Below are positions 1-64,000 of a stretch of 64,000 bases of DNA, one piece after another. Each line of letters begins with the position of its first letter. The first letter of the stretch is position 1. The translations under genes and the position numbers were made by a program. Origin of the DNA: Elainella sp. Prado103 (GTDB lineage: Bacteria > Cyanobacteriota > Cyanobacteriia > Elainellales > Elainellaceae); NCBI GenBank assembly GCA_025454395.1, contig JALOOM010000009.1, positions 1 to 64,000 on the forward strand, read 5' to 3'. The notes under the pieces were generated by a model, which was given only the letters and a program-made list of their open reading frames with translations, was not told the origin of the DNA and ran no database searches.

Positions 1-66
1 CTTCACTTGGTTGCATAGAAGGATTTGAATGACTCATGATAAACCTCTGTGACCTCTGGTTGATTG

Positions 67-673
67 TAACCGTCCCAGGAATTTAACGAAAGTTTAGGGG
101 TTTTGAACCGGGAGTCCCGGTAGGTTGAAACGATGAGCGACGAGATCGAGATTGCCAGAATCCAAGTGTCCAGGGCAGATTGGGACGCGACGGTTATTGT
201 TGGGAATAGGAGCAGGGCATTGAGCGTTATCAATGAAAAAACCATCTGAACAATCAGAGCAACTTCGGGAAGTGATCCGTGCCGCGTACCAGCAGGGTGA
301 AGAGGCTGTGATTGCATTAGTTGAGAGCTTACTCAAAACTCAAGCGGAAGCAATCGAGAAATTAGAAGCGCGTATCAAAGTGCTAGAAGACCAAGCGAAT
401 AAGGATAGTCGCAATAGCAGTAAACCGCCGTCTGGAAATGGGTTTAAGAAACGAACCCAAAGTTTGCGAAGCAAAAGTGGACGTAAAAGTGGGGAACAAA
501 CCGGACATCCTGGCAGCACATTGGTATAGGTAGATGAGCCGGATGAGATTGAGCAACAGGTGATTGAAACGTATCAAGGGTATGGGGCATCGTTAGTGGC
601 GATGCCAATTGTGGAATGGCAATGGGCTCAAGTGCATGATTTAGTCCCACTTGAGATGAGTGTAATAGATCAA
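67..673 (+). pseudogene. IS66-family transposase remnant (5' part)
   Basis: Fragment of an IS66-type element. A plausible left end, GTAACCGTCCCAGG, starts at 67 (IS66 ends usually begin GTAA). The ORF from ATG 233 gives the typical N-terminal part: a coiled-coil stretch ([11 protein letters not shown]), the [10 protein letters not shown] motif and a basic [12 protein letters not shown] segment. It is broken by an in-frame TAG at 527-529. The same frame then runs on without a start to a TAG at 671-679 with recognisable IS66 sequence ([14 protein letters not shown]). The expected CxxC of the next domain reads YQGY, so the zinc ligands also look lost. No catalytic DDE part is present; the sequence stops where the next remnant begins. 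Non-functional. Confidence 0.75.
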
Positions 674-1118
674 ACTTAGTCTGACAGAAGGGAGTTACCG
701 GACACTGACAAAAGGTGTCAGATATGTCTCCATGCCGTAACCAAATGGAGCGCACGCCACCGGGAGAGACAAGGATGCCTTGCTTTTTCAGTTCGTTCGA
801 CACCCGGACTTGTCCATCAGCGGGTTGTTCAATCGCCAAGTCCACCACGGCTTGTTCAATGTGCGCTTCCACCCGATTTTTGAGGCAGGGCTTTTTGCGA
901 TCGATGTCTTGGAGTGCGGCTTCTCCCCAGTTTCGTACAATTGTTTGAAGCGGTAGAAGCTGTCACGAGACACGCCCATTGCTTTGCAAGCTTGGGAAAC
1001 GTTGCCCAGCATCTTCGCGAGGTTAAGAACACCCAGTTTGCTTTGAATGATCTTGTCCTGTGTATTCATTTTGACACTCCTGATTTACTCTCAGTTTACA
1101 AGAAGTGTCAGATTAAGT
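674..1118 (-). mobile_element. IS481-like element remnant with inverted ends
   Basis: A 445-bp remnant bounded by 13-bp inverted repeats with one mismatch: ACTTAGTCTGACA at 674-686 and its counterpart TGTCAGATTAAGT at 1106-1118. Between them, on the minus strand, lies the N-terminal part of an IS481/IS3-like transposase. ATG 1069 starts a helix-turn-helix segment ([26 protein letters not shown]). A one-base frameshift near 930 moves the conserved continuation ([39 protein letters not shown]) into another frame, which stays recognisable to about 718. The rve/DDE catalytic core is missing. The palindrome CTGACA-AAAGG-TGTCAG at 705-721 sits near the truncation. It abuts the IS66 remnant, so it inserted into it or recombined with it; I see no clear target duplication. 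Confidence 0.7.
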
Positions 1119-1476
1119 CTTGACCATCACACTTAATGACTAGAATCGCGCCCGCACCTGAAACCGCTGTGATGCCATCCTGAGATGGGCTTAATCGTTG
1201 GCTGAGAAAACTGAGAGACAGAGATCGGAATGTGGCGCGATCTCGCTTCGATTCCTTCCGTCTCCAGTCCACCGAGGCTGGCCACGCGCTGCCAGAGGCT
1301 TGAAGACCGGGTGGGCATGAATGCGACGATTGTGACGCACTTTCGATTCGACATGACAAAACAAGGACTCTAAACTAAGCATGGGATGGTTAGATGGGTT
1401 GAGAATGAGGTACTTTCAACTGTACCTGTTCCACCCTTCCTGATCCCGAACTGACGTTAAGTGTAGCCAGATTGAA
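1119..1476. other. Intergenic region next to IS remnants, no gene seen
   Basis: About 360 bp with only short minus-strand reading frames (1108-1382) that lack family motifs and overlap each other. It may be decayed element sequence, but I cannot identify it. Confidence 0.5.
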
Positions 1477-1863
1477 GTGAGAAACATGGATTCAGAAATC
1501 GAAACCCAAATTCGCGAGTGTGAAGCACGACTTTACACCGCCATGTCAGCCTCAGATGTGTCCGAATTGGACATGCTCATTGCCGATGACCTCCTTTTTG
1601 TGGATCCAACTGGTGAACTGGCAACTAAAGCAATGGATTTAGAGCTACATCGTACTGGGGGTACACAGTTTCACGAGTTTGTGCCCAAGGAGTTAGAAAT
1701 ACGTGTTTGGAGCGAGCACTTTGTTCTTGCCTCGGCTAAAATTTTCTTAAGCGGCACCTATTTAGGAAATGCCTTTGCGGGTGATTATCGCTATATGAGA
1801 GTTTGGCGCAAAGATCAAAACGGCTGGCAAATTGCTGGTGGCAGTGTTATCGCGATGGGCTGA
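1477..1863 (+). CDS. SnoaL/NTF2-like DUF4440 protein
   Basis: A 125-128 residue protein of the NTF2-like (SnoaL/DUF4440) fold, a cone-shaped single domain used for small-molecule binding or for isomerase and cyclase chemistry. The N-terminal helix pair (ETQIRECEARLYTAMSASDVSELDMLIADDLLFVDPTGE), the FVPKELEIRVWSEHFVLASAKI strand region in the middle and the terminal YRYMRVWRKDQNGWQIAGG strand are the usual family signature; length is typical. The frame can start at GTG 1477 or ATG 1486; no strong ribosome-binding site decides. It is monocistronic, flanked by IS remnants and a convergent gene. Substrate cannot be predicted. Confidence 0.75.
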   Translation: MRNMDSEIETQIRECEARLYTAMSASDVSELDMLIADDLLFVDPTGELATKAMDLELHRTGGTQFHEFVPKELEIRVWSEHFVLASAKIFLSGTYLGNAFAGDYRYMRVWRKDQNGWQIAGGSVIAMG

Positions 1864-2049
1864 AGGTTGAAACTCCCTAACTCTTGTCGAGTGACGAGCG
1901 TTCGAGTCTTGGAGGGTTATCTCAGATTTTGCACGCCCTAATGAGGATTCAAACGCATTTTGCGAATGGTGAGCAATCATATGGGTGATCGCCTCCACAT
2001 CAGTCCTGATCCCGCCCCTCACCCACTCGCCCGCAGCTTCTCATGATCT

Positions 2050-2655
2050 TTATCTCCATAGTTCAGGATTCAAATTAGCACTTGTCCATCCTGTTGCCAT
2101 CCAGATCACAGAGCGAATACAGTCGCGCAGGATACGAAATATTGATTCTGAGGGAGTGTCACCCGAATCAACGGGAATCGGCGTGGCCACAATACCATGA
2201 CTGCCTAAAACAAAAGTGGCAATGGCTTGCGATCGAGGCATGTGATGCTTTGAAGTGATCAAGTAAACATGTCGGATATTTTGAGTTCTAAAATCTCGAA
2301 CATTGCAGGTGAAATTGGTGACCGTATCAGTTGCACAGAAATCATAGCGGACTTGCTGGGCTGAAATTCCCGCCTGCTTAAAGATGCGACGATTCAGCTT
2401 GAAGCGACCTGGATTGCCAGAAACCCAGATTGGCAACTGGGGATGCAACTGGGCAAACTGAGCTGCGAACTTGACTCGATCGGTATTCCCTTCCAGCACC
2501 AGGATCGCCTGCGGTTGGGGTACCTGATGTAGAGTGAGGGCTAGCCTGATCGGAATAATCCCGATCCCACCGACCACGCCGAGAGTCAGCAGCCAGCGTC
2601 CTAGCCCAACTATTCTTTGCTTGAGCGGATTGGTCAACGATCGAGTCTTGGGCAT
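2050..2655 (-). CDS. YdcF/SanA-like DUF218 membrane protein
   Basis: A DUF218 (YdcF/ElyC/SanA-like) protein of 201 residues. One N-terminal membrane segment (about residues 15-40, GRWLLTLGVVGGIGIIPIRLAL) is followed by the DUF218 fold: AILVLEG near 55, then LPIWVSGNPG, DTVTNFTCNVRDF, HVYLITSKHHMPRSQAIA and a final IATPIPVDSG strand. The family is tied to envelope or vancomycin-barrier phenotypes, and its chemistry is poorly defined. I chose ATG 2655 because GGAG lies 7 bases upstream; the frame also opens at TTG 2670. It follows the sugar dehydrogenase gene by 18 bp on the same strand, so the two are probably co-transcribed. Confidence 0.8.
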   Translation of the reverse strand: MPKTRSLTNPLKQRIVGLGRWLLTLGVVGGIGIIPIRLALTLHQVPQPQAILVLEGNTDRVKFAAQFAQLHPQLPIWVSGNPGRFKLNRRIFKQAGISAQQVRYDFCATDTVTNFTCNVRDFRTQNIRHVYLITSKHHMPRSQAIATFVLGSHGIVATPIPVDSGDTPSESIFRILRDCIRSVIWMATGWTSANLNPELWR

Positions 2656-2673
2656 GGTGATTCTCCGCAAGGA

Positions 2674-3966
2674 CTACTCCGTCCCAGGTTCTAGCCGAAT
2701 CAGTTGTCCGTTATCGGCATCGGTGATCACATAGAGCAATCCGTCTGGACTCTGCCGCACATCTCGCACCCGCTGACCGATCGCAATTGCCTCCTGGCTA
2801 GCAACGTTGCCCCTACTATCTAAAATAATTCGCCTGACTTCCTGAGCGACCAATCCGCCTGCGAACAGGTTGCCTTGCCAATCGGGTATCCGATCGCCTC
2901 GGTAGAGGGTGAGTCCGGAAGGAGCAATAGCATTCATCCAGACGAGTTTAGGATCAACCAAGCCAGGACGCGATCGTTCTTCAGAAATCGGTTCACCTGT
3001 GGCATATTCCGTACTGTAGCTGACGGTAGGCCAGCCGTAATTGTTGCCTGCTTGGATAAGATTTAACTCATCTCCACCGCGAGAACCATGTTCGGTAGAC
3101 CAAATCTGCCCGGTTGCTGGATCGATCGCCAGTCCCTGAATGTTGCGATGCCCATAGCTCCAAATGGCTGGTGCTGTGTTATTCTCTTCCACAAACGGAT
3201 TATCAGCCGGAATGGAACCATCCGGGTTGAGTCGCACAATCTTACCCAGATGACTCTGCCGATCTTGGGCCTGCCAACGACTGAGTTCCCCATCAATTTG
3301 GAGGGGCGGATTGCCACCATCGCCGATCGAAACCAACAAGGTACCATCCGGCAGCCAAACCATCCGTGAGCCGAAATGTTGATTGCCAGATTTGGCGGGT
3401 GTCGCTTCAAAGATGACTTGTAGGTCATTAAGCCGATCGTTCTCCAAGCGGGCGCGAGCCACCCGGGTGCGATTCTCAGCCTCTGTTCCATGGGCATAGG
3501 TGAGGTAGATCAGACGGTTTTCGGCAAAATTGGGATCGATCGCCACATCCATCAGCCCCCCCTGTCCGACCGCAAATACTTCGGGAACTCCTGCGATCGG
3601 GTTGGAAACGAGGGCTCCATCTCGCACGAGCCGCAAACGTCCTGGACGTTCGGTAATCAGGATGGATCCATCCGGCAGCCAAGCCAACCCCCAAGGGTGC
3701 TCTAATCCTGCAATCACCGTGACGGCACGAATTCCTAAGGCCGCTGGTACATCTCCTGCCGTCAAAACAGGGGGGGAATTAGTTGGAGGCGAAGGAGTAG
3801 GCGTAGTCTGAGCAGTCTGCGGGGAAGTGGCCGGTTCCGAAGCAGGCGTAGCGGGTGGGGCAGGCTCCATCTGGCTGGCTGATTGACCAAAAGTACAACC
3901 GATGGTGAGGCAGAGCCCGATCGCCCCTACTGTGCCACCCATGACCCGTAAAATAATCCTGTTCAT
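2674..3966 (-). CDS. PQQ-dependent aldose sugar dehydrogenase, lipoprotein
   Basis: A 430-residue soluble aldose sugar dehydrogenase (Yli/Asd, GSDH beta-propeller family), which oxidises aldoses with PQQ in the periplasm. The N-terminus has a lipoprotein signal with lipobox TIGC (Cys about 24), followed by a Pro/Thr/Ser-rich linker to about residue 70. The propeller shows ITVIAGLEHPWGLAWLPDG, FGSRMVWLPDG, then GHRNIQGLAIDP and STEHGSRGGDELNLI, which is the family's PQQ-pocket and calcium region, and NNYGWPTVSY. Length is normal for the family plus the anchor. Gene 2050-2655 lies 18 bp downstream. Whether the cell makes PQQ cannot be seen here; apo-enzymes of this family are common. Confidence 0.85.
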   Translation of the reverse strand: MNRIILRVMGGTVGAIGLCLTIGCTFGQSASQMEPAPPATPASEPATSPQTAQTTPTPSPPTNSPPVLTAGDVPAALGIRAVTVIAGLEHPWGLAWLPDGSILITERPGRLRLVRDGALVSNPIAGVPEVFAVGQGGLMDVAIDPNFAENRLIYLTYAHGTEAENRTRVARARLENDRLNDLQVIFEATPAKSGNQHFGSRMVWLPDGTLLVSIGDGGNPPLQIDGELSRWQAQDRQSHLGKIVRLNPDGSIPADNPFVEENNTAPAIWSYGHRNIQGLAIDPATGQIWSTEHGSRGGDELNLIQAGNNYGWPTVSYSTEYATGEPISEERSRPGLVDPKLVWMNAIAPSGLTLYRGDRIPDWQGNLFAGGLVAQEVRRIILDSRGNVASQEAIAIGQRVRDVRQSPDGLLYVITDADNGQLIRLEPGTE

Positions 3967-4146
3967 GATGAATTCCTACTTTCTCAGTCGTCTCCACCTT
4001 GAATCAAAAGACTCGGTAGAGCGTTGAATCTTAGTACTCTCAAAGATCTACATCAATCGACTAGGGTTAAGCCTCTCAACTGGGGGTGATTTTAGCTCGT
4101 TTTCAGGATAACAATTTTGCTGGACTCGCATCCGCAGACGCAAATG

Positions 4147-4194
4147 AGTCCGAAGTAGGAGTCCAAAGTAGGAGTCCAAAGTAGGAGTCCGAAA
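4147..4194. repeat. 13-bp tandem repeat, about 3.5 copies
   Basis: Units AGTCCAAAGTAGG at 4147, 4160 and 4173, the first with one mismatch, plus a partial fourth copy. Intergenic. Confidence 0.85.
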
Positions 4195-4344
4195 TCAGAC
4201 TGAAACCCAAGAGCACACGAAGCTACTGTCTTACTGGATGAGGTTAAGCGAGAGTCAGGGATTGATCAAGAGTAGTGAGCAGAGACATGGAATGCAATAG
4301 ATGTTCAGGTAGAAATGCCTAACCTTGCTTGTCATCAAAATAGG

Positions 4345-4385
4345 CATAAAAAATGGAAGCGAAACCATCGATCGGTCGCTTCCAT
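4345..4385 (-). terminator. Rho-independent terminator of HU-like gene
   Basis: Inverted repeat ATGGAAGCGA (4353-4362) / TCGCTTCCAT (4376-4385) with a 13-base loop. On the minus strand the stem is followed directly by a run of six T (A48-A53 on plus). It lies about 50 bp past the stop of the HU-like gene. Confidence 0.8.
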
Positions 4386-4434
4386 AAAATGACTTACAAA
4401 CTATTGATTTGAAACTGAATGAGAAAAAGTGAGA

Positions 4435-4710
4435 TTAGCTTGCCAAGGTCTCTAAATACTTTTTGGTGGGACGGAGCACTAATTGCTTACGTTCTGGAAC
4501 TTCTTTGGTTTGTCCAGTTTGCTCGTCATGAACAGATTTAGCTGGAATGGTTTTCGTCGTTACCTTAGCGATCGGAGAAACGAACTCCTCACCCTCTAAA
4601 CCATTATTAACCAGGGTCATCAGGACGAGATCTACAGCTTTGCGAGCCTTGCCTTTAGGTAATCCTAATTCAGCGGCAACCTTTTCAATCAGCTCTTTAT
4701 TTTTCATCAT
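4435..4710 (-). CDS. HU-like nucleoid DNA-binding protein
   Basis: A 91-residue protein with the HU/IHF layout: N-terminal helices (KNKELIEKVAAELGLPKGKARKAVDLVLMTLVNNGLEG), then a beta arm and a C-terminal basic part (RKQLVLRPTKKYLETL). The central arm (SPIAKVTTKTIPAKSVHDEQTGQTKEVPER) departs from canonical HU, which has GFG and RNPxTG motifs, so this is a divergent relative rather than the housekeeping HU. SD AAGGAG at 4718-4723 is 7 bases from ATG 4710; a GTG at 4713 and another ATG at 4707 are also in frame. A strong terminator follows, so the gene is monocistronic. Confidence 0.65.
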   Translation of the reverse strand: MMKNKELIEKVAAELGLPKGKARKAVDLVLMTLVNNGLEGEEFVSPIAKVTTKTIPAKSVHDEQTGQTKEVPERKQLVLRPTKKYLETLAS

Positions 4711-5081
4711 CACTATCTCCTTGAGTGACTTATGTTAATCCTAATGTAAATCAAATACTCACGGACGACAAGAACTTTAATGTATTTCCTAAGAAGTCTG
4801 GAGAAAGTTTTGTTTATTTTGGATGAAGTCTCCATTTATAGCGGGAGATTTACACTTGAAAGTAAGGGTGTTGATACTCCCAACCATTTGATCGATTATT
4901 CTTTATGTTAGGACTGAGCAGTAATGAGTCGCAAAAAAAGCAGCCCGTCTAGCTCAACTCAGATTTGACCTCATGACTGCTGCTATCTGAGCATAGTTGG
5001 ACTGCAATGAGCTGCCAATTTGTAACGCTAAATCATCATGGAATGACAATGCGACAAAATGATGGCAAGGCGAATGAGTTG
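4711..5081. other. Intergenic region, HU-like gene promoter side
   Basis: About 370 bp. It should hold the HU-like promoter and the end of the fucose synthase transcript. No gene, repeat or convincing hairpin seen. Confidence 0.4.
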
Positions 5082-6026
5082 CTATCGTCCCCGAATTGAT
5101 TCATAGTTGGTGGCAAACCACTGATAGGTCTGTTCGATCCCAGCTTTAAGGGAAGTCTTGGGTTGCCAGCCCAAAGTGCTGAGTTTTGTAGTATCGAGCA
5201 ACTTGCGGGGGGTACCGTCTGGTTTCGTGGGATCGAACTTCAATTCACCCTGATATCCTACGACTGCCTGGATGGTGAGAGCGAGTTCTTTAATCGAGAC
5301 CTCATCGCCGGTGCCGACATTGACAAATTCTACGTCGCTGTAGTTCTGCATCAAGAAAACCAGTGCATCTGCCAGATCATCAACATAGAGAAACTCTCGT
5401 AGTGCCGATCCTGTACCCCAAATCTCGACAAAGGGTGCGTTTCCCAGTTTGGCTTCATGAAATTTCCGCATCAGTGCGGGCAACACATGGGAGTTGGCTA
5501 AATCAAAATTGTCGTTGATGCCGAATAGATTAGTCGGCATGGCAGAAATGAAGCTGACTCCGTACTGCCGACAGTAATTTTCACAGAGCTTCAAACCTGC
5601 AATTTTAGCGATCGCATAGGGTTCGTTGGTTGGCTCCAGAAAGCCGGTCAATAAATGTTCTTCCCGCATCGGTTGGGGGCAGAGCTTGGGATAGATGCAG
5701 GAGGAACCCAGAAACAGCAGTTTTTTGACACCAGACTGGTAAGCGCTGTGAATCACATTGGCTTCGAGAATCAGGTTGTCGTAGATAAATTCTGCTCGGT
5801 AGGTATTGTTGGCATGGATACCCCCAACCTTAGCTGCGGCCAGAAAGACATATTCGGGTTGTGCTTCGGCGAAAAAGGCTTCGACTTGAGCTTGACGACG
5901 CAGGTCGAGTTCTTGACTGGTTTTGAGGATGAGATTGGTGTAACCTTGGGCTTGTAAGGCTCGAACGATGGCACTACCGGCGAGTCCTCGGTGTCCAGCG
6001 ACATAGATTTTGGCGGTTTTGTCCAT
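5082..6026 (-). CDS. fcl: GDP-L-fucose synthase
   Basis: A 314-residue short-chain dehydrogenase that converts GDP-4-keto-6-deoxymannose to GDP-L-fucose (epimerase/reductase, NADPH-dependent). The Rossmann motif [11 protein letters not shown] is at residues 12-22. SSCIYP (about 107-112) supplies the catalytic Ser and Cys, and [10 protein letters not shown] (about 136-145) the Tyr and Lys pair. [29 protein letters not shown] and the C-terminal GWQPKTSL segment are typical of WcaG/Fcl. Length matches the family (about 310-320). The partner enzyme, GDP-mannose 4,6-dehydratase (gmd), is not in this window. Placement at the downstream end of the sulfotransferase and glycosyltransferase block suggests it supplies fucose for that glycan. 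Confidence 0.93.
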
Positions 6027-6403
6027 TGCTCTACTGGTAGAAAATTAAGGGTTAACAACTCTAGAGTTCCCGCAATCATCCCGTGGGTCATCGATCACTC
6101 AGCCTTAAACATCGACACCTAAAGGACTCCGTTTTTTATTACAGTATATTGCAATTGACTACAACCCGCCAGCGATCGGGGTTCCATCCTGAATCAAAGC
6201 AATATAGGAATCAAGGATTGAATGACACTGCTTGTTGCGGGCTACCACGGCTGTTGCAGGCTACCATGAACCTAGACTTACTTTGGGCGATCGTCCTATT
6301 GCCTCATAAGACTTACTTGCCTCACAATACCTACTGCCTCACGATACCAACCGAACTCTGACTGCTTCAAAGGTGAGTTGACTGAGCAGACTACTTGAGC
6401 AGA
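6027..6403. other. Intergenic region with short duplications
   Basis: 377 bp between the TPR-sulfotransferase stop and fcl. It contains short direct duplications (GGCTACCA near 6240 and 6260; GCCTCAC near 6301-6335; GAGCAGACTACT near 6383-6408) but no gene. The fcl promoter probably lies here. Confidence 0.4.
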
Positions 6404-7816
6404 CTACTGAAGAGATCCAAAGTGATACTGATACAACGCAATATCTTTTTCGTAACGCTGGCTAACCTGTTCTTTCAGTCTTGGAGTGTATAGGTTAGCC
6501 GCACTGGGTAAGCCATTGAATTGTCGGAGTTGAGATGGATACATCTCATGGCATTCCAGCGAGTGATCGAAGTGTTGGTAGAAGGTTTGATATTCCGGCT
6601 TGTTGTGATACTGGGATGGATCGCGAGTAATTTGAATGTTGAATTTTGCTTCAAGGATCTTGAGGGTCTGCTCTAACTGCTCAAACTGACCAATGAGATC
6701 AAAGTTAATCAGGTTGTTGTCAAAAAATGTATATTGAGGTCGCCAATGCTCATTCATCCAAACATTTTCAGTATGAGTAAGATAATCAACAAATTGGCTA
6801 AAAGTAATAGAACGATGAAAATCTAAGGGTTGATCGGAACGTTGACAGACATCTTGAACAACAGTCTGAGCAAAGGATTCAAGCTCTAATGGTTTAACAA
6901 ATTTATCTAGATAAGCACTCACCAGGCGCTCAAAAGGATTTCTGAGGATAACGAATTTGAAAAACGCCTGATCTTGGAGGTATTCAAGCTGATCTAAACC
7001 GAATCCGGTATTTTCTCTGGCAACGTACGAATGGATATTTTCACCTGATTCTTGAAAATGTTTTTGACTGTCACTATGCTCCACTATCATTAGCTTGAAC
7101 AGGGTACAAGCATTTTTGGGGATAGGGCAGAAAATAATTTTATGTTTGCGATTAATTAAATAGCGCTGAATGAGGGATTGCTGTTGGGCTTCTTGAGTTT
7201 TTTGTGCGTATATACGCATTAGCCCTTGATACGCATCAGCGGTAGTGTAGCGGTTCTGACTGGATCGCAATACGGTTTGATAGGTTGTGATGGCAGCTTC
7301 TGATTGACCTTGAACTTCTAATAACCTACCTAAATTCAGATAAATTCCAGCAGGACAGTCAGGTTTGATCGCGATCGTTGCTTGATAGGCTAGGATTGCT
7401 TCGCTGGTTTGTCCCAGTTGAGTCAAGATGGTGGCCAAGGAACTATAAAACCAATGCGGTGGACTACTATGCAGTTCAATTGCTTTACGATAATTAGCTA
7501 ATGCGGGCTGAAAATCTTGCTGCTTGTGCTGAGCAGCGGCTAAGCGATAGTGAAGGTTAGCATTTTGTGTGAATCGATCGATCGCCTGCTGGCAAACAGC
7601 TATAACATCACTGTATTGTTTCAGATGATGAAGTGAGTAAGCTAGATCGAGATAGACCTTCGCAGGCTGATTGGGTTGAAGCTCAATAGCTTTTCGGTAA
7701 AATAAACTCGATGCTTGAAAATCCTGTTGTTGCTTGAATAGATTGGCAGTCTCAATGAGTGCTCTAGGATCGTTGATACCAGTTTCTAATTCAACCTGTA
7801 GTGTTTCCTGTCGCAT
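6404..7816 (-). CDS. TPR protein with C-terminal sulfotransferase domain
   Basis: 470 residues. Residues 1-215 are about five to six TPR units (pattern LGRLLEVQGQSEAAITTYQ). Residues from 225 form a Sulfotransfer_2-type domain that would move sulfate from PAPS to a carbohydrate hydroxyl. The 5'-phosphosulfate loop reads FCPIPKNACTLFK (about 232-244) with the catalytic Lys. The 3'-phosphate motif reads VILRNPFERLVSAY (about 287-300) with the usual Arg and Ser. Golgi-type carbohydrate sulfotransferases (HNK-1 and chondroitin types) share this core, usually without TPRs. No signal peptide or membrane segment, so it acts in the cytosol. It is the last sulfotransferase gene before fcl. The sugar acceptor is unknown. 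Confidence 0.85.
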   Translation of the reverse strand: MRQETLQVELETGINDPRALIETANLFKQQQDFQASSLFYRKAIELQPNQPAKVYLDLAYSLHHLKQYSDVIAVCQQAIDRFTQNANLHYRLAAAQHKQQDFQPALANYRKAIELHSSPPHWFYSSLATILTQLGQTSEAILAYQATIAIKPDCPAGIYLNLGRLLEVQGQSEAAITTYQTVLRSSQNRYTTADAYQGLMRIYAQKTQEAQQQSLIQRYLINRKHKIIFCPIPKNACTLFKLMIVEHSDSQKHFQESGENIHSYVARENTGFGLDQLEYLQDQAFFKFVILRNPFERLVSAYLDKFVKPLELESFAQTVVQDVCQRSDQPLDFHRSITFSQFVDYLTHTENVWMNEHWRPQYTFFDNNLINFDLIGQFEQLEQTLKILEAKFNIQITRDPSQYHNKPEYQTFYQHFDHSLECHEMYPSQLRQFNGLPSAANLYTPRLKEQVSQRYEKDIALYQYHFGSLQ

Positions 7817-7928
7817 GTTCAGAGACGCTCAATGGTTACGAGAGTAGTCAAACCAAGTTTGCAGGCGAAACATCGGTGGTTGGATAAGAGGAGTAACTCT
7901 CTCTCCTATGTAAAAATAAGGTAACGAT

Positions 7929-9170
7929 CTAGAACCATTTAAAGTCTCTATTTAACAAGTTCTTCAATTCCTGATTAAAAGGTTGAAAATACTCATTCAA
8001 TCGTTCTTTTATCTCAGACGGTGGTGATGAATAACTATTAGCATATACTTTCTCAAGATCATCGATTATAGGAGTATCAAGCTCCAAAAAACCAAATAGC
8101 TCCTCTAGAAATTTCTTGGGGCGATGCTCTAAATCATGGTAATCAATGATCAGAATTTGTTCTTTAGGAAAGACAGAGAACCAGTTCTTTAATTGGGCAG
8201 CATACTGACCATGGAGTAAGTAACGACTGGTATTCCATGTATCCAAAGTTCTGAACAGGGGAACATTATCACCATGTAAGCTCATTGCTTCTACTGCTTG
8301 CTCAAGATTAGCGACGCTAAATGCTTCTTCTAAGGAGCGTTGCTCATCTTTTACACGCTTGACTTGGTGGTGGTAATGAGAAATTGCTCGCTCAGTAGGA
8401 TTTCTCAGAGAAGCGATAAGTTTAACCTTGGGAAAGGTTGCCTTAATCCGAGCCGGTGAATCAGGGTGAGAAATATAACTGGGGCTGGCATCTCCCATCA
8501 AAAGCTGCTCAGGTGATAATCCGTGTTGACGAGAATATTCGGCTCGACCAGTAAATAAAGACAAATACCATCCCCAGCTTTTTTGATAAGGTTTGGGTGG
8601 CTTTGAAAAAAAGTTGACTTCCTTAGGTCGGCGTGGAACGACCTGTGGATGGCGCTGAAGATAATCGTATATGGCTGATGTAGCGGCTTTCATTGCACCG
8701 ATGATAATGAAATCAGGCCCTACCCCATTTTGAATGATTTGTTCAGTGCTGCATGATTTGCAATCAATCTGACCGATCGATACTCTATCAGCATTTGAGA
8801 AGACGGCTTTAATAATGAGTGATTGCTCGTTCAACAAAGTAGGTAGATTGAGAATTTGGCGAAAGCCAAACTTGACATTTTGCTTCTCAATCAGCTCGCC
8901 GAACCGCTGGATTAATCCTGGACGTTCAATATCGGTAGGGAGTTCTCCAATCAATTGATTATCTAAAAAAACTTCAACGGCAATAACTGGAAGATGCTTG
9001 CCGATCACCCAACCTGATAGCTCCAAGCGTCCCTTTCGGTCAATGATGGTTCCTGCAGAGGGTTTCACAATGCGGTGAGAGTGAAACAAATCATGATTTA
9101 TTGCAAAATTATCAACATGGGCAATAATGGATACCGATTGCTCTGCAAGATCGGGAAAGTTTGAAGTCAC
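7929..9170 (-). CDS. Sulfotransferase with N-terminal beta module
   Basis: 413 residues. Residues 35-140 form a beta-rich module (LELSGWVIGKHLPVIAVEV, DNQLIGELPTDIERPG) that recurs in gene 10457-12838. Residues 148-413 are a heparan-sulfate NDST-like sulfotransferase: PSB loop FIIIGAMKAATSAIYDYL (catalytic Lys about 160), HPQVVPRRPKEVNFFS, a YFGEASPSY-like motif (MGDASPSYISH), and the 3'-phosphate motif ASLRNPTERAISHYHHQ (about 248-264). All key residues are present. Start at GTG 9170, with GGAGGG five bases upstream. This gene and its two neighbours upstream are markedly AT-rich compared with the rest of the block. Confidence 0.87.
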   Translation of the reverse strand: MTSNFPDLAEQSVSIIAHVDNFAINHDLFHSHRIVKPSAGTIIDRKGRLELSGWVIGKHLPVIAVEVFLDNQLIGELPTDIERPGLIQRFGELIEKQNVKFGFRQILNLPTLLNEQSLIIKAVFSNADRVSIGQIDCKSCSTEQIIQNGVGPDFIIIGAMKAATSAIYDYLQRHPQVVPRRPKEVNFFSKPPKPYQKSWGWYLSLFTGRAEYSRQHGLSPEQLLMGDASPSYISHPDSPARIKATFPKVKLIASLRNPTERAISHYHHQVKRVKDEQRSLEEAFSVANLEQAVEAMSLHGDNVPLFRTLDTWNTSRYLLHGQYAAQLKNWFSVFPKEQILIIDYHDLEHRPKKFLEELFGFLELDTPIIDDLEKVYANSYSSPPSEIKERLNEYFQPFNQELKNLLNRDFKWF

Positions 9171-9305
9171 TATTACCCTCCAAAAAAATCAATAAACAGC
9201 GAACTGAATCGAGCTATCTAGTTCAAAACATCAGAATTATCAAAGGAGCGGCTCTCGATTCCCGACTACCCGCTGGTAGCTAAACGATCGATGATTCCGG
9301 TCTTG

Positions 9306-10319
9306 CTAACGAGGAGGTTTGCTATTTACCCACAAAGCCGCAAAAATATCGAAAGCCTTTTCTAAGGTTAGGGCATAGCTGCTGGGATTCGGCTTGGGGA
9401 AATCGTAAAAGAGGATGCCATCTTCCCGATTGAGGTAGTGCCTAGCTACTTTTGAATTGGAAGGCTCTAGGTGTTGCATGAAAGAGGAAAGTTCATCCTC
9501 ATCTAGCCCCATCCGTTCATTTGAAGAGATTTCACCCAGCAATTTGATCAGATTTGCTCGCCTTACATTCACATTTCCCATCTGTCTAAATCTAATATTT
9601 AATAACCTCAGAAACTCGATACAATCTGGATCTAAAGAGACATTATAGTAGGAATCAGGAATGTCAAAACTTGAATCTACTTGAAGCCCGATAATCCGAG
9701 AAAAATCTTTAATCAGATCATTATCTATGAGTTGACCTTTTTCAAAAACTCTAACCACTATTTTGTGCTTGGCAAAAATAGAATGCCATTTCTCCAAAAT
9801 TTCCCAGTAGTCGTAATGATTTTTGAGAAGTGCACCGCTTGGTATTGTGAGAGATTTGATATTTCCAGATTTAATAAAGGTGGAGTATGAGCTAAGTAAG
9901 AATGAGTCCTGCCTTCGTAGGTAAATAATTAGTTCAATCTCTTCAACAACCGACTCAAGAAGATCTCTCAGTGCAGTAATCTCATCAGGGCTAGTAAGCC
10001 TAGAAGAGCAATGTTCATTAGAGAGGATGATCTTGTCTGTATTGGAGCTTTTAACTTCCTCTAGCAGCTTTGATCTTAAATCTTGTCGGAAGCGTTGCAC
10101 ATCGCCCTGTGTTTTTAAGGCTAAATTCTTGCATAAGAACTGATCATTTAAAACATCTTGAAATGCGTATGCAGCAAGTGCAAGATGGTTGACTTCTCCT
10201 AATGCCTTTGGATAGGAAAAACCCTGTGAGCCTAGCAGATGGCGGTTGTTAGCAAAAAAGTGCTGTAAGGAAGTTGTACCTGTTTTCTCAGTTCCTATGT
10301 GAACGAATGCTTTCATCAT
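9306..10319 (-). CDS. Sulfotransferase family protein
   Basis: 337 residues beginning almost directly with the PSB loop, HIGTEKTGTTSLQHFF (residues 7-22), which carries the catalytic Lys. The middle has LSNEHCSSRL, and the 3'-phosphate-binding region is IYLRRQDSFLLSSYS (about 128-142). This architecture resembles stand-alone bacterial sulfotransferases found in capsule and exopolysaccharide clusters. The C-terminal 150 residues are helical and not assignable. No signal peptide; cytosolic. It lies 135 bp upstream of the next sulfotransferase gene and shares its AT-rich composition. Confidence 0.8.
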   Translation of the reverse strand: MMKAFVHIGTEKTGTTSLQHFFANNRHLLGSQGFSYPKALGEVNHLALAAYAFQDVLNDQFLCKNLALKTQGDVQRFRQDLRSKLLEEVKSSNTDKIILSNEHCSSRLTSPDEITALRDLLESVVEEIELIIYLRRQDSFLLSSYSTFIKSGNIKSLTIPSGALLKNHYDYWEILEKWHSIFAKHKIVVRVFEKGQLIDNDLIKDFSRIIGLQVDSSFDIPDSYYNVSLDPDCIEFLRLLNIRFRQMGNVNVRRANLIKLLGEISSNERMGLDEDELSSFMQHLEPSNSKVARHYLNREDGILFYDFPKPNPSSYALTLEKAFDIFAALWVNSKPPR

Positions 10320-10456
10320 TTCTCTGACCTATTGACTTGTGTTGATTCAATGAATGTAAACTATCATACTTCTACTTACTAAACCAACTTCTCTTACCTC
10401 TTGCTAGACTATGGATTATGTTGCTTTAAAGATGCGATCACGCCTCAGATGACATC

Positions 10457-12838
10457 TTAGCTCTGTGAAGTTTTCATCCAACTAAATTCGGATCCAAGCA
10501 ATTTTTGAAGTTCATAATTGTGAGCTTCATAATATTGATAGAGTCGTGCATAAAGTGAATCTGATATCTTAGGGTATTCTACTCTTGACCTTGCTTGAAT
10601 ACTCATATCTTCATGGTAACTTAGCCCAAGAAATGAAAGAACTTCCTGCTGAACAGTGTTTTTTTGACCAACAAAGTCTTGATAATCCAGAATCAAAATT
10701 TGCTCTTTAGGAAAAGCCCTAAACCAATTTCGCAAGTGGGTAGCATATTGTCCATTGTATAAATACCAAGATGTATCAGCATGACCCTGATCGAGGAAAG
10801 GAAGCTTAGAGAATTCAAATTGTTGTACAAGTTCAATCGATTTCTCAATTTCTGCTTCACTAAACGCCTCATCTAATGTCCTATGCTCACCTAGCTTTCT
10901 TCGCCGATAATAATAATACTGTGAAACCGCTCTCGCTACCGGATCGCGAAGAGAGAAAATAATTTTAGTGTTTGGAAAAAGAGCCTTTAGTCTGACAGGC
11001 GCTTTTCGTGAAGCCAAGTAACTTGGACTGGTTTCACCAATCAATTTGTTTTGAACTAACTCTCCATTTTCAAATATGGCAAAAAGGGATAAATACCAAT
11101 CTAGATCATGAGATTGATGATCGTTAAAGAAGTCGATTTTGCTAGGATGCCGTCTGATGATAGAAGGGTGTTGGGACAAATAGTTGTAAATAGAAACAGT
11201 TGCGCCACGAACAGCCCCTCCAATTACAAAGTCTGGGCCAGGTACGCCCTTGAGTGTTTCATCGGCATTACGGGATTCTAGAAAAATTGAGAAGAAAGGA
11301 ATTCGATCGCCATTTTCAAAGACAAACCAGAGATCTATATTTCTAGTACCTATGAATTCTCCTACGCAAACATATTGTGAAAAAGATAATTCAAGTTTAT
11401 TTTGAGTATTAATTTGGTCATGGTAATATCTACCCAGCTTAGTTTTAGATCGGGCTAGTGGAATAGCTTTAATGGTTTGATTATTGATGCTAACTTCAAC
11501 AGCTTTGATGAGTGCATTACTAATCACCCAGCCTGAAATGGGTAAGGTATAGTCTAAAAAAAAGTGCCCTAGTGAAGGTGTCTGGAGGTTGAAAGCTGCT
11601 AGTCTGTCGTCTTTTGGGAGAATTCTATTTGCTGCCTTAATAAAAACTCCTTGTCTTGGATGAATACTTCGCTCAATTTCTTCATCAGGGTCAATGTCCA
11701 GTTCCTCTAAATTCGATTGGCTTGAACCAATGATAATACTTTCAACTTTTGAAAATGCAGATTCAATGTTATATTGCCGACATACTTCTTCCTGCGTCTG
11801 AGACATCCATTTGAGTGAGCTATCTTGGAAATCTTGGGCAAAAAGTTTTTTGAGTAGTCGAGATAATGTCTCAGCATTAGGCTTCCCAAAGACAACATAT
11901 CCCCATTTATCTAAAATAAATCGACTGCCACCCGTCTCGCTGAAACAAATCACTTGCTTGCCTAGAATTAAGGACTCGAAAACAACGAGTGGATAGGGAT
12001 CTTCACGAGAAGTCAATGCAAGAATATTGGATAGCCCTAAGTAAAAGTAAGGGTTATTGACTTCTCCAGTAATGAAAAAATTACTTAAAGCCTCTGTTTC
12101 AAATGTTTGATGAGCAGGGTTAGAGGAGTCAGTATTCCATTTGCCGATCCACAGGAACTGGAACTCAGGTAATTGACGTGCAGTATCAAAGAAGATATCG
12201 ACTCCTTTGCGATAACTAGCAGTACCACAACCGCAAATAATGGGTCTATCTCTCTTTATCACTTCACCTAAAGCATTGTTCGGTAAAGGCATTTCAATCT
12301 GAGATAGCTCACGCAGCCTATCACACTCAAAGAAGTTCTCTAGAACAATAGAATTTTTAGGTTTGACTGGGAGAACTGCAAAAACATCATGCTCGACATC
12401 TCTTGAAACACAAATTAGTTGGTCAACATAATCCATGATGTCAAGAGACAGACACTTCGTTTTTAGGGCACTATTCAGCCCAATTTTCATCTCATGTAAA
12501 TGAAAAATATTTCGAATTTTTAACATCTTGGCTGCGATTGCCCACTCGGCTGATTCGGCTGAGTTGGCATAAACGAGGTCAGGCTTGACTCGATTTAAGA
12601 ATAATCGTGCTGTCTCGACTTTTTCTTCAAAAGAGAGATTGCAAATTCCATAGGCGGTATTTGCATTATGAAAAGACATACCATGAGGTTTTTCATCTAA
12701 GATTTCATCCCATAGAGGCCCGCTCTCTTTGGTCACAAGAATGATTTCGTGGTTGTGTGCCAACTTCCTTGCAAGCTGAAAGATAACTTTGGGAGCACCA
12801 GTTAATGAAGCATTATGGGAAACACAAACTATTTTCAT
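10457..12838 (-). CDS. GT4 glycosyltransferase-sulfotransferase fusion
   Basis: 793 residues with three parts. Residues 1-370: GT4 glycosyltransferase (KIVCVSHNASLTGAPKVIF; FLWIGKW; the nucleotide-sugar region SREDPYPLVVFESLILGK). About 410-525: the same beta module as gene 7929-9170 (ISGWVISNALIKAVEVSINN). About 528-793: NDST-like sulfotransferase with IFSLRDPVARAVSQYYYYRR as 3'-phosphate motif. The PSB loop reads VIGGAVRGATVSIYNYL: Arg replaces the Lys seen in the paralogue, so activity may differ. One polypeptide could therefore add a sugar and sulfate it. The gene starts 5 bp after the TPR/RgpF-like gene stop, with GGAG 8 bases before ATG, so the two are co-translated neighbours. Confidence 0.85.
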   Translation of the reverse strand: MKIVCVSHNASLTGAPKVIFQLARKLAHNHEIILVTKESGPLWDEILDEKPHGMSFHNANTAYGICNLSFEEKVETARLFLNRVKPDLVYANSAESAEWAIAAKMLKIRNIFHLHEMKIGLNSALKTKCLSLDIMDYVDQLICVSRDVEHDVFAVLPVKPKNSIVLENFFECDRLRELSQIEMPLPNNALGEVIKRDRPIICGCGTASYRKGVDIFFDTARQLPEFQFLWIGKWNTDSSNPAHQTFETEALSNFFITGEVNNPYFYLGLSNILALTSREDPYPLVVFESLILGKQVICFSETGGSRFILDKWGYVVFGKPNAETLSRLLKKLFAQDFQDSSLKWMSQTQEEVCRQYNIESAFSKVESIIIGSSQSNLEELDIDPDEEIERSIHPRQGVFIKAANRILPKDDRLAAFNLQTPSLGHFFLDYTLPISGWVISNALIKAVEVSINNQTIKAIPLARSKTKLGRYYHDQINTQNKLELSFSQYVCVGEFIGTRNIDLWFVFENGDRIPFFSIFLESRNADETLKGVPGPDFVIGGAVRGATVSIYNYLSQHPSIIRRHPSKIDFFNDHQSHDLDWYLSLFAIFENGELVQNKLIGETSPSYLASRKAPVRLKALFPNTKIIFSLRDPVARAVSQYYYYRRRKLGEHRTLDEAFSEAEIEKSIELVQQFEFSKLPFLDQGHADTSWYLYNGQYATHLRNWFRAFPKEQILILDYQDFVGQKNTVQQEVLSFLGLSYHEDMSIQARSRVEYPKISDSLYARLYQYYEAHNYELQKLLGSEFSWMKTSQS

Positions 12839-12843
12839 TGTTT

Positions 12844-15243
12844 CTACTCCTGCCAGTCAATCTGTAAATGTTGAGAACAGATCGTACTAACAATTAAATT
12901 CTGAAAGAAGGGTTCAAGCTCTTCATGTTGACTAATCAAAATGCTGCTTTCTCCTTCTTGAGTGAGACCTGAAGAACTGAGGCTCTGGTATATGGGATAT
13001 AACATTTTAGTTTTAACCATGAATATAGAACCGCGAGAAAAAGCACATTGGTCAGTCATGCTGGATGTAACAGCTTTTTCCCAGACTTTTGAATAGTCGT
13101 CATTCTTCAACTCTAGGTGTTTACTATCATCGTGGGAACACCCAATGGCACCGATCGATGTATTGTCTCGGAGTATACTAAGGTTCGACTTGATTCGATC
13201 GGGTGATCCAAATAGTTGCTCTAGTGAGTTAAGTTCTGGTAGCACACGGCTCTCATCTTGTTGTTGCGGTTGTAGAAAGCAAAGGATGTCATATTGAGCC
13301 CATTGCATTTGTCCCATTGAAGCGAGTTGTCCAGTTAAGCTACGGGTTTTGCCAGTAATGATGATAATCTTGCAATCTGGGATTTTTGAGTGGAGCTGAC
13401 TATGAATTAATGGATTCCACACCTCCTCATGAATGCTAATAAATACATCATGTGGAAATTCGTAGAAATTAATAATGTATTGTTCAAACTGGGACAAGGA
13501 TTGTCCATAGTCAATGTGGATGAGTATTGCGATTCGTCTTTCTACTGAATTGGATAAAAGCTGCTTTGGGCTGATGCTTGCCTGACTGCTGCTGGTTCGT
13601 GAACTAGAAAAATACAATTGTTTGGCAGAGTATACTCTCCCTTCATATCTACCATGCTTTAAATAATGAGCAATTAGTGCATATTTATTTTTTTGATACC
13701 CTTCTAGATCAGAATTGATCTCAGCGTACTCAATATAATTGAAGTCAACAGGTAACTCTGACTCATCAACCCCTAATTTTTGATAGAAATCTTTAATTGA
13801 AGCTGCCCTACCTTCATGCCTCCCATAATTGAACCAATGTTCGTAGGCTTCTTCCCGACTAGACAAATAACTTAAGTCGTTGTGGTAAGTAACATAGAAC
13901 ATCCAGTCAAATGTAAGTTCCTGACCAGAATCATCTCGCTGTTTTATTCCTGAAGTACTATTGGTGTGATTTGACTGATAATGACTGGAAATCTCTCGAA
14001 GTAAAAGCCGCAGTTTGTCATCTAAGGATACAACTGTTTCAGGAAGTGCTTCTTTTTTAATGTCATTTTTATCTTCAATTTCTTGTTGTTTCAATTGTTT
14101 TAATCGGCTAAGTAGAGATGTATTCTGAGGATATTGCTCCGCTGCCTTTTGATATATTGCAATTGCCTCAATTGAATCACCTCGCTGACACAACAACTCA
14201 GCTAATGTGCTATAAACCCAGGTGGGTTGTACTTCAAGTTCAATTGCTTTGTGATAGCTCTTGATCTCTCCCGCAAAATCTTGAATTTTTTCCTGGATAA
14301 TTCCTAGCTCTCGATACAACTCAGCCCGATCGGGATATAGTTCAATTGCTTCTTGATAGATCTCGATCGCTGCTGAGTACTGTTCTTGTTGGCTTAAAGC
14401 GATCGCCCGTTGCCAATACCAATCTAGGGATAATCCTTCATCTGCTACATCTGTTCCCGTTTGAGCTAAGTCCTCCAACCTTTGAATCAAGGCTTCGTCA
14501 TTGGGATATGCAGCTATTCCTTGATTACAAACTTTAATTGCTTGAGTATTCTCTTGTCTTTGAGTCAATAGATCGATTAAAGTGGTATAAACCCATACAG
14601 GCTGTGTACTTAGATTGATTGCTCTACTGTAACTTTCAATCTCTTCTAAAATATCTCCGCTCTGTTTCTGAACAAACCCCAGCTCTCGATGAAATTCTGC
14701 ATGATTGGGGTGGACTTTAATCGCCTGAGTATAAACTTGGATCAGTGTATGCCAGTCTTGTTTCTGCGTCAGCAAAGCTCCCAAAGTAGTGTATACCCAG
14801 AGCGGTTGTTCGGGTTTCAGCTCTACAGCCTTCTGATAGTTGAGAAGTGCTTCGGTGCGGTAACCCAATCGATCCTGTGCTAATCCAAGTTCACGGTATA
14901 AATCACCTTGCTTGGTATGATAAGCTATCCCACTTTGATAAAGTAGCAATGACTCATCCCACTGTTCTTGTTGTCCTAGTAGGCGACCTAATGCGATATA
15001 AACCCAGGCTGGAACTTGCGGATCTCGATCAATGGCTTGGCGATAATTGGCTTTAGCCTCCTCCAACTGATGCGATCGCTCTTGAACAAATCCTAGGGCT
15101 TGATAGAGGGAGGCCGCTTCTGGGTAAGCTTGGATTGCCAACTCATATAGTTCAATAGCTTCTGCAAAATTTCTTTCCTCTATCAATACCTGTCCCGCTT
15201 CCAAATATTGTTGGAGCGAATACTCAGATTCTGTCACAACCAT
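12844..15243 (-). CDS. TPR protein with RgpF-like C-terminal domain
   Basis: 799 residues. About 7-390: ten or so TPR units of 34 residues (for example FHRELGFVQKQSGDILEEIESY). About 445-545: two copies of a short helical module, WMFYVTYHNDLSYL...HWFNYGRHEGR and YIEYAEINSDLEGY...HYLKHGRYEGR, also found in gene 32314-33906. About 568-799: RRIAILIHIDYGQSL...YDILCFLQPQQ, which resembles the rhamnan synthesis F (RgpF-like) domain of glycosyltransferase-linked proteins. It is probably a cytosolic scaffold or transferase in the glycan pathway; catalysis is unproven. It is 5 bp upstream of the GT4-sulfotransferase fusion. Confidence 0.75.
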   Translation of the reverse strand: MVVTESEYSLQQYLEAGQVLIEERNFAEAIELYELAIQAYPEAASLYQALGFVQERSHQLEEAKANYRQAIDRDPQVPAWVYIALGRLLGQQEQWDESLLLYQSGIAYHTKQGDLYRELGLAQDRLGYRTEALLNYQKAVELKPEQPLWVYTTLGALLTQKQDWHTLIQVYTQAIKVHPNHAEFHRELGFVQKQSGDILEEIESYSRAINLSTQPVWVYTTLIDLLTQRQENTQAIKVCNQGIAAYPNDEALIQRLEDLAQTGTDVADEGLSLDWYWQRAIALSQQEQYSAAIEIYQEAIELYPDRAELYRELGIIQEKIQDFAGEIKSYHKAIELEVQPTWVYSTLAELLCQRGDSIEAIAIYQKAAEQYPQNTSLLSRLKQLKQQEIEDKNDIKKEALPETVVSLDDKLRLLLREISSHYQSNHTNSTSGIKQRDDSGQELTFDWMFYVTYHNDLSYLSSREEAYEHWFNYGRHEGRAASIKDFYQKLGVDESELPVDFNYIEYAEINSDLEGYQKNKYALIAHYLKHGRYEGRVYSAKQLYFSSSRTSSSQASISPKQLLSNSVERRIAILIHIDYGQSLSQFEQYIINFYEFPHDVFISIHEEVWNPLIHSQLHSKIPDCKIIIITGKTRSLTGQLASMGQMQWAQYDILCFLQPQQQDESRVLPELNSLEQLFGSPDRIKSNLSILRDNTSIGAIGCSHDDSKHLELKNDDYSKVWEKAVTSSMTDQCAFSRGSIFMVKTKMLYPIYQSLSSSGLTQEGESSILISQHEELEPFFQNLIVSTICSQHLQIDWQE

Positions 15244-15896
15244 ATTCTCTACCCTAGCGCTTTGGGAACTTTAACCGAGAGGAATAATTGTAGAAATTGC
15301 TCAATAATAATTCATTAAATATCGCCAAAAACTGGCTAATTCGAACAAAATTGGTGATAAACCGAAGATACTCGGAATTTGAAGGACTCTGACTTATAAG
15401 GCAAACAAAAAATACTTTAGAGTAAGAACTGATAATCTATCGATTAACTCAGTAGTCGCTCTCAAATATTCAGGTTTACCAGGAACCACAGTCTTGATTA
15501 GCACAGTCTTGATTAGCACAGTAAAAAAGCTGATCAGCCATTCAATGAGTACAATGACAAGCTAACCTAACTGTATATCCACTTTGAAAAACTCAGTTTC
15601 AGGAACGCTTTTCAACAATCAACACAAGCTCACGTAACCAAACTTTAACTAAGATATCTGAAAAGTGAGCTTAATTGCTAGCTTTTTGTCAAGTTCATAA
15701 TTTCTTTGTAGTATGCAGGAGAGACCTCAAAGAATTGCTAAAATTTAAGCCTGATTCCAGATCGCGATTCAAATAACAATCACCGACTTGTTTCTCAGGG
15801 AGTTTTTCTGCATATATTTGGATAGGAAAATACCATTGCACCATAGGACAAATTTGGTTCTGAATCCGGTTCCCTCCAAGCACGAGACAATGTTAG
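15244..15896. other. 653-bp intergenic region
   Basis: AT-rich gap with one 15-bp tandem duplication (15487-15522). The only ORF (15695-15883, minus, 62 codons) has no motif or ribosome-binding site and is not called. As the largest gap inside the block, it is a likely promoter region for the genes at 5.1-15.2 kb. Confidence 0.5.
15487..15522. repeat. 15-bp tandem duplication
   Basis: CACAGTCTTGATTAG at 15487 and 15502 with a third partial copy (CACAGT) at 15517. Confidence 0.8.
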
Positions 15897-17024
15897 CTAT
15901 AACTTGAGCATAGAGGTAAGTGGAGACTCAGGCGTTGCTTCAGACGCAGGTACAGTTCCTGGTGTCACCTGAATAGTTGCCAGTTCTAGAGATTCACCAT
16001 TTGCCATTTTGGCAATGATTTTGATTGATTCTGCGCCTTGAACCGTCAAATTCTGAAATTTGAACCGGGCTTTGGCACTGGCCGCGATCTGCTGATATCG
16101 TTTAGCGGCGATGGGTGATGGCAGTCCCAACCGGGCCGCGATCGATTGATTGGCAAAACTGGCAACCATTTCCTGGATGGGTAAATCATCCTGAACCGGG
16201 ACTACGACTCCACCTAAGTTAAAGGGTTGATTGACATAAATGGCATCTGGGATTTGATCGATCATGACCATTTCAATCCGAGAGGCGTAGCTGTCCCTGG
16301 CAGCCAATGCATAATTGATAAATTGATTTTTCAGTTCGATCGAGGATGTGATAGTGCTGTGGCGTTTGGATAGCACTTGATCGAGCGTAGCCTCACAGTA
16401 TTCTGCGCCGAGAAATTGAAACAGATCCGCTAGCTGGCTGGTTTTGCCAACCACATCTTCATAGGTAATCTGGAAGCTGTTCTGTGGATGGTTCGCTGCA
16501 TATTGATTAAAGAGTAATTCCAGAGATTCGATCGCCTGCTTGCTCTTCTTTTCATTGGCATGGAGCCACCAACCACTTTTCAGCACATCTTCAAGCTTGC
16601 GAGTATTGAAAATAAAGCAAACATTGGGAAAGATCCGCTCTAAAAATGCCAAATAAGCCTCAAACTCAGGCAAAATTTCCACATATCGCACCTCCTTGAA
16701 GCCATAGCAATAAGAAGCATTGGGTCGATCGGCCAACAGAATCTTTTTGACCAAAGCGGCACAATCCTGGCAGAACTGATCCGGATCGATCAATGCTGCC
16801 CCATACCAGGAGTGAGTCGGCTCTAAATTTTTGTGAGGCGATCCAGCCGAGGCTTTGGCGCGTTCTAAACTCTTGTAAGCCTGGTAGAGCCCGAATATGA
16901 AGTTATCATTCTCGCCGCGGACTAAAACGCCAGGGATACTATTCAGAACGCCTTGTAGCAGGGTGGAGCCACTACGGCCGTAGGTGACTACGAGCACGGT
17001 ATCAAAGTTGAGCGGGGGTTGCAT
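15897..17024 (-). CDS. Sulfotransferase family protein (GRSGST type)
   Basis: 375 residues. The PSB loop VVTYGRSGSTLLQGVLNS lies at about 12-29, with Arg in the position Lys occupies in other families (Sulfotransfer_3-like). An acidic VRGENDNFIFGLYQAYK segment follows. The 3'-phosphate region is FIFNTRKLEDVLKSGWW (about 136-152). The C-terminal 120 residues hold an extra beta region (IEMVMIDQIPDAIYVNQPFNLGGVVVP...FKFQNLTVQGAESIKIIAKM) not seen in the short paralogues; it could be a carbohydrate-binding or dimerisation part. Cytosolic. It is separated from the next gene by a dispersed intergenic repeat. Confidence 0.78.
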   Translation of the reverse strand: MQPPLNFDTVLVVTYGRSGSTLLQGVLNSIPGVLVRGENDNFIFGLYQAYKSLERAKASAGSPHKNLEPTHSWYGAALIDPDQFCQDCAALVKKILLADRPNASYCYGFKEVRYVEILPEFEAYLAFLERIFPNVCFIFNTRKLEDVLKSGWWLHANEKKSKQAIESLELLFNQYAANHPQNSFQITYEDVVGKTSQLADLFQFLGAEYCEATLDQVLSKRHSTITSSIELKNQFINYALAARDSYASRIEMVMIDQIPDAIYVNQPFNLGGVVVPVQDDLPIQEMVASFANQSIAARLGLPSPIAAKRYQQIAASAKARFKFQNLTVQGAESIKIIAKMANGESLELATIQVTPGTVPASEATPESPLTSMLKL

Positions 17025-17124
17025 AAACTGGATCGACTCCTTGAAAGCTTGACAATTTAAGTGGGGCTAATAATAAGCTGTGAACCCGGTTGAGTGTTGT
17101 AGCTGATTGACTGACAAATCTTTT

Positions 17125-17230
17125 CCCCTCATCCCTCAATCCCTTCTCCCACTAGGGGCGAAGAGACTTCCAATCCAATCCTGGTTCGAAAGCCCCTTGC
17201 CCGCTCTGGGAGAGGGATTGGGGTGTCGCT
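17125..17230. repeat. Cyanobacterial dispersed intergenic repeat
   Basis: About 105 bp bounded by imperfect inverted arms (CCCTCAATCCCTTCTCCC at 17133-17150; GGGAGAGGGATTGGGG at 17208-17223). It matches the general form of a repeat widespread between genes of filamentous cyanobacteria; that comparison is from memory. It may act as a transcript-end hairpin in the 294-bp gap. Confidence 0.7.
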
Positions 17231-17318
17231 TGCTTCTGCGCAGCAGTGGGCAGTTTGAGTTTGGTCAGTCAATCAGGTGTTGTAGTCAGTATCCTGCCGT
17301 AGCTTACGAAATCATGGA

Positions 17319-18152
17319 CTAGGGCAGTTCAAGAGGGTGACCAAATCGCTCCCAAACCTGCCGAATCACTGCAATATCCTCAGGATTAGGAATCGACATA
17401 TCGAGCTTGTCCCACTCGTCGCGACGGGAAAACTTCTTGTTGATTTTGTCAGCAAAATTCTCCTTATCTTGCTTCCACTTATCCTGATTAGGTACATAAA
17501 CATAGTCAAATGCCTTAAGCACAGCCGGATCATAAGGCACTGCCAGGTGCTCAAACAGCGCTTTAACGGAAGCTTCTGGCTCCTCTACAAGCTGATGATA
17601 ATTGACCGCGTAGGTGACTTGAGAAGCGGGATGCAAAATACAACGAGACATGGTGGCGATCCCATGCCAGACATTACCTTGCTCACGCCCCCAATATTCA
17701 CCGGAAGACAACACAACATCACAGGGATGTCGCAGAATGGTGATGAATTTGCCCTGCGGAAATACCTGCTGCAAGATACTCCAGTAGAGCTGAAACCATT
17801 CTTCCAAGCTCATGCCATCCTTGCGGAGATAGTTGATCACAAAAGGCTGACCGATCGGCTTTTGCATCCAGTAGGGCGTGTCGAGCTGCAAAATTTCATC
17901 AAACACAGCGCGCACACCTCTGGCAACTCGCTGTTCCCAGGGGACTAACTTACCGTTGCGAATGAGCCCAGGAATAATGCCTTTGGCCCGTTGAATGGAA
18001 TACCAGGTGCTAAAGATCAGGTCGGCTGTTTCGCCAGCAACTGAGATATCGGGATGGGCATCAAAAATGTTTTGTAATAAAGAAGTGCCCGATCGCCCAT
18101 GGGAAATCAGGGTAATCGGTGATTTGAGCATATGATGGCGATTTGCATTCAT
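17319..18152 (-). CDS. Sulfotransferase family protein
   Basis: 277 residues from ATG 18152, with GAAGG eight bases upstream; the frame also opens at TTG 18167. The PSB loop ITLISHGRSGTSLLQNIF is near residues 13-30, followed by DAHPDISVAGETADLIFSTW. The 3'-phosphate motif is ITILRHPCDVVLSSGEYWG (about 137-155). It is a compact single-domain PAPS-dependent sulfotransferase with Arg in the loop, close in type to the 15897-17024 product. The C-terminus has a KWKQDKENFADKINKKFSRR basic stretch. Cytosolic. It lies 57 bp downstream of the next sulfotransferase gene and is probably co-transcribed. Acceptor unknown. Confidence 0.82.
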   Translation of the reverse strand: MNANRHHMLKSPITLISHGRSGTSLLQNIFDAHPDISVAGETADLIFSTWYSIQRAKGIIPGLIRNGKLVPWEQRVARGVRAVFDEILQLDTPYWMQKPIGQPFVINYLRKDGMSLEEWFQLYWSILQQVFPQGKFITILRHPCDVVLSSGEYWGREQGNVWHGIATMSRCILHPASQVTYAVNYHQLVEEPEASVKALFEHLAVPYDPAVLKAFDYVYVPNQDKWKQDKENFADKINKKFSRRDEWDKLDMSIPNPEDIAVIRQVWERFGHPLELP

Positions 18153-18224
18153 GGGTTGACCCTTCAACGAAGCCGAACGAACAGTCGAACAAGAGGAAAC
18201 AGGGGCGAACGGGATGGAATCTTT

Positions 18225-19043
18225 TCAAATGGAATCACTTGAAACTGGGAGTTCCGGTGAATATTGAAATGTCTTGAAATCTTCTTGGTAAATGGTTTGC
18301 ACCAGTTTTACTACCGATGGATGGGCATAAAACTTGGCTAACTTGTCATCAGCTCCCGTTTTTCGGCCGCGCCGCTTGGGGGTATCGCGGTTTTCGGCAG
18401 CGGTCTGGGGCTGAGTCTGCTGGTTCATGTGAGATAACACTTGCTGCCAGTCTTGCTCTAGGGTTTCGAATCGGCCAATCAAGTCATAAGAAATTTGTTG
18501 ACCAAAGAGTTGCGCGCTCTGAGTTCGCCAGTGCGGATCCATCTCTAAGACCGACTGCTGTTCGATCACTTGCAAAAATTGCTGGAAGGTGATCGGTTCG
18601 TCGATCGACTGATCGAGGGCATCGGCAATTGTTTTGCGATATTTACCTTCTTTCCAGCTCAACTTGCTCAGGAAGGCTGAAAGAACCCGGGTGTAAGGAT
18701 TGCGGACAAAACAAAACTTGAATATTTGGGGATCATTCAACAGGGCATCGAATTGTTCAATCCCGATATCTGAAGGCGACAGTAAGGGAGAAAGCTTCTT
18801 ATTGTGGATGGTCTCCATGTCTTTGGCCGGTGGGGGTTGTCCCAAAGCCTGGGCTTCGATGGCTTGCAGCCGGGATTTGAGGGTGGAGCAAGCTACTTTA
18901 GGCACCTCTACATAAATAAATTTGTTTTTTAAAGAAATGTGGATATGGTAATTGAATTCATGTTTGGGCATGAACTCGCAAAACCGAGCTTGCAGGGCTC
19001 GATTGACAGGCATTTGAGCAGATGAGGTAGCTAAGACATCCAT
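18225..19043 (-). CDS. Sulfotransferase family 2 protein
   Basis: 272 residues from ATG 19043. The frame is open further upstream, but that would overlap the preceding gene's stop at 19058. The PSB loop is FIYVEVPKVACSTLKSRLQ (about 44-62) and the 3'-phosphate motif FCFVRNPYTRVLSAFLSKL (about 110-128). WRTQSAQLFG and YDLIGRFETLEQDW match Sulfotransfer_2 enzymes, and the TPR-sulfotransferase 6404-7816 has the same order of motifs. An odd basic, low-complexity stretch (NRDTPKRRGRKTGADDK) sits near residue 220. It starts 14 bp after the upstream GT2-GT4 gene. Confidence 0.85.
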   Translation of the reverse strand: MDVLATSSAQMPVNRALQARFCEFMPKHEFNYHIHISLKNKFIYVEVPKVACSTLKSRLQAIEAQALGQPPPAKDMETIHNKKLSPLLSPSDIGIEQFDALLNDPQIFKFCFVRNPYTRVLSAFLSKLSWKEGKYRKTIADALDQSIDEPITFQQFLQVIEQQSVLEMDPHWRTQSAQLFGQQISYDLIGRFETLEQDWQQVLSHMNQQTQPQTAAENRDTPKRRGRKTGADDKLAKFYAHPSVVKLVQTIYQEDFKTFQYSPELPVSSDSI

Positions 19044-19057
19044 AGAGCAGCAGTGAA

Positions 19058-21730
19058 TTAGGAAGGGGAGGACGATAAACCGGCAGGCAACGAGGGTTGG
19101 ATGGATCGGTGCAGTCGATCGTGCAAGGTTTGGCAGGCTTGTTGCCAAGAGCGCTCGGCAGCCGCAGCGGCCGCAGCTTGTTGGATCTTGAGCCTGTGAT
19201 CCGGCTGAGCAATTAGTTTCGTCAGGGCGGTCAGCACAGCTTCCGTGAAGAAGTGCCCGGTGACATTCGGGATAATGATCCCAGTTTGCCCAGATTCGAT
19301 CGCTTCAGAGACGGCTCCTACCTCCGAGGCACAGACAATCACCCCAAGCCGCATCGCTTCCAACACCGTTAAGGGTAATCCCTCCCAATAGGACGGCAGC
19401 AGCAACACATCGGCCCAGGCATAAGCCTGATTGAGGGCTTCCTCGGTGAGGGCAGGGGGCTCAATCAAGGCAGCAACCGGCGCTAATTCGCTAGCGGCAT
19501 CCTGGTCTTTAACAATATTTTTCCCAACTAATCGCCACTCGATCGGCAGCGATCGGTTCTGCGCCGTGGTGACAATATCGACCAGTCGATCCAACCCTTT
19601 CTGCCGATCGAACCGGCCGATAAACAACACCCGCAGTGGGCGTTTCAGTGGTCTTTGCCAGCGTTCAGATAGCAGGGCAGCAGTGATGGCTGGATCGAGC
19701 GGATAGCCACAGGCATTGGGGACAACAACGATCTTGTCTTGGGGCACTCCCATGGCATGACACCAGCGGGCCATTTGGTGCGAGCAGGGAATCAGGAAAT
19801 CATAGGCATGTTCATAACCCAAAGCGAGATGGCTAAAGCCGTTGGAGCGGTTCCAGGGGGTGAGATCATGCACATGCAGTGAGGCGATCGTTTTGACCCC
19901 ATGCCGACGCAGGAGTCCCATTAGCCCATTGGCTGCAACACTATGGAAATTGATCACCGCATCTAACCAGGTCATCATCCCCAAGACTTGTTGGTGATCT
20001 CCCTGTTCAGACCAATTGTCGTAGGTGCTACCTAGATAGCGTGAGCCCCCCCATTGATACATGGCAGGTTCATTCAAAAAATTAATGGTGTCAAACCCGT
20101 CAGCCCATTCTGGCAACTCCTGCATGTAGGTGTTGAAGACGAACAGATGCACCTGCCAACCCTGCTCTCGAAAAACACGGGCAATATTCAGGGCAACCTT
20201 CTCCACCCCACCAAATTCCACGATCGGTAAAATAAACCCTAGATGGCGTTGTTGAGGTTGGGTGAGCTTGGGATAAATCGTCTGACACTGGAGAGCATAT
20301 TGGGCATCTCGATAGGTTTCCGATCGGGGTGGAAAGTAATTGGTCTGCCAGTTCCATTTCGACTGAGATTGCCAAGTACGGGACTGCCGCTGTAGATCTT
20401 TTAATGTGGCTAGTAACTCATAGAGGGCTCCCCCTCGGAGTGAGCCCAAATCTTCTGGATCAGAGCCAGTGAGCTTCAGGTTAAATAGCTTGGGTTTGGG
20501 TTGGGATGTCATCAGGCTCTGGATCCATTCATCGCTACTGTCGCGCAAGCAGGCATCCAATAGCCGCGTGGTCGTCATCACCAAGTGATCGGTTTCGCCA
20601 ATCACAGGATGATCCGTATCAAGATACTCCGTGATGCGAATTTCAGGGGCAGATTCCCGTTCCAGCCTGAGGGTTGCCAGGTTAAAGTCAGCTTGGGCTT
20701 GCTCTAATCGCCAAAATGCCCAATGGAGCAGCTTCTGGTTCTGCAAAAATTGTAAAACCGCCTGCCGTGTGAACACCAGAAATGGGGCTCGATGGTGCCA
20801 AGTCGCTCCAATAAAGCCACAGCCGTAGCGAGCCTGGTAGTCTGGCAGGCTGATGGTGCGATCCAACTGGGCAGGATCGGCAGTCAGGACAATGGTGCCG
20901 GTATCTTTGAGAAAAATCGCGTAGCGGGGAGCTTCCTGATGCTCCAGAGAGAGAATTGCTTGGTGGGTGAAGAGGCGGCGATGTTTGCGGCGCATGTAGT
21001 CGATAATGCCGCTGCGATCACGCTCTGAGTCCCGTAGCATACTCTCCGGACGCTTGCGATATTGGAAGCCAAATTCGGGTAAATGTTGCCCGCGAAAGCC
21101 AGCTTCGATCGCCTGCCACCAAAATTCCCAGTCTTCAAACCCCAGTCTCATCGATTCATCGTAGCGGCAGCCCGCCTCAAAGACGCTGCGGCGCACCATA
21201 CTGCCTGCTTCACAGGTATTGAAATGCAGATGACGCAACACGCTGTAATCGCCGCGATAGTTTCCACTATCTTCATGCCCAAACATATGAATGGAGGGAT
21301 AGACCCAGCCCACCTCCGGTTGTTCCTGTAAAACCCGAAAGGCCCGATCGATCGTATGGGGGGTAATGCGATTGTCGGCATCCAACAGGTAAATCGCCTC
21401 CACCGATGCCCAGGTGGTGAGGGCAAAGTTGATGCCCGTGTTGCGAGCGGCACTCAATCCACCATTGGGGCGGGCCAGATAAATGACGCGATCGGGGTAG
21501 GCAGTAGCAAACTCTCGCCCAATCCGATCGGTTTCGGCAAAGGGGCAACCATCATTGACGATGACCACAGCGATCGGGAATTCGGTTTGTTGCTGCAGGG
21601 CACAGCAGATGGCTTCACCCACTAAAACGCTATGCTTATAAACCGGAATCACGATCGCGATCCGAGGGGCTAACCCGCTCTGGGTGTTGATCGCAGTGGG
21701 GATTGGGGTGGGGGTGATTGCACTCGTCAC
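19058..21730 (-). CDS. Bifunctional GT2-GT4 glycosyltransferase
   Basis: 890 residues. N-terminal GT2 domain (about 20-270): IAIVIPVYKHSVLVGEAI, VIVNDGCPF, IYLLDADNRITP (DxD) and the acceptor part FEDWEFWWQAIEAGFRG. A middle region (270-500) has unassigned sequence. The C-terminal GT4 domain (about 505-880) has HLGFILPIVEFGGVEKVALN, a VLFIGRFDRQKGLDRLVDI segment and the donor site YWEGLPLTVLEAMRLG. Two transferases in one chain suggest processive addition of alternating sugars. I chose GTG 21730 because AAGGAG lies five bases upstream; the frame extends to TTG 21751, inside a tandem repeat. The C-terminal Ala run (QQAAAAAAAERSW) is notable. Confidence 0.88.
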   Translation of the reverse strand: MTSAITPTPIPTAINTQSGLAPRIAIVIPVYKHSVLVGEAICCALQQQTEFPIAVVIVNDGCPFAETDRIGREFATAYPDRVIYLARPNGGLSAARNTGINFALTTWASVEAIYLLDADNRITPHTIDRAFRVLQEQPEVGWVYPSIHMFGHEDSGNYRGDYSVLRHLHFNTCEAGSMVRRSVFEAGCRYDESMRLGFEDWEFWWQAIEAGFRGQHLPEFGFQYRKRPESMLRDSERDRSGIIDYMRRKHRRLFTHQAILSLEHQEAPRYAIFLKDTGTIVLTADPAQLDRTISLPDYQARYGCGFIGATWHHRAPFLVFTRQAVLQFLQNQKLLHWAFWRLEQAQADFNLATLRLERESAPEIRITEYLDTDHPVIGETDHLVMTTTRLLDACLRDSSDEWIQSLMTSQPKPKLFNLKLTGSDPEDLGSLRGGALYELLATLKDLQRQSRTWQSQSKWNWQTNYFPPRSETYRDAQYALQCQTIYPKLTQPQQRHLGFILPIVEFGGVEKVALNIARVFREQGWQVHLFVFNTYMQELPEWADGFDTINFLNEPAMYQWGGSRYLGSTYDNWSEQGDHQQVLGMMTWLDAVINFHSVAANGLMGLLRRHGVKTIASLHVHDLTPWNRSNGFSHLALGYEHAYDFLIPCSHQMARWCHAMGVPQDKIVVVPNACGYPLDPAITAALLSERWQRPLKRPLRVLFIGRFDRQKGLDRLVDIVTTAQNRSLPIEWRLVGKNIVKDQDAASELAPVAALIEPPALTEEALNQAYAWADVLLLPSYWEGLPLTVLEAMRLGVIVCASEVGAVSEAIESGQTGIIIPNVTGHFFTEAVLTALTKLIAQPDHRLKIQQAAAAAAAERSWQQACQTLHDRLHRSIQPSLPAGLSSSPS

Positions 21731-21750
21731 AGGAACTCCTTTCCTCTCCA

Positions 21751-21835
21751 AATGTCTGATCTACCAAATGTCTGAATCTACCGAATGTCTGATCTACCGA
21801 ATGTCTGATCTACCGAATGTCTGAGCCAAATGTCC
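21751..21835. repeat. 16-bp tandem repeat, about five copies
   Basis: Units of AATGTCTGATCTACCG from 21751, one 17-bp variant, then a decaying copy to 21835. It sits just upstream of the GT2-GT4 start codon, in the 162-bp gap after the TPR gene at 21914. Confidence 0.85.
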
Positions 21836-21913
21836 GGGCAGTGGGTTAATTGGTCTGATGTTCACTCTGAGCGACCCAGGCGCTGTGAGATTTCAGATTA
21901 ATGAGATTTCAGA

Positions 21914-24328
21914 TTAAACGGCAGCTACGGTCTGATCGGCAGAGGGCATGGCTGCGATCGGTGGATCCAGGGTAATCTGAAAGCTTCGCCATCTGGCCCA
22001 AGCAAACCGTTCCGGACTGTCGGCAGGTAGACGGGTAGCGATCACCAGATGGCAGTGTTGGCTAGGCGGCTGGGCGATCGTGACTTGGATCTGTCGCGGG
22101 GTTCCAGGTTGGACGGCAATCCAATCAGACTGGGCCAACGTGGCGGCGGTGGCGGTGAAGCAGTGCTCCGGTTTGGCATCGGTTGGCAGGATCGCCATGG
22201 CATATTCCACGACTCCTGCCTCAGCATGTTCAGTGGCGACGGTGGCGGTCACGGCAGTGGTCTGAGGCGGGCACCCATAGGGTAGAAGGGCGATCGTCGG
22301 ACTATCAGAGCGCGGTTGAGTTTGAATTTTTTCGCCTTCGCCAATCACCAACAGGTAGGGCACCTCATCCGTCGGTAAGTTAGGCGTGACTTCCGTGACC
22401 CTGGCCAGGGTTGCCTGACCTAGATAACCTGAGGCAGATGGGGTTGGCAGTGGCTCAGAAGGATTTGATGCCACGGCATAGGGGCTGAGGCTGAGGCGGC
22501 TACCGGGTAACCCTGTCCACAATCGGAAAGCAAGGCTGCGATCGAAATGCCGATCGCCTGTTAGCAGTTGCGCTTCCGGAATGGGCTGAAGATCGCCCAA
22601 CGACAGACGTGGTGCTGGGCCAAGCTGGGTGTGCCATTCAATCACCAATTCCACATCTCGACGATAGCCAGCATCGATTTGGGGGAGATCAAGGGCGAGC
22701 CAGCCCGTCTGCAAATGCTCGTAAGGAATTTCCCAGCGGGCTAAGTCACTGTTTGCTTCAGGAACCCAAAGGGCGATCGTGAGGTGTCCTCTGGCGTGCA
22801 GATAGGTTTGAGCAATGTGAATTTCGACTTGGGCTAGACCACGGGAGGGGATGGGCAACAGTTGCCGGAGCCAGTAAACCCCCTGTTTCGTTTCGGGAAA
22901 GATCTGTTTTTTGCTGGCTTGATATTCGAAGGCAAGCTGGAGGGGGGGCAATTTGGCCTGACTGAGAAAAGCTTCTACGGAAACAAAGGTGTTATGGAGG
23001 TTTTCATGCAGGGTGCGGAGTTCGAGATATTGCTGTTGTAAGGTACTGAGGCGCTGGGCCATCTGGCGGGTTTCACCATTCAGTTGGTTAGCGATCTGTT
23101 GCCAAAAATTGGCTTTCAGTGCGATCGGGTGATCCGTCACATTCAACTGAATTGGGGTGGGCAACATGGGTGAGCCCGATCGCGTTTGCCACCACTGGAA
23201 GAGGGCTTCAAGCTGTTGCTGTCCGGCTGGCGATGCGACACAACATCCTAAAACAAACTGGGGCGCGAACTGAATTTCGACCCAGTCAGCCGCATCGGTC
23301 TGTCCCCAAGGCAGGAGCACCCCGGTCTGGCTGGCCATATCCCATTTAAAATGCAACAGGCTGAATTCGCCAGCAGGCAAGAGGGATCGCAGTGCCGGAA
23401 CTTCAGGGGTGGGAATGAGCAGTTTCAGGTCGGCGGAGTAGAGGGATTGTAAATGGGCCTGGCTGCCCCATAGTTTCAAGCCTGGACTGGCACTGGGTTG
23501 TTGGGAGGCTTGGCGGCGAGGGGCACCACTTTGCGGTGAAATGGGGGTTTGCAGGTCTGAAGTAAGCTGGGGTTGCAGGGATTCAGTGGGGGAGGATGGG
23601 CTGTTTGCTTGGTCTCGATCGACAAACCCTTTGGCTTGATTTTGCAGCGATCGATTCAACTTAGCTGCCACATCCACAATTTCGGCTGAGTTGGCAGGCA
23701 GTTGACTCACGGCTTGATAGGCGCTGACGGCCACTTCCCATTCACCCAGTTCAACCGCCACTTCGCCCAATAGATAGTAGGCAAAGGCATCCTCGGATTG
23801 AAGTTGAATGGCTTGCTTGAGGGCGGCTCCGGCGGCCAGTGGCTGCTCTAAATTGACGTAACAGCGGGCCAGATTTAACCAGTGCCAGATAAAGTTGGGA
23901 TGAATGGCGATGGCGCGCTGATAGGCTTCACTGGCCTCCTGCCAGCGCTCTTGACGAAACAGGATATCTGCCCGATGGACTTGAACTTGAAAATCGTGGC
24001 GTGTCGTTTGCCAAAACTCTGGATTGACCTCCGACAATTTGGCATAGAAATGGATCGCCTCTTCCAGCCGATTAACTTGACAGAGAGCCACTGAGAGATT
24101 GTGATAAGTCCAATCGTAGTGGGGATTGAGCTGTAAGGAGCGCTCATAGGCTGTGATCGCTTCTTCCCAACGCTGAAGTCCAAGTAACGCATCACCCGCA
24201 TAGGTGTGAGGTTCCCAAGTGGTTGGCTGCAATTCACTGGCTCGCTGACAACAAGACAGCATGTCTTCCCATTGCTGCTGCTCCCGATGATGCTCCGCCT
24301 GCTTCAAATAGGTTTCGATCGTTTCCAT
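21914..24328 (-). CDS. TPR protein with large uncharacterised C-terminal region
   Basis: 804 residues from ATG 24328; the longer frame to 24394 reads through a tandem repeat, so I reject it. Residues 1-230 are TPR units (WEPHTYAGDALLGLQRWEEAITAYERSL). Then comes a Ser/Gln/Pro-rich linker (about 245-305). The C-terminal 500 residues are beta-rich with a short coiled coil (MAQRLSTLQQQYLELRTLHENLHNTF, about 440-465). Segments such as GHLTIALWVPEANSDLARWEIPY and LSLGDLQPIPEA look like beta-sandwich domains. I do not recognise the family; a glycan-binding role is only inference. No membrane segment or signal. TPRs are near-identical in style to those of 29706-31481. Confidence 0.7.
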   Translation of the reverse strand: METIETYLKQAEHHREQQQWEDMLSCCQRASELQPTTWEPHTYAGDALLGLQRWEEAITAYERSLQLNPHYDWTYHNLSVALCQVNRLEEAIHFYAKLSEVNPEFWQTTRHDFQVQVHRADILFRQERWQEASEAYQRAIAIHPNFIWHWLNLARCYVNLEQPLAAGAALKQAIQLQSEDAFAYYLLGEVAVELGEWEVAVSAYQAVSQLPANSAEIVDVAAKLNRSLQNQAKGFVDRDQANSPSSPTESLQPQLTSDLQTPISPQSGAPRRQASQQPSASPGLKLWGSQAHLQSLYSADLKLLIPTPEVPALRSLLPAGEFSLLHFKWDMASQTGVLLPWGQTDAADWVEIQFAPQFVLGCCVASPAGQQQLEALFQWWQTRSGSPMLPTPIQLNVTDHPIALKANFWQQIANQLNGETRQMAQRLSTLQQQYLELRTLHENLHNTFVSVEAFLSQAKLPPLQLAFEYQASKKQIFPETKQGVYWLRQLLPIPSRGLAQVEIHIAQTYLHARGHLTIALWVPEANSDLARWEIPYEHLQTGWLALDLPQIDAGYRRDVELVIEWHTQLGPAPRLSLGDLQPIPEAQLLTGDRHFDRSLAFRLWTGLPGSRLSLSPYAVASNPSEPLPTPSASGYLGQATLARVTEVTPNLPTDEVPYLLVIGEGEKIQTQPRSDSPTIALLPYGCPPQTTAVTATVATEHAEAGVVEYAMAILPTDAKPEHCFTATAATLAQSDWIAVQPGTPRQIQVTIAQPPSQHCHLVIATRLPADSPERFAWARWRSFQITLDPPIAAMPSADQTVAAV

Positions 24329-24336
24329 AACGTTAA

Positions 24337-24448
24337 CAATGTTCTGGCAATTCTCTGGCAATGTTCTGGCAATTCTCTGGCAACTTTCTGGCAATGTTCT
24401 GGTGATTTTCTAGCAACTTTCTGGCAATGTCCGGTGATTTTCTGGCAA
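24337..24448. repeat. TTCTGGCAA tandem repeat array
   Basis: About ten imperfect 9-12 bp units of TTCTGGCAAT upstream of the TPR gene start at 24328. They fill about half of the 242-bp gap and create a spurious N-terminal extension in that frame. Confidence 0.8.
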
Positions 24449-24570
24449 ATTTACCGCTGGGCAAGCTTTCAATACACGGGAAATTCCACGAAAAATAGCT
24501 GATCTGCGGAAGCAGCCTGTAGAAATCCTACAAGCTGAATTGAACGCTTGATCGAACCTGTAAATGCTTT

Positions 24571-25680
24571 TTACCGTTTCTTCATCTGCTGGGCTGATAT
24601 AGGGCGAGAATCAGATGAATTTGAAGATTGTTTATGTTTTTGAGCTTCAGCTTCGGCTAGAAATTTTTGGGCTGCTTGATAATTGGGGTTAATGGCTAAG
24701 GCGCGTTGAAATTGCTCGATTGCTGCGGCCCATTCTCCCTGTTTCAACAGCACTTTACCCCACCCTTCATGGGCTCGAAATTGCTGAGCATCTTGCTGAA
24801 TTGCCTGCTGAAAAGCGGTTTCTGCTTCAGGAAATTGCCCTGTTCGCAAGTAAGCTCGGCCCAGTCCTTCGTAGGCAGTCGTATAGGTTTGATCGCAGGT
24901 AATTGCTTGTTGAAATGCCGCAATTGCCGCTGAAAAGTCTTCCTGTTTGAGATAAACTCGCCCTAGCATTTCATGGGTTTGGGCCAGATCAAACTGCAGA
25001 TCGAGAGCCTGGTGTAAATGATCGATCGCGGCTGCATATTGATGATTTCTAAAACAAGCAGTACTGGATTGTTGCAACTGTTTGATTCTTTTCGCCAAAG
25101 AAGGCTGGGGGTTGGGGCGATCGGCCTTGCTGCTGCGCTTAGGATGCGTTGAGTTGAGATCGGTCGTTCGGGGCTCAGTCGTCTCTGGTCGGGGCGCGAA
25201 GGGTTGGATCACATAATCTGCCTGCTCCAGCTCAGATTCAAACTCGATCCGAGCAATGGTCGGTAATGTTTCGCCCTTGGGAAGATGGCTGGGCAAGGCA
25301 TGATTTTTCCGCCTTTGGGGTGCTCCAGTCGCTGATTCTTCACCCCAAAAATGCTGCTGACCAATCCAAAGCAGGACTCCTATGACACAGAGCAGAATGA
25401 ATAATCCACCCAGCATCAGGAAAGCGGCACCCCACCCCAAAGCGCGAATCACCAGCCAGCAAATGACCCCATAAAAGAGTAGCAAGCCAGCCGAGAGCAG
25501 TAACCCCTGCTGGAGGGTAAGGGTCGGAGCTTCATAGGGGAGAGCCGCACCTTTTCCGCCTCGTTTTAGGGGAGCATTATAGTCCGCATTTTTGCTTCTT
25601 CTCAACCCGCCCATGCGTTTGGGGCGCTTGAATTCGGCCGCATTTGACTTGGATTGGGTACGAGATTTGGAATTAGGCAT
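24571..25680 (-). CDS. Membrane-anchored TPR protein
   Basis: 369 residues. The N-terminus is basic (KSRTQSKSNAAEFKRPKRMGGLRRSK). Two adjacent membrane helices follow, about 55-76 (GLLLSAGLLLFYGVICWLVIRA) and about 80-103 (AAFLMLGGLFILLCVIGVLLW). A polar linker then leads to four or five TPRs (about 200-350). With a basic start and a two-helix hairpin, both ends should face the cytosol, so it is the only obvious membrane anchor among the TPR proteins of the block. It could tether the pathway to the membrane (inference). ATG 25680; the sulfotransferase 25729-26481 ends 48 bp upstream. Confidence 0.75.
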   Translation of the reverse strand: MPNSKSRTQSKSNAAEFKRPKRMGGLRRSKNADYNAPLKRGGKGAALPYEAPTLTLQQGLLLSAGLLLFYGVICWLVIRALGWGAAFLMLGGLFILLCVIGVLLWIGQQHFWGEESATGAPQRRKNHALPSHLPKGETLPTIARIEFESELEQADYVIQPFAPRPETTEPRTTDLNSTHPKRSSKADRPNPQPSLAKRIKQLQQSSTACFRNHQYAAAIDHLHQALDLQFDLAQTHEMLGRVYLKQEDFSAAIAAFQQAITCDQTYTTAYEGLGRAYLRTGQFPEAETAFQQAIQQDAQQFRAHEGWGKVLLKQGEWAAAIEQFQRALAINPNYQAAQKFLAEAEAQKHKQSSNSSDSRPISAQQMKKR

Positions 25681-25728
25681 GACTCAAGATCCAGTGCAGT
25701 GCAATAAGTCAGTTGAGGGAATCACGAT

Positions 25729-26481
25729 TTAACGAACAGATGAGCGGGAGGAGAAGGTCGATCGGGCGAGCGGGGTAGAGAGATCGGGAACGATTTGTCG
25801 TAAGCGATCCCATTCTGCCAAGGTAACCTGGAGGAGCAGGGATTGCTGTAACCGTTCTGCCCGCATGGCTAGGGCTGTTTCATAGAGCACCATATCTTGT
25901 GCATTTAGATCGGCAATCTTTGCCATTAGATCTGGATTTAAGACGATCTGTCTCAACTGTTGAAAATAGTTAGGGTTAGGGTTGGTATTTTCGATCACGG
26001 GGTGAAATTTAGGCCAGCCTAAACAACGCTTCAGCTCTAATAGATCTTCGGTGAAGAACTCTTGAATCCCGACAAAATAGAATTCTGTTAAGGGCAATTC
26101 AGCCGTAAACGCCGTCATCACATTGCGAGCCTCGGTCAGTTGGGCATATTCCAATAAGCTCAAGTTTTGATCGACCACCTGCACATGAAGGGGATTATTG
26201 CGATCGTTAAAACTTTGGGAGAAAAAGTAATCCGAAATCACCCGAAAAATAGGATGTCGCAGCCAAACGATCTTTTTGGCATCGGGGAAATAAGGCAAAT
26301 ATTTACTGAGGGGATAGTGGCTATGTAACAGCTTGATTTTGAGCAATTGAGGATCGTTGGGCTCACAAGCTTGCCCGTCTAAATCTCGGTAGATCTGATC
26401 CGATCGATACACCTGGGTCAAAATCTCCCAAAACGCTGTACCCGCAGTTTTAGGAATATGAATGGATAGCACCTCTACCAT
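25729..26481 (-). CDS. Sulfotransferase family protein (short form)
   Basis: 250 residues starting almost on the PSB loop, VLSIHIPKTAGTAFWEILTQ (about 4-23), with the catalytic Lys. The 3'-phosphate motif is KIVWLRHPIFRVISDYFF (about 67-84). KIKLLHSHYPLSKYLPYFPDAKK before it is typical of Sulfotransfer_2 enzymes acting on carbohydrate. The C-terminal helix region ends in an unusual Ser/Arg-rich tail (STPLARSTFSSRSSVR). It starts 3 bp after the stop of the HAD-like/GT2 gene 26485-28587, so coupling is likely. Confidence 0.85.
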   Translation of the reverse strand: MVEVLSIHIPKTAGTAFWEILTQVYRSDQIYRDLDGQACEPNDPQLLKIKLLHSHYPLSKYLPYFPDAKKIVWLRHPIFRVISDYFFSQSFNDRNNPLHVQVVDQNLSLLEYAQLTEARNVMTAFTAELPLTEFYFVGIQEFFTEDLLELKRCLGWPKFHPVIENTNPNPNYFQQLRQIVLNPDLMAKIADLNAQDMVLYETALAMRAERLQQSLLLQVTLAEWDRLRQIVPDLSTPLARSTFSSRSSVR

Positions 26482-26484
26482 GCT

Positions 26485-28587
26485 TTACCCCCGCTGCCTC
26501 AAAATTTCCTGCACCATAGCACGAATGTCACCGCTGGCTCTAGCCAAGCTCAAAATGCTCGATAGTGGCAACTCTTCTGCATTCAAATGCCGCAATCCAC
26601 GATTTCGCACCACGGTATCAAAGAGCTGGTGTTTGGAAATGGCTCCATACACGGAGTTAGAGTAATCGCCTGTTTTTTGATAGTCCCGGTGATGATAATT
26701 GGCTAGCTTTTCCGGAATCACACCAATGTCATATTTCATCAAAAAGCGGAGGTTGAAATCCCAATCGCCGAGAACGGGTAAGCTTTCATCAAAGCCACCA
26801 ATTTCTTCGTAAACCGCCCGATCGAACAGGAAGCTAATCGGCGCAAACATATTACCGGAGGCCATTTCATAGAGCGGCACGGTCATGACCCAGTCTTGAT
26901 AGGGTGTGCTCTCCAGTAGTTCGACCTGATCGCCCAGAATTGCCTCAGACCAGCGGGTAGCATGGGTGATCACCCCTCGCATTGAGGGAACGGGCGGGTT
27001 TTCTAGAAAAGCGACCGTGCGTTGCAAAAATTCTGGTTGCCAAGTGTCATCATCATCGTGAATCACCAGATACTTCGACTGGGATGTTTGAATGCCGCGA
27101 TTGGAAGCTGCCTCCATGCCGATCGAATCAGGATGATGCACCACCCGCACTTGCCGCAGATCTACGGGTGACTGACGAAGGATTTGCTCGACTGCTTCTG
27201 CCTCACCCCCATCATTAACGACCACCCAAACGAAATCCCGTAAGGTCTGGGCGGCGACACTCTGGGCGGCTCGCTTCAGCAAAACGGGGCGATTTTTGGT
27301 GCGGGTAATGATCGCCACTTGAGGCAAGTCTGACAAAATGGTGAGTGGCTCCGTTTCTGGTTGGATGTCTGGCTCTTGTTTCGCAAAGAGAGCCTGTTTG
27401 GGGTGATAGTCTGTCGGATGATCCAGGGCAATTTGACCCTGCTTCCAGATCGCGTGCAAGAGGCGATCGTCTGGAGTGCGGTTGGCCAACCAACTGGTGC
27501 TGCGACAAACGACGGTGTTGGATTCTCGTTTGCCAAAGTCGGGCGATCGAGGGCGCACATCTAGTAAATCGACATCGCTGGGGGAAGGGAAGCGAATTTT
27601 CCGATCGAGAATTTGCCAGGCTGCACGGCTGTTGGAGCGAATATCCAGTAAAGTTTGGCGGCGGGTGATCGACTGAAAATACTGTAGAACCCCTGCATAG
27701 TGATGCTCGTTTGCTGTGGGCGAGCGATAGTCGAATTGGCGGCAGGGTTTTGGCGGCAAAACAGCACCAGAGTCCCCATCAGACACCAAATACTCCACGC
27801 TGGGCAGTTCCGGTTCCAGCAAATCTTCGATGATGTGGTGGTGATAGTGAATGCAGGTGGCAGGCTGTTTGGGATCATAGGCGGCTGACTCAAACATCAG
27901 CCCGATCGCATTAAAGAAATGCCAGTTCTGGTGAGGGGCTCCCATGCGACCAAAATAAAGCCCCTGCCAATCGATTTCTGGAAACCCTTCCATCAGCAGC
28001 CTCTGGGTGGTCGCCTGCCAACCACTGTCTACCAGAACTGCAACGGGAGCTTGCTGCACCAATGCTTCAATTTGCTGCTTAAACAGGGTTGATTGTTGGT
28101 TGTAATGCTGCCGCAATCGATCGGCAAAGCCACTGCTGTGGGAGAAAATAGCCTCCAGCAGTTGGGGCGAAGGCTGGCTACCAAGCTGGGACTTAAAGGC
28201 GCTAGTAAAGCTGAGATCGAGCCCCCCCAGTTCATCCGCTGGGAGCAGGCAGGGCAACATTGTGGTGACGGTCGTATAGCCGAATTCTTTGGCGAGAATC
28301 TGAAACGTCGCCTGTGGGTTGCGCACAAACAGCCCTTTCGCCGTCATGAAGCGGGAAGTCCAGAATAGTTGGTGGGGATTGGCGGGCGGATCAAATCCTT
28401 GGGAAGCGAGAAACAGCTCATAGAGATATTGCAGCCGCAGTCCAGCTCGCGTGCAGAACAGAAAAACTGTAGAGCGATCGTCAAAGGCGAGAAAGTGGGT
28501 GTGTAGCCGATGGCAAAAATCGAAAAAGATGGGGCCTAAGATCTCATAGCCCAACTGGATTCGCTGAGCTGGCATGTCCTGGTGCAT
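26485..28587 (-). CDS. HAD-associated domain fused to GT2 glycosyltransferase
   Basis: 700 residues. About 1-360 match the second half of COG5610-type HAD/glycosyltransferase proteins (QLGYEILGPIFFDFCHRLH; VFLFCTRAGLRLQYLYELFL; APVAVLVDSGWQATTQRLL). The catalytic DxD core of a HAD enzyme is absent from it. From about 420 there is a GT2 domain: VAIITRTKNRPVLLKRAAQSV, VVVNDGG, the DxD-like VIHDDDDTWQPEFL, and GDWDFNLRFLM. The missing HAD catalytic half is encoded by the next gene upstream, 28717-29619, so the two look like a split version of one larger protein. Coupled to the downstream sulfotransferase gene by a 3-bp gap. Confidence 0.8.
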   Translation of the reverse strand: MHQDMPAQRIQLGYEILGPIFFDFCHRLHTHFLAFDDRSTVFLFCTRAGLRLQYLYELFLASQGFDPPANPHQLFWTSRFMTAKGLFVRNPQATFQILAKEFGYTTVTTMLPCLLPADELGGLDLSFTSAFKSQLGSQPSPQLLEAIFSHSSGFADRLRQHYNQQSTLFKQQIEALVQQAPVAVLVDSGWQATTQRLLMEGFPEIDWQGLYFGRMGAPHQNWHFFNAIGLMFESAAYDPKQPATCIHYHHHIIEDLLEPELPSVEYLVSDGDSGAVLPPKPCRQFDYRSPTANEHHYAGVLQYFQSITRRQTLLDIRSNSRAAWQILDRKIRFPSPSDVDLLDVRPRSPDFGKRESNTVVCRSTSWLANRTPDDRLLHAIWKQGQIALDHPTDYHPKQALFAKQEPDIQPETEPLTILSDLPQVAIITRTKNRPVLLKRAAQSVAAQTLRDFVWVVVNDGGEAEAVEQILRQSPVDLRQVRVVHHPDSIGMEAASNRGIQTSQSKYLVIHDDDDTWQPEFLQRTVAFLENPPVPSMRGVITHATRWSEAILGDQVELLESTPYQDWVMTVPLYEMASGNMFAPISFLFDRAVYEEIGGFDESLPVLGDWDFNLRFLMKYDIGVIPEKLANYHHRDYQKTGDYSNSVYGAISKHQLFDTVVRNRGLRHLNAEELPLSSILSLARASGDIRAMVQEILRQRG

Positions 28588-28716
28588 GACGATGGAATAC
28601 TCCTGTAAATGTGCTCCCTGGATGAGGTAGATGGGATCAATAACGCAATGAAAGAAACAAAGGTACTACTCAATAAATGGTCAACAAATGACCCGATGGC
28701 TCAGTTCAGAAACCCG

Positions 28717-29619
28717 TTAATAGACTAACGTTAAGTCAAAGCCCTGCTGCTCTAAAGTGGCTAAAAACTGCTGTTTGTGTTCAGCTCGCTGTCGCAGTGC
28801 CCGATCGGGAATGGGTAAATGGATCGCCTGTAACCCTTTTGATTTGGCTGATTTCACATCCGCATGAAAGTTGTCGCCCCAGTGCAGGATGGTCGATCGC
28901 TCCACTTTGAGATCGCGAATCACCTGTTCAAACAACAGACCGTTGGATTTGGTCAGGCTGTAGTCGGCGCTAGAATAAACTGCTTGGCACTGGAGATGGG
29001 GATAAAAGTGTTGAACAAGCTGGTGGATATGGGTTCCAGCCAGGTACATATCGCTGACCAGAATGATAGCTTTGTTGACGATGCGGGGATGTTGGAGCAA
29101 TCGATCGAGCAAAGGATTGGGGCGGAGATTTTGTTGTTCATAGGTCAATTCAATATCCAGTACCTCATCCAGTACCTCATTGACCCAGGAAGGCTCGATC
29201 GCCAAGAGTTTGAGCATCAGGGTCAGGATGTCCAGCAGCCTACCTTCGCGGCTCATCAGTTGATGCGGCACAGTGCGATAACAGGTTTTGAAGGCGACCA
29301 AGCGAGCCGCGTAAATGTCCCAAACGGTCGCGGAGTTGAACCCTCGCTGTTGCAAACAGGTTTGTACCCGCTGGGAAATTTCCAGGTAGCGATACAGCTC
29401 ATATTTCTCGTTTCGCAATAACAACGTATCGAACACATCAAAGGAAAGAATAGAGATGCGATCGAAGGACATGCTGGCATCGAGATAATCGATGAATTGG
29501 GCAGCATAGAGGTCGGCTTGCTCCGGGCTGATCCAGTCACTGTTGTCGGAGAGCAACTTTTCCAGGGAGCCGATCGGTGCAAGGGAACGAGTGGGTGGCG
29601 GGGAAGTTGGGTAGGACAT
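28717..29619 (-). CDS. HAD-superfamily hydrolase (COG5610-like)
   Basis: 300 residues from ATG 29619; TTG 29625 is also in frame. HAD motif I is LSFDVFDTLLLR (about 58-69, nucleophile Asp). Motif II lies in ILVSDMYLAGTH (about 184), with the Lys region near KSNGLLFEQVI, and the motif IV acidic pair is HWGDNFHADVKSA (about 243). Proteins of this kind are found fused to glycosyltransferases in polysaccharide clusters. Their substrate, probably a sugar phosphate or nucleotide sugar, is not established. Here the partner domain is on the separate downstream gene 26485-28587, 129 bp away. Confidence 0.85.
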   Translation of the reverse strand: MSYPTSPPPTRSLAPIGSLEKLLSDNSDWISPEQADLYAAQFIDYLDASMSFDRISILSFDVFDTLLLRNEKYELYRYLEISQRVQTCLQQRGFNSATVWDIYAARLVAFKTCYRTVPHQLMSREGRLLDILTLMLKLLAIEPSWVNEVLDEVLDIELTYEQQNLRPNPLLDRLLQHPRIVNKAIILVSDMYLAGTHIHQLVQHFYPHLQCQAVYSSADYSLTKSNGLLFEQVIRDLKVERSTILHWGDNFHADVKSAKSKGLQAIHLPIPDRALRQRAEHKQQFLATLEQQGFDLTLVY

Positions 29620-29705
29620 GGGCAACTGGGAAGGAGAAATGGCTAGATCAGGTTGGGTAGGCGGTGGGATCGGGCAAGCCTGGTTAGAGCGATCGAGCAG
29701 GACGA

Positions 29706-31481
29706 CTAACGCGAATTGTTAGAGGTGACCAAAAACCAGTCTGGATAAAGCCGAGCATTTTTCTTCTGTGCCCAAGAACCGGGTGAAGTGGCTAATACGG
29801 TCAGCTCGGTTGCTTCAAACAAACTCCAGAGATGGGCTGGTTCGTAACCCGTGAAGCAAGGTTGATAGTGGGAGGCATACCAGAGTCCCGGAGCAGAAGG
29901 GCTCAGTTCTTGGTGTAGCCCCGTTTGTTGACGGAACTGGAAGAAGTCTTCATCGATCGTGAAAAAGGTCAGATAAGCCATGCCATAGGGATCTAGATGC
30001 TGGCTAATGGCTTGGAGATATTGCACCGTATCTTCCTGATGCAGATGATTGAATACCGACAGCGCGATGATGCAGTCAAATTGACGATCGCCTAAGAAAC
30101 TCAAGTCATACTGGTTGATCTGCCCATTGTCTGGCTCATAGTAATAGTTGTTAGCTACGGGCAGGGTATGAAACTCAAAATTGGCATTCTGAGGGGCTAG
30201 ATTGTGGTTGCACCACTGGATCGCCGCCGGATTCACATCTAACCCCATATAACAAGCTGCTGGGTCAAGATACTGCTGAAGCACTTGAGCAATCCGGCCA
30301 GAGCCGCAGCCAATCTCCAAAATCCGGCTTTTGCGACTCAGCAAACATTGCTGCACAATATCAGCCGTATAAAAAACACCGACATCCCGGTAGCTGGGAA
30401 TGGTATAGCTGCCCGAAGTGCCAATGAGATGCAGGGGGGGAGTGGGATAGAAGCGATGTTGGCTCAACCGTTGGCGCAATGCCGTAGCAATTTTGTCATA
30501 GATTGGCTGGAGCGTAGAGCTACCTTGATTGACCCGAGCAGGAGCCGATCGAAAGCGTGGGGTGGTGGCGATCGATGGAGCAGTTGGGGGGATAGGAGGT
30601 GCAGCAGCAGAATTTCGCTTGGAAACCGTCAGCAGGGGAGGCAGTCCAAGGGGGCTCTGATTGAAGGCAGTCGTGGCAGCATCCGTCGTGGCAAGATCCA
30701 GCATCGATGCAGCCGGAATCGCCGCTTCTAGTTGGGGATGACCGGCTAACTGAGGCATCAACTCGATCGCCCGACGATAATGAAGGACTGCTGCCTGAGT
30801 TTCTCCGCTAGTCAGTAGGGCTTCTGCCAAGTGATAGTGGAGTTTGGCGGTCTGAGGATTAAACTGCAAGCCTCGTTGGAGGGTAGCGATGGCCTCTGAA
30901 GGACGATTGATCTGTTGAAGCGTTTTACTGAGGCTAATCCAGACTTCCCATAGGGTAGGCTTGAGTTCGAGCGCTCGCTGATAGGCCGTGATGGCCGCTT
31001 CCCATCGACGCTGGTGGACTAAGAAATTGCCATATTGCTGTTGCACCTGAAAATCATGGGAGTGATGTTGCCAAAATTCAGGATTTAACGCAGCCAATTT
31101 TTGACAATAGGTGAGTCCGGTCTGCCATTGCCGCAGTTGGAACAGGGCAACTGATAAGTAGTGATAGCTCCAATCCAGGTCAGGATTGAGTTCTAGCGAT
31201 CGACGATAAGCGGTAACGGCTTCCTCCCAGCGTTCAACCTGCATGTAAGCCTCTCCCAGCGCACTGAAGGCTTCCCAGCAATTGGGCTGTTGTTGACTCC
31301 AAGCCTGACCGTGGGCAATCATCTCCTGCCAGGCTCCTTGGGTGCGCAGCCGAGCGGCCTGGGCTTGCCAGTCAACAGTCCAGTCAACAGTCCAGTCAAC
31401 AGGGGCGATCGGTTGAGGGACAGGCGAAAGGGGAACCAGAGGTTCCAAGGGGAGAAGTGGGGTCAGGTTGCTAGGATCCAT
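29706..31481 (-). CDS. TPR-methyltransferase fusion
   Basis: 591 residues. About 15-30 are a repeated WTVDWTVDWTVDW run encoded by a 12-bp tandem duplication (DNA at about 31369-31402). About 30-255 are TPR units. A Ser/Pro/Ala linker follows to about 320. From about 330 there is a class I SAM-dependent methyltransferase: motif I SRILEIGCGSGRIAQVL (about 384-400), then MGLDVNPAAI and FDCIIALSVFNHLHQED. It probably O-methylates a sugar of the glycan (inference). Cytosolic. ATG 31481 is preceded by four copies of GAAGGCAAAC, the last giving a GAAGG six bases from the start. Confidence 0.85.
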   Translation of the reverse strand: MDPSNLTPLLPLEPLVPLSPVPQPIAPVDWTVDWTVDWQAQAARLRTQGAWQEMIAHGQAWSQQQPNCWEAFSALGEAYMQVERWEEAVTAYRRSLELNPDLDWSYHYLSVALFQLRQWQTGLTYCQKLAALNPEFWQHHSHDFQVQQQYGNFLVHQRRWEAAITAYQRALELKPTLWEVWISLSKTLQQINRPSEAIATLQRGLQFNPQTAKLHYHLAEALLTSGETQAAVLHYRRAIELMPQLAGHPQLEAAIPAASMLDLATTDAATTAFNQSPLGLPPLLTVSKRNSAAAPPIPPTAPSIATTPRFRSAPARVNQGSSTLQPIYDKIATALRQRLSQHRFYPTPPLHLIGTSGSYTIPSYRDVGVFYTADIVQQCLLSRKSRILEIGCGSGRIAQVLQQYLDPAACYMGLDVNPAAIQWCNHNLAPQNANFEFHTLPVANNYYYEPDNGQINQYDLSFLGDRQFDCIIALSVFNHLHQEDTVQYLQAISQHLDPYGMAYLTFFTIDEDFFQFRQQTGLHQELSPSAPGLWYASHYQPCFTGYEPAHLWSLFEATELTVLATSPGSWAQKKNARLYPDWFLVTSNNSR

Positions 31482-31482
31482 A

Positions 31483-31522
31483 GTTTGCCTTCGTTTGCCT
31501 TCGTTTGCCTTCGTTTGCCTTC
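31483..31522 (-). repeat. 10-bp tandem repeat carrying the Shine-Dalgarno
   Basis: Four exact copies of GTTTGCCTTC on plus (GAAGGCAAAC on minus) directly upstream of ATG 31481. Each copy contains a GAAGG; only the proximal one is at the usual distance (six bases). Confidence 0.9.
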
Positions 31523-31552
31523 AGTCTGGAGGTTGGGTGCCATCTTGTCTGT

Positions 31553-32317
31553 TCAGCTCGGCTTGAGATGCAGCCAGGGATGGCGCTGTTTCATGTCTAC
31601 AATCAGGCGATGCAGATTTCGTTGTTGATGGGTAGTGGTATGCAACATGGATTTGGGATGCACCCGATAACGGGCCAAAATTTCTGGCACCAACACACCA
31701 AACTCGCCCCGCTCGGCAAACTTGCACCAGAGGTCGTAATCTTCCCAACCCCAAGGCATGTGGGTATAGCCAGCAACGGCTGCGAGGGCTGATCTGCGAA
31801 TCAAAGCCATGGCATCAATATCATTTTTCTCGGCCAGCCGATCGCGACTCCAAAGGATATTGCCCATAATGCCGGTTGCAGAACCAAATTTCTCGATCAA
31901 AGGATAGGCAAAGGCGGCATTGGAGGACTCGATCGCTTCTAGGCACTGGGCTAAACAGCGGGGGTAGATGACGTTATCAGCATCCAAAATAAAGACTAAG
32001 GGGCTAGTCACCTGAGCAATGGCAGTGTTACGGGTGGCAGACAAGCCGCTATTTTGACGATGACGCAGTAGTAAAATGCGGTTAAACCGTTGGTTATGTT
32101 GACTGAGCCAGGCAGTTGTCACAGCGATAGAAGTATCCTGGGAGGCATCATCGACGATGATTAGATCGATCGCGGCTAAACTTTGCTGGTAGACCGAAGT
32201 TAATGCTTCTGGAATGTAGCGAGCATAGTTGTAAAGGCTGATGCAAACCGTGATCGGAACAGTTTGATTCCCCACTTGCTCAAACAGAATGGCATAGGGT
32301 TGGCTAGTCAAAGTCAT
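31553..32317 (-). CDS. GT2 family glycosyltransferase
   Basis: 254 residues, a single GT-A fold domain. VPITVCISLYNYARYIPEAL is at the start (about 15-34). LIIVDDASQDTSI carries the nucleotide-binding Asp, SATRNTAIAQ follows, then the DxD in FILDADNVIYPRCL (about 109-122). The acceptor and catalytic region is WGWEDYDLWCKFAERGEFG (about 196-214). It has strong similarity of layout to the N-terminal GT2 half of 19058-21730. SD GGAGG is six bases before ATG 32317; the start overlaps the stop of 32314-33906 (ATGA), so translation is coupled. Confidence 0.9.
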   Translation of the reverse strand: MTLTSQPYAILFEQVGNQTVPITVCISLYNYARYIPEALTSVYQQSLAAIDLIIVDDASQDTSIAVTTAWLSQHNQRFNRILLLRHRQNSGLSATRNTAIAQVTSPLVFILDADNVIYPRCLAQCLEAIESSNAAFAYPLIEKFGSATGIMGNILWSRDRLAEKNDIDAMALIRRSALAAVAGYTHMPWGWEDYDLWCKFAERGEFGVLVPEILARYRVHPKSMLHTTTHQQRNLHRLIVDMKQRHPWLHLKPS

Positions 32318-33906
32318 GCTACGCCTCCTAGAAGGGGTCGGGATCGCTCCATCTGATCCAAGTAGGTTTGCAAAATGGGAGCGATCGAAAAGTGCTGCAT
32401 CAGGGCTGCATGACCGGCGCGTCGGATATGTTCGGCTTCAGTCTGTCCTGCTGGATCGGTGAGCAACCAGGCTAGTTGGGCAGGCAGATCCTCAAGGTCA
32501 CATTCAACATAGTGTTGCCCAGGAATCAAGCCTGGAATTCGCAGGCAGGGTTCAGTCACCACTAACGTGTTTTGCCATAAACCTTGCCAGATCAGCCGCT
32601 GCCACTCAAAATCTGGGTATTCTGTGCGGTGAACATTCAGCAAGATTTTACTGCGTTGGCTCAGTCCGATCGCGGCCGGGGTGGGCAAGATTTGATCGGC
32701 GGCAAGCTGAGAACCCGTGGGGCTAGGCAAATGAAAGAAGCAGCGAAAAGCACTGAAACAAGCGGCTTGCTGGGCAAAAAATTGGGCCCGTCGATCGCTC
32801 AAGCTGCCGATAAAACAGAGGTCAATCGGCCGCTGGTGCAAGGGAGCTGCCCGTTCCGGCACTCGATCGCGTAGGGCCGGCGGTAAACTACGGAGGGCCA
32901 GCAGATCGGGCAAGGGCTGATTGGCGGCTAAAGGGGCATAGTCCGCCAGGTATCCTAGGGGCAGAAAATGGGCGGGAATGCCCAATTGGGTCAGCACGGT
33001 GGCAGCCTGGGGATTGAGGTCAAATACCCAATCGGCCTGCTGCAAACTGGTCAAGGCTTTGGCAAATTCTGGGGTGTGGGGTTGGGCCACATTCAAGACG
33101 ATCGATCGCGTCGATCGAGTGGCAATGGTGTGGGCAAACCAATCTGCTCCCGATCGCTCACAAAAGTCCTGGGCAGCCACCACCCAAGCCAGATCTAAGT
33201 GAGCAGGTTGGCTACTCGTTTCCGTGAGCCGAATTACGGATTGGCCAATTTGCCTCAGGGCTGTAGCCAATAGATCGGCCAGATCGGCAATCCAGGGATA
33301 ACTTTGGGAATGACAATAAATGCCGATTTGATCACCAATTTGATCACTAACAGGAATCTCTGCCGCTTGGAGGCGATGAATGGGTCGCGCCTGGGATAGA
33401 GACAGCGGTGGAATCGCAGCTTGCTGAGGCGATGAACTGGATGAAGTGGATCCACTCAATGCCAGGTGGGGGTTCCGATCGGCCGGAAAAGCAATTCTGC
33501 CTTCAGTGCTTCCGATCGCACAATAATGGCCGAGGGGAGTTAATCCTGTGGAAGCGAGGGTGGGAGATCCGCCCAGGTAAAACCAGCTATCAAACAGGGG
33601 GTTGGGATCTAACCCTTGGGATGCGCCTTCGCACAGATAATGAATTAGCGGATTGATCCGATTTTGAACGGCAACGGGAGCCTGGTTGAGGTAATAGTGG
33701 GTATGAAATAAACGGTGCGGATTGAACCCTTGCCATGCTCCCTGCTCAAGATAATGCTCGATCGGGTCAGGAACAGGTTGGGGGAGCTGCTGTAAATAAT
33801 AGGTGCTATCGAACAAGCTACTCTCAGCGATCATTTGAGTGATTGCTTGACGATCGTTCAGATCCGGCCAGGGTAAGGACTGGAGCTGAATCCTTTGCCC
33901 TACCAT
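32314..33906 (-). CDS. CgeB-like glycosyltransferase with HYL modules
   Basis: 530 residues. About 30-145 hold three copies of a short helical module (STYYLQQL...HYLEQGAWQG; THYYLNQA...HYLCEGASQG; SWFYLGGS...HYCAIGSTEG), also present in 12844-15243. From about 190 it resembles CgeB/DUF3880-type glycosyltransferases: VFDLNPQAATVLTQLGIPAHFLPLGY, DLCFIGSLSDRRAQFF, KILLNVHRTEYPDFEWQRLI and CLRIPGLIPGQHYVECD. These enzymes are single-chain GT-B transferases often found in exopolysaccharide and maturation-glycan clusters. It overlaps both neighbours (7 bp upstream, 4 bp downstream), so the three genes form a translationally coupled unit. Confidence 0.78.
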   Translation of the reverse strand: MVGQRIQLQSLPWPDLNDRQAITQMIAESSLFDSTYYLQQLPQPVPDPIEHYLEQGAWQGFNPHRLFHTHYYLNQAPVAVQNRINPLIHYLCEGASQGLDPNPLFDSWFYLGGSPTLASTGLTPLGHYCAIGSTEGRIAFPADRNPHLALSGSTSSSSSPQQAAIPPLSLSQARPIHRLQAAEIPVSDQIGDQIGIYCHSQSYPWIADLADLLATALRQIGQSVIRLTETSSQPAHLDLAWVVAAQDFCERSGADWFAHTIATRSTRSIVLNVAQPHTPEFAKALTSLQQADWVFDLNPQAATVLTQLGIPAHFLPLGYLADYAPLAANQPLPDLLALRSLPPALRDRVPERAAPLHQRPIDLCFIGSLSDRRAQFFAQQAACFSAFRCFFHLPSPTGSQLAADQILPTPAAIGLSQRSKILLNVHRTEYPDFEWQRLIWQGLWQNTLVVTEPCLRIPGLIPGQHYVECDLEDLPAQLAWLLTDPAGQTEAEHIRRAGHAALMQHFSIAPILQTYLDQMERSRPLLGGVA

Positions 33907-35900
33907 GCGAACGAGTTGTTCAAATCGAGCAATTTTTTTTTAAGCTCCGGATCAAGCTGCACAGCCATTTGGTAAAAAACTTTGGCTTGTTCCGTCTCTC
34001 CTTGTCTGAGCAGTGATTTACTCAAACCTATGTAGAGCGATGGATTGCGCGGATCGAGGGCAATGGCTTGATGAAAAAAGTCAGGATTATCCGGTTCGCG
34101 CTCGATCGCCTGTTGATAGTAGGTTTGAACCCGCTCCAAATCTGCTTTGGCCCGGTAATGTAAAGCCTCATGCAGTTTCCGTTCTGCTGCCAGGCAAGTC
34201 GGTTGCAGTTGGAATGCTCGCTGGTAAGCGGTGATCGCGTTATCCCATTGGGCTTGCTGCCCGCACACATCACCCAAGTTATAGTGCGACCAGTGAAAAT
34301 CGGGATTGAGGTCGATCGCTCGCTGGTAAGCCGCTGCTGCTGCCTCCCATTGCCCTAGCTTCTGCAAGACATCTCCCAAATTGTGGTGCGACCAAGAGTA
34401 GTCTGGTCGAAGCCGGATCGCCTGGGTATAGGCCTCAGCGGCTGGTTGCCACTGATCGAGCTTCAGATAGACTCCTGCTAGCTGATGGTAGTGATCGGCA
34501 CTGGGCTGAAGGTCGATCGCTTTTTGATAGGGCGCAATGGCGGCTGCAAACTGGTTTTGCTGGCAGAGGATATCCCCGATCTGCCGGTAAGTGCCAGCGG
34601 ATTCTTCTTGGCGCAGTGACCATTCGTAGCAGGTCAGGGCTCGCTCCAACTGTTTCTGCTGCACAAAGAGATCCCCAAATCGTCGGAGTTCAGCCGCCGT
34701 GACGAGGTTGGGTTGGAGAGATAAGGCTTGATAATAGCGATCGATCGCGGTCTGCCACTGGCCATTCCGTTCTAGAATTTGGCCCAGATGCCAGTGGGCG
34801 GTGGCAAAGTTTGGATCGAGGGTAATGGCTTGCTGATAATACTGGATCGCCGTTTGCCATTGCTGCTGTTGGGCGGCTGCATCGGCTTGGCGGCACAGCG
34901 CGGCAGCGGGGCTAGCAGGATTTGATACAGCAGGAGTAGAACGTGGCGCATCCGCTTGAGGCTTGACTGGCTCTGGGGGTTGGGCGGGAGCAGATTGGGG
35001 AGCCTTGCGGGCCCGCTTAATCACCGTGATGACTGGCTCCGCATCGATCGGCTCAGAATGGGTAGCGGTGGCAGGTGGATCGGGAGGATTGGGGGGAACC
35101 GCCAGGGATTCTGGAGAACGTGAGGGGGGTTGAGAATGAGGTGGTTTTTGAGAATGAGGTGTTTTTTGAGAATGATCAGAATGAACTCCCTCTGGAGAAC
35201 AGGCTAGCTGTTCAAGGGCTTGCTTGGCGGCAGCAAATTGGGGGTTGAGCTGGAGCGATCGTTGAAAGCAAGCAATGGCAGCCGGTGTTTGATGCCGCTC
35301 TAGCAAAATGTTGCCCAGGTTGAAATGGGCCGAAGCAGTCACCCGTTGGGGATTAGCTGCAAAAACTTCCAATAGCTTGGTGGGGGCAACGGCATCCTGG
35401 CCGATTTGGAACCAGAGCCGATCGAGATTGGGCTGGAGGGCGGTTAATTCTGGTTTGAGCGTGATGGCTTTTTGATAGCACAACAATGATTTCAACCACT
35501 GCTGCTGTTGGGCGTAGAGCGATCCCAAATTGGCATAGGTTTCAGCACTGGCTTCTAGCTGGATCGCCTGACGGTAAGCTTGTTCCGCCCGGTGGGGTTC
35601 GCCTAAACGCTGAAGGCTATCGCCCAATAACTTATAGGACTGTCCGGTGGGTTTGGCTTGCAGAGCCAGGTTGCAATATTCAACTGCCAACTGAAAATTA
35701 CCCTGCCCGATCATCTGTACCGCTAACTGCTGGAAAGACTCAGCCGATTCAGCCAAGCTCCGGTGAGGCGGCTGGGTAGGGTTCGATTGACCTGTGAGCT
35801 GAGCACCTTTGAGCTGAGCACCTTTGAGCTGAGCAGGTGAAGCAGATAACTGTCCCGATCGTGCTAAAGGTTGGGAGTGCTGGGAGTGAGAGTTCAGCAT
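33900..35900 (-). CDS. TPR repeat protein
   Basis: 666 residues made almost only of TPRs: about four units at 50-225, a Pro/Ser/Glu-rich linker at about 225-335 (SHSQKTPHSQKPPHSQPPSR), then about nine units at 335-655. Typical units: FATAHWHLGQILERNGQWQTAIDRYYQAL and SWSHHNLGDVLQKLGQWEAAAAAY. The N-terminus holds a short duplication (LKGAQLKGAQL) from a tandem repeat in the DNA at about 35790-35830. No enzyme domain, signal peptide or membrane segment. Presumably a scaffold for the neighbouring transferases (inference). The stop overlaps the start of 32314-33906. Confidence 0.8.
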   Translation of the reverse strand: MLNSHSQHSQPLARSGQLSASPAQLKGAQLKGAQLTGQSNPTQPPHRSLAESAESFQQLAVQMIGQGNFQLAVEYCNLALQAKPTGQSYKLLGDSLQRLGEPHRAEQAYRQAIQLEASAETYANLGSLYAQQQQWLKSLLCYQKAITLKPELTALQPNLDRLWFQIGQDAVAPTKLLEVFAANPQRVTASAHFNLGNILLERHQTPAAIACFQRSLQLNPQFAAAKQALEQLACSPEGVHSDHSQKTPHSQKPPHSQPPSRSPESLAVPPNPPDPPATATHSEPIDAEPVITVIKRARKAPQSAPAQPPEPVKPQADAPRSTPAVSNPASPAAALCRQADAAAQQQQWQTAIQYYQQAITLDPNFATAHWHLGQILERNGQWQTAIDRYYQALSLQPNLVTAAELRRFGDLFVQQKQLERALTCYEWSLRQEESAGTYRQIGDILCQQNQFAAAIAPYQKAIDLQPSADHYHQLAGVYLKLDQWQPAAEAYTQAIRLRPDYSWSHHNLGDVLQKLGQWEAAAAAYQRAIDLNPDFHWSHYNLGDVCGQQAQWDNAITAYQRAFQLQPTCLAAERKLHEALHYRAKADLERVQTYYQQAIEREPDNPDFFHQAIALDPRNPSLYIGLSKSLLRQGETEQAKVFYQMAVQLDPELKKKLLDLNNSFAW

Positions 35901-36239
35901 GATGCATCACTGGGAAACACAGACAGGGCAACACAGATGGGGGAATACAGGTGGGGAAATACAGACTGGCGAACATAGGACAGATGGGCAATCCAACAGG
36001 GGCGATCGAGTGATGAAGACATTAAATTCAATAAATTCAATCGGGTAGTAGCCACGGGCTAATCAACCCTGTCACATCCAGTGCGATCGATTCAGGAACA
36101 GAGTTAAAACTGTTCTCGCCCAATTAGCTTTAGCCCAATTAGCTTTAGCCCAATTAGCTTTAGCCCAGCAGTTCTCGCCCAATTAGTGAGCCAGAATGAC
36201 TCAAGAGAGATGGCGAATTCAACTTTCATCCCTATTGAA
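35901..36239. other. Intergenic region with nested tandem repeats
   Basis: 339 bp. It contains repeated AATACAG/GGGAA units (about 35930-35965), TTAAATTCAA duplications (about 36022-36040) and the array at 36112-36186. No gene. Confidence 0.5.
36112..36186. repeat. 15-bp tandem array flanked by a 16-bp direct repeat
   Basis: Three exact copies of CAATTAGCTTTAGCC (36121-36165). They are bracketed by the direct repeat GTTCTCGCCCAATTAG at 36112-36127 and 36171-36186. Confidence 0.9.
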
Positions 36240-37928
36240 TCATAGAAGCGTGAACTCAGGCTTGACATCAGTATGTACCTTCTCATTCTCTTTAAGAATG
36301 GGGGTATAGTGACGTTGATTTTGCAAAGCGGGCTCTACAAACGATGGAACCTGCATGGGTTGGATCGGCTGGCTGGACTGACCTGGCTGATGTTGACGGG
36401 CCTGATCACGCCGGATCATGGCATCGCCAAAGGCCAAATAGTACTCGGTGGCATCGGGAGCCAGTTTCATGGCCTGCTGATAGGCAGCGATCGAGGCTTC
36501 CCACTGCTGAGTGGCAAGCAAGGCTTTACCCAGGCTGGCATAGGTTTTGGCCCGGTTGGGATGGCGATTTACAGCTTCGCGATAACATTGAACTGCCTCG
36601 CGCCATTTTTCTTGTTGGCTGAGCAGATCGCCCAAGTCAGCGTAAGAACGGGCAATCAACGCTTTTTGACACTGTTCTAATTGGGTTAACCCATGTTGTA
36701 ATACGGTGTATCCCTGCATGTCACTAAGGGTTAGCTTGGTAATTTGCTGGTAACTTTCGATCGCCGCTTCCCAATTTTCCATGGCGGCAAACGTGCGGCC
36801 TAACCCTGCCCACATCTGCGGTTTTTCTGGGCTCAGTTCGGTAGCCTGACGGTGATATTGTAAAGCTTCCTGCCATTTCTGCTGTTTGCCCAGCACCACG
36901 CCTAAATTGTGATAGGCTTCGGCAAAACTGGAGTCGAATTCGATCGCCCGATGATAAACCTGCTCGGCCTGAGTAAATTTGCCTTGCTCTGCCAGCGCAG
37001 TGCCCAATTTCCAATGTTCTGAAGCGGTTGCCCAGGTCGGTTCAAGTTGCAGGGCTTCATACCAGTGATCCGTTGCCCGGTGTCGATCGCCCAATTTTTG
37101 CCACAGCTCACCGAGTTCCCAATGAGCCGCCGCAAAGTCAGGCTTGAGGTCGATCGCTTTTTGATAGGAGGTCAGGGCTTCATCCCATTGTTGTTGTTCA
37201 ACATAAACACTACCCAAATAGGCATAGACCTCTGCCGATTCCGGTTGGAGGGTAATTGCCTGACTATAGGATTGTTTTGCTTCTTCCAGTTGCCCTTTGC
37301 CTTGTAAGGCTTGCCCTAACAAATGATAGGCTTCGGCCGCTTTCGGGCCGAGTAGAGCGATGGCCTGTTGGCAAGCATCAAGAGCCGCATCCCAGTTCTT
37401 CAGTCCACATTGGACTTTTCCCTGCTGAAGATAAAAAGCCGCTGCCTCATACCAAGGCATCTCTGGTGCTTCAGCCGCTTCAGCCGCCTCCGATTGATCT
37501 GATTTACGACGTGCTTTAATCACTCGCACTGGGCTGGCATTGGAGTCGGTGTGACCGATCTCAACCTTGGCAGGTGGTGCAGTCAGTTCGATCGCCCGAC
37601 GATAACAAATCGCAGCTTCCTCCAGGTTCCCTTGCTGACTCAGGGCTTGGGCGAGATGCTGGTAGGCTTCACCTGAAGTCGGGTTGAGGGCAATTGCTTG
37701 ACGGTATTGCTCGATCGCTTCGGTCAAATTACCCCGTTGCAACTGGAGTTTGCCTTGCTCTAGACAATCTGCAAACTGGGAAGTGGAAACAGGGGAAGCA
37801 GGTTGGCGATCAGAGACAGCCGATCGCTTCTGTACCGAAATCAACCGAGGCAACAATACCAAAGGCTCTGGCTCTTGAGTCGGCAGGGGATCAGGGGACA
37901 CTTGCGACTGAGGGAATGAGGTCTGCAT
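36240..37928 (-). CDS. TPR repeat protein
   Basis: 562 residues from ATG 37928; the frame runs on to TTG 37976, without a good ribosome-binding site for either. About 50-130 carry two TPRs, then a KVIKARRKSD-like basic stretch (VRVIKARRKSDQSEAAEAAEAPE) and about nine more TPRs at 160-500 (AEVYAYLGSVYVEQQQWDEALTSYQKAI). The phrase V-I-K-x-x-R-K also occurs in 33900-35900 (VITVIKRARKAP) and as VVKRSGA in 38079-39617, so these TPR proteins share a linker motif. No enzyme domain. Probably a scaffold or partner-recognition protein of the block. Confidence 0.8.
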   Translation of the reverse strand: MQTSFPQSQVSPDPLPTQEPEPLVLLPRLISVQKRSAVSDRQPASPVSTSQFADCLEQGKLQLQRGNLTEAIEQYRQAIALNPTSGEAYQHLAQALSQQGNLEEAAICYRRAIELTAPPAKVEIGHTDSNASPVRVIKARRKSDQSEAAEAAEAPEMPWYEAAAFYLQQGKVQCGLKNWDAALDACQQAIALLGPKAAEAYHLLGQALQGKGQLEEAKQSYSQAITLQPESAEVYAYLGSVYVEQQQWDEALTSYQKAIDLKPDFAAAHWELGELWQKLGDRHRATDHWYEALQLEPTWATASEHWKLGTALAEQGKFTQAEQVYHRAIEFDSSFAEAYHNLGVVLGKQQKWQEALQYHRQATELSPEKPQMWAGLGRTFAAMENWEAAIESYQQITKLTLSDMQGYTVLQHGLTQLEQCQKALIARSYADLGDLLSQQEKWREAVQCYREAVNRHPNRAKTYASLGKALLATQQWEASIAAYQQAMKLAPDATEYYLAFGDAMIRRDQARQHQPGQSSQPIQPMQVPSFVEPALQNQRHYTPILKENEKVHTDVKPEFTLL

Positions 37929-38078
37929 ATGCGAAGTAAAAGGCGAACGGTTGAACAGGGCTGGGCAAGCAAGCAAATGGATCGGGGGCGATCAAAACTG
38001 GAGAACGACTAGAAAAACAATCAGGGAATGAGATAGGTTGATCTATCAACCCAAATCCAGCTCAGATGAGAATCGATC

Positions 38079-39617
38079 TCACCCATGACCTGAATCAGCG
38101 GACGCAACATGTTTTCGAATAAAAAGTTGATATCCTTGGTAAACCAAATCAACTTCCGATTGCACGGTAGATAAGAAAGCATCAATGCCGATTTGGGTGT
38201 CTTGGCCAGGCTTATTGGGATCAGACCATTCGTAGTCATCAAAGATTACTAAACCACCTGGTTTGATTAGCTTCCAGGACAAGATGCCATCTATCTGAAC
38301 GTGATCTGCCCAATGGCAGCCATCGATATAAATTAAATCATAGGACTCAGGTGCTAACGTGGCTAGCACTTCATGAGAATTTCCAACAATTTTATTGATT
38401 TTATGAGAAAATCCTGTCTTTTGGAGATTCGGGTCAAAGTTCTGGTGGTAGTGCGGGTCAATGCAAGTGAGTTGGGCGGCTGGATGGGTGAGGATATGTT
38501 CCAGGAACCAACAGGTAGACATGCCTTCAAAACTGCCAATTTCCAGGGCATTGACGGGCTGATCCACAAAGCTTTGAAGCTGGGTTTGAAGCACAGGAAT
38601 ATTGTGGGCAAACCAATCATGGGTGAAAGTATATTCTTTGAGGGCGGGACTGTGCCAGCCTCGAAGTTGCAGCCCTTGGCGAAATAATAAAGCGGCTTGC
38701 TCTAGTTTACCCTGTTCAATACAAAGTTCTCCCCAACCAGAGTAGGTTGAATGAACTTGTGGATCAAGCCGAATTGCTTGCTGATAAGCTTTTTCAGCAG
38801 CTCCCCATCGCTGTAACTCACCCAGGGCTTGAGCCAGATTATGGTGAGCCCAAAAGAAGTCAGAGTTGAGTTGAATGGCTTGGCGATAGGCGGTGGCGGC
38901 TTTTTTCCACCGTTTCAGCTTCAGCAGGGCATCGCCCCAACAATGATAAGCTTGCCAGGTGGGCTCGCGTTCGATCGCCCGCTGATAGCTGCCTGCTGCT
39001 TTCTCATAGTGCTTTTGCTCCATCAACACTTGCCCAATCCGCATGTGAATGGCTGCTTGATCGGCTTGTTTGAGCGCCCAACGATAGCAAGCCAGGGCAC
39101 GGGCCAACTGATGGTTTTGCTGCAAAACATCGCCGAAACGACACAGATCGGGAACTGCTAAGCGAGTTGGATCCTGGCTGAGGGCGCGAAAGTAGTGTTT
39201 CATGGCGGTCTGCCGTTCACCCTGAAGTTCGAGTGCCATGGCTAAATTCCAGCGCGCCTGGCTATGATGCGGATCCAGCTTGAGTAGTTGCTGATAGCAT
39301 GTTTGGGCTTGAGTCCAGTCCTGGGCTTGCAGCGCGTGGGTGCCCTGTTGCCACCAGTCCTCGATCGATTGAGCTTGGGTATGGGTTGGGAGTTGGCGTG
39401 CGGTTTTACGACGGGCTTGCTGATCCGGACGATCGGCAGAGTCTGCCCCCGATCGCTTAACCACTTGCACCAGGGAAAACTGTTCTCCGATCCTGGGCGG
39501 TTCTTCTGCTTGGTTTTTGTCCAGGTTTTTGTCCTGACCAGATGGTGCGTTGGGCGCGGCGATCCGGTCGGCGAGGCTGCTATCTAGTGTAGGTGGTTGC
39601 CCTTCATGCCGTTGCAT
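38079..39617 (-). CDS. TPR-methyltransferase (Methyltransf_24) fusion
   Basis: 512 residues from ATG 39617, with GGAGG five bases upstream; GTG 39623 is also in frame. About 65-335 are TPRs. From about 340 there is a Methyltransf_24-type SAM-dependent domain: motif I NALEIGSFEGMSTCWFLEHI (about 355-374), TCIDPHYHQNF, YDLIYIDGCHWADHV with the metal/acceptor IDGxH, and LVIFDDYEW. These enzymes methylate hydroxyls of sugars or related acceptors. The start lies inside the end of gene 39604-41826 (14-bp overlap), so it is translationally coupled to its paralogue. Confidence 0.87.
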   Translation of the reverse strand: MQRHEGQPPTLDSSLADRIAAPNAPSGQDKNLDKNQAEEPPRIGEQFSLVQVVKRSGADSADRPDQQARRKTARQLPTHTQAQSIEDWWQQGTHALQAQDWTQAQTCYQQLLKLDPHHSQARWNLAMALELQGERQTAMKHYFRALSQDPTRLAVPDLCRFGDVLQQNHQLARALACYRWALKQADQAAIHMRIGQVLMEQKHYEKAAGSYQRAIEREPTWQAYHCWGDALLKLKRWKKAATAYRQAIQLNSDFFWAHHNLAQALGELQRWGAAEKAYQQAIRLDPQVHSTYSGWGELCIEQGKLEQAALLFRQGLQLRGWHSPALKEYTFTHDWFAHNIPVLQTQLQSFVDQPVNALEIGSFEGMSTCWFLEHILTHPAAQLTCIDPHYHQNFDPNLQKTGFSHKINKIVGNSHEVLATLAPESYDLIYIDGCHWADHVQIDGILSWKLIKPGGLVIFDDYEWSDPNKPGQDTQIGIDAFLSTVQSEVDLVYQGYQLFIRKHVASADSGHG

Positions 39618-41826
39618 CGACACCTCCCACCTGAACGGCTGGATCGCTACCGGCAGCTACTGGGGATGGATCTGGGGATGTAGCCGGGGATGTAGCCGGG
39701 GATACATCTGGAAATTCGGATTGAGATGTATCTAGAGATGCAGTCAGGGAGCACTTCCGCCCAATCAACTGATAGCCCTGATGCAAAATTTCTATTTCAG
39801 ACGGAACGGTGCTCAGAAAAGCCTGGATTCCTTGACGGGGTGCCTCGGTAGGATTGCTCGTATCCAAGCCGTAGTCATCAATAATGATTAAACCATTGGG
39901 CTTGAGCAACTTCCAAGCTTGGGTGGCGCTGCGTTGGGCTTGCTCGGCAAAGTGGCAATCTTCGAGATAGACCAAATCGACATAGATCAGATCATAGGAA
40001 GCTGGCAGTAAGGTGGGCAGGAGCTGATGGGGATGGCCGACTCGTGCTGTCACCTTCTCAGCCGCTCCCGTTCGGGCCAGATTGGGGGTAAAGTGCTCTA
40101 GAAAATGTCGATCGATGCAAGTGAGGGTGGCATGGGGATGGGTGAGAATGTAGTCCAGTAGCCAACAGATGGAGATCCCCTCAAACCCACCAATTTGCAA
40201 GGTGTTCACGGGCTGATTGGCCAATGCCTTCAAGTGTTTGATCCAGATCGGTAAATTGGGCGTAAACCAATTGTGGGTAAAACAATAGCCCCGCACTTCA
40301 GCACAGTGCCACCCCTGGAGTACTGCACTTTGCCGATGGAGTGTGATCGCTTCGAACTGATCACCTTGATCGGCCAGTAAATTAGCCAGTTCTAATCGGC
40401 AGTCAACCCGATCGGGAGCCTGTTCGATCGCCTGTCGGAGGGTGTGAATGCGTTGCTTGAGTTGTTCACGCTGATTCCAGATCGGTGCGAGTTGGGCATA
40501 CCAATCGGCTTGATGGGGTTCTAAGTTGAGAGCCAACCGATAAAAGAAATAGGCTCCGTCCAATTGCCCTAAGGTTTGCAAATGAGTCGCAACCTGGGCA
40601 TAGAAACTGGCTTGATCAGGGTTTTGACTCAAGTTTTGACCCAAGTTTTGACTGGAATCAGAGTCAGCAGTACCCTCCGCCTGAGATGGCGACTGATATC
40701 GAGACTGATACCGTTCGATCGCCTGCTCCACATCGGTTTCCAGCCATTTGCGCACCGCATACCCTAGTTTGTGATGAATTTCGGGGGATTGAAACTGGAG
40801 ACGCAACGCTGCCAAAAACATATTGATCGCTTCATCCCACCCTTGTTGCTGGCTGAAGGCATCCCCCAAGTGGCAGTAAGTCCAGAGTGAATCGGGCAAC
40901 CGCTGGATCGCTTGCTGGAGAGCGGTGATTGCCTCCGGCAGCTTACCCTCCTTTAACCGGGCATAGCCATAGTTGTGATAAGACCAGGCAAAATCTGGGT
41001 TAATTTGAATGGCCTGTTCATAAATGACAGCCGCTTCTGACCAGCGTCCTAATTTGAGGAGCAGATTCCCAACGGTGTGACAGGGGGCAAAGGCTTGTGG
41101 ATTGAGTTCGATCGCCCGTTTTCCCCACTTTAGGGCGGTGTGCAAATCAGCCTGTTGCTCGGCAATCTTACAGAGCCCGAAATAGGATTCGGCGTGATCC
41201 GGGTTGAGGTTGAGAGTAGCTTGATAGGCGGAGTTCGCCTCTTCCCACCGTTCTTGGCTAGTGAAGATCACCGCCAGATTGTAGTGGAGTTGGAACGAAT
41301 CTGGTTCGAGTTCCAAAGCCCGTTGATAACATTCGATCGCCCGATCAACCTGATTGACCTCCAGCAGCAGATTAGCTAGCTTCAACTGGTTGCGCGGGGT
41401 TGCCCAATCGGGACGCAGCGTCACTGCTCGATAGCGAGCTTCCACCGCTTGGAGCCGCTGCCCCTGCTGAGCATAGAGGTTAGCCAGATTGCGATAGGCC
41501 GTTGCATTATTGGGATCGACCTGAGTGGATCGCTGGTAATAGGCAATGGCTTGTGTCCAGTTCCTTTGCTTAGTGCAGAGTCGTCCCAAACTAGCATACA
41601 GAGATGCGGGATTCAGCTCTTTCTCGCGGGCAGTCGTATGCCAAAACATGGCTTCCTGAAAACGCCCTAACCCTTGCAACACATCTCCTAAACGTTGGCA
41701 ATAGGGCGCAGGGGAGGTTTGTTCAACAATGGCGGTTTCGCAAGCCGCAATCAACTCATGCAATTGTTCGGTCGGGGTCGCAGGAAGCTGGGAGCGAGTC
41801 GAGTAGCTGGAGTCAAACATGATCAA
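39604..41826 (-). CDS. TPR protein with diverged Methyltransf_24 domain
   Basis: 740 residues: about fourteen TPRs (10-365 and 395-500), then a methyltransferase-like domain from about 525. It is clearly paralogous to the downstream gene product, but key motifs differ. Motif I is TLQIGGFEGISICWLLDYI, with Gln where the paralogue has Glu. The IDGxH motif is replaced by YVDLVYLEDCHFAEQ, with extra residues. The acidic pair IIIDDYG is kept. SAM binding may be altered. The C-terminus is a repetitive tail (SPATSPATSPDPSP) encoded by a DNA tandem repeat at about 39660-39712. Immediately downstream of the TPR-GT61 gene (75 bp). Confidence 0.82.
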   Translation of the reverse strand: MIMFDSSYSTRSQLPATPTEQLHELIAACETAIVEQTSPAPYCQRLGDVLQGLGRFQEAMFWHTTAREKELNPASLYASLGRLCTKQRNWTQAIAYYQRSTQVDPNNATAYRNLANLYAQQGQRLQAVEARYRAVTLRPDWATPRNQLKLANLLLEVNQVDRAIECYQRALELEPDSFQLHYNLAVIFTSQERWEEANSAYQATLNLNPDHAESYFGLCKIAEQQADLHTALKWGKRAIELNPQAFAPCHTVGNLLLKLGRWSEAAVIYEQAIQINPDFAWSYHNYGYARLKEGKLPEAITALQQAIQRLPDSLWTYCHLGDAFSQQQGWDEAINMFLAALRLQFQSPEIHHKLGYAVRKWLETDVEQAIERYQSRYQSPSQAEGTADSDSSQNLGQNLSQNPDQASFYAQVATHLQTLGQLDGAYFFYRLALNLEPHQADWYAQLAPIWNQREQLKQRIHTLRQAIEQAPDRVDCRLELANLLADQGDQFEAITLHRQSAVLQGWHCAEVRGYCFTHNWFTPNLPIWIKHLKALANQPVNTLQIGGFEGISICWLLDYILTHPHATLTCIDRHFLEHFTPNLARTGAAEKVTARVGHPHQLLPTLLPASYDLIYVDLVYLEDCHFAEQAQRSATQAWKLLKPNGLIIIDDYGLDTSNPTEAPRQGIQAFLSTVPSEIEILHQGYQLIGRKCSLTASLDTSQSEFPDVSPATSPATSPDPSPVAAGSDPAVQVGGVDATA

Positions 41827-41901
41827 CCGGGGTGAGGGAACAGGGCAGTGGGAACAGGGCAGTAGGAGTAGGACAGAGTGAGCCGAGGCAAGGGTAAACA
41901 G

Positions 41902-44499
41902 TTAGGTGGGGGGGGGATTGAGATCTAACCTGGCTAACATAGAATCGAAGATATTGAGATCGATCCAGATATCTTCCAATAGCGGATTTTGGTACATTAA
42001 ATCACGGATAAATGGAGCATCCACTGACTCTCCCACTAAATAGTAATGTTGAAGTTGAAGTTGGCGGCTAATTACCCAGTAGTAGGAACGAATATAGTGG
42101 GGAGACATCAGCTCGATAACCGTGGTGCCGGGACGACAAAATAAAATATTAGTCAGCCCACTGCCATGGGGAGCCACGATCACTTTAGCATGGGCAAATA
42201 GAGTCACCTGCTCTTCAAAAGATAGGGTTTCCAGTTGGATTGATGTAAAGCCACAAGCCTGCAAGCGATCGAGCAAAGCAGGCTCATTTAAGACTTGACG
42301 ATGTTTCGCCCCAGCCCGACTGATGTAGATGAATTCAGGGAGAGGGGTGGTCGGATCCGGAAATGTGGCTGTGGGTTCGACGCAGTTTGCCAGGGGCAGA
42401 AAGGTTTGCCGCAGAAACGCAGTGGCCCAAGGTTCGATCCAACCAAATGGGCTGGTGAAAGAAGGTACAATTAAATGATCAGCCTGAATATAGGGATGGT
42501 GATCGCTAGAGAGCAGTTTCTCGACCGGAATGCCTAAATGACGCAGGGTTGCTTGCTGAAAAGCGGCATTGCCGCCATTGATCAGAAATCGATCGACTTG
42601 GTCAAAGTCAAGTCCACTGCGACGGAGCAATTCAATGCGAGGGAGCAGATCAACCATCCAATGAAAGTAAGTGTTTCCCGATAAGCTGGATAACGCAACA
42701 ACCCTGCCATCTACAGTTTCCAGGGCAGGAAGATTGGTCTGGGTAAAAATTCGATGAAATTTCGGACTTGAATTTTCACAGTCAGGCAAATTTCCGGGAT
42801 AGGAACGGGACAGATCGGCTAACAGGATGCGATCTGGAGTCAAAATGGCGGTGGCATTGCAGACCATCCAGTCATTTTGCTGCGGCACGTTCCAAGCCTG
42901 CCCTTGGGGGATGGTGACCACAAACAGGGAGACTGGATCCAACCTGGCGGGTTCAGGTGCACCAGTACAATCATACAATTGCTCACCTAAACCGATCGGA
43001 CTGAAGCGTTCATGAATGGTTTTGAGGCAAGCATTGCAGTTGATGCCAGCACAAGGGGTTTCTCCAGGTGCCAATTTTGCCTCTAAGGGGCAATCTCCAT
43101 CGCAGGATGGCAATGCGGCAGGTGTGGAGTGTTCAAAATGTTCGGATAGTGATGCTTGAGGCAGAGATTGATAGATGGGCTGGGGTGTGGGATGGCTCCC
43201 TACCCAGGTGAGTGTGGTCGGGTAAAACTGCTGAATGGAGGCTGATGAGGGGGCTGGAAATGCTGTGAGTGAAGAGGGAACATAGGCTGCAACTGGAGAA
43301 GGCACATTGGGCTGATTTTGCAACTCTAGTGCAGTTTGATAAGCATGAATGGCTGCTTGGAATTGTTGTTGTTGCTCTAAAGCATAGCCCAGTTGCCAGT
43401 AAAATTGCCAGGTGAATGTCCCATCCAATAGATGCGTCAGTCGGTTTCCAGATGAATTCGACGATGAATAGGATGATGGATATTGGGACTCCTCAGCGAT
43501 CGATAACTCCGAGCTGGAGGCTGCACTGAAGGCAATCGCAGTATGACAGAGCGTAACAGCCGCATTCCATCGCTGTTGTTGAATCAGGTTATCAATCAGC
43601 CCAACGAGCAGTGCTGGATGGTAGGGCTCTATCTGTAGGGCTCGCTGATAGAAGGTTTCGGCACGTTGATATTGTTCAGTGCCGCCATAAGTGGTTAAAG
43701 TGTTAGCCCAATGATAATAGGTCTGCATTAAATAATGCAGAATTATAAAATGATCAGCTTCCGCGACTGTGGCATTGAACGAATTCAGTAAAGCATTTAA
43801 GAACTTTCCGCAGAAGTGCTTGGCCAAGGTGAGTTGATCAGTCTCGGAATGTTGAGCCACAGTCTGACAATAGGCTTGGATCAGCTCAACCTCAGGTAGA
43901 ATGGCAGATCGCATATGAACAATCATCGCATCAAATTGACCCAAAACCAGGCGAGAAAAGGCGCAGTCATTGTGAATTTTGGCCTGATCAGGTGCCAATT
44001 GGAGGGCTTGCGAAAAGGCTGCTAGTGCAGCTTGATGTTGTCCTTGATGCTGTAGCAATAGCCCAAGATTATGATGGGCGACCACCAGATCGGGCTGAAG
44101 TTCAGTTGCCTGACGATAGGCTTGGATCGCCTGAATGGGATCGTCTTGAAATAAGGCTCGCCCCAAGTTGTTATAGAGGGAGGCTTCTTCGGGCTGAAGT
44201 TCGATGGCTTGTTGATAAATCTGGATTGCCTCCTGCCAATTTTCTTGCTGCAGTAAGAGACAACCCAAATTGTTCAAAACCTTGATGATATGAGACTTTA
44301 GCTCATCAGAGTAAGAAACTGTAGAAGGAACTGGATCATTCAGTGAGAATGCCAGGGGCAGATGATCGGATGACGGAATAGTAATCGCTTGATAATAGCT
44401 TTTCGCTGCATCTGCCAACTTACCCTGCTGGTGCAAGACACATCCCAGGTTGTAGTAAAGCTGATGTAAATGGGAAAGCAGTGACGATTGAATATCCAC
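41902..44499 (-). CDS. TPR-GT61 glycosyltransferase
   Basis: 865 residues. About 5-420 hold TPRs (QLYYNLGCVLHQQGKLADAAKSYYQAI), including a Ser-rich insertion near 340. About 465-492 is a Cys cluster, CDGDCPLEAK...CAGINCNACLK. From about 540 there is a GT61 (DUF563) glycosyltransferase domain: NTYFHWMVDLLPRIELL (about 607-623), FLINGGNAAFQQATLRHLG, FIYISRAGAKHRQVLNE and the conserved VIVAPHGSGLTNILFCRPGTTVIEL (about 772-796). GT61 enzymes include plant xylosyltransferases and bacterial polysaccharide transferases. Start GTG 44499. It is the first gene of the enzyme block in the direction of transcription. Confidence 0.88.
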   Translation of the reverse strand: MDIQSSLLSHLHQLYYNLGCVLHQQGKLADAAKSYYQAITIPSSDHLPLAFSLNDPVPSTVSYSDELKSHIIKVLNNLGCLLLQQENWQEAIQIYQQAIELQPEEASLYNNLGRALFQDDPIQAIQAYRQATELQPDLVVAHHNLGLLLQHQGQHQAALAAFSQALQLAPDQAKIHNDCAFSRLVLGQFDAMIVHMRSAILPEVELIQAYCQTVAQHSETDQLTLAKHFCGKFLNALLNSFNATVAEADHFIILHYLMQTYYHWANTLTTYGGTEQYQRAETFYQRALQIEPYHPALLVGLIDNLIQQQRWNAAVTLCHTAIAFSAASSSELSIAEESQYPSSYSSSNSSGNRLTHLLDGTFTWQFYWQLGYALEQQQQFQAAIHAYQTALELQNQPNVPSPVAAYVPSSLTAFPAPSSASIQQFYPTTLTWVGSHPTPQPIYQSLPQASLSEHFEHSTPAALPSCDGDCPLEAKLAPGETPCAGINCNACLKTIHERFSPIGLGEQLYDCTGAPEPARLDPVSLFVVTIPQGQAWNVPQQNDWMVCNATAILTPDRILLADLSRSYPGNLPDCENSSPKFHRIFTQTNLPALETVDGRVVALSSLSGNTYFHWMVDLLPRIELLRRSGLDFDQVDRFLINGGNAAFQQATLRHLGIPVEKLLSSDHHPYIQADHLIVPSFTSPFGWIEPWATAFLRQTFLPLANCVEPTATFPDPTTPLPEFIYISRAGAKHRQVLNEPALLDRLQACGFTSIQLETLSFEEQVTLFAHAKVIVAPHGSGLTNILFCRPGTTVIELMSPHYIRSYYWVISRQLQLQHYYLVGESVDAPFIRDLMYQNPLLEDIWIDLNIFDSMLARLDLNPPPT

Positions 44500-45070
44500 T
44501 CCGACGAATACCTTGAAAACAACCCCGACTCAGACATTGAGTATCCAGATCAACTGAGAGCGATCAAGAATTTGCATGAAAAGAACAGACTTTGTCAGTC
44601 AAGCCAGAACAGTCAAGCCAGAATGGTGGCATAAGGCTTCCGTTCTGATGCAGGAGCTCGGCAAAGCTGTAGAAACGTAGAAAATCCCAGAGAAAACTTA
44701 AAAAATCCCAGAGCCGCTCCCTATCTGAAGTTTGGAATACTGACAGATGAATTTCGAAGCTTCAAACATGGAAGACATCGAATGAACTATTGTAACTTCC
44801 AAACTACAGGAGAGATTCAGAATCAGATACCATAAAAGTATCTGCAAGAGTATCTGCAAGTTAGCGTCAACCATCAATTACGAGCAAATCGATCGGCATT
44901 GGTTAAGATGCACCCTGTGGCCAGCGAACTAGCCAGCTCACAGTGTGGTTCAATGCCTACACTTGGATCGATTCGTCTAGATTGAAGTCGTGTGACCTGC
45001 GATTGACTATGTGACCTACTGATGTGGCCTACTACTAATGTGGCCTACTACTAATGTGGCCTACTACAGA
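44500..45070. other. 571-bp intergenic region before the enzyme block
   Basis: Holds the 3' repeat of the RTX gene (45023-45070) and short duplications: CAGTCAAGCCAGAA twice near 44597-44624, AAATCCCAGAG twice near 44677-44714, AGTATCTGCAAG twice near 44838-44862. The main promoter of the block may lie here; no consensus is convincing. Confidence 0.5.
45023..45070. repeat. 16-bp tandem repeat, three copies
   Basis: TGTGGCCTACTACTAA at 45023 and 45039 and a variant at 45055. It ends exactly where the RTX stop codon begins (45071). Confidence 0.9.
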
Positions 45071-45967
45071 CTACACGATGCGGAAGGCATCAGCATCAAG
45101 ATTCAGACCTTTGCCCATTTGCACTAAGGCTACTGGAGAACCTGCACCAGGATTGTAGTAAACTAAACCAGTGCTGCTTTCATAAACCACTTTGGCATCG
45201 CTGCCAGCACCGATCTTGTTGACCACTTCAAAGTCTGCTGCATCCAGAACTCCATTGCCGAGCCCAGAACCGGGTAGCAAAGAGCGGTTGATTTGCAGAA
45301 TATCTTCGTTGGGGTTGAAGTCGGTGATCGTATCCAACTCAATGTTGGCACCACGACCCAGACGGAAGCGATCAGCACCTGATCCACCAGTCATTTCGTC
45401 TTTGCCAACGCCTGCTGCCAGCAAGTCGTTGCCAGCACCACCGCGCATCCAGTCAAGACCTTGACCACCAAAGATCGTGTCGTCACCAGCCCCACCGGCC
45501 AGAGAGTCATTGCCTTGACCACCAAAGATGGTGTCGCTGCCAGTGCCACCACGAATGGTGTCGTCATCGCCTTCACCAAACAGGATGTCGTCGCCAGTGC
45601 CACCCAGCAAGCGGTCAGCTTGGTCGCCACCGTAGACTGTGTCATCACCACCGGCTGCGAACACGATGTCATTGCCCTGTCCTGCGAAGACGATATCATC
45701 ACCCGCTGCAAGAGAAACGATATCATCACCATTGCCAGAGTTCACGATATAGTCGAACTGGCTGGAGGTTGGATCTTCAGCAAAGATGATATCGTCTGAA
45801 TCGACATTGAGATCTTGGGGCTGAACCACGATGTCTTGTCCACCACCCGCAGCGGCAGCAGCCGTTCCAAAGGAACTTGCTGGGCCAACAACGTAAGCAG
45901 CTTCACTGAAAATTTGCAAACCAAAAACAGGCTCAATGGTGCCTGGGGGGGTAATAACCTCTGACAT
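45071..45967 (-). CDS. RTX calcium-binding repeat protein
   Basis: 298 residues. The N-terminus (1-80) has no cleavable signal and carries an Ala/Gly stretch (FGTAAAAAGGGQD). About 80-200 hold roughly twelve nonapeptide RTX repeats (GGxGxDxxx), for example LLGGTGDDILFGEGDDDTIRGG; they form a Ca2+-filled parallel beta-roll outside the cell. The C-terminal 100 residues (DRFRLGRGANIELDTITDFNPNEDIL) match the end domain of many cyanobacterial RTX proteins and would hold the type I secretion signal. SD GGAG is seven bases from ATG 45967. No dedicated HlyB/HlyD/TolC set is in the window. A candidate secreted partner or substrate of the glycan block (inference). Confidence 0.85.
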   Translation of the reverse strand: MSEVITPPGTIEPVFGLQIFSEAAYVVGPASSFGTAAAAAGGGQDIVVQPQDLNVDSDDIIFAEDPTSSQFDYIVNSGNGDDIVSLAAGDDIVFAGQGNDIVFAAGGDDTVYGGDQADRLLGGTGDDILFGEGDDDTIRGGTGSDTIFGGQGNDSLAGGAGDDTIFGGQGLDWMRGGAGNDLLAAGVGKDEMTGGSGADRFRLGRGANIELDTITDFNPNEDILQINRSLLPGSGLGNGVLDAADFEVVNKIGAGSDAKVVYESSTGLVYYNPGAGSPVALVQMGKGLNLDADAFRIV

Positions 45968-46466
45968 GAAAGAATCTCCAAGTTATTCAGGGACAATCGA
46001 TCTTGGGTACGTAACCATGCTTGTGAACTTTACAGTGAACCTCTCGATCGGCTGCTAGAGACTGAATCATTTCAGTGTCCAAAAGCCACAGCCAGGCTTT
46101 GAGAAGATCGCTTCAGTTCACTCCTTAAAGATGCTGACCCATAGATCACACACGCGACGATTTGGAACTCTGTCAGTATAAAAGTGAATCAGAAACACTA
46201 CGTAGTGTAGCCCAGCCTCTAACTGAAAACAAGCGAACAAAGCCTTCCTGCGTAAAGCTTAAGTAAAGATTGAAGAAACACGGGTGAACTGCAATCAATG
46301 CTGGCGTTCTCTGGCAAACTCGGCTATCCCTCAATGCCATCAGTGATGGGTGCTGAACTGTCCCGTTCAAATTGCTAAACTGATCGCAGTCAGTTAACTG
46401 ATGCGACAACTAGACGGTTAATTGAGGGATGGAGTTCAGTAGATCTGCGAAAACTGAGGCAGCAGA
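45968..46466. other. Intergenic region upstream of RTX gene
   Basis: About 500 bp. A short inverted repeat ACTGAA/TTCAGT (46061-46076) and the presumed RTX promoter lie here. No gene identified. Confidence 0.4.
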
Positions 46467-47513
46467 TTATACAGGATTTGATATCGCCATGAGATTGCAA
46501 AGCTTGTAGACGATGCGGGCTCCGACATTGCTATCCCACTCGCTATTACCTGTTTCAGACACATCAAACCCAATAATGGTTCGATCGCTATGAACGATCT
46601 CTCGAATCAAACAGATTGCCTGTTCTAGTTCCAATCCTCCTGGAACTGGAGTCCCTGTGTGGGGACAGAGTTTAGGATCCAACCCATCCACATCAAAGCT
46701 GACATAAACCTGTTGCGGTAGTTCCGCCACAATTTCCTGACACAAACTGAGCCAGGGTACTCCTCCGTACAGTTTTTGTTTAAGTACAGGATCAAAATGA
46801 GTACTAATTCGGCCATGGGACTGCTGAATTAGCGTGACCTCATCATGGCAAAAATCTCGAATGCCCACCTGAACTAATTTAGAGATTTGCGGAATCTGAA
46901 TGGCATTATACATGATAGATGCATGAGAATAATGAAAGCCTTCGTAGGCATTTCTGAGATCTGCATGAGCATCAATATGTAAGATGCCGTAGTTGGGGTA
47001 TTGGGTGGCTAATGCTTGCATATATCCCAATGGTGTGCTGTGGTCACCACCAATCACTCCAACTCTTTTGCCTTGCTGGAGTGCAGTTTGAGTTCGTGTA
47101 AACAGCCACTGGTTGACGGACTCACATTCCTGGTTAATTTGCTGTAAGAGTGCGGCCAGATTCGGATCGGACTCGATCGATTTTCCTTGCTCTAGATATT
47201 CAATAATGTGGGCTGCCTGCTGTCGCCAGTACTGATTTTTGGATTGAATTTCAGGGGGAATCTCAGCCATAAAAATGCCTTGTTGCCAAGCTTCTGGTGC
47301 GTCCCAATCATAAATATCCAGTTGACGGGATGATTCTAGAACTCGCTGCGGTGCTTGAGCAGTACCCGCCCCATAGGAAACAGTAACTTCCCAAGGAACA
47401 CCGATGAGAATAGTTTGGGCGGTCTCATAGTTAAATGGCAGACCTAAAAAGTTACCATTATCGATGCCAATGCCGCTCGGATCGAAATTAGCTGGGTTGG
47501 ATTGATTAAACAT
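46467..47513 (-). CDS. Ureohydrolase, agmatinase family
   Basis: 348 residues of the arginase/agmatinase (ureohydrolase) family, binuclear metal hydrolases that release urea from guanidino compounds. Metal-ligand motifs are all present: GVIGGDHSTPLG (about 152-163), HIDAHADLRNAYEG (about 177-190) and SFDVDGLDPKLCPHTGTPVPGG (about 270-291), then IIGFDVSETG. Length and the N-terminal QTILIGVPWEVTVSYGAGTAQAP fit the longer agmatinase-like group. Annotation as agmatinase is by family. Cyanobacterial members of this superfamily include a guanidine hydrolase, so the substrate could be agmatine, guanidine or another guanidino compound. Its xanthine dehydrogenase neighbours fit nitrogen scavenging. 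Confidence 0.85.
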   Translation of the reverse strand: MFNQSNPANFDPSGIGIDNGNFLGLPFNYETAQTILIGVPWEVTVSYGAGTAQAPQRVLESSRQLDIYDWDAPEAWQQGIFMAEIPPEIQSKNQYWRQQAAHIIEYLEQGKSIESDPNLAALLQQINQECESVNQWLFTRTQTALQQGKRVGVIGGDHSTPLGYMQALATQYPNYGILHIDAHADLRNAYEGFHYSHASIMYNAIQIPQISKLVQVGIRDFCHDEVTLIQQSHGRISTHFDPVLKQKLYGGVPWLSLCQEIVAELPQQVYVSFDVDGLDPKLCPHTGTPVPGGLELEQAICLIREIVHSDRTIIGFDVSETGNSEWDSNVGARIVYKLCNLMAISNPV

Positions 47514-47868
47514 AATGGTTTGACTAGATTTAGATGAATGGATGGATCTGACAGAGGTAAAAAGAGATAATAAATTAGCAAATAATAGGAAAGTAGTAGA
47601 TCACACTTGAATGAAGCTTGGGAGTCAATTTTGAATCACTGGGGATTCCCCAGGAAAAGGCTATTTCTGTTTGCTGATTTGGAGATCAGCCTTGGACTCC
47701 CTGTGACCTCCTCGATCCCGAAATTGCCTTCCTAGTGTAGCGTCCTTAAGGCCGATCGACCGTGGCGGATCATCAACCGATTGGGTGAAAACCCGCACCG
47801 ATTGCAGCAGCAGTGAATAATAGATCAAGTCAGAGGGGAGCTCAATGAATTGGGTTTAGTTGATAGCC
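47514..47868. other. Intergenic region with two hairpins
   Basis: 355 bp between xdhC and the ureohydrolase gene. It holds CTGGGG-ATT-CCCCAG (47639-47653) and GCTGAT-6nt-ATCAGC (47673-47690). Neither is followed by a T run. They could end the xdh transcript or sit in the ureohydrolase leader. Confidence 0.5.
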
Positions 47869-48855
47869 CTAAGTTTGCCGTAATTTCCCGGACAGGGATT
47901 GTCCGGTGCCGCCGCGCCGCACTAAAATCAACTCCGCACTAATGCTGACCGCAATTTCCGCAGGGGTAAGAGCACCGATATCCAGCCCGATCGGTGCGTA
48001 GATCGATCGCAAAATTTCCGGTGCCACGCCAGTTTGCTCGATCGCTTGATACACCTGCCTGACCCGTTTTTCGCTGCCAATCATGCCAAGATACTGGCAG
48101 GGTGGGATCCGTTGTAGGAGAGATTGTAAAGCTGCCAAGTCGTGCTGGTAGCCCCGAGTCACTAAGGCGGCATACAGTTGGGAATAGTGAGCTAGCCGAT
48201 CGATCGCCTTTGGGATCGGCTCCGCTAAAATTTGAGTGGCTTGAGGGTAGCGTTGGGGATTGGCCCACTCCGGCCGATCGTCCTGGATGATTACCTGAAA
48301 ACCAATTAGATCCGCAACTTTAGCTAACTGCTCTCCCACATGCCCAGCCCCAATGATCAACAAGCTAGGTGGAGGTTGGATCTGTTCAGTAAAGCCCTGC
48401 TCAGTCAAACCGGCAGGGAGAGGGAGGGAATTCGGAGGGAGTAAATGCGGTTGTCTATCTGAGGCAAAGGGCGTGATCAGTGTGACGATCTGACCCGATC
48501 CCAATCGCTGTAAGATTTGCTGCACCAATCTTTGCGCTGCTGCACCTTGCCAGCGTTCCAGCCACACTTGCATTTTGCCGCCGCAGACTCCCTCGGTTTG
48601 CCGTTGGGGGCTGCCGGTCAGATCGATTTCCACGAACTGCTTTGCGCCGGTTTGCAATACCTCCAGGGCTTGACGAATCACCTTGGCTTCTCCAGCTCCC
48701 CCGCCGATCGTGTTAAAGGTTTGCCCAGCGGCATCGATCACCATTTTGGCTCCAACCTCACGGGGCACCGAACCTCGTACCGCCATTACGGTAGCCAGCA
48801 CTGCCGCACCGCGCTCTAGGGCAGCCGCCAACTGTTGATAGCAATCCGTCATCAT
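47869..48855 (-). CDS. xdhC: XdhC-family molybdenum cofactor insertion protein
   Basis: 328 residues from ATG 48855; TTG 48876 is also in frame. The XdhC_CoxI domain is at about 8-80 (ALERGAAVLATVMAVRGSVPREVGAKMVI, GGAGEAKVIRQAL). The C-terminal Rossmann XdhC domain is at about 160-310 (LLIIGAGHVGEQLAKVADLIGFQVIIQDDRPEWANP; LYAALVTRGYQHDLAALQSLL; IGLDIGALTPAEIAVSISAELI). XdhC proteins bind Mo cofactor, help form the terminal sulfido ligand and load it into xanthine dehydrogenase. It lies 186 bp downstream of xdhB on the same strand, in the usual position for an accessory gene. Confidence 0.9.
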   Translation of the reverse strand: MMTDCYQQLAAALERGAAVLATVMAVRGSVPREVGAKMVIDAAGQTFNTIGGGAGEAKVIRQALEVLQTGAKQFVEIDLTGSPQRQTEGVCGGKMQVWLERWQGAAAQRLVQQILQRLGSGQIVTLITPFASDRQPHLLPPNSLPLPAGLTEQGFTEQIQPPPSLLIIGAGHVGEQLAKVADLIGFQVIIQDDRPEWANPQRYPQATQILAEPIPKAIDRLAHYSQLYAALVTRGYQHDLAALQSLLQRIPPCQYLGMIGSEKRVRQVYQAIEQTGVAPEILRSIYAPIGLDIGALTPAEIAVSISAELILVRRGGTGQSLSGKLRQT

Positions 48856-49041
48856 TTCAGCGATCGTTCCATCCAACGTTCGATCTAATGGGGGAAATCT
48901 GTGAGCCCTGGTAGATCAGCAGAGATCACTAGAGATCACCGGAAATTTTTGCTTTGATTTAGGTTCCAGGGTTGATCGGGCTCTCAGGACAGGTAGGAGT
49001 CCAGACGGGTGGAACTTCAGAATGCTGGGTTCCAGAGCGAA

Positions 49042-51366
49042 CTAAGACTGCACAAGCGATGGCTGCGATCGGCCGGCCCGAACTTGCTCGATCGCCCAGA
49101 GAGTCGCTTCCGGGGTAGCGGGTAGACCGAGTGGCACGGCATTAGCGCAGCCAAAGGCGGCCACCGCCGCTCGAATTGCTTCTCGTACTGACATAGCCAA
49201 CATAAAGGGCGGTTCGCCAACGGCCTTGCTGCCATAAATCACGCCATCTTGAGCAGCTCGCTCCAACAAATGTACAGTAAATTGTTCCGGGACTTCGCTG
49301 ATGGTCGGAATTTTGTAAGTGCTGGGGGCAAAGGTGCGCAGCCGTCCCTGATCGTCCCAAACCAGTTCTTCCATGGTCAGCCAGCCCATCCCCTGAACAA
49401 AGCCGCCCTCAATTTGACCGCGATCGATCAGTGGGTTGAGCGATTCTCCCACATCATGGACGATATCAACCTGCCGCAGCTTAAAGGTGCCGGTGAAGCC
49501 ATCGACCTCCACCTCAGACACGGCGGTGCCGTAGGCAAAATAGTAAAATGGTCTGCCTTTACCTAATTTGGGATCCCAAAAAATATTCGGGGTTCGGTAG
49601 AACCCTGTAGCCGAGAGGCTGATCCGTTCGCTGTAGGCTTGTTGCACTACTTCTTCAAAGGGGATGCGGGCACTGGGATAGGTGCGGCAATAGATCCAAT
49701 CATCAGCAAACACCATATCTTCCGGTGCATCCAGGTTGAGCATCCGCACGGCCACCGCCGCCAGTCGAGTCCGCAGGGTTTCACAGGCATCTTTCACCGC
49801 CTGGCCGTTCAGATCCGATCCACTCGAAGCCGCCGTTGCTGAAGTGTTCGGCACTTTGTCCGTGCTGGTGTGCATGATGCGAATTCGATCGATCTTCACT
49901 CCCAGAGCTTGAGTTGCTACTTGCAGCATTTTGGTATGGAGCCCCTGCCCCATTTCGGTGCCACCATGGTTGAGCTGAATACTGCCGTCGGTGTAGATCA
50001 AAACAAGAGCACCCGCCTGGTTATATTGCACCTTATTAAAAGAGATGCCAAACTTGACCGGCGTGATCGCCAACCCACGTTTTTGGTAAGCACTGGTGCG
50101 GTTAAATTCAGTAATCGCTGCTTGCCGTGCCTCATAGTTCGATCGCGTTTTGGCTTCCGTCCAGATTCGGGCGATCCGATTATCTACAATTTCTTGCCCG
50201 TAATGGGTAGTACTTGTTTCGCCTTCCCCAAAGTAAAAGTTCCGTTCTCGCACGATATCAGGGGGCAGGTTAAGGGTTCTGGCAATTCGATCGATCACTT
50301 CTTCAATGCCAATCATGCCCTGGGGCCCGCCAAAGCCCCGATAGGCCGTGTTGGAAACTCGGTTGGTTTTAGCGATCTGCCCCTGCACGACTAAATGGGG
50401 AATATAGTAAGCGTTGTCAGTATGCAGCATGGCCCGCATCAGTACCGGCGGCGACAGATCTAAACTCCAACCGCCATCGGCATAAAGATGCATCTGTAAG
50501 CCCGTGATTTTGCCATCGCTGCTAAACCCAACCTCATACTGAGCCAGGAAACCATGCCGCTTGCCAGTAATCAGCATGTCATGGTGCCGACGGAGGCGGA
50601 CTCGGACTGGCCGACCTGTTTTATGGGCTGCCACAGCGGCGGCGGCGGCAAAGGGATTAGCTTGGGACTCTTTGCCCCCAAAACCGCCTCCCATGCGTAA
50701 ACAAGTGACAATGACTCGATGGCTGGGTAGACCCAGCACACGGGCCACAATCACCTGGGTTTCGCTGGGGTGTTGAGTCGAAGCATAGACCTGGTAATTG
50801 CCTTCGCCATCAGGCACGACCCAACTGGTCTGGGTTTCCAGGTAAAAATGATCCTGGGCTCCAATATCGATCGATCCGCTCAGACGGTGTTCGGCTTGTT
50901 GTAAGGCGGTTTCAGGTTCGCCGCGTCGGATGATTTGGGGTTCGGCATGGAAGTGATTAGATGTGATCGCCTCAGCAATGGTAGTGATCGCCGGTAGGGG
51001 CTCATATTCAACCACCACTTGAGCAGCAGCTTGGCGAGCAGCAGCTTCAGTTTCGCCGATCGCCCAGACTACAACCTGACCAAAATAGCTGACTTCATCC
51101 GTCGGCAGCATCACTTCATCTTGACGGATCGCACCTGTATCGTTGGTGCCCGGAACATCGGCGGCTGTCAGTAAAGCGACACAACCGGGAACCTGTGCGG
51201 CTTGGGTGGTATCAATTTGGGTAATTTTGGCTCTGGCATGGGGCGACAATACGGGATAAAGGGACAGCATTCCAGTAGGTAGCCGCTGATCGTCCGTATA
51301 AATAGCTGTGCCACTGACATGCCCTGCGGCGCTTTCATGACTTTTGTGTTGACCGACCCTGCTCAT
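49042..51366 (-). CDS. xdhB: Xanthine dehydrogenase, molybdopterin-binding subunit
   Basis: 774 residues, the large subunit of a two-subunit xanthine dehydrogenase (oxidises hypoxanthine and xanthine to urate). Seen: the hammerhead domain ESAAGHVSGTAIYTDD at the N-terminus, CLRMGGGFGGKESQANPFA (Mo-cofactor motif), NTAYRGFGGPQGMIGIEEVID with the Arg typical of purine-specific enzymes, TEMGQGLHTKMLQVATQALG, and the catalytic-Glu motif YGSKAVGEPPFMLAMSVREAIRAA near the C-terminus. Length agrees with bacterial XdhB. GAGG is seven bases before ATG 51366. It is separated from xdhA by a repeat-filled 592-bp gap, unusual because these genes normally abut. Confidence 0.93.
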   Translation of the reverse strand: MSRVGQHKSHESAAGHVSGTAIYTDDQRLPTGMLSLYPVLSPHARAKITQIDTTQAAQVPGCVALLTAADVPGTNDTGAIRQDEVMLPTDEVSYFGQVVVWAIGETEAAARQAAAQVVVEYEPLPAITTIAEAITSNHFHAEPQIIRRGEPETALQQAEHRLSGSIDIGAQDHFYLETQTSWVVPDGEGNYQVYASTQHPSETQVIVARVLGLPSHRVIVTCLRMGGGFGGKESQANPFAAAAAVAAHKTGRPVRVRLRRHHDMLITGKRHGFLAQYEVGFSSDGKITGLQMHLYADGGWSLDLSPPVLMRAMLHTDNAYYIPHLVVQGQIAKTNRVSNTAYRGFGGPQGMIGIEEVIDRIARTLNLPPDIVRERNFYFGEGETSTTHYGQEIVDNRIARIWTEAKTRSNYEARQAAITEFNRTSAYQKRGLAITPVKFGISFNKVQYNQAGALVLIYTDGSIQLNHGGTEMGQGLHTKMLQVATQALGVKIDRIRIMHTSTDKVPNTSATAASSGSDLNGQAVKDACETLRTRLAAVAVRMLNLDAPEDMVFADDWIYCRTYPSARIPFEEVVQQAYSERISLSATGFYRTPNIFWDPKLGKGRPFYYFAYGTAVSEVEVDGFTGTFKLRQVDIVHDVGESLNPLIDRGQIEGGFVQGMGWLTMEELVWDDQGRLRTFAPSTYKIPTISEVPEQFTVHLLERAAQDGVIYGSKAVGEPPFMLAMSVREAIRAAVAAFGCANAVPLGLPATPEATLWAIEQVRAGRSQPSLVQS

Positions 51367-51958
51367 ACGCTGCCCTCTTCCTAGATGCTCCTTGGACTGT
51401 TATGTAACTGTGATATGCAACTATGATATGTAACTGTGATATGTAACTGTGATATGTAACCGTGATATGTAACTTTGATACCGATCGAGCTATGATGCAA
51501 ATTTAGATTTGATGCAAATTTAGATTTGATGCAAATTTAGATTTGATGCAAATATAAATTCGATAGAAATACAACTATAATGCCAATGCAAATCTGATGC
51601 AAATGTAAATCTGATGCCGATCGAGCTGTGATGTCAATATGATTATGATGCCAATTTAGATTTGATGCCAATGTGATTATGATGCCAATGCGCCTATGGT
51701 GCTAATAGTAAATACAGTACTAATAGTAACTATGGCACTAATGCATCCATGATAGCAGCATAACCAGGATAGTGATGTAACTGGGATAGCAATGTGACTG
51801 GGATAGTAATGCAACCGGAATAGCAATGTAACCGGGATAGTAATGTGACTGGGATAGTAATGTAACTGGGACACCGATCTAGCTGGCCAATATGCTAAAT
51901 TTCTCCTGCCAATCCTGCTGTCATTCCCCACTCCTGTCTCGATCGGGCTTGATCTAGG
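51367..51958. repeat. Minisatellite-like tandem array between xdhA and xdhB
   Basis: About 480 bp (51399-51880) of consecutive, drifting tandem arrays. 13-bp units TGATATGTAACTG run at about 51410-51478. 17-bp units TGATGCAAATTTAGATT run at about 51492-51560 and decay through TGATGCCAATGTGATTA forms to about 51690. 17-bp units GGGATAGTAATGTGACT cover about 51765-51870. The period is mostly 17, so no reading frame is maintained; the ORF at 51677-51931 is a by-product. The rest of the gap has no gene. Confidence 0.85.
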
Positions 51959-53488
51959 CTAGGGAAATTCCACAAAAAACTTTTCGAATAAATTGACCAC
52001 TAACCGTTTGCGGTAGTCGGCACTCCCCCGCAGATCGGTCAAAGGAGTAAAAGCCTCCTGCAATTGTAATCGTACCGCCTGGAGAGTTTCAAGGCTCCAA
52101 GGTTGGCCAATCAGCATCTCCTCTACCTCGATCGCCCGAATGGGAGTTGCTGCCACGCCTCCATAGCCCAACCGAGCGTGCAGGATTCGATGATTGGCAT
52201 CGAGATCGATCACGAACGCTGCGGCCACAATACTGATGTCATCGGTTCCTCGTTTGCCGATCTTATAGGACTGGGCCAATCGGCGCACCGTGCCAGGGGT
52301 TGGCAGTTTGGGAATTTGTACCGAAACAATCACTTCTTGAGGTTGCAGTTCGGTTTGGCGATAACCTTTAAAGAAATTGGCTAGCGGAATGATTCGCTCT
52401 CCCACCGAACTTGCGAGTTTAACGCTGGCATCCAACGAAAGTAACACGGGGGGCAGATCGCCGATCGGGGAAGCCGTGCCAAGGTTGCCGCCTAAAGTAG
52501 CCCGGTTGCGAACCTGTCGAGCCGCGAACCAATGTAGCATTTCATCCAGGCTGGGAAAAATGCCGTGTAGACTGGTTTCAATTTGACTGAGAGGAACAGC
52601 CGCACCAATTTCCAGTACCTCTGGAGTTTGGCTGATCTGCTTTAGTTCGGTAACGGCTTCCAGGGAGATTAAAACGGGATAGTGCTGACGATGCCAACTC
52701 ATTTCCAAACCCAGATCAGTGGCACCGGCCACGAGGGTTGCTTCTGGATGTTGTTGCCACCGATCGAACACTTCCTGTAACTGAGTTGGGCGGTAAAACT
52801 GTTGATTGTTACCCAGGTAAGACAAAGACTCCAGACTCACCGTCGCAGTATTCAACTTGTGGGTAAACCCGTCATCGATCGCAGCAGCGGCAGCAACTTG
52901 TTGGGCAGCCCGTCGAATCGGCAAATAGCCTGTGCAGCGACAAAGATTACCTTCCACGGCTAAATCATCAACCTGCCCCTCGTAATAGGCCGCGAACAAA
53001 CTCATGATGAATCCAGGTGTGCAGTAGCCACATTGGGAACCGCCCGTTTCGACCATCGCTGCTTGTACCGGATGAAGCTGATCGATCGCTACACCTGTAC
53101 TATTGGATCCGGGGCGATCGACAATCCCCTCAGCCGTGAAAATCTCTCGTCCAGCTACGGCTCCTAGGGGAATCAGACAGCTATTGACTGCCTGATAATG
53201 GGGTTTGCCATCGGCTCCAGCACCGATCATGACTACTGTGCAGGCTCCACAGTCTCCATCACCACAGCCTTCCTTCGTGCCCGATCGACCACTGTGGCGC
53301 AGATATTCTAGCAGCGTCATCGTGGGGGCAAAGTCACGCAGGTGAACAGGTTCGTCGTTGATCTTAAAGGTCAGTAAGGTCAGTTGGGTTGCAAGTTGCT
53401 GATTCACAGTGCTGTTCTGAATTTGCTGCAATTGTGAAAGTGATGGCTTCTGCAAACATTGAGTTTTTTGCCTCCGGCTGTGCGTCAA
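51959..53488 (-). CDS. xdhA: Xanthine dehydrogenase, FeS/FAD subunit
   Basis: Up to 509 residues. The plant-type [2Fe-2S] domain has CGDGDCGACTVV and NSCLIPL; the second cluster has GGSQCGYCTPGFIMSLFA and EGNLCRCTGYLPIRRA. The FAD domain follows from about 225 (ATLVAGATDLGLEMSW; VRNRATLGGNLGTASPIGDLPPVLLSLDA), ending with the CO-dehydrogenase flavoprotein C-terminal part. The start is uncertain: TTG 53488, TTG 53455 and GTG 53407 are in frame, and the family homology begins at LTLLTFKINDEPVHL, so GTG 53407 is plausible. GGAGG near 53474 points to an out-of-frame ATG at 53459. Electron-transfer partner of XdhB. Confidence 0.88.
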   Translation of the reverse strand: MTHSRRQKTQCLQKPSLSQLQQIQNSTVNQQLATQLTLLTFKINDEPVHLRDFAPTMTLLEYLRHSGRSGTKEGCGDGDCGACTVVMIGAGADGKPHYQAVNSCLIPLGAVAGREIFTAEGIVDRPGSNSTGVAIDQLHPVQAAMVETGGSQCGYCTPGFIMSLFAAYYEGQVDDLAVEGNLCRCTGYLPIRRAAQQVAAAAAIDDGFTHKLNTATVSLESLSYLGNNQQFYRPTQLQEVFDRWQQHPEATLVAGATDLGLEMSWHRQHYPVLISLEAVTELKQISQTPEVLEIGAAVPLSQIETSLHGIFPSLDEMLHWFAARQVRNRATLGGNLGTASPIGDLPPVLLSLDASVKLASSVGERIIPLANFFKGYRQTELQPQEVIVSVQIPKLPTPGTVRRLAQSYKIGKRGTDDISIVAAAFVIDLDANHRILHARLGYGGVAATPIRAIEVEEMLIGQPWSLETLQAVRLQLQEAFTPLTDLRGSADYRKRLVVNLFEKFFVEFP

Positions 53489-53530
53489 GCTGTGCGAACC
53501 TACCCCGATTTCTACAGAATTGATCTAATT

Positions 53531-53570
53531 GATCTAATTGATCGACCAGATCGATCAGATCAATTAGATC
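53531..53570. repeat. Perfect 13-bp inverted repeat made of GATC units
   Basis: GATCTAATTGATC (53531-53543) and its exact complement GATCAATTAGATC (53558-53570) with a 14-base spacer, inside a longer run of ATTGATCTA and GATCGAT units (53518-53577). It lies between divergent xdhA and the membrane-protein gene: possible regulator site or hairpin. Confidence 0.7.
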
Positions 53571-53773
53571 GATCGATAAAACCAATCTACAGAATTGCGC
53601 TAAAGCAGGGGAGACTTCACGACAGGCGCTCACAGGCAGGGCTTATTCAGAGGCCGTAGCAAAGATTAATGTCTAGCTTGCTGTGAATTAAGTAGGCTAA
53701 GTAACAAATCCATAAAAATTAACCTGAATTTGCACTCTTCACAGGACTCTCAGTAGTCAAGGAGAACCTACCC

Positions 53774-54781
53774 ATGAAACGATATCCGGTGAAGTTGGTT
53801 TTGCTGGGGCTTGTGGTTGCTGGCTGGATCGGAATGGGCGGAGTGATGGGAATGGTTGGAATGGTCGGGGCTCAGACACCAGTGCCGACACCAATACCAG
53901 TGCCTATCCCCACGTTAGCTCCATCACCTGGGTTATCTGAACCATTACCTCAATCAGACACGGTTCAACAGATCAAAATCGGTGGAGATACCATTGTCAA
54001 TCCGGGGCAGGTTGTTGAGCAGGCCGTAGCAATTCGTGGAAATGTAATGGTCAAGAGTAATGGATACGTCACCGATCAAGCTGTGGCGATCGGCGGGAAT
54101 ATTACTTTAGAACCGAATGCCCGCGTCGATGGCGATGTTGTAGCGATCGGTGGACAGATCATGCGCGATCCAACGGCAAGGCTCGGTGGACAAGAGATTG
54201 CAGTTTTCCCAGCATTACAAGGTATTTTGAATCGGTTTGGTGTGTTTGGCACCCTGTATCTGGTGAATGCAATGATTTACTGGACAATGCTGATCTTTAC
54301 TGTAATTGTCGGTATTTTTCTGGCATTACTGCTCCCTCGTCACTTGCAGAGGATGGGAACAATCTTGAGGCAAAACTCGTTTCAAAGTGGAGTTTGGGGG
54401 GTTGGGGGTTTCCTGGCGACCCTGTTGGTGAGCACGCTGCTATCAGGCAGTTTGCTGGGAATGTTAGTGATCCCGGTGGTCAATCTGCTGCTCTTGATTG
54501 CCGGACTGGTAGGAGGAGTGGTCACTGCCATTTGGCTCGGCGACAAGGCCTTATCTCGTTCGCCTCTCCCATTCGCCGCCGAGAATAGTCTCTCCCAGCC
54601 TCCACCCCAACCATTGATTCAACGCTTGTTGCTGGGGATGCTTTTCCTGGCGATCTTGAGTTTGATCCCGATCGTAGGCGGGTTACTGCTCGCGATCCTG
54701 AATCTATTTGGCTTTGGAGCCGTCTTGCAGTCTCGATTTGGCAGTCGTCTCGCCCATCGTGTTGAATCACCAGTTGGATAA
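53774..54781 (+). CDS. Membrane protein with bactofilin-like beta repeats
   Basis: 335 residues. Signal-like N-terminal segment (VKLVLLGLVVAGWIGMGGVMGMVGMVGAQT) with a Pro/Thr linker. About 70-145 are short beta-helix style repeats (VVEQAVAIRGNVMVKSNGYVTDQAVAIGGNITLEPNARVDGDVVAIGG) resembling polymer-forming cytoskeletal (bactofilin) sequence. Then come four or so membrane helices at about 160-320 (YWTMLIFTVIVGIFLALLLP; GGFLATLLVSTLLSGSLLGMLVIPVVNLLLLIAGLVGGVVTAIWLG; LLLGMLFLAILSLIPIVGGLLLAILNLFGFG). SD AAGGAG is nine bases from ATG 53774. The beta region would be outside the membrane. Function unknown. Confidence 0.75.
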   Translation: MKRYPVKLVLLGLVVAGWIGMGGVMGMVGMVGAQTPVPTPIPVPIPTLAPSPGLSEPLPQSDTVQQIKIGGDTIVNPGQVVEQAVAIRGNVMVKSNGYVTDQAVAIGGNITLEPNARVDGDVVAIGGQIMRDPTARLGGQEIAVFPALQGILNRFGVFGTLYLVNAMIYWTMLIFTVIVGIFLALLLPRHLQRMGTILRQNSFQSGVWGVGGFLATLLVSTLLSGSLLGMLVIPVVNLLLLIAGLVGGVVTAIWLGDKALSRSPLPFAAENSLSQPPPQPLIQRLLLGMLFLAILSLIPIVGGLLLAILNLFGFGAVLQSRFGSRLAHRVESPVG

Positions 54782-54786
54782 AATCT

Positions 54787-54850
54787 GGCTCATTGCCGGT
54801 ATGGCTCATTGCCGGTATGGCTCATTGCCAGTATAGGTCGAGTCCGGTAT
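54787..54850. repeat. 16-bp tandem repeat, four copies
   Basis: GGCTCATTGCCGGTAT at 54787 and 54803, one-mismatch copy at 54819, diverged copy at 54835. It starts 6 bp after the stop at 54781. Confidence 0.9.
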
Positions 54851-54957
54851 GGGTCAAGGCACCTGCAAAAGCTGGTAGGGTTAGGCTTGATCGGACTCCA
54901 CCCTGGTCATCGATCGGCGGATGGTCATATTTTATCTAACGCTAACCCTACTACTCC

Positions 54958-56085
54958 TTAACCGGGCTCAGACAAAATGGGAGGTAAAGCTGGCAGTTCC
55001 GGCTCTTGCATTGGCTGGGGTGATACACCTGAAACTCGCTTAATTTGAGCGATCAGATCTTCCAGATGACGCTCGCTGGTGTGCTCTTGCAGCAGATATT
55101 CATAGCCTTTTTGAGCTTGGGCTTCAGCCAGTTGTGGGTTTTGCAGGAAATGCTGGATCGCCTGCTTCATACCCGCTGCATCTCCAGGAGCGACCCCAAC
55201 GACCACACCCAGGTCGATCAGTCGTTCTGCCAGTCCGGGGGTGCGGGTAATGATCACCGGACGACGGCAAGCCATGGCTTCCATCAGGGTGGTCAACCCA
55301 GCCGAATAGGTGTTGTAAAGCAAACTGACGACAACCAGGTCTGCATTCCGGTAAAGCTGCCGGAATTGCCGCCATTCCTGCGGGTGGGAGGACATGTTTT
55401 TCGGCATGACTTCCGGGAATGCCACCCGCGTCTTGGCAGAAGCATTAGGAGAAACAGCACAGATTTTCACATCGACATCCAAATCTTCAGTTGCTGCCGC
55501 TAATGTGACATAATCTCGCTGCTCCAAACCCGCACTAGCGATGATCGGTCTTTCTTTGCCCGGCGTAACGGGCCCAGGGCAGAAAAACTGCACATCGGTT
55601 TGCTCCCGCAGCACATATACCTGGCTCGCAGGTAGGTTAAGACGGCGGCGCAAGGTGTCTGCTTTGATTTGCGTGTTAGTAATGAATAGATCGATCGACT
55701 GAGCCAGTTGGAAGAACTGAGACATGGCGCGCACTCGAATGCGGTTGGGCTCCATTACCGAAACCGTAATCCGAGGCCGATTGGTCTGGAAGCGAGTCAG
55801 GATCGCCAACGGAAACCCAATATCTTCCCCGGTACAGAAAACAGTGTCATTGGCTGTGAGCTTGTGCGCCAGAGCGCGAGCCAGGGCCCAGTGCTCCGGT
55901 TGGCTAATCATCTTAGCCATGGCTCGATCGATCCACTGGACAGATTCCACATCGGGCTGATGAACCGTCGCATTAAGTTCTTGACTCATCGTCCACATCG
56001 TGTGACGCGGACATTGATCAAGCTGAGCATCCTCATGAAATTTCTTGAGATTAAACGGGCGGCTCAACGCAATGTGGTACTTCAT
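54958..56085 (-). CDS. GT4-like glycosyltransferase
   Basis: 375 residues from ATG 56085; GTG 56094 is also in frame. N-terminal: YHIALSRPFNLKKFHEDAQLDQCPRH and a LAHKLTANDTVFCTGEDIGFPLAIL strand-helix region. VEVPNR-like strands and VYVLREQTDVQFFCPGP mark the inter-domain hinge. The donor domain has RPIIASAGLEQRDYVTLAAA, NADLVVVSLLYNTYSAGLTTLMEAMACRRPVIITRTPG (the typical ExxA/G-style acidic motif is EAMACRRP) and a C-terminal helix. It is a retaining GT-B glycosyltransferase. No linked pathway genes are close, and the large gap upstream (56095-56918) is empty. Confidence 0.82.
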   Translation of the reverse strand: MKYHIALSRPFNLKKFHEDAQLDQCPRHTMWTMSQELNATVHQPDVESVQWIDRAMAKMISQPEHWALARALAHKLTANDTVFCTGEDIGFPLAILTRFQTNRPRITVSVMEPNRIRVRAMSQFFQLAQSIDLFITNTQIKADTLRRRLNLPASQVYVLREQTDVQFFCPGPVTPGKERPIIASAGLEQRDYVTLAAATEDLDVDVKICAVSPNASAKTRVAFPEVMPKNMSSHPQEWRQFRQLYRNADLVVVSLLYNTYSAGLTTLMEAMACRRPVIITRTPGLAERLIDLGVVVGVAPGDAAGMKQAIQHFLQNPQLAEAQAQKGYEYLLQEHTSERHLEDLIAQIKRVSGVSPQPMQEPELPALPPILSEPG

Positions 56086-56918
56086 AAAACACACGTCTCC
56101 AGTCAGAACTGCCTAGAAGTAAATTTGTTTGGTAAAGCTGGGGATATGGCAAGAGTTAATCTTCCCATCCCAGCGGTATTTCTTGGTGACATTCCTGATC
56201 AGGGTACCCAAATTTGAGTTTGGCAGTGACTCTATCGATAATTTCTTTTCTATAAGTCACTGGCTAATTCCTGATTCAGTCACTCAATATTCTAAGAAGA
56301 GTTTTAGTTCGCACTAATCATTTATTCAATCTAGTCTCAATCAATTCCGTACAATTTTGCAATCATCATTGAATGGATAATATTGATTAGAGATTAGATC
56401 GGTTGTCCTCACAAAGAAGTGCTGCCTCAATGATGGGGAACTTCTGAAACTCTTAGAACCTTTGATGAGGGCTACCCTGTTGAAAAATCGATTTAACTCG
56501 ATCGGTTAGCTGTTCAGACAGGCAATCGTAAAGGGAAAGCGCTGAATCAACAGCATAGATGCATGATAGATACATGAGGTACAAGTGAGATCAACCTAAG
56601 TCAGCGTATAGCTAACGATCGGTATTGATCACACGGTACTGATCACACGGGGGATTGTTGGCTTTGCGATCTGCAATTAATTAGAGATTACACGCTCCAT
56701 CTACTCCTGACAATCGAGAGAGTCGCGTTTTGCCTGATCTTCATTAGAGTTTAATCATCCGGTGAAGCTCGATGTAGCGTTGGGGGCATGATGCCGTGAA
56801 ATTAATCAAGAGTGTGGGTCATTTTTGTCTGGTTCGTGGGAGGAGAGATCAGGCTGATGACGGTAATCTGAACAGCAAGTGGATAGTGAGTCAGCAGCGG
56901 CAGGGACGAGCGAGTTAA
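56086..56918. other. 830-bp non-coding region
   Basis: No gene found. A direct duplication TGATCACACGG occurs near 56627 and 56640. The region should hold the promoter of the GT4 gene (minus) and of the decayed haloperoxidase gene (plus). Confidence 0.4.
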
Positions 56919-57874
56919 CTACGTCGGACAGGCTTTACCCTGGCACCGGAGTCAGATTCTGGCATTTTAGGAGATTTGCAGACGACGCATGGAACCGTGA
57001 ACTTGGTGGGATTGGCTGATCCACGGAGCCGGATTGCATTACAGGGGACAGGTCTCCAAACGGTGGCCGATCGAACTGGGCGATGCCTCTTCACGAACTT
57101 GCCCTTGGCGATCGGGTCAAATGCTTTGACAGTAGTGGCTACTGATCAATCCAAGCGGACTGATCGGGTTGCTCTTGGTTCTGCTCGCCAGACTCGCCGG
57201 TTTACCACCACCATTGAGCGGGGGCTAACAGAGGTGGGGGATGCGGTCTTAGCCTGGAATGCGGTAGCGTTACGAACGTTGCAAATTGCTTTGCTCCAAC
57301 AGTTAGCCGTACAGATGGACTTGTCGAAATTTCGCTCCCACCCCAGAGGCTACCTTGTACACACAAGTCGTTCCGATCCTCCCTAACCCTCCTTAACCAG
57401 GAGGGAACCGAACCCAAAGTCTTCAAAGTCCCCCTCAACAAGGGGGATTTAGGGGGATCAATCAGCGATTTAGCAGCAACTCAGCGATGTGTGTACACAG
57501 TAGCACCCCAGAGGAGAGAAAAAGAAAGTCCCCAAACCCAAACGGCAAAAAGATAAACCTCACGTCTCCACTGCTAGCTTGCTGAGTGAATCGAGATCTA
57601 AAAAAGATAAAAAAGCACCTTGAAAGGGCTGGTATCTGGATCCAATGCATATGCAGGATCTGCTGCCACGATTTTGAATCGCACCTTTGGGCAAACCGCT
57701 TTTACAGCTACTTCACTGGATTTGCCGGGGATTCCCTTTGCTTTTCCTTCTTTTCAGGCGGCGGCTGAGCAAGCTGGCATGAGCCGAATTTATGGTGGAA
57801 TCCATACGCGATCGGCCAATCGGAGGGGATTGAAACTTGGACGGGATATCGCTAATTATGTATTATCCGTTTGA
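56919..57874 (+). pseudogene. Decayed vanadium haloperoxidase-like gene
   Basis: Remnant of a vanadium-dependent haloperoxidase (PAP2 superfamily) gene. The 5' frame is open from 56919 and encodes an Ig-like segment (DSGILGDLQTTHGTVNLVG, LFTNLPLAIGSNALTVVATD), then GDAVLAWNAVALRTLQ, which resembles the start of haloperoxidase domains. The middle is missing or disrupted: a MITE-like insertion (57350-57503) adds stops, and the joined frame soon terminates. The 3' frame at about 57620-57874 gives a convincing family C-terminus (NAYAGSAATILNRTFG, SLDLPGIPFAFPSF, AGMSRIYGGIHTRSANRRGLKLGRDI). The Ser-Gly-His vanadate-binding core is changed (SGSNAYAG). It overlaps the 3' end of the convergent GT-C gene. 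Confidence 0.72.
57350..57503. mobile_element. MITE-like element with terminal repeats and 11-bp duplication
   Basis: 154 bp. The ends are imperfect inverted repeats: CTACCTTGTACACACAAGTCG at the left, and CTACTGTGTACACACATCGC as read from the right. It is flanked by an exact 11-bp direct repeat CACCCCAGAGG (57339-57349 and 57504-57514), as expected of a target-site duplication. The interior carries the hairpins CCCTCCTTAACCAGGAGGG and CCCCCTCAACAAGGGGG. No coding capacity; mobilised in trans if at all. Inserted in the haloperoxidase-like pseudogene. Confidence 0.82.
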
Positions 57875-59283
57875 GATGGCCGAGTTGGATGCTCCATGTG
57901 CCAGGCTGTCCAGAACCAACCGCAGACAAAAGGTAGCCAGAGCAACAGCCGTTCAGGGGTGGTGAGCCTCCAATCCGGTAACCGACTGGGCAAGACAAAA
58001 TAAATGAAGCTAGAAAGGCTGACGAGACGTACCCCCCAATTTTGATGCGGCACAGCGAACGGCACGAGCCAGGAAAAATACCAAGCGTGAACGATCGGTG
58101 AAAGTGTGAGTAAGCCAAACCAATACCATTCAATGAATGCTAGCAGAGATGGGGCTCGCAGCAAGAGCCAACCTGTGAACAGCGCGAGAGGAAAGGCATA
58201 GATCCAGTTGGCTTGCAGGGATAGTGGCCATATTCGGGCAACTAAATCAGGAATAAACTCAGCACTGCGACCGTAGGAGACAAACACAGACTCGGTAGGA
58301 ATGAGTGGGCAATGATCGAGCTGACAGAAGGGGAGAACCGACCAAGCGAAGGGTAAAAGACCCAATAACCCGATCCAAACCGTTTGCCTCATCTTCAGTT
58401 GGGTGAGCGATCGAACCACCAAAAACACCAATATGGGTAGCGATACCCACTTGATGGCAACGCTGATGCCGATGAGCAAAGCGCTCCCCCCCCATCGCAG
58501 GCTAGCAGGAAGTTCATGCAACTGAGATTCATGCAACTGAGATTCATGCAACTGAGATTCATGCAACTGAGATTCATGCAACTGAGGTTTAGCGGTTTGC
58601 CACGGCCGACGCTCAAACCAGAGCCACCCGGCAACCAAAGGCAGCAAAAACCAACTATCGTAATGCGCTCCACCGGCAAAAGTGTAGATAATTAATGGAT
58701 TCCAGGCGTATAGGATCGCTTGAGCCGCACCCCATCGCTGCTTTAATAAGCCACTGATCATCAAATCGGCCAGAACAAAGCCAACCTTAAACAGAAGTGG
58801 CTGGGGGGCAAGGGCAGCCAACCCGCGAAATCCGAATTGGGTCAGCGGTGGGTAGATGGTGGTGACATCTGGGTGATTAATCTGGCTCCACCAAATTGGG
58901 CGATAGGGTTCTAGTTCAGGTGCGTTAGGGGCGAAATGATAAGGGCTGAAGCCTAAGTTTTGAATTTGGCCTTCCCAAATATAGCGCCATAGATCATCAC
59001 CGGGCTCCATTGGCAATAACAGCAGGCGGGTCACGATCGCTACTCCCCAAAACCAGACCACTGGCACGACTGATAACCGCCAAGAGAGCACAAAGCCGCT
59101 GCTCATTACGCCGATGCCGAACCAGAACCCGGAAAGGCTCGCAGGCTCAGTGAAATGGCCATGGGAGCGGGTTAACCCTGCGCCTAGAACGAGCAGCAAG
59201 GCACTGAGTCTCAACCAGCCGCTTCTCAACCAGCCGCTATGGGTTAGGCGAAAATGGGATCGCGATCGACTGAATAACTTCAT
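57856..59283 (-). CDS. GT-C type mannosyltransferase-like membrane protein
   Basis: 475 residues from ATG 59283, which overlaps the stop of the upstream gene as ATGA. Around nine to ten membrane helices are visible (for example LSALLLVLGAGLTR, VPVVWFWGVAIVTRLLLLP, SLLAFIEWYWFGLLTLSPIVHAWYFSWLVPFAV). The extracytoplasmic loop after helix 2-3 contains GDDLWRYIWEGQIQNLGFSPYHF, the Asp-rich catalytic loop of GT-C polyprenyl-sugar-dependent transferases; NPLIIYTFAGGAHYDSW is another family mark. About residues 240-262 are a QLHES repeat. It probably uses the polyprenyl-phosphate sugar made by the fused GT2 gene upstream. Confidence 0.82.
   Translation of the reverse strand: MKLFSRSRSHFRLTHSGWLRSGWLRLSALLLVLGAGLTRSHGHFTEPASLSGFWFGIGVMSSGFVLSWRLSVVPVVWFWGVAIVTRLLLLPMEPGDDLWRYIWEGQIQNLGFSPYHFAPNAPELEPYRPIWWSQINHPDVTTIYPPLTQFGFRGLAALAPQPLLFKVGFVLADLMISGLLKQRWGAAQAILYAWNPLIIYTFAGGAHYDSWFLLPLVAGWLWFERRPWQTAKPQLHESQLHESQLHESQLHESQLHELPASLRWGGSALLIGISVAIKWVSLPILVFLVVRSLTQLKMRQTVWIGLLGLLPFAWSVLPFCQLDHCPLIPTESVFVSYGRSAEFIPDLVARIWPLSLQANWIYAFPLALFTGWLLLRAPSLLAFIEWYWFGLLTLSPIVHAWYFSWLVPFAVPHQNWGVRLVSLSSFIYFVLPSRLPDWRLTTPERLLLWLPFVCGWFWTAWHMEHPTRPSQTDNT
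58513..58587. repeat. 15-bp in-frame tandem repeat, five copies
   Basis: TTCATGCAACTGAGA repeated five times inside the GT-C gene, coding (minus) for repeated QLHES in a predicted loop between membrane helices. The last copy has one change. Confidence 0.95.
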
Positions 59284-60854
59284 GAATGCCCTAAGAATTT
59301 GCGACATCGCTGCTTATACCATCGCTGCCCATACAAACTTCCCAGGGTCTTGAGAATCACCACACCTGCCTGAATGCTGCCTTGAATGGTGCCGGAAATT
59401 TTGGATCGGCCACCCTGCCGACAGCGGTAGTTGACTGGCAATTCACAAATGCGTAAGCCACATTCGATCGCTCGCACTTGCATTTCTACCGTCCAACCAA
59501 ACCCGCGATCCTGCATTTGAATTTGCTCTAGTGCGGCTCGTCGAATCAACCGTAAGGGGCCCAAATCTCGGTATCGATATCCCCAGCCCAGCCAGATCAG
59601 GCGCGTAGACAGCCAATTGCCAAACCGTTGAGCAGAAGTCATCGCGGCTCGGCCGGCCGCAGTAGCAGTCCGATCACCCAGAATGAGGTCAAAGCGATCA
59701 GATTGGTTCAGGAAACGATCCAAGGCCAATAGGTCATCACTGCCATCGCCATCACAAAACAAAATCCATTCAATGGCTGGAGGCAGGTGTTGCAATCCAC
59801 GCCAGCAAGCTCTGCCATAGCCGGATATCGGTTCGTATACCACTTCTGTGCCAGCGTTGAGCGCAATTTCAGGACTACGATCCCAACTGCCATTATCGAC
59901 GACTCGGATCTGTTGGAACCCCCAATTCTGCAAAGTACGAATTACAGTTGCGATCGTTGCGGCTTCGTTGAGGACAGGAATAATGACGAGGATCGAATTG
60001 AGATCAGGAATACTGGGGTTAGATAGAGTCACAGTGGTCAGATCAAAATTACCCTGAATGGTAGCAGTTGTCGCATCAAAATTTAAATCCGTAAACGGGG
60101 ATTCTTCTGGATCCGATTGGCTGCTAGATGGCTGAGTTGGCTGCAAGGCTGTTTTGGCAAGGCGAGTGATCAAGAGAGTAGTGACCCCTGCACAAATTAA
60201 ACCGATCGATTTTACCAGCCATCCGATGAGAGAAATCTGATGATGAGAGGGTAATGGCATAAATAATGAGGCCAGATCGCCGATTAAAACTCCGATATAA
60301 ACATATAAAATTACGCCAGGGATAATTCCGAGCGATCCAATCATATAATCTTTGATCGGAATACAAGTGGCTCCAAAAATATAATTGGTTAAGTTAAATG
60401 GAAAAATGGGTGAAAGACGGGTTAATAATACAATCTTGATCCCTGCTTGGGCTACTGCGCGATCGATCGCTTGGAAGTGGGGACGGGTCTGCAATTGTTG
60501 ATTGACCCAATTCCTCGCCCAGTAGCGCCCGATCAAGAACGCAAAAATTGCCCCCAATATGGCGGCGATCATGACATAAAGTGAGCCCCAAAATAACCCA
60601 TAGAGTATGCCTGCCCCCAAGGTTAATAAAGAACTGGGAATCAACAAAAGGGTAGTGACATTGTACAAAACAATAAAGACTAGAACTCCTAACCCACCTT
60701 GGGCTTGAATCCAAACTAAACTGGTTTGTAGAAATGCTGAGCAGGTAGCTGCCCAATTGAAGTGCTGAGCCCCAATCGTAATGATAACCACAGCGCCTAA
60801 GCCCAGGAAAGCTCGCTGCCAAAATTTGGAGTTTGCTGATCGCGATCGTCTCAT
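59280..60854 (-). CDS. TVP38/DedA-like domain fused to GT2 dolichyl-phosphate-mannose-type transferase
   Basis: 524 residues. About 1-240 form a TVP38/TMEM64 (SNARE-associated, DedA-like) membrane domain: VFIVLYNVTTLLLIPSSLLTLGAGILYG, FLIGRYWARNWV, LTRLSPIFPFNLTNYIFGATCIP. About 290-524 form a GT2 domain of the polyprenyl-phosphate mannose/glucose synthase type: SILVIIPVLNEAATIATVIRTL, IRVVDNGSWDRSPEIAL, ILFCDGDGSDDLLALD, FGWTVEMQVRAIECG and the RQGGRSKISGT motif common in DPM-like enzymes. It probably makes a polyprenyl-phosphate sugar for the coupled GT-C gene, with the first domain acting in lipid movement (inference). Confidence 0.87.
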   Translation of the reverse strand: MRRSRSANSKFWQRAFLGLGAVVIITIGAQHFNWAATCSAFLQTSLVWIQAQGGLGVLVFIVLYNVTTLLLIPSSLLTLGAGILYGLFWGSLYVMIAAILGAIFAFLIGRYWARNWVNQQLQTRPHFQAIDRAVAQAGIKIVLLTRLSPIFPFNLTNYIFGATCIPIKDYMIGSLGIIPGVILYVYIGVLIGDLASLFMPLPSHHQISLIGWLVKSIGLICAGVTTLLITRLAKTALQPTQPSSSQSDPEESPFTDLNFDATTATIQGNFDLTTVTLSNPSIPDLNSILVIIPVLNEAATIATVIRTLQNWGFQQIRVVDNGSWDRSPEIALNAGTEVVYEPISGYGRACWRGLQHLPPAIEWILFCDGDGSDDLLALDRFLNQSDRFDLILGDRTATAAGRAAMTSAQRFGNWLSTRLIWLGWGYRYRDLGPLRLIRRAALEQIQMQDRGFGWTVEMQVRAIECGLRICELPVNYRCRQGGRSKISGTIQGSIQAGVVILKTLGSLYGQRWYKQRCRKFLGHS

Positions 60855-61120
60855 GCAGTCTCGCAGTTCAATTTGCCGCAGTTAAATTCGTCTGTTGTTA
60901 GACGGTAGGGCAAACGGCTGAGAAAATGCTGAGTTTTTGCTGATGGTTGAGCGAGAAATGAACGCACTTGTCGCTCCCTGAACGCAGAAAGAGGGCACAA
61001 AGTGCTTCCCGGCAGAAGAACCTTGGTGCCCCAGCTTTGCGCTAGATGTTAGTCACACCGAACTTGAGAAATTGAGAAGCATATCCAAGCTTAGCGCTTC
61101 AGAACCTAGCGCTTCAGAAC
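60855..61120. other. Short intergenic region
   Basis: About 270 bp upstream of the TVP38-GT2 gene, probably its promoter. Only the tandem repeat at 61092-61134 stands out. Confidence 0.4.
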
Positions 61121-61134
61121 CTAGTGCTTCAGAT
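61092..61134. repeat. 15-bp tandem repeat, three copies
   Basis: TAGCGCTTCAGAACC at 61092 and 61107, a variant at 61122. It overlaps the last codons of the small ORF (stop at 61121). Confidence 0.85.
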
Positions 61135-61345
61135 CGAGATAGCTCCAATGCCGGTAATAAAGCGGCAAATTACCATAGGGCTGATCATATTGGGGTTCTT
61201 CGCGGTTGGGTTGGGGTTTTTGCCAATGTTTGATCGCCATCCAAGACCAGTGCGGAAACTCGACGATAAAGTTGCGGTTACGCTGCTGGCCCCGAACTGA
61301 ATGGGATGTTGAATGGTTATAGTTCGAAGGATTGAGGAATGTCAT
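61121..61345 (-). CDS. Small hypothetical protein with strong ribosome-binding site
   Basis: 74 residues, rich in His, Trp, Tyr, Pro and Asn (NRNFIVEFPHWSWMAIKHWQKPQPNREEPQYDQ; LPLYYRHWSYLDLKH). I do not recognise a family. I call it real because AAGGAG (61353-61358 on plus as CTCCTT) is seven bases before ATG 61345 and the composition is protein-like rather than random. It is cytosolic and basic at the start. The ribosome-binding site lies in a hairpin (see 61352-61378), and paired palindromes with a TATAAT box lie about 200 bp upstream, suggesting regulated expression. The last codons overlap a tandem repeat. Confidence 0.55.
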   Translation of the reverse strand: MTFLNPSNYNHSTSHSVRGQQRNRNFIVEFPHWSWMAIKHWQKPQPNREEPQYDQPYGNLPLYYRHWSYLDLKH

Positions 61346-61351
61346 GGGTGC

Positions 61352-61378
61352 TCTCCTTTGAGTAACTCTTCAAGGAGA
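61352..61378 (-). promoter_or_regulatory. Hairpin masking the Shine-Dalgarno of the small ORF
   Basis: In the minus-strand RNA, UCUCCUU pairs with AAGGAGA (7 bp; plus-strand positions 61372-61378 and 61352-61358), enclosing an inner GAG/CUC stem with loop UUA. The second arm is the Shine-Dalgarno itself, seven bases before the start codon, so opening of the hairpin would control translation. Confidence 0.6.
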
Positions 61379-61535
61379 CACATCCAAACCTGTCACCATG
61401 CCTTTTCGACTCAGACTTGCTATTCTTTAGAGGCGGCACGCTTTGATGCTTGCTGGGGTTCAGCGGTTCAAGCCCTCTCTGACTGAATGCAAACAATTTG
61501 CCGTCTAGAGCATGTTCGAATCTTTTTCTGTGTCT

Positions 61536-61575
61536 TATAATACATATTATAGCCTACATCTTAGATCGTGATCTA
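61536..61575 (-). promoter_or_regulatory. Paired palindromes with TATAAT box
   Basis: TATAATA-CA-TATTATA (61536-61551) and TAGATC-GT-GATCTA (61562-61575), 10 bp apart. The first contains TATAAT on both strands; on the minus strand it could be the -10 box for the small ORF, with the second palindrome covering the -35 position, where no good TTGACA is seen. Confidence 0.45.
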
Positions 61576-61651
61576 CCTTTGGGTAGAAAGCCAGATAAAT
61601 CGATAAATTAAGGACTGGCAATTTCTGATCTCATTTCTGACATGAATTGAT

Positions 61652-61670
61652 GGGGAAGAACTACTTCCCC
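61652..61670 (-). terminator. Hairpin downstream of HdeD-like gene
   Basis: Perfect stem GGGGAAG/CTTCCCC with a five-base loop, 31 bp past the stop at 61701. No T run follows on the minus strand, so it may be only a partial or factor-dependent terminator. Confidence 0.45.
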
Positions 61671-61700
61671 TTGATGATTCAAGATGATTCAAGGCTTACA

Positions 61701-62333
61701 TTAACTCCTTGCAGAGCTACCAGTTGCCTGTTCAGAAGGGGAAGAAGATGGATCGGCAGTTGGAACAGAAGTTTCACCGTTGAGGGAAAGCATTAGCCGG
61801 GAAATACCAGTCAAGAGAATGCTAAACCCGACGATCGTACCCATCACCCAAGCCGCATCTAACGGCCAGTGGAACCAGATCATGCCACCCAAAAGCAGTG
61901 TGATGATACCGTTGCTGAGCGACCAGAGCCAGTTAGTTTGGGGACGCAGCCGAAACGCCAGAATGATTTCAAAAATTCCTTCAACGAATAAAAAACTGCC
62001 GAGCAACAAAGTCAGGGTGAGAATGCCAGTTGAGGGATAGAAAAACAGCATTATCCCTGTGGCAACATAGAGCAGGCTCAACAGCAGTTGCCAGATAAAA
62101 CCGCCGGAGTTGCGAGTTTGAAAAGCATAAACAAGCTTCGCTGCTCCGGCAGAGATGAGAATTAAAGCGATCCAGGTTTCTACAAATAAGGTGCTCACGA
62201 TGGGCAGTGCAATCGCTCCAATTCCCAGTAGGATGAGCAGAATGCCGATCAAAGGCGAGGTGGACAGTTTGGCGGACAGCGGCTGACTGGTGGTGGGATT
62301 TGAGGTTGCCTCAGGAGTTACGTTACTTGTCAT
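61701..62333 (-). CDS. HdeD-like DUF308 membrane protein
   Basis: 210 residues from ATG 62333; TTG 62342 is also in frame. Six membrane helices in the HdeD/DUF308 pattern: LIGILLILLGIGAIALPIVSTLFVETWIALILISAGAAKLVYAF, FIWQLLLSLLYVATGIMLFFYPSTGILTLTLLLGSFLFVEGIFEIILAF, and NGIITLLLGGMIWFHWPLDAAWVMGTIVGFSILLTGISRLML. The two ends are Ser/Thr/Pro-rich and polar. E. coli HdeD is linked to acid resistance; the function of cyanobacterial members is unknown. It is about 70 bp downstream of the ABC exporter gene on the same strand. Confidence 0.87.
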   Translation of the reverse strand: MTSNVTPEATSNPTTSQPLSAKLSTSPLIGILLILLGIGAIALPIVSTLFVETWIALILISAGAAKLVYAFQTRNSGGFIWQLLLSLLYVATGIMLFFYPSTGILTLTLLLGSFLFVEGIFEIILAFRLRPQTNWLWSLSNGIITLLLGGMIWFHWPLDAAWVMGTIVGFSILLTGISRLMLSLNGETSVPTADPSSSPSEQATGSSARS

Positions 62334-62404
62334 CGGTGTCAATATCCATGTGGGTTGCAGGTTTCGCCCCTAGAATAGGCAATTTTTTACCTGTGCCCAT
62401 CCTC

Positions 62405-64000
62405 CTAAGGTAGACTCTGCAATCGATGCGCCCCCATTTGAATTTGCCAGAGATTGGCGTAGATGCCTTGTTGCTCAAGTAGCATTTCGTGGGTGCCCTG
62501 CTCAACCAGTTTGCCTTGCTCCATCACATAGATCCGATCGGCATTGCGGATGGTGGAAAGCCGATGGGCGATGGCGATAGTGGTACGGTTTTGGGTGATG
62601 TGCTCTAAGGATCGTTGGATAGCAGCCTCCGTTTCGTTATCCACGGCTGAGGTGGCTTCGTCCAAAATCAAAATCGGCGGATTTTTCAACACTGCCCTGG
62701 CAATGGCTAATCGTTGCCGTTGGCCACCGGACAGTTTTTGTCCCCGTTCCCCCACGATCGTGTCATACCCGTAAGGTAGGTTTTGGATAAACTCATGGGC
62801 TTCAGCGACTTGTGCAGCTTCGATCGCGTCAGCCAGGGTGGCGGTTGGGCTGCCGTAGAGAATATTTTCTAGCACGGTGCCATGGAAGAGGTAGACATCC
62901 TGGCTCACCCAACCGATGGCGCGTCGGAGTTCCGCCAATTGCAACTCACGAATGTTCACACCATCTAACAAAATTTCTCCAGCCTGAATTTCATACAGCC
63001 GTAGCAATAGTTTGACCAGCGTACTTTTGCCTGAGCCCGTTGATCCAACGATCGCGATCGTCTTTCCGGCGGGAATATGCAAGCTGAGATCATGGATCAC
63101 AACCGGACGGATAACGTTATCCGAGACCTGAAAATCCCGATAGGCAAAGGAAACCTGCTTCAGCCAAATTTCGCCTCGAATCGGAAACAGGCTGGGATCG
63201 GCTGTTGGTTGAGCGGGTTGAAAGGCGTGGGAAGTGGGTTCTGGCTGAGCTGTACTGTGGTCGCTTCGATAGACTGGGACTAGATTGCCCGCTGCTGGCT
63301 TGCCTAATCCCAAAGCTCCCTGAGCAGTATGCCCCGAATCAGAACCAGAACCATTCCTCCTACCGTTAAATGGATCAAAACCAGACTGTTGCTGCCCGAT
63401 GGTTTGCCCAATTTCTGCCCAAGTGAGCTGACCCGAATGGATCGCGATCGGGGTATCCAACAGATTCATGACGCGGTTGGTGGAAGCCATTGCCCGCTGG
63501 TATTGATCCAGCGTTTCGCCTAACCGGGTCAGGGGCCAGAGGAGACGCTGAATCATGAAGAGCATCATGCTATACACGCCGACGGTTAGCCGACCACTCA
63601 ATGCTTCCAAGCCTCCATAAACCAGCAATGCCGTAAAGCCGAGCAGGATAATAATTCGGATCAGGGGGGTAAAGGCCGCACTGAGGCGGATCGCCCGCTG
63701 GTTACTTTGGCGATAGGCTTCACTGTCAAGGCGGAGTCGTGTCACTTCTTCGGCTTCCGTAACAAAGCTTTTGATTGTCACGATGCCGCTCAAGTTATTG
63801 GATAAGCGGGCACTTAAGGCACTGACTTTTTCCCGCACATCAGCATAACGGGGGGCAAGCAGTTTCTGAAACGAGAAAGAGCCCCACAAAATAAATGGGA
63901 TCGGTAACATCGCCATCCAGGCAATGCTCGGAGCGACGATCCAAAATCCACCGCCGACCAGCAAAACCGTGGTGAGCACCTGCAGAACCTCATTGGCCCC
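62405..64000 (-). CDS. ABC exporter (membrane domain + ATPase), 5' end outside window
   Basis: Partial, at least 531 residues; the frame is open to the window edge (ANEVLQVLTT), so the true start is beyond 64000. The membrane domain (type IV exporter, MsbA-like) ends near residue 190 of the visible part. A Gly/Ser/Gln/Pro-rich linker follows (about residues 195-265). The ATPase domain has Walker A IVGSTGSGKSTLVKLL, Q-loop IGWVSQDVYLF, signature LSGGQRQRLAIARA, Walker B ILILDEATSAVD and H-loop IAIAHRLSTI. All catalytic elements are intact. The substrate is unknown. Lack of a C39 domain and distance from the RTX gene argue against it being the RTX exporter. Confidence 0.9.
   Translation of the reverse strand, partial: GANEVLQVLTTVLLVGGGFWIVAPSIAWMAMLPIPFILWGSFSFQKLLAPRYADVREKVSALSARLSNNLSGIVTIKSFVTEAEEVTRLRLDSEAYRQSNQRAIRLSAAFTPLIRIIILLGFTALLVYGGLEALSGRLTVGVYSMMLFMIQRLLWPLTRLGETLDQYQRAMASTNRVMNLLDTPIAIHSGQLTWAEIGQTIGQQQSGFDPFNGRRNGSGSDSGHTAQGALGLGKPAAGNLVPVYRSDHSTAQPEPTSHAFQPAQPTADPSLFPIRGEIWLKQVSFAYRDFQVSDNVIRPVVIHDLSLHIPAGKTIAIVGSTGSGKSTLVKLLLRLYEIQAGEILLDGVNIRELQLAELRRAIGWVSQDVYLFHGTVLENILYGSPTATLADAIEAAQVAEAHEFIQNLPYGYDTIVGERGQKLSGGQRQRLAIARAVLKNPPILILDEATSAVDNETEAAIQRSLEHITQNRTTIAIAHRLSTIRNADRIYVMEQGKLVEQGTHEMLLEQQGIYANLWQIQMGAHRLQSLP

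Follow-up and report, generated by a model that had tools for sequence, protein, structure and literature searches.

The gene P0001 of Elainella sp. Prado103 joins in a single chain a GT4 glycosyltransferase, a beta-sandwich module and a sulfotransferase domain of the 3-OST/NDST type in which two catalytic residues, the Lys of the PSB loop and the Glu that serves as base, have been replaced. As in pseudoenzymes, this tail has kept the fold and lost the catalytic residues. The reading that we favour, and regard as probable, is that of an active GT4 enzyme carrying a non-catalytic tail that would bind PAP(S) and glycan. The features on which our analysis is centred lie as follows in the window, i.e. 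the whole 64,000-nucleotide stretch of DNA that was analysed:

10457..12838, minus strand: whole fusion gene P0001, an open frame of 793 aa
11729..12838, minus strand: GT4 glycosyltransferase half, residues 1-370 (Pfam GT4 families over cut-off; identity to a stand-alone GT4)
11243..11605, minus strand: beta-sandwich module, residues 412-532 (alignment with the P0002 module and 26 others)
10475..11242, minus strand: 3-OST/NDST-like sulfotransferase domain, residues 533-788 (Pfam Sulfotransfer_1; model compared with NDST1)
11207..11209, minus strand: Arg544 at the position of the PSB-loop Lys (sequence and alignment)
11138..11143, minus strand: Ser566-Lys567 at the position of the conserved Lys-Glu, whose Glu is the catalytic base (sequence and alignment)
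12844..15243, minus strand: upstream gene with TPR and an RgpF-like end with an eroded motif, probably in the same operon (Pfam and profile comparison)
7929..9170, minus strand: stand-alone paralogue P0002, beta module and sulfotransferase, with Lys161 and Lys183-Glu184 intact (GTG start)

Architecture and genomic setting of the fusion gene

The first-pass annotation had proposed the order GT4, beta module and sulfotransferase, which is borne out by one minus-strand frame of 793 codons with no stops, the plus-strand frame being riddled with them. Pfam assigns the GT4 families Glyco_transf_4 and Glycos_transf_1 and the families Sulfotransfer_1 and Sulfotransfer_3 to the two ends of the protein, the middle part being devoid of Pfam matches, and no NCBIfam family scored above its cut-off for the fusion, P0002, the gene at 9306-10319 or the upstream TPR gene. 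A chimaeric assembly as the source of P0001 was considered and is disfavoured by the intact frame, by the location of its ATG only a few bases after the upstream gene and by the equal G+C content across the junction (39% in the GT4 part, 38% in the sulfotransferase part). In the alignments the similarity to P0002 reaches almost to the N-terminus of the latter, and that to the stand-alone GT4 of genome G319 stops near residue 370; thus, the fusion seems to combine two genes in their entirety, a P0002-like gene for beta module and sulfotransferase having apparently been attached to the end of a GT4 gene.

The GT4 half scores over the Pfam cut-offs of PF13439, PF00534 and PF13692, is 50% identical to the G319 enzyme (L061:6406-7548:-) and shares with it the RKG and SREDP...FE motifs. 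With these motifs intact, it is predicted to add a sugar to a glycan. Its closest known setting is that of the RgpF-linked GT4 enzymes of rhamnan synthesis: an RgpF-like gene lies just upstream of the GT4 both in the window and in G319, and among plasmid matches related GT4 parts belong to proteins bearing the name rhamnan synthesis F, although the GT4 of the fusion differs in having a beta module and a sulfotransferase tail. The upstream gene, the only RgpF-like one found in the genome, reaches 24.9 bits against a cut-off of 25, its motif reading GKTRSLTGQLASM in the window versus NRGKDIGGHLASM in L061.

The fusion, P0002 and their neighbours occupy a stretch (6400-16000) with a G+C content of about 38-42%, compared with about 50% elsewhere in the window, and this low-G+C stretch was probably acquired. 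Other genes of the surroundings encode Sulfotransfer_2 (6404-7816 and 18225-19148) and Sulfotransfer_3 (15897-17024 and 17319-18167) proteins; the gene at 25729-26481 resembles by eye another sulfotransferase-type gene, and the minus-strand gene at 9306-10319 (337 aa), free of Pfam and NCBIfam matches, has a sulfotransferase-like start, IGTEKTGTTSL. By its description, the synechan cluster of cyanobacteria is of the same kind, with the sulfotransferases XssA and XssE beside glycosyltransferases (PMC8205485); that work treats them as catalytic, unlike the tail proposed here, and does not present them as fused to a GT4.

The sulfotransferase domain and its stand-alone paralogue

By homology (phmmer E 8e-18) and by its structural model the tail is a 3-OST/NDST-like sulfotransferase. 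The model has a mean pLDDT of 79 over beta module and tail, rising to about 90 across most of the sulfotransferase part, and its best structural matches are NDST1 with PAPS (Z 25.9) and 3-OST-3 with PAP (Z 25.5), over 231-242 residues, the next group following at Z 14.6. The domain shares with the heparan sulfate 3-O-sulfotransferases and NDST enzymes of Sulfotransfer_1 the fold, the frame of the PSB loop and the Arg and Ser of the 3'-phosphate site; it differs from them in having Lys567 in place of the catalytic Glu and Arg544 in place of the PSB Lys, and in being bacterial and joined to a GT4.

The kinship with the gene at 7929-9170, also suggested earlier, was recovered with 35% identity over 365 residues of the beta and sulfotransferase parts (E 4e-67). 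On the tree P0002 and the fusion are sisters (support 100/99), with the longer branch leading to the fusion, and P0002 is the second gene downstream of it. This closeness lends some appeal to the idea that the dead domain is a regulatory partner which pairs with P0002, or with another sulfotransferase of the cluster, and either positions it on the glycan that the GT4 half makes or activates it, as inactive paralogues do with active ones in other families of enzymes (PMC3663545). We found no orthologue of the fusion in the genomes searched, so that the pairing is not conserved elsewhere, and we regard a regulatory role of this kind as the most improbable of the explanations weighed here.

Replacement of two catalytic residues

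The PSB loop reads GAVRGAT in the fusion (Arg544, codon CGT at 11209-11207) versus GAMKAAT in P0002 (Lys161, codon AAA), just as the first-pass annotation had it, and the second loop reads PSKIDFF versus PKEVNFF, with Lys567 at the position of Glu184 of P0002. Pairwise and profile alignments agree in equating Lys567 and Arg544 with Glu184 and Lys162 of human 3-OST-3, in which E184Q and K162A each leave <1% of activity (PMC8341778). The fusion thus has neither the PSB-loop catalytic Lys nor the catalytic Glu base of active 3-OST/NDST-type enzymes. Arg631 and Ser639, which form the 3'-phosphate site, and Tyr698 are kept.

The two changes do not carry the same weight. The PSB position is occupied by Lys in 126 of 134 non-redundant relatives and by Arg in the other eight (L043, L044, L045, L098, L022, L161, L204 and the distant outgroup row L006), all of which keep Lys-Glu in the second loop. 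The Lys/Arg label requires five changes on the tree, so Arg has several origins, and it is accepted at this position in other active families such as Stf0 (PMC11625862). Because Arg recurs in relatives whose active site is otherwise intact, Arg544 alone is no sign of inactivity, and we rejected it as the decisive change. By contrast, each of the 63 core relatives, like P0002, has Lys-Glu at the position where the fusion has Ser566-Lys567, and 131 of the 134 relatives of the wider set have Glu, the exceptions being two Wzt fusions and one outgroup row. The earlier view that Arg occurs elsewhere was therefore right, and its attention to Arg544 fell on the weaker of two active-site changes, the telling one being that of Lys-Glu into Ser-Lys. 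It had left the choice between an enzyme with different kinetics and a domain that only binds; the loss of the Glu base, which it had missed, tips this choice towards binding and away from activity.

A working bifunctional enzyme, which would both add and sulfate a sugar with altered kinetics or acceptor, is unlikely in our opinion. In such an enzyme the leaving group would be stabilised by Arg544, as it is by Arg in Stf0, and the part of the Glu base would fall to Asp569 or to the substrate. The intact 3'-phosphate site and the Arg of active families and of the eight relatives are in its favour, as is Asp569, a possible base that sits two residues past Lys567, near the base position and in the place of His186 of 3-OST-3. 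Against it, Glu has been exchanged for a residue of opposite charge at a position where even E184Q is not tolerated by 3-OST-3, and many relatives have Asp or Glu at the 569 position alongside Lys-Glu, Asp being common there in relatives that keep Glu, which argues against a specific compensation.

The distribution of the changes bears on whether the gene is simply decaying. The core set has 51 conserved columns; 11 of them are altered in the fusion and nine in P0002, seven being altered in both. The deviations private to the fusion fall on residues 544, 566, 567 and 603, three of the four being in the active site; four random private changes on the remaining 44 columns would include all three with P = 3e-4, an estimate that treats sites as independent when, once catalysis is lost, the three active-site residues are not. 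The pattern fits a domain that lost catalysis and kept its fold and cofactor site, without amounting to proof of selection. The first-pass annotation had named as a refutation of its reading homologues with Lys and an Arg peculiar to this strain, in a decaying gene; the alignment shows instead that Arg recurs and that the private changes sit in the active site, where decay would have scattered them.

Altogether, we favour the GT4 enzyme with a non-catalytic tail. The fusion would then be an enzyme of exopolysaccharide assembly, whose GT4 half adds a sugar to the growing glycan and whose tail most likely no longer transfers sulfate, given that the catalytic Glu base is gone and the PSB Lys has been exchanged. 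The beta module and the dead domain could hold the glycan chain, possibly in a PAP- or PAPS-bound state, thereby positioning or gating it for the GT4, and sulfation would be left to P0002 or to other sulfotransferases of the cluster. For annotation, it follows from the two missing catalytic features that the tail should not be described as an active sulfotransferase without an assay. More generally, the PSB Lys/Arg position alone does not separate active from inactive members of the family, the Lys-Glu loop being the better guide.

The beta module and the search for other copies of the fusion

No Pfam family matches the beta module above cut-off, the best being Big_7 with an E value of 0.022. 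The P0002 module was modelled with a pLDDT of 91 as a sandwich of Fn3/Ig-like shape whose structural matches (best Z 9.8) are common sandwiches only, from which no binding function follows. Fragments containing the module, which were misplaced when mixed into the sulfotransferase alignment, were modelled apart from it. The module is found in 20 of 390 cyanobacterial genomes, often within long open frames; in G319 it is joined to a Sulfotransfer_2-type enzyme (L061:1715-2893:+) and is inserted between a GT92 domain and methyltransferase domains (L061:3039-5501:-). Its behaviour is that of an accessory part that moves among glycan enzymes.

Orthologues of the complete fusion were found neither in 60 relatives, 390 genomes of the class, 14 genomes of the family of G319 and 36 genomes of the order, overlapping sets that amount to about 400 distinct cyanobacterial genomes, nor among plasmids or viral contigs; a scan of genome contigs with six short patterns retrieved only a weak glycosyltransferase match in a Nitrosospira bin. 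The single known copy fits the possibility that P0001 arrived recently and that its sulfotransferase part now serves no function and is decaying, while the GT4 half may still work. The low-G+C and probably acquired stretch, the long branch of the fusion and the neighbour with an eroded RgpF motif point the same way, and yet the frame of 793 aa is intact and the conserved sites that are changed only in the fusion are gathered in the active site and not in the scaffold; we give decay slightly less credit than the bifunctional enzyme. Against the favoured non-catalytic tail stand the Arg of active Stf0, the candidate base Asp569, the one known copy and the eroded upstream motif, which fits relaxed selection on the whole island.

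A parallel case in Wzt exporters

The two Wzt fusions that depart from the conserved Glu (L214:1944-4016:+ and L215:1928-4000:+) are frames of 690 aa with Asn and Gln at this position. Both encode Wzt-type ABC export ATPases in which ABC_tran and Wzt_C are followed by Sulfotransfer_1. Orthologues (L216-L243) were identified in 28 genomes of one family: 27 belong to one genus, and the last is G406, in whose genus two genomes have a Wzt lacking the sulfotransferase tail. Of the 249 sites of these tails only one is more variable than the Glu position (Q7 E6 R5 D4 N3 K3). The PSB Lys position is K19 N5 Q3 F1, and the 3'-phosphate Ser is replaced by Leu, Met or Val in all. The median omega of Nei-Gojobori pairs, computed without G406, is 0.134 for the tail, 0.138 for the ATPase and 0.143 for Wzt_C. 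The tail therefore looks, as judged from these sequences, like a non-catalytic sulfotransferase domain under purifying selection, and provides an independent precedent for the tail favoured in P0001.

Wzt with a C-terminal carbohydrate-binding domain is known from other bacteria, where Wzt_C binds the modified end of the chain and so licenses export (PMC9445017). The proteins of the 28 genomes have a degenerate sulfotransferase domain, of like kind to that of P0001, behind this glycan-binding beta domain, and by analogy the dead sulfotransferase beside Wzt_C plausibly reads the glycan chain too. The Wzt fusions differ from the GT4 fusion in their host enzyme, in their place on the tree, where they make up one clade of their own, separate from both the fusion and P0002, and in the loss of the 3'-phosphate Ser, which the GT4 fusion keeps. 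A paper on A. salmonicida, considered as a possible report of a Wzt with a sulfotransferase domain, was rejected because it concerns two separate genes. Our search of the open-access literature, subscription papers being mostly outside its scope, retrieved no description of a pseudosulfotransferase in a glycan pathway.

Taken with the GT4 fusion, these proteins make it tempting to speculate, in what we see as an evenly balanced judgement, that cyanobacteria have repeatedly turned sulfotransferase domains of the 3-OST/NDST type into non-catalytic tails for glycan recognition: once on a GT4, and once on Wzt behind a carbohydrate-binding domain, where the tail would possibly recognise a sulfated or capped chain end ahead of export. 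If dead sulfotransferases do read sulfate or caps, automatic annotation would overcount the sulfating enzymes of polysaccharide clusters, and binding domains for sulfated sugars would be ready to hand.
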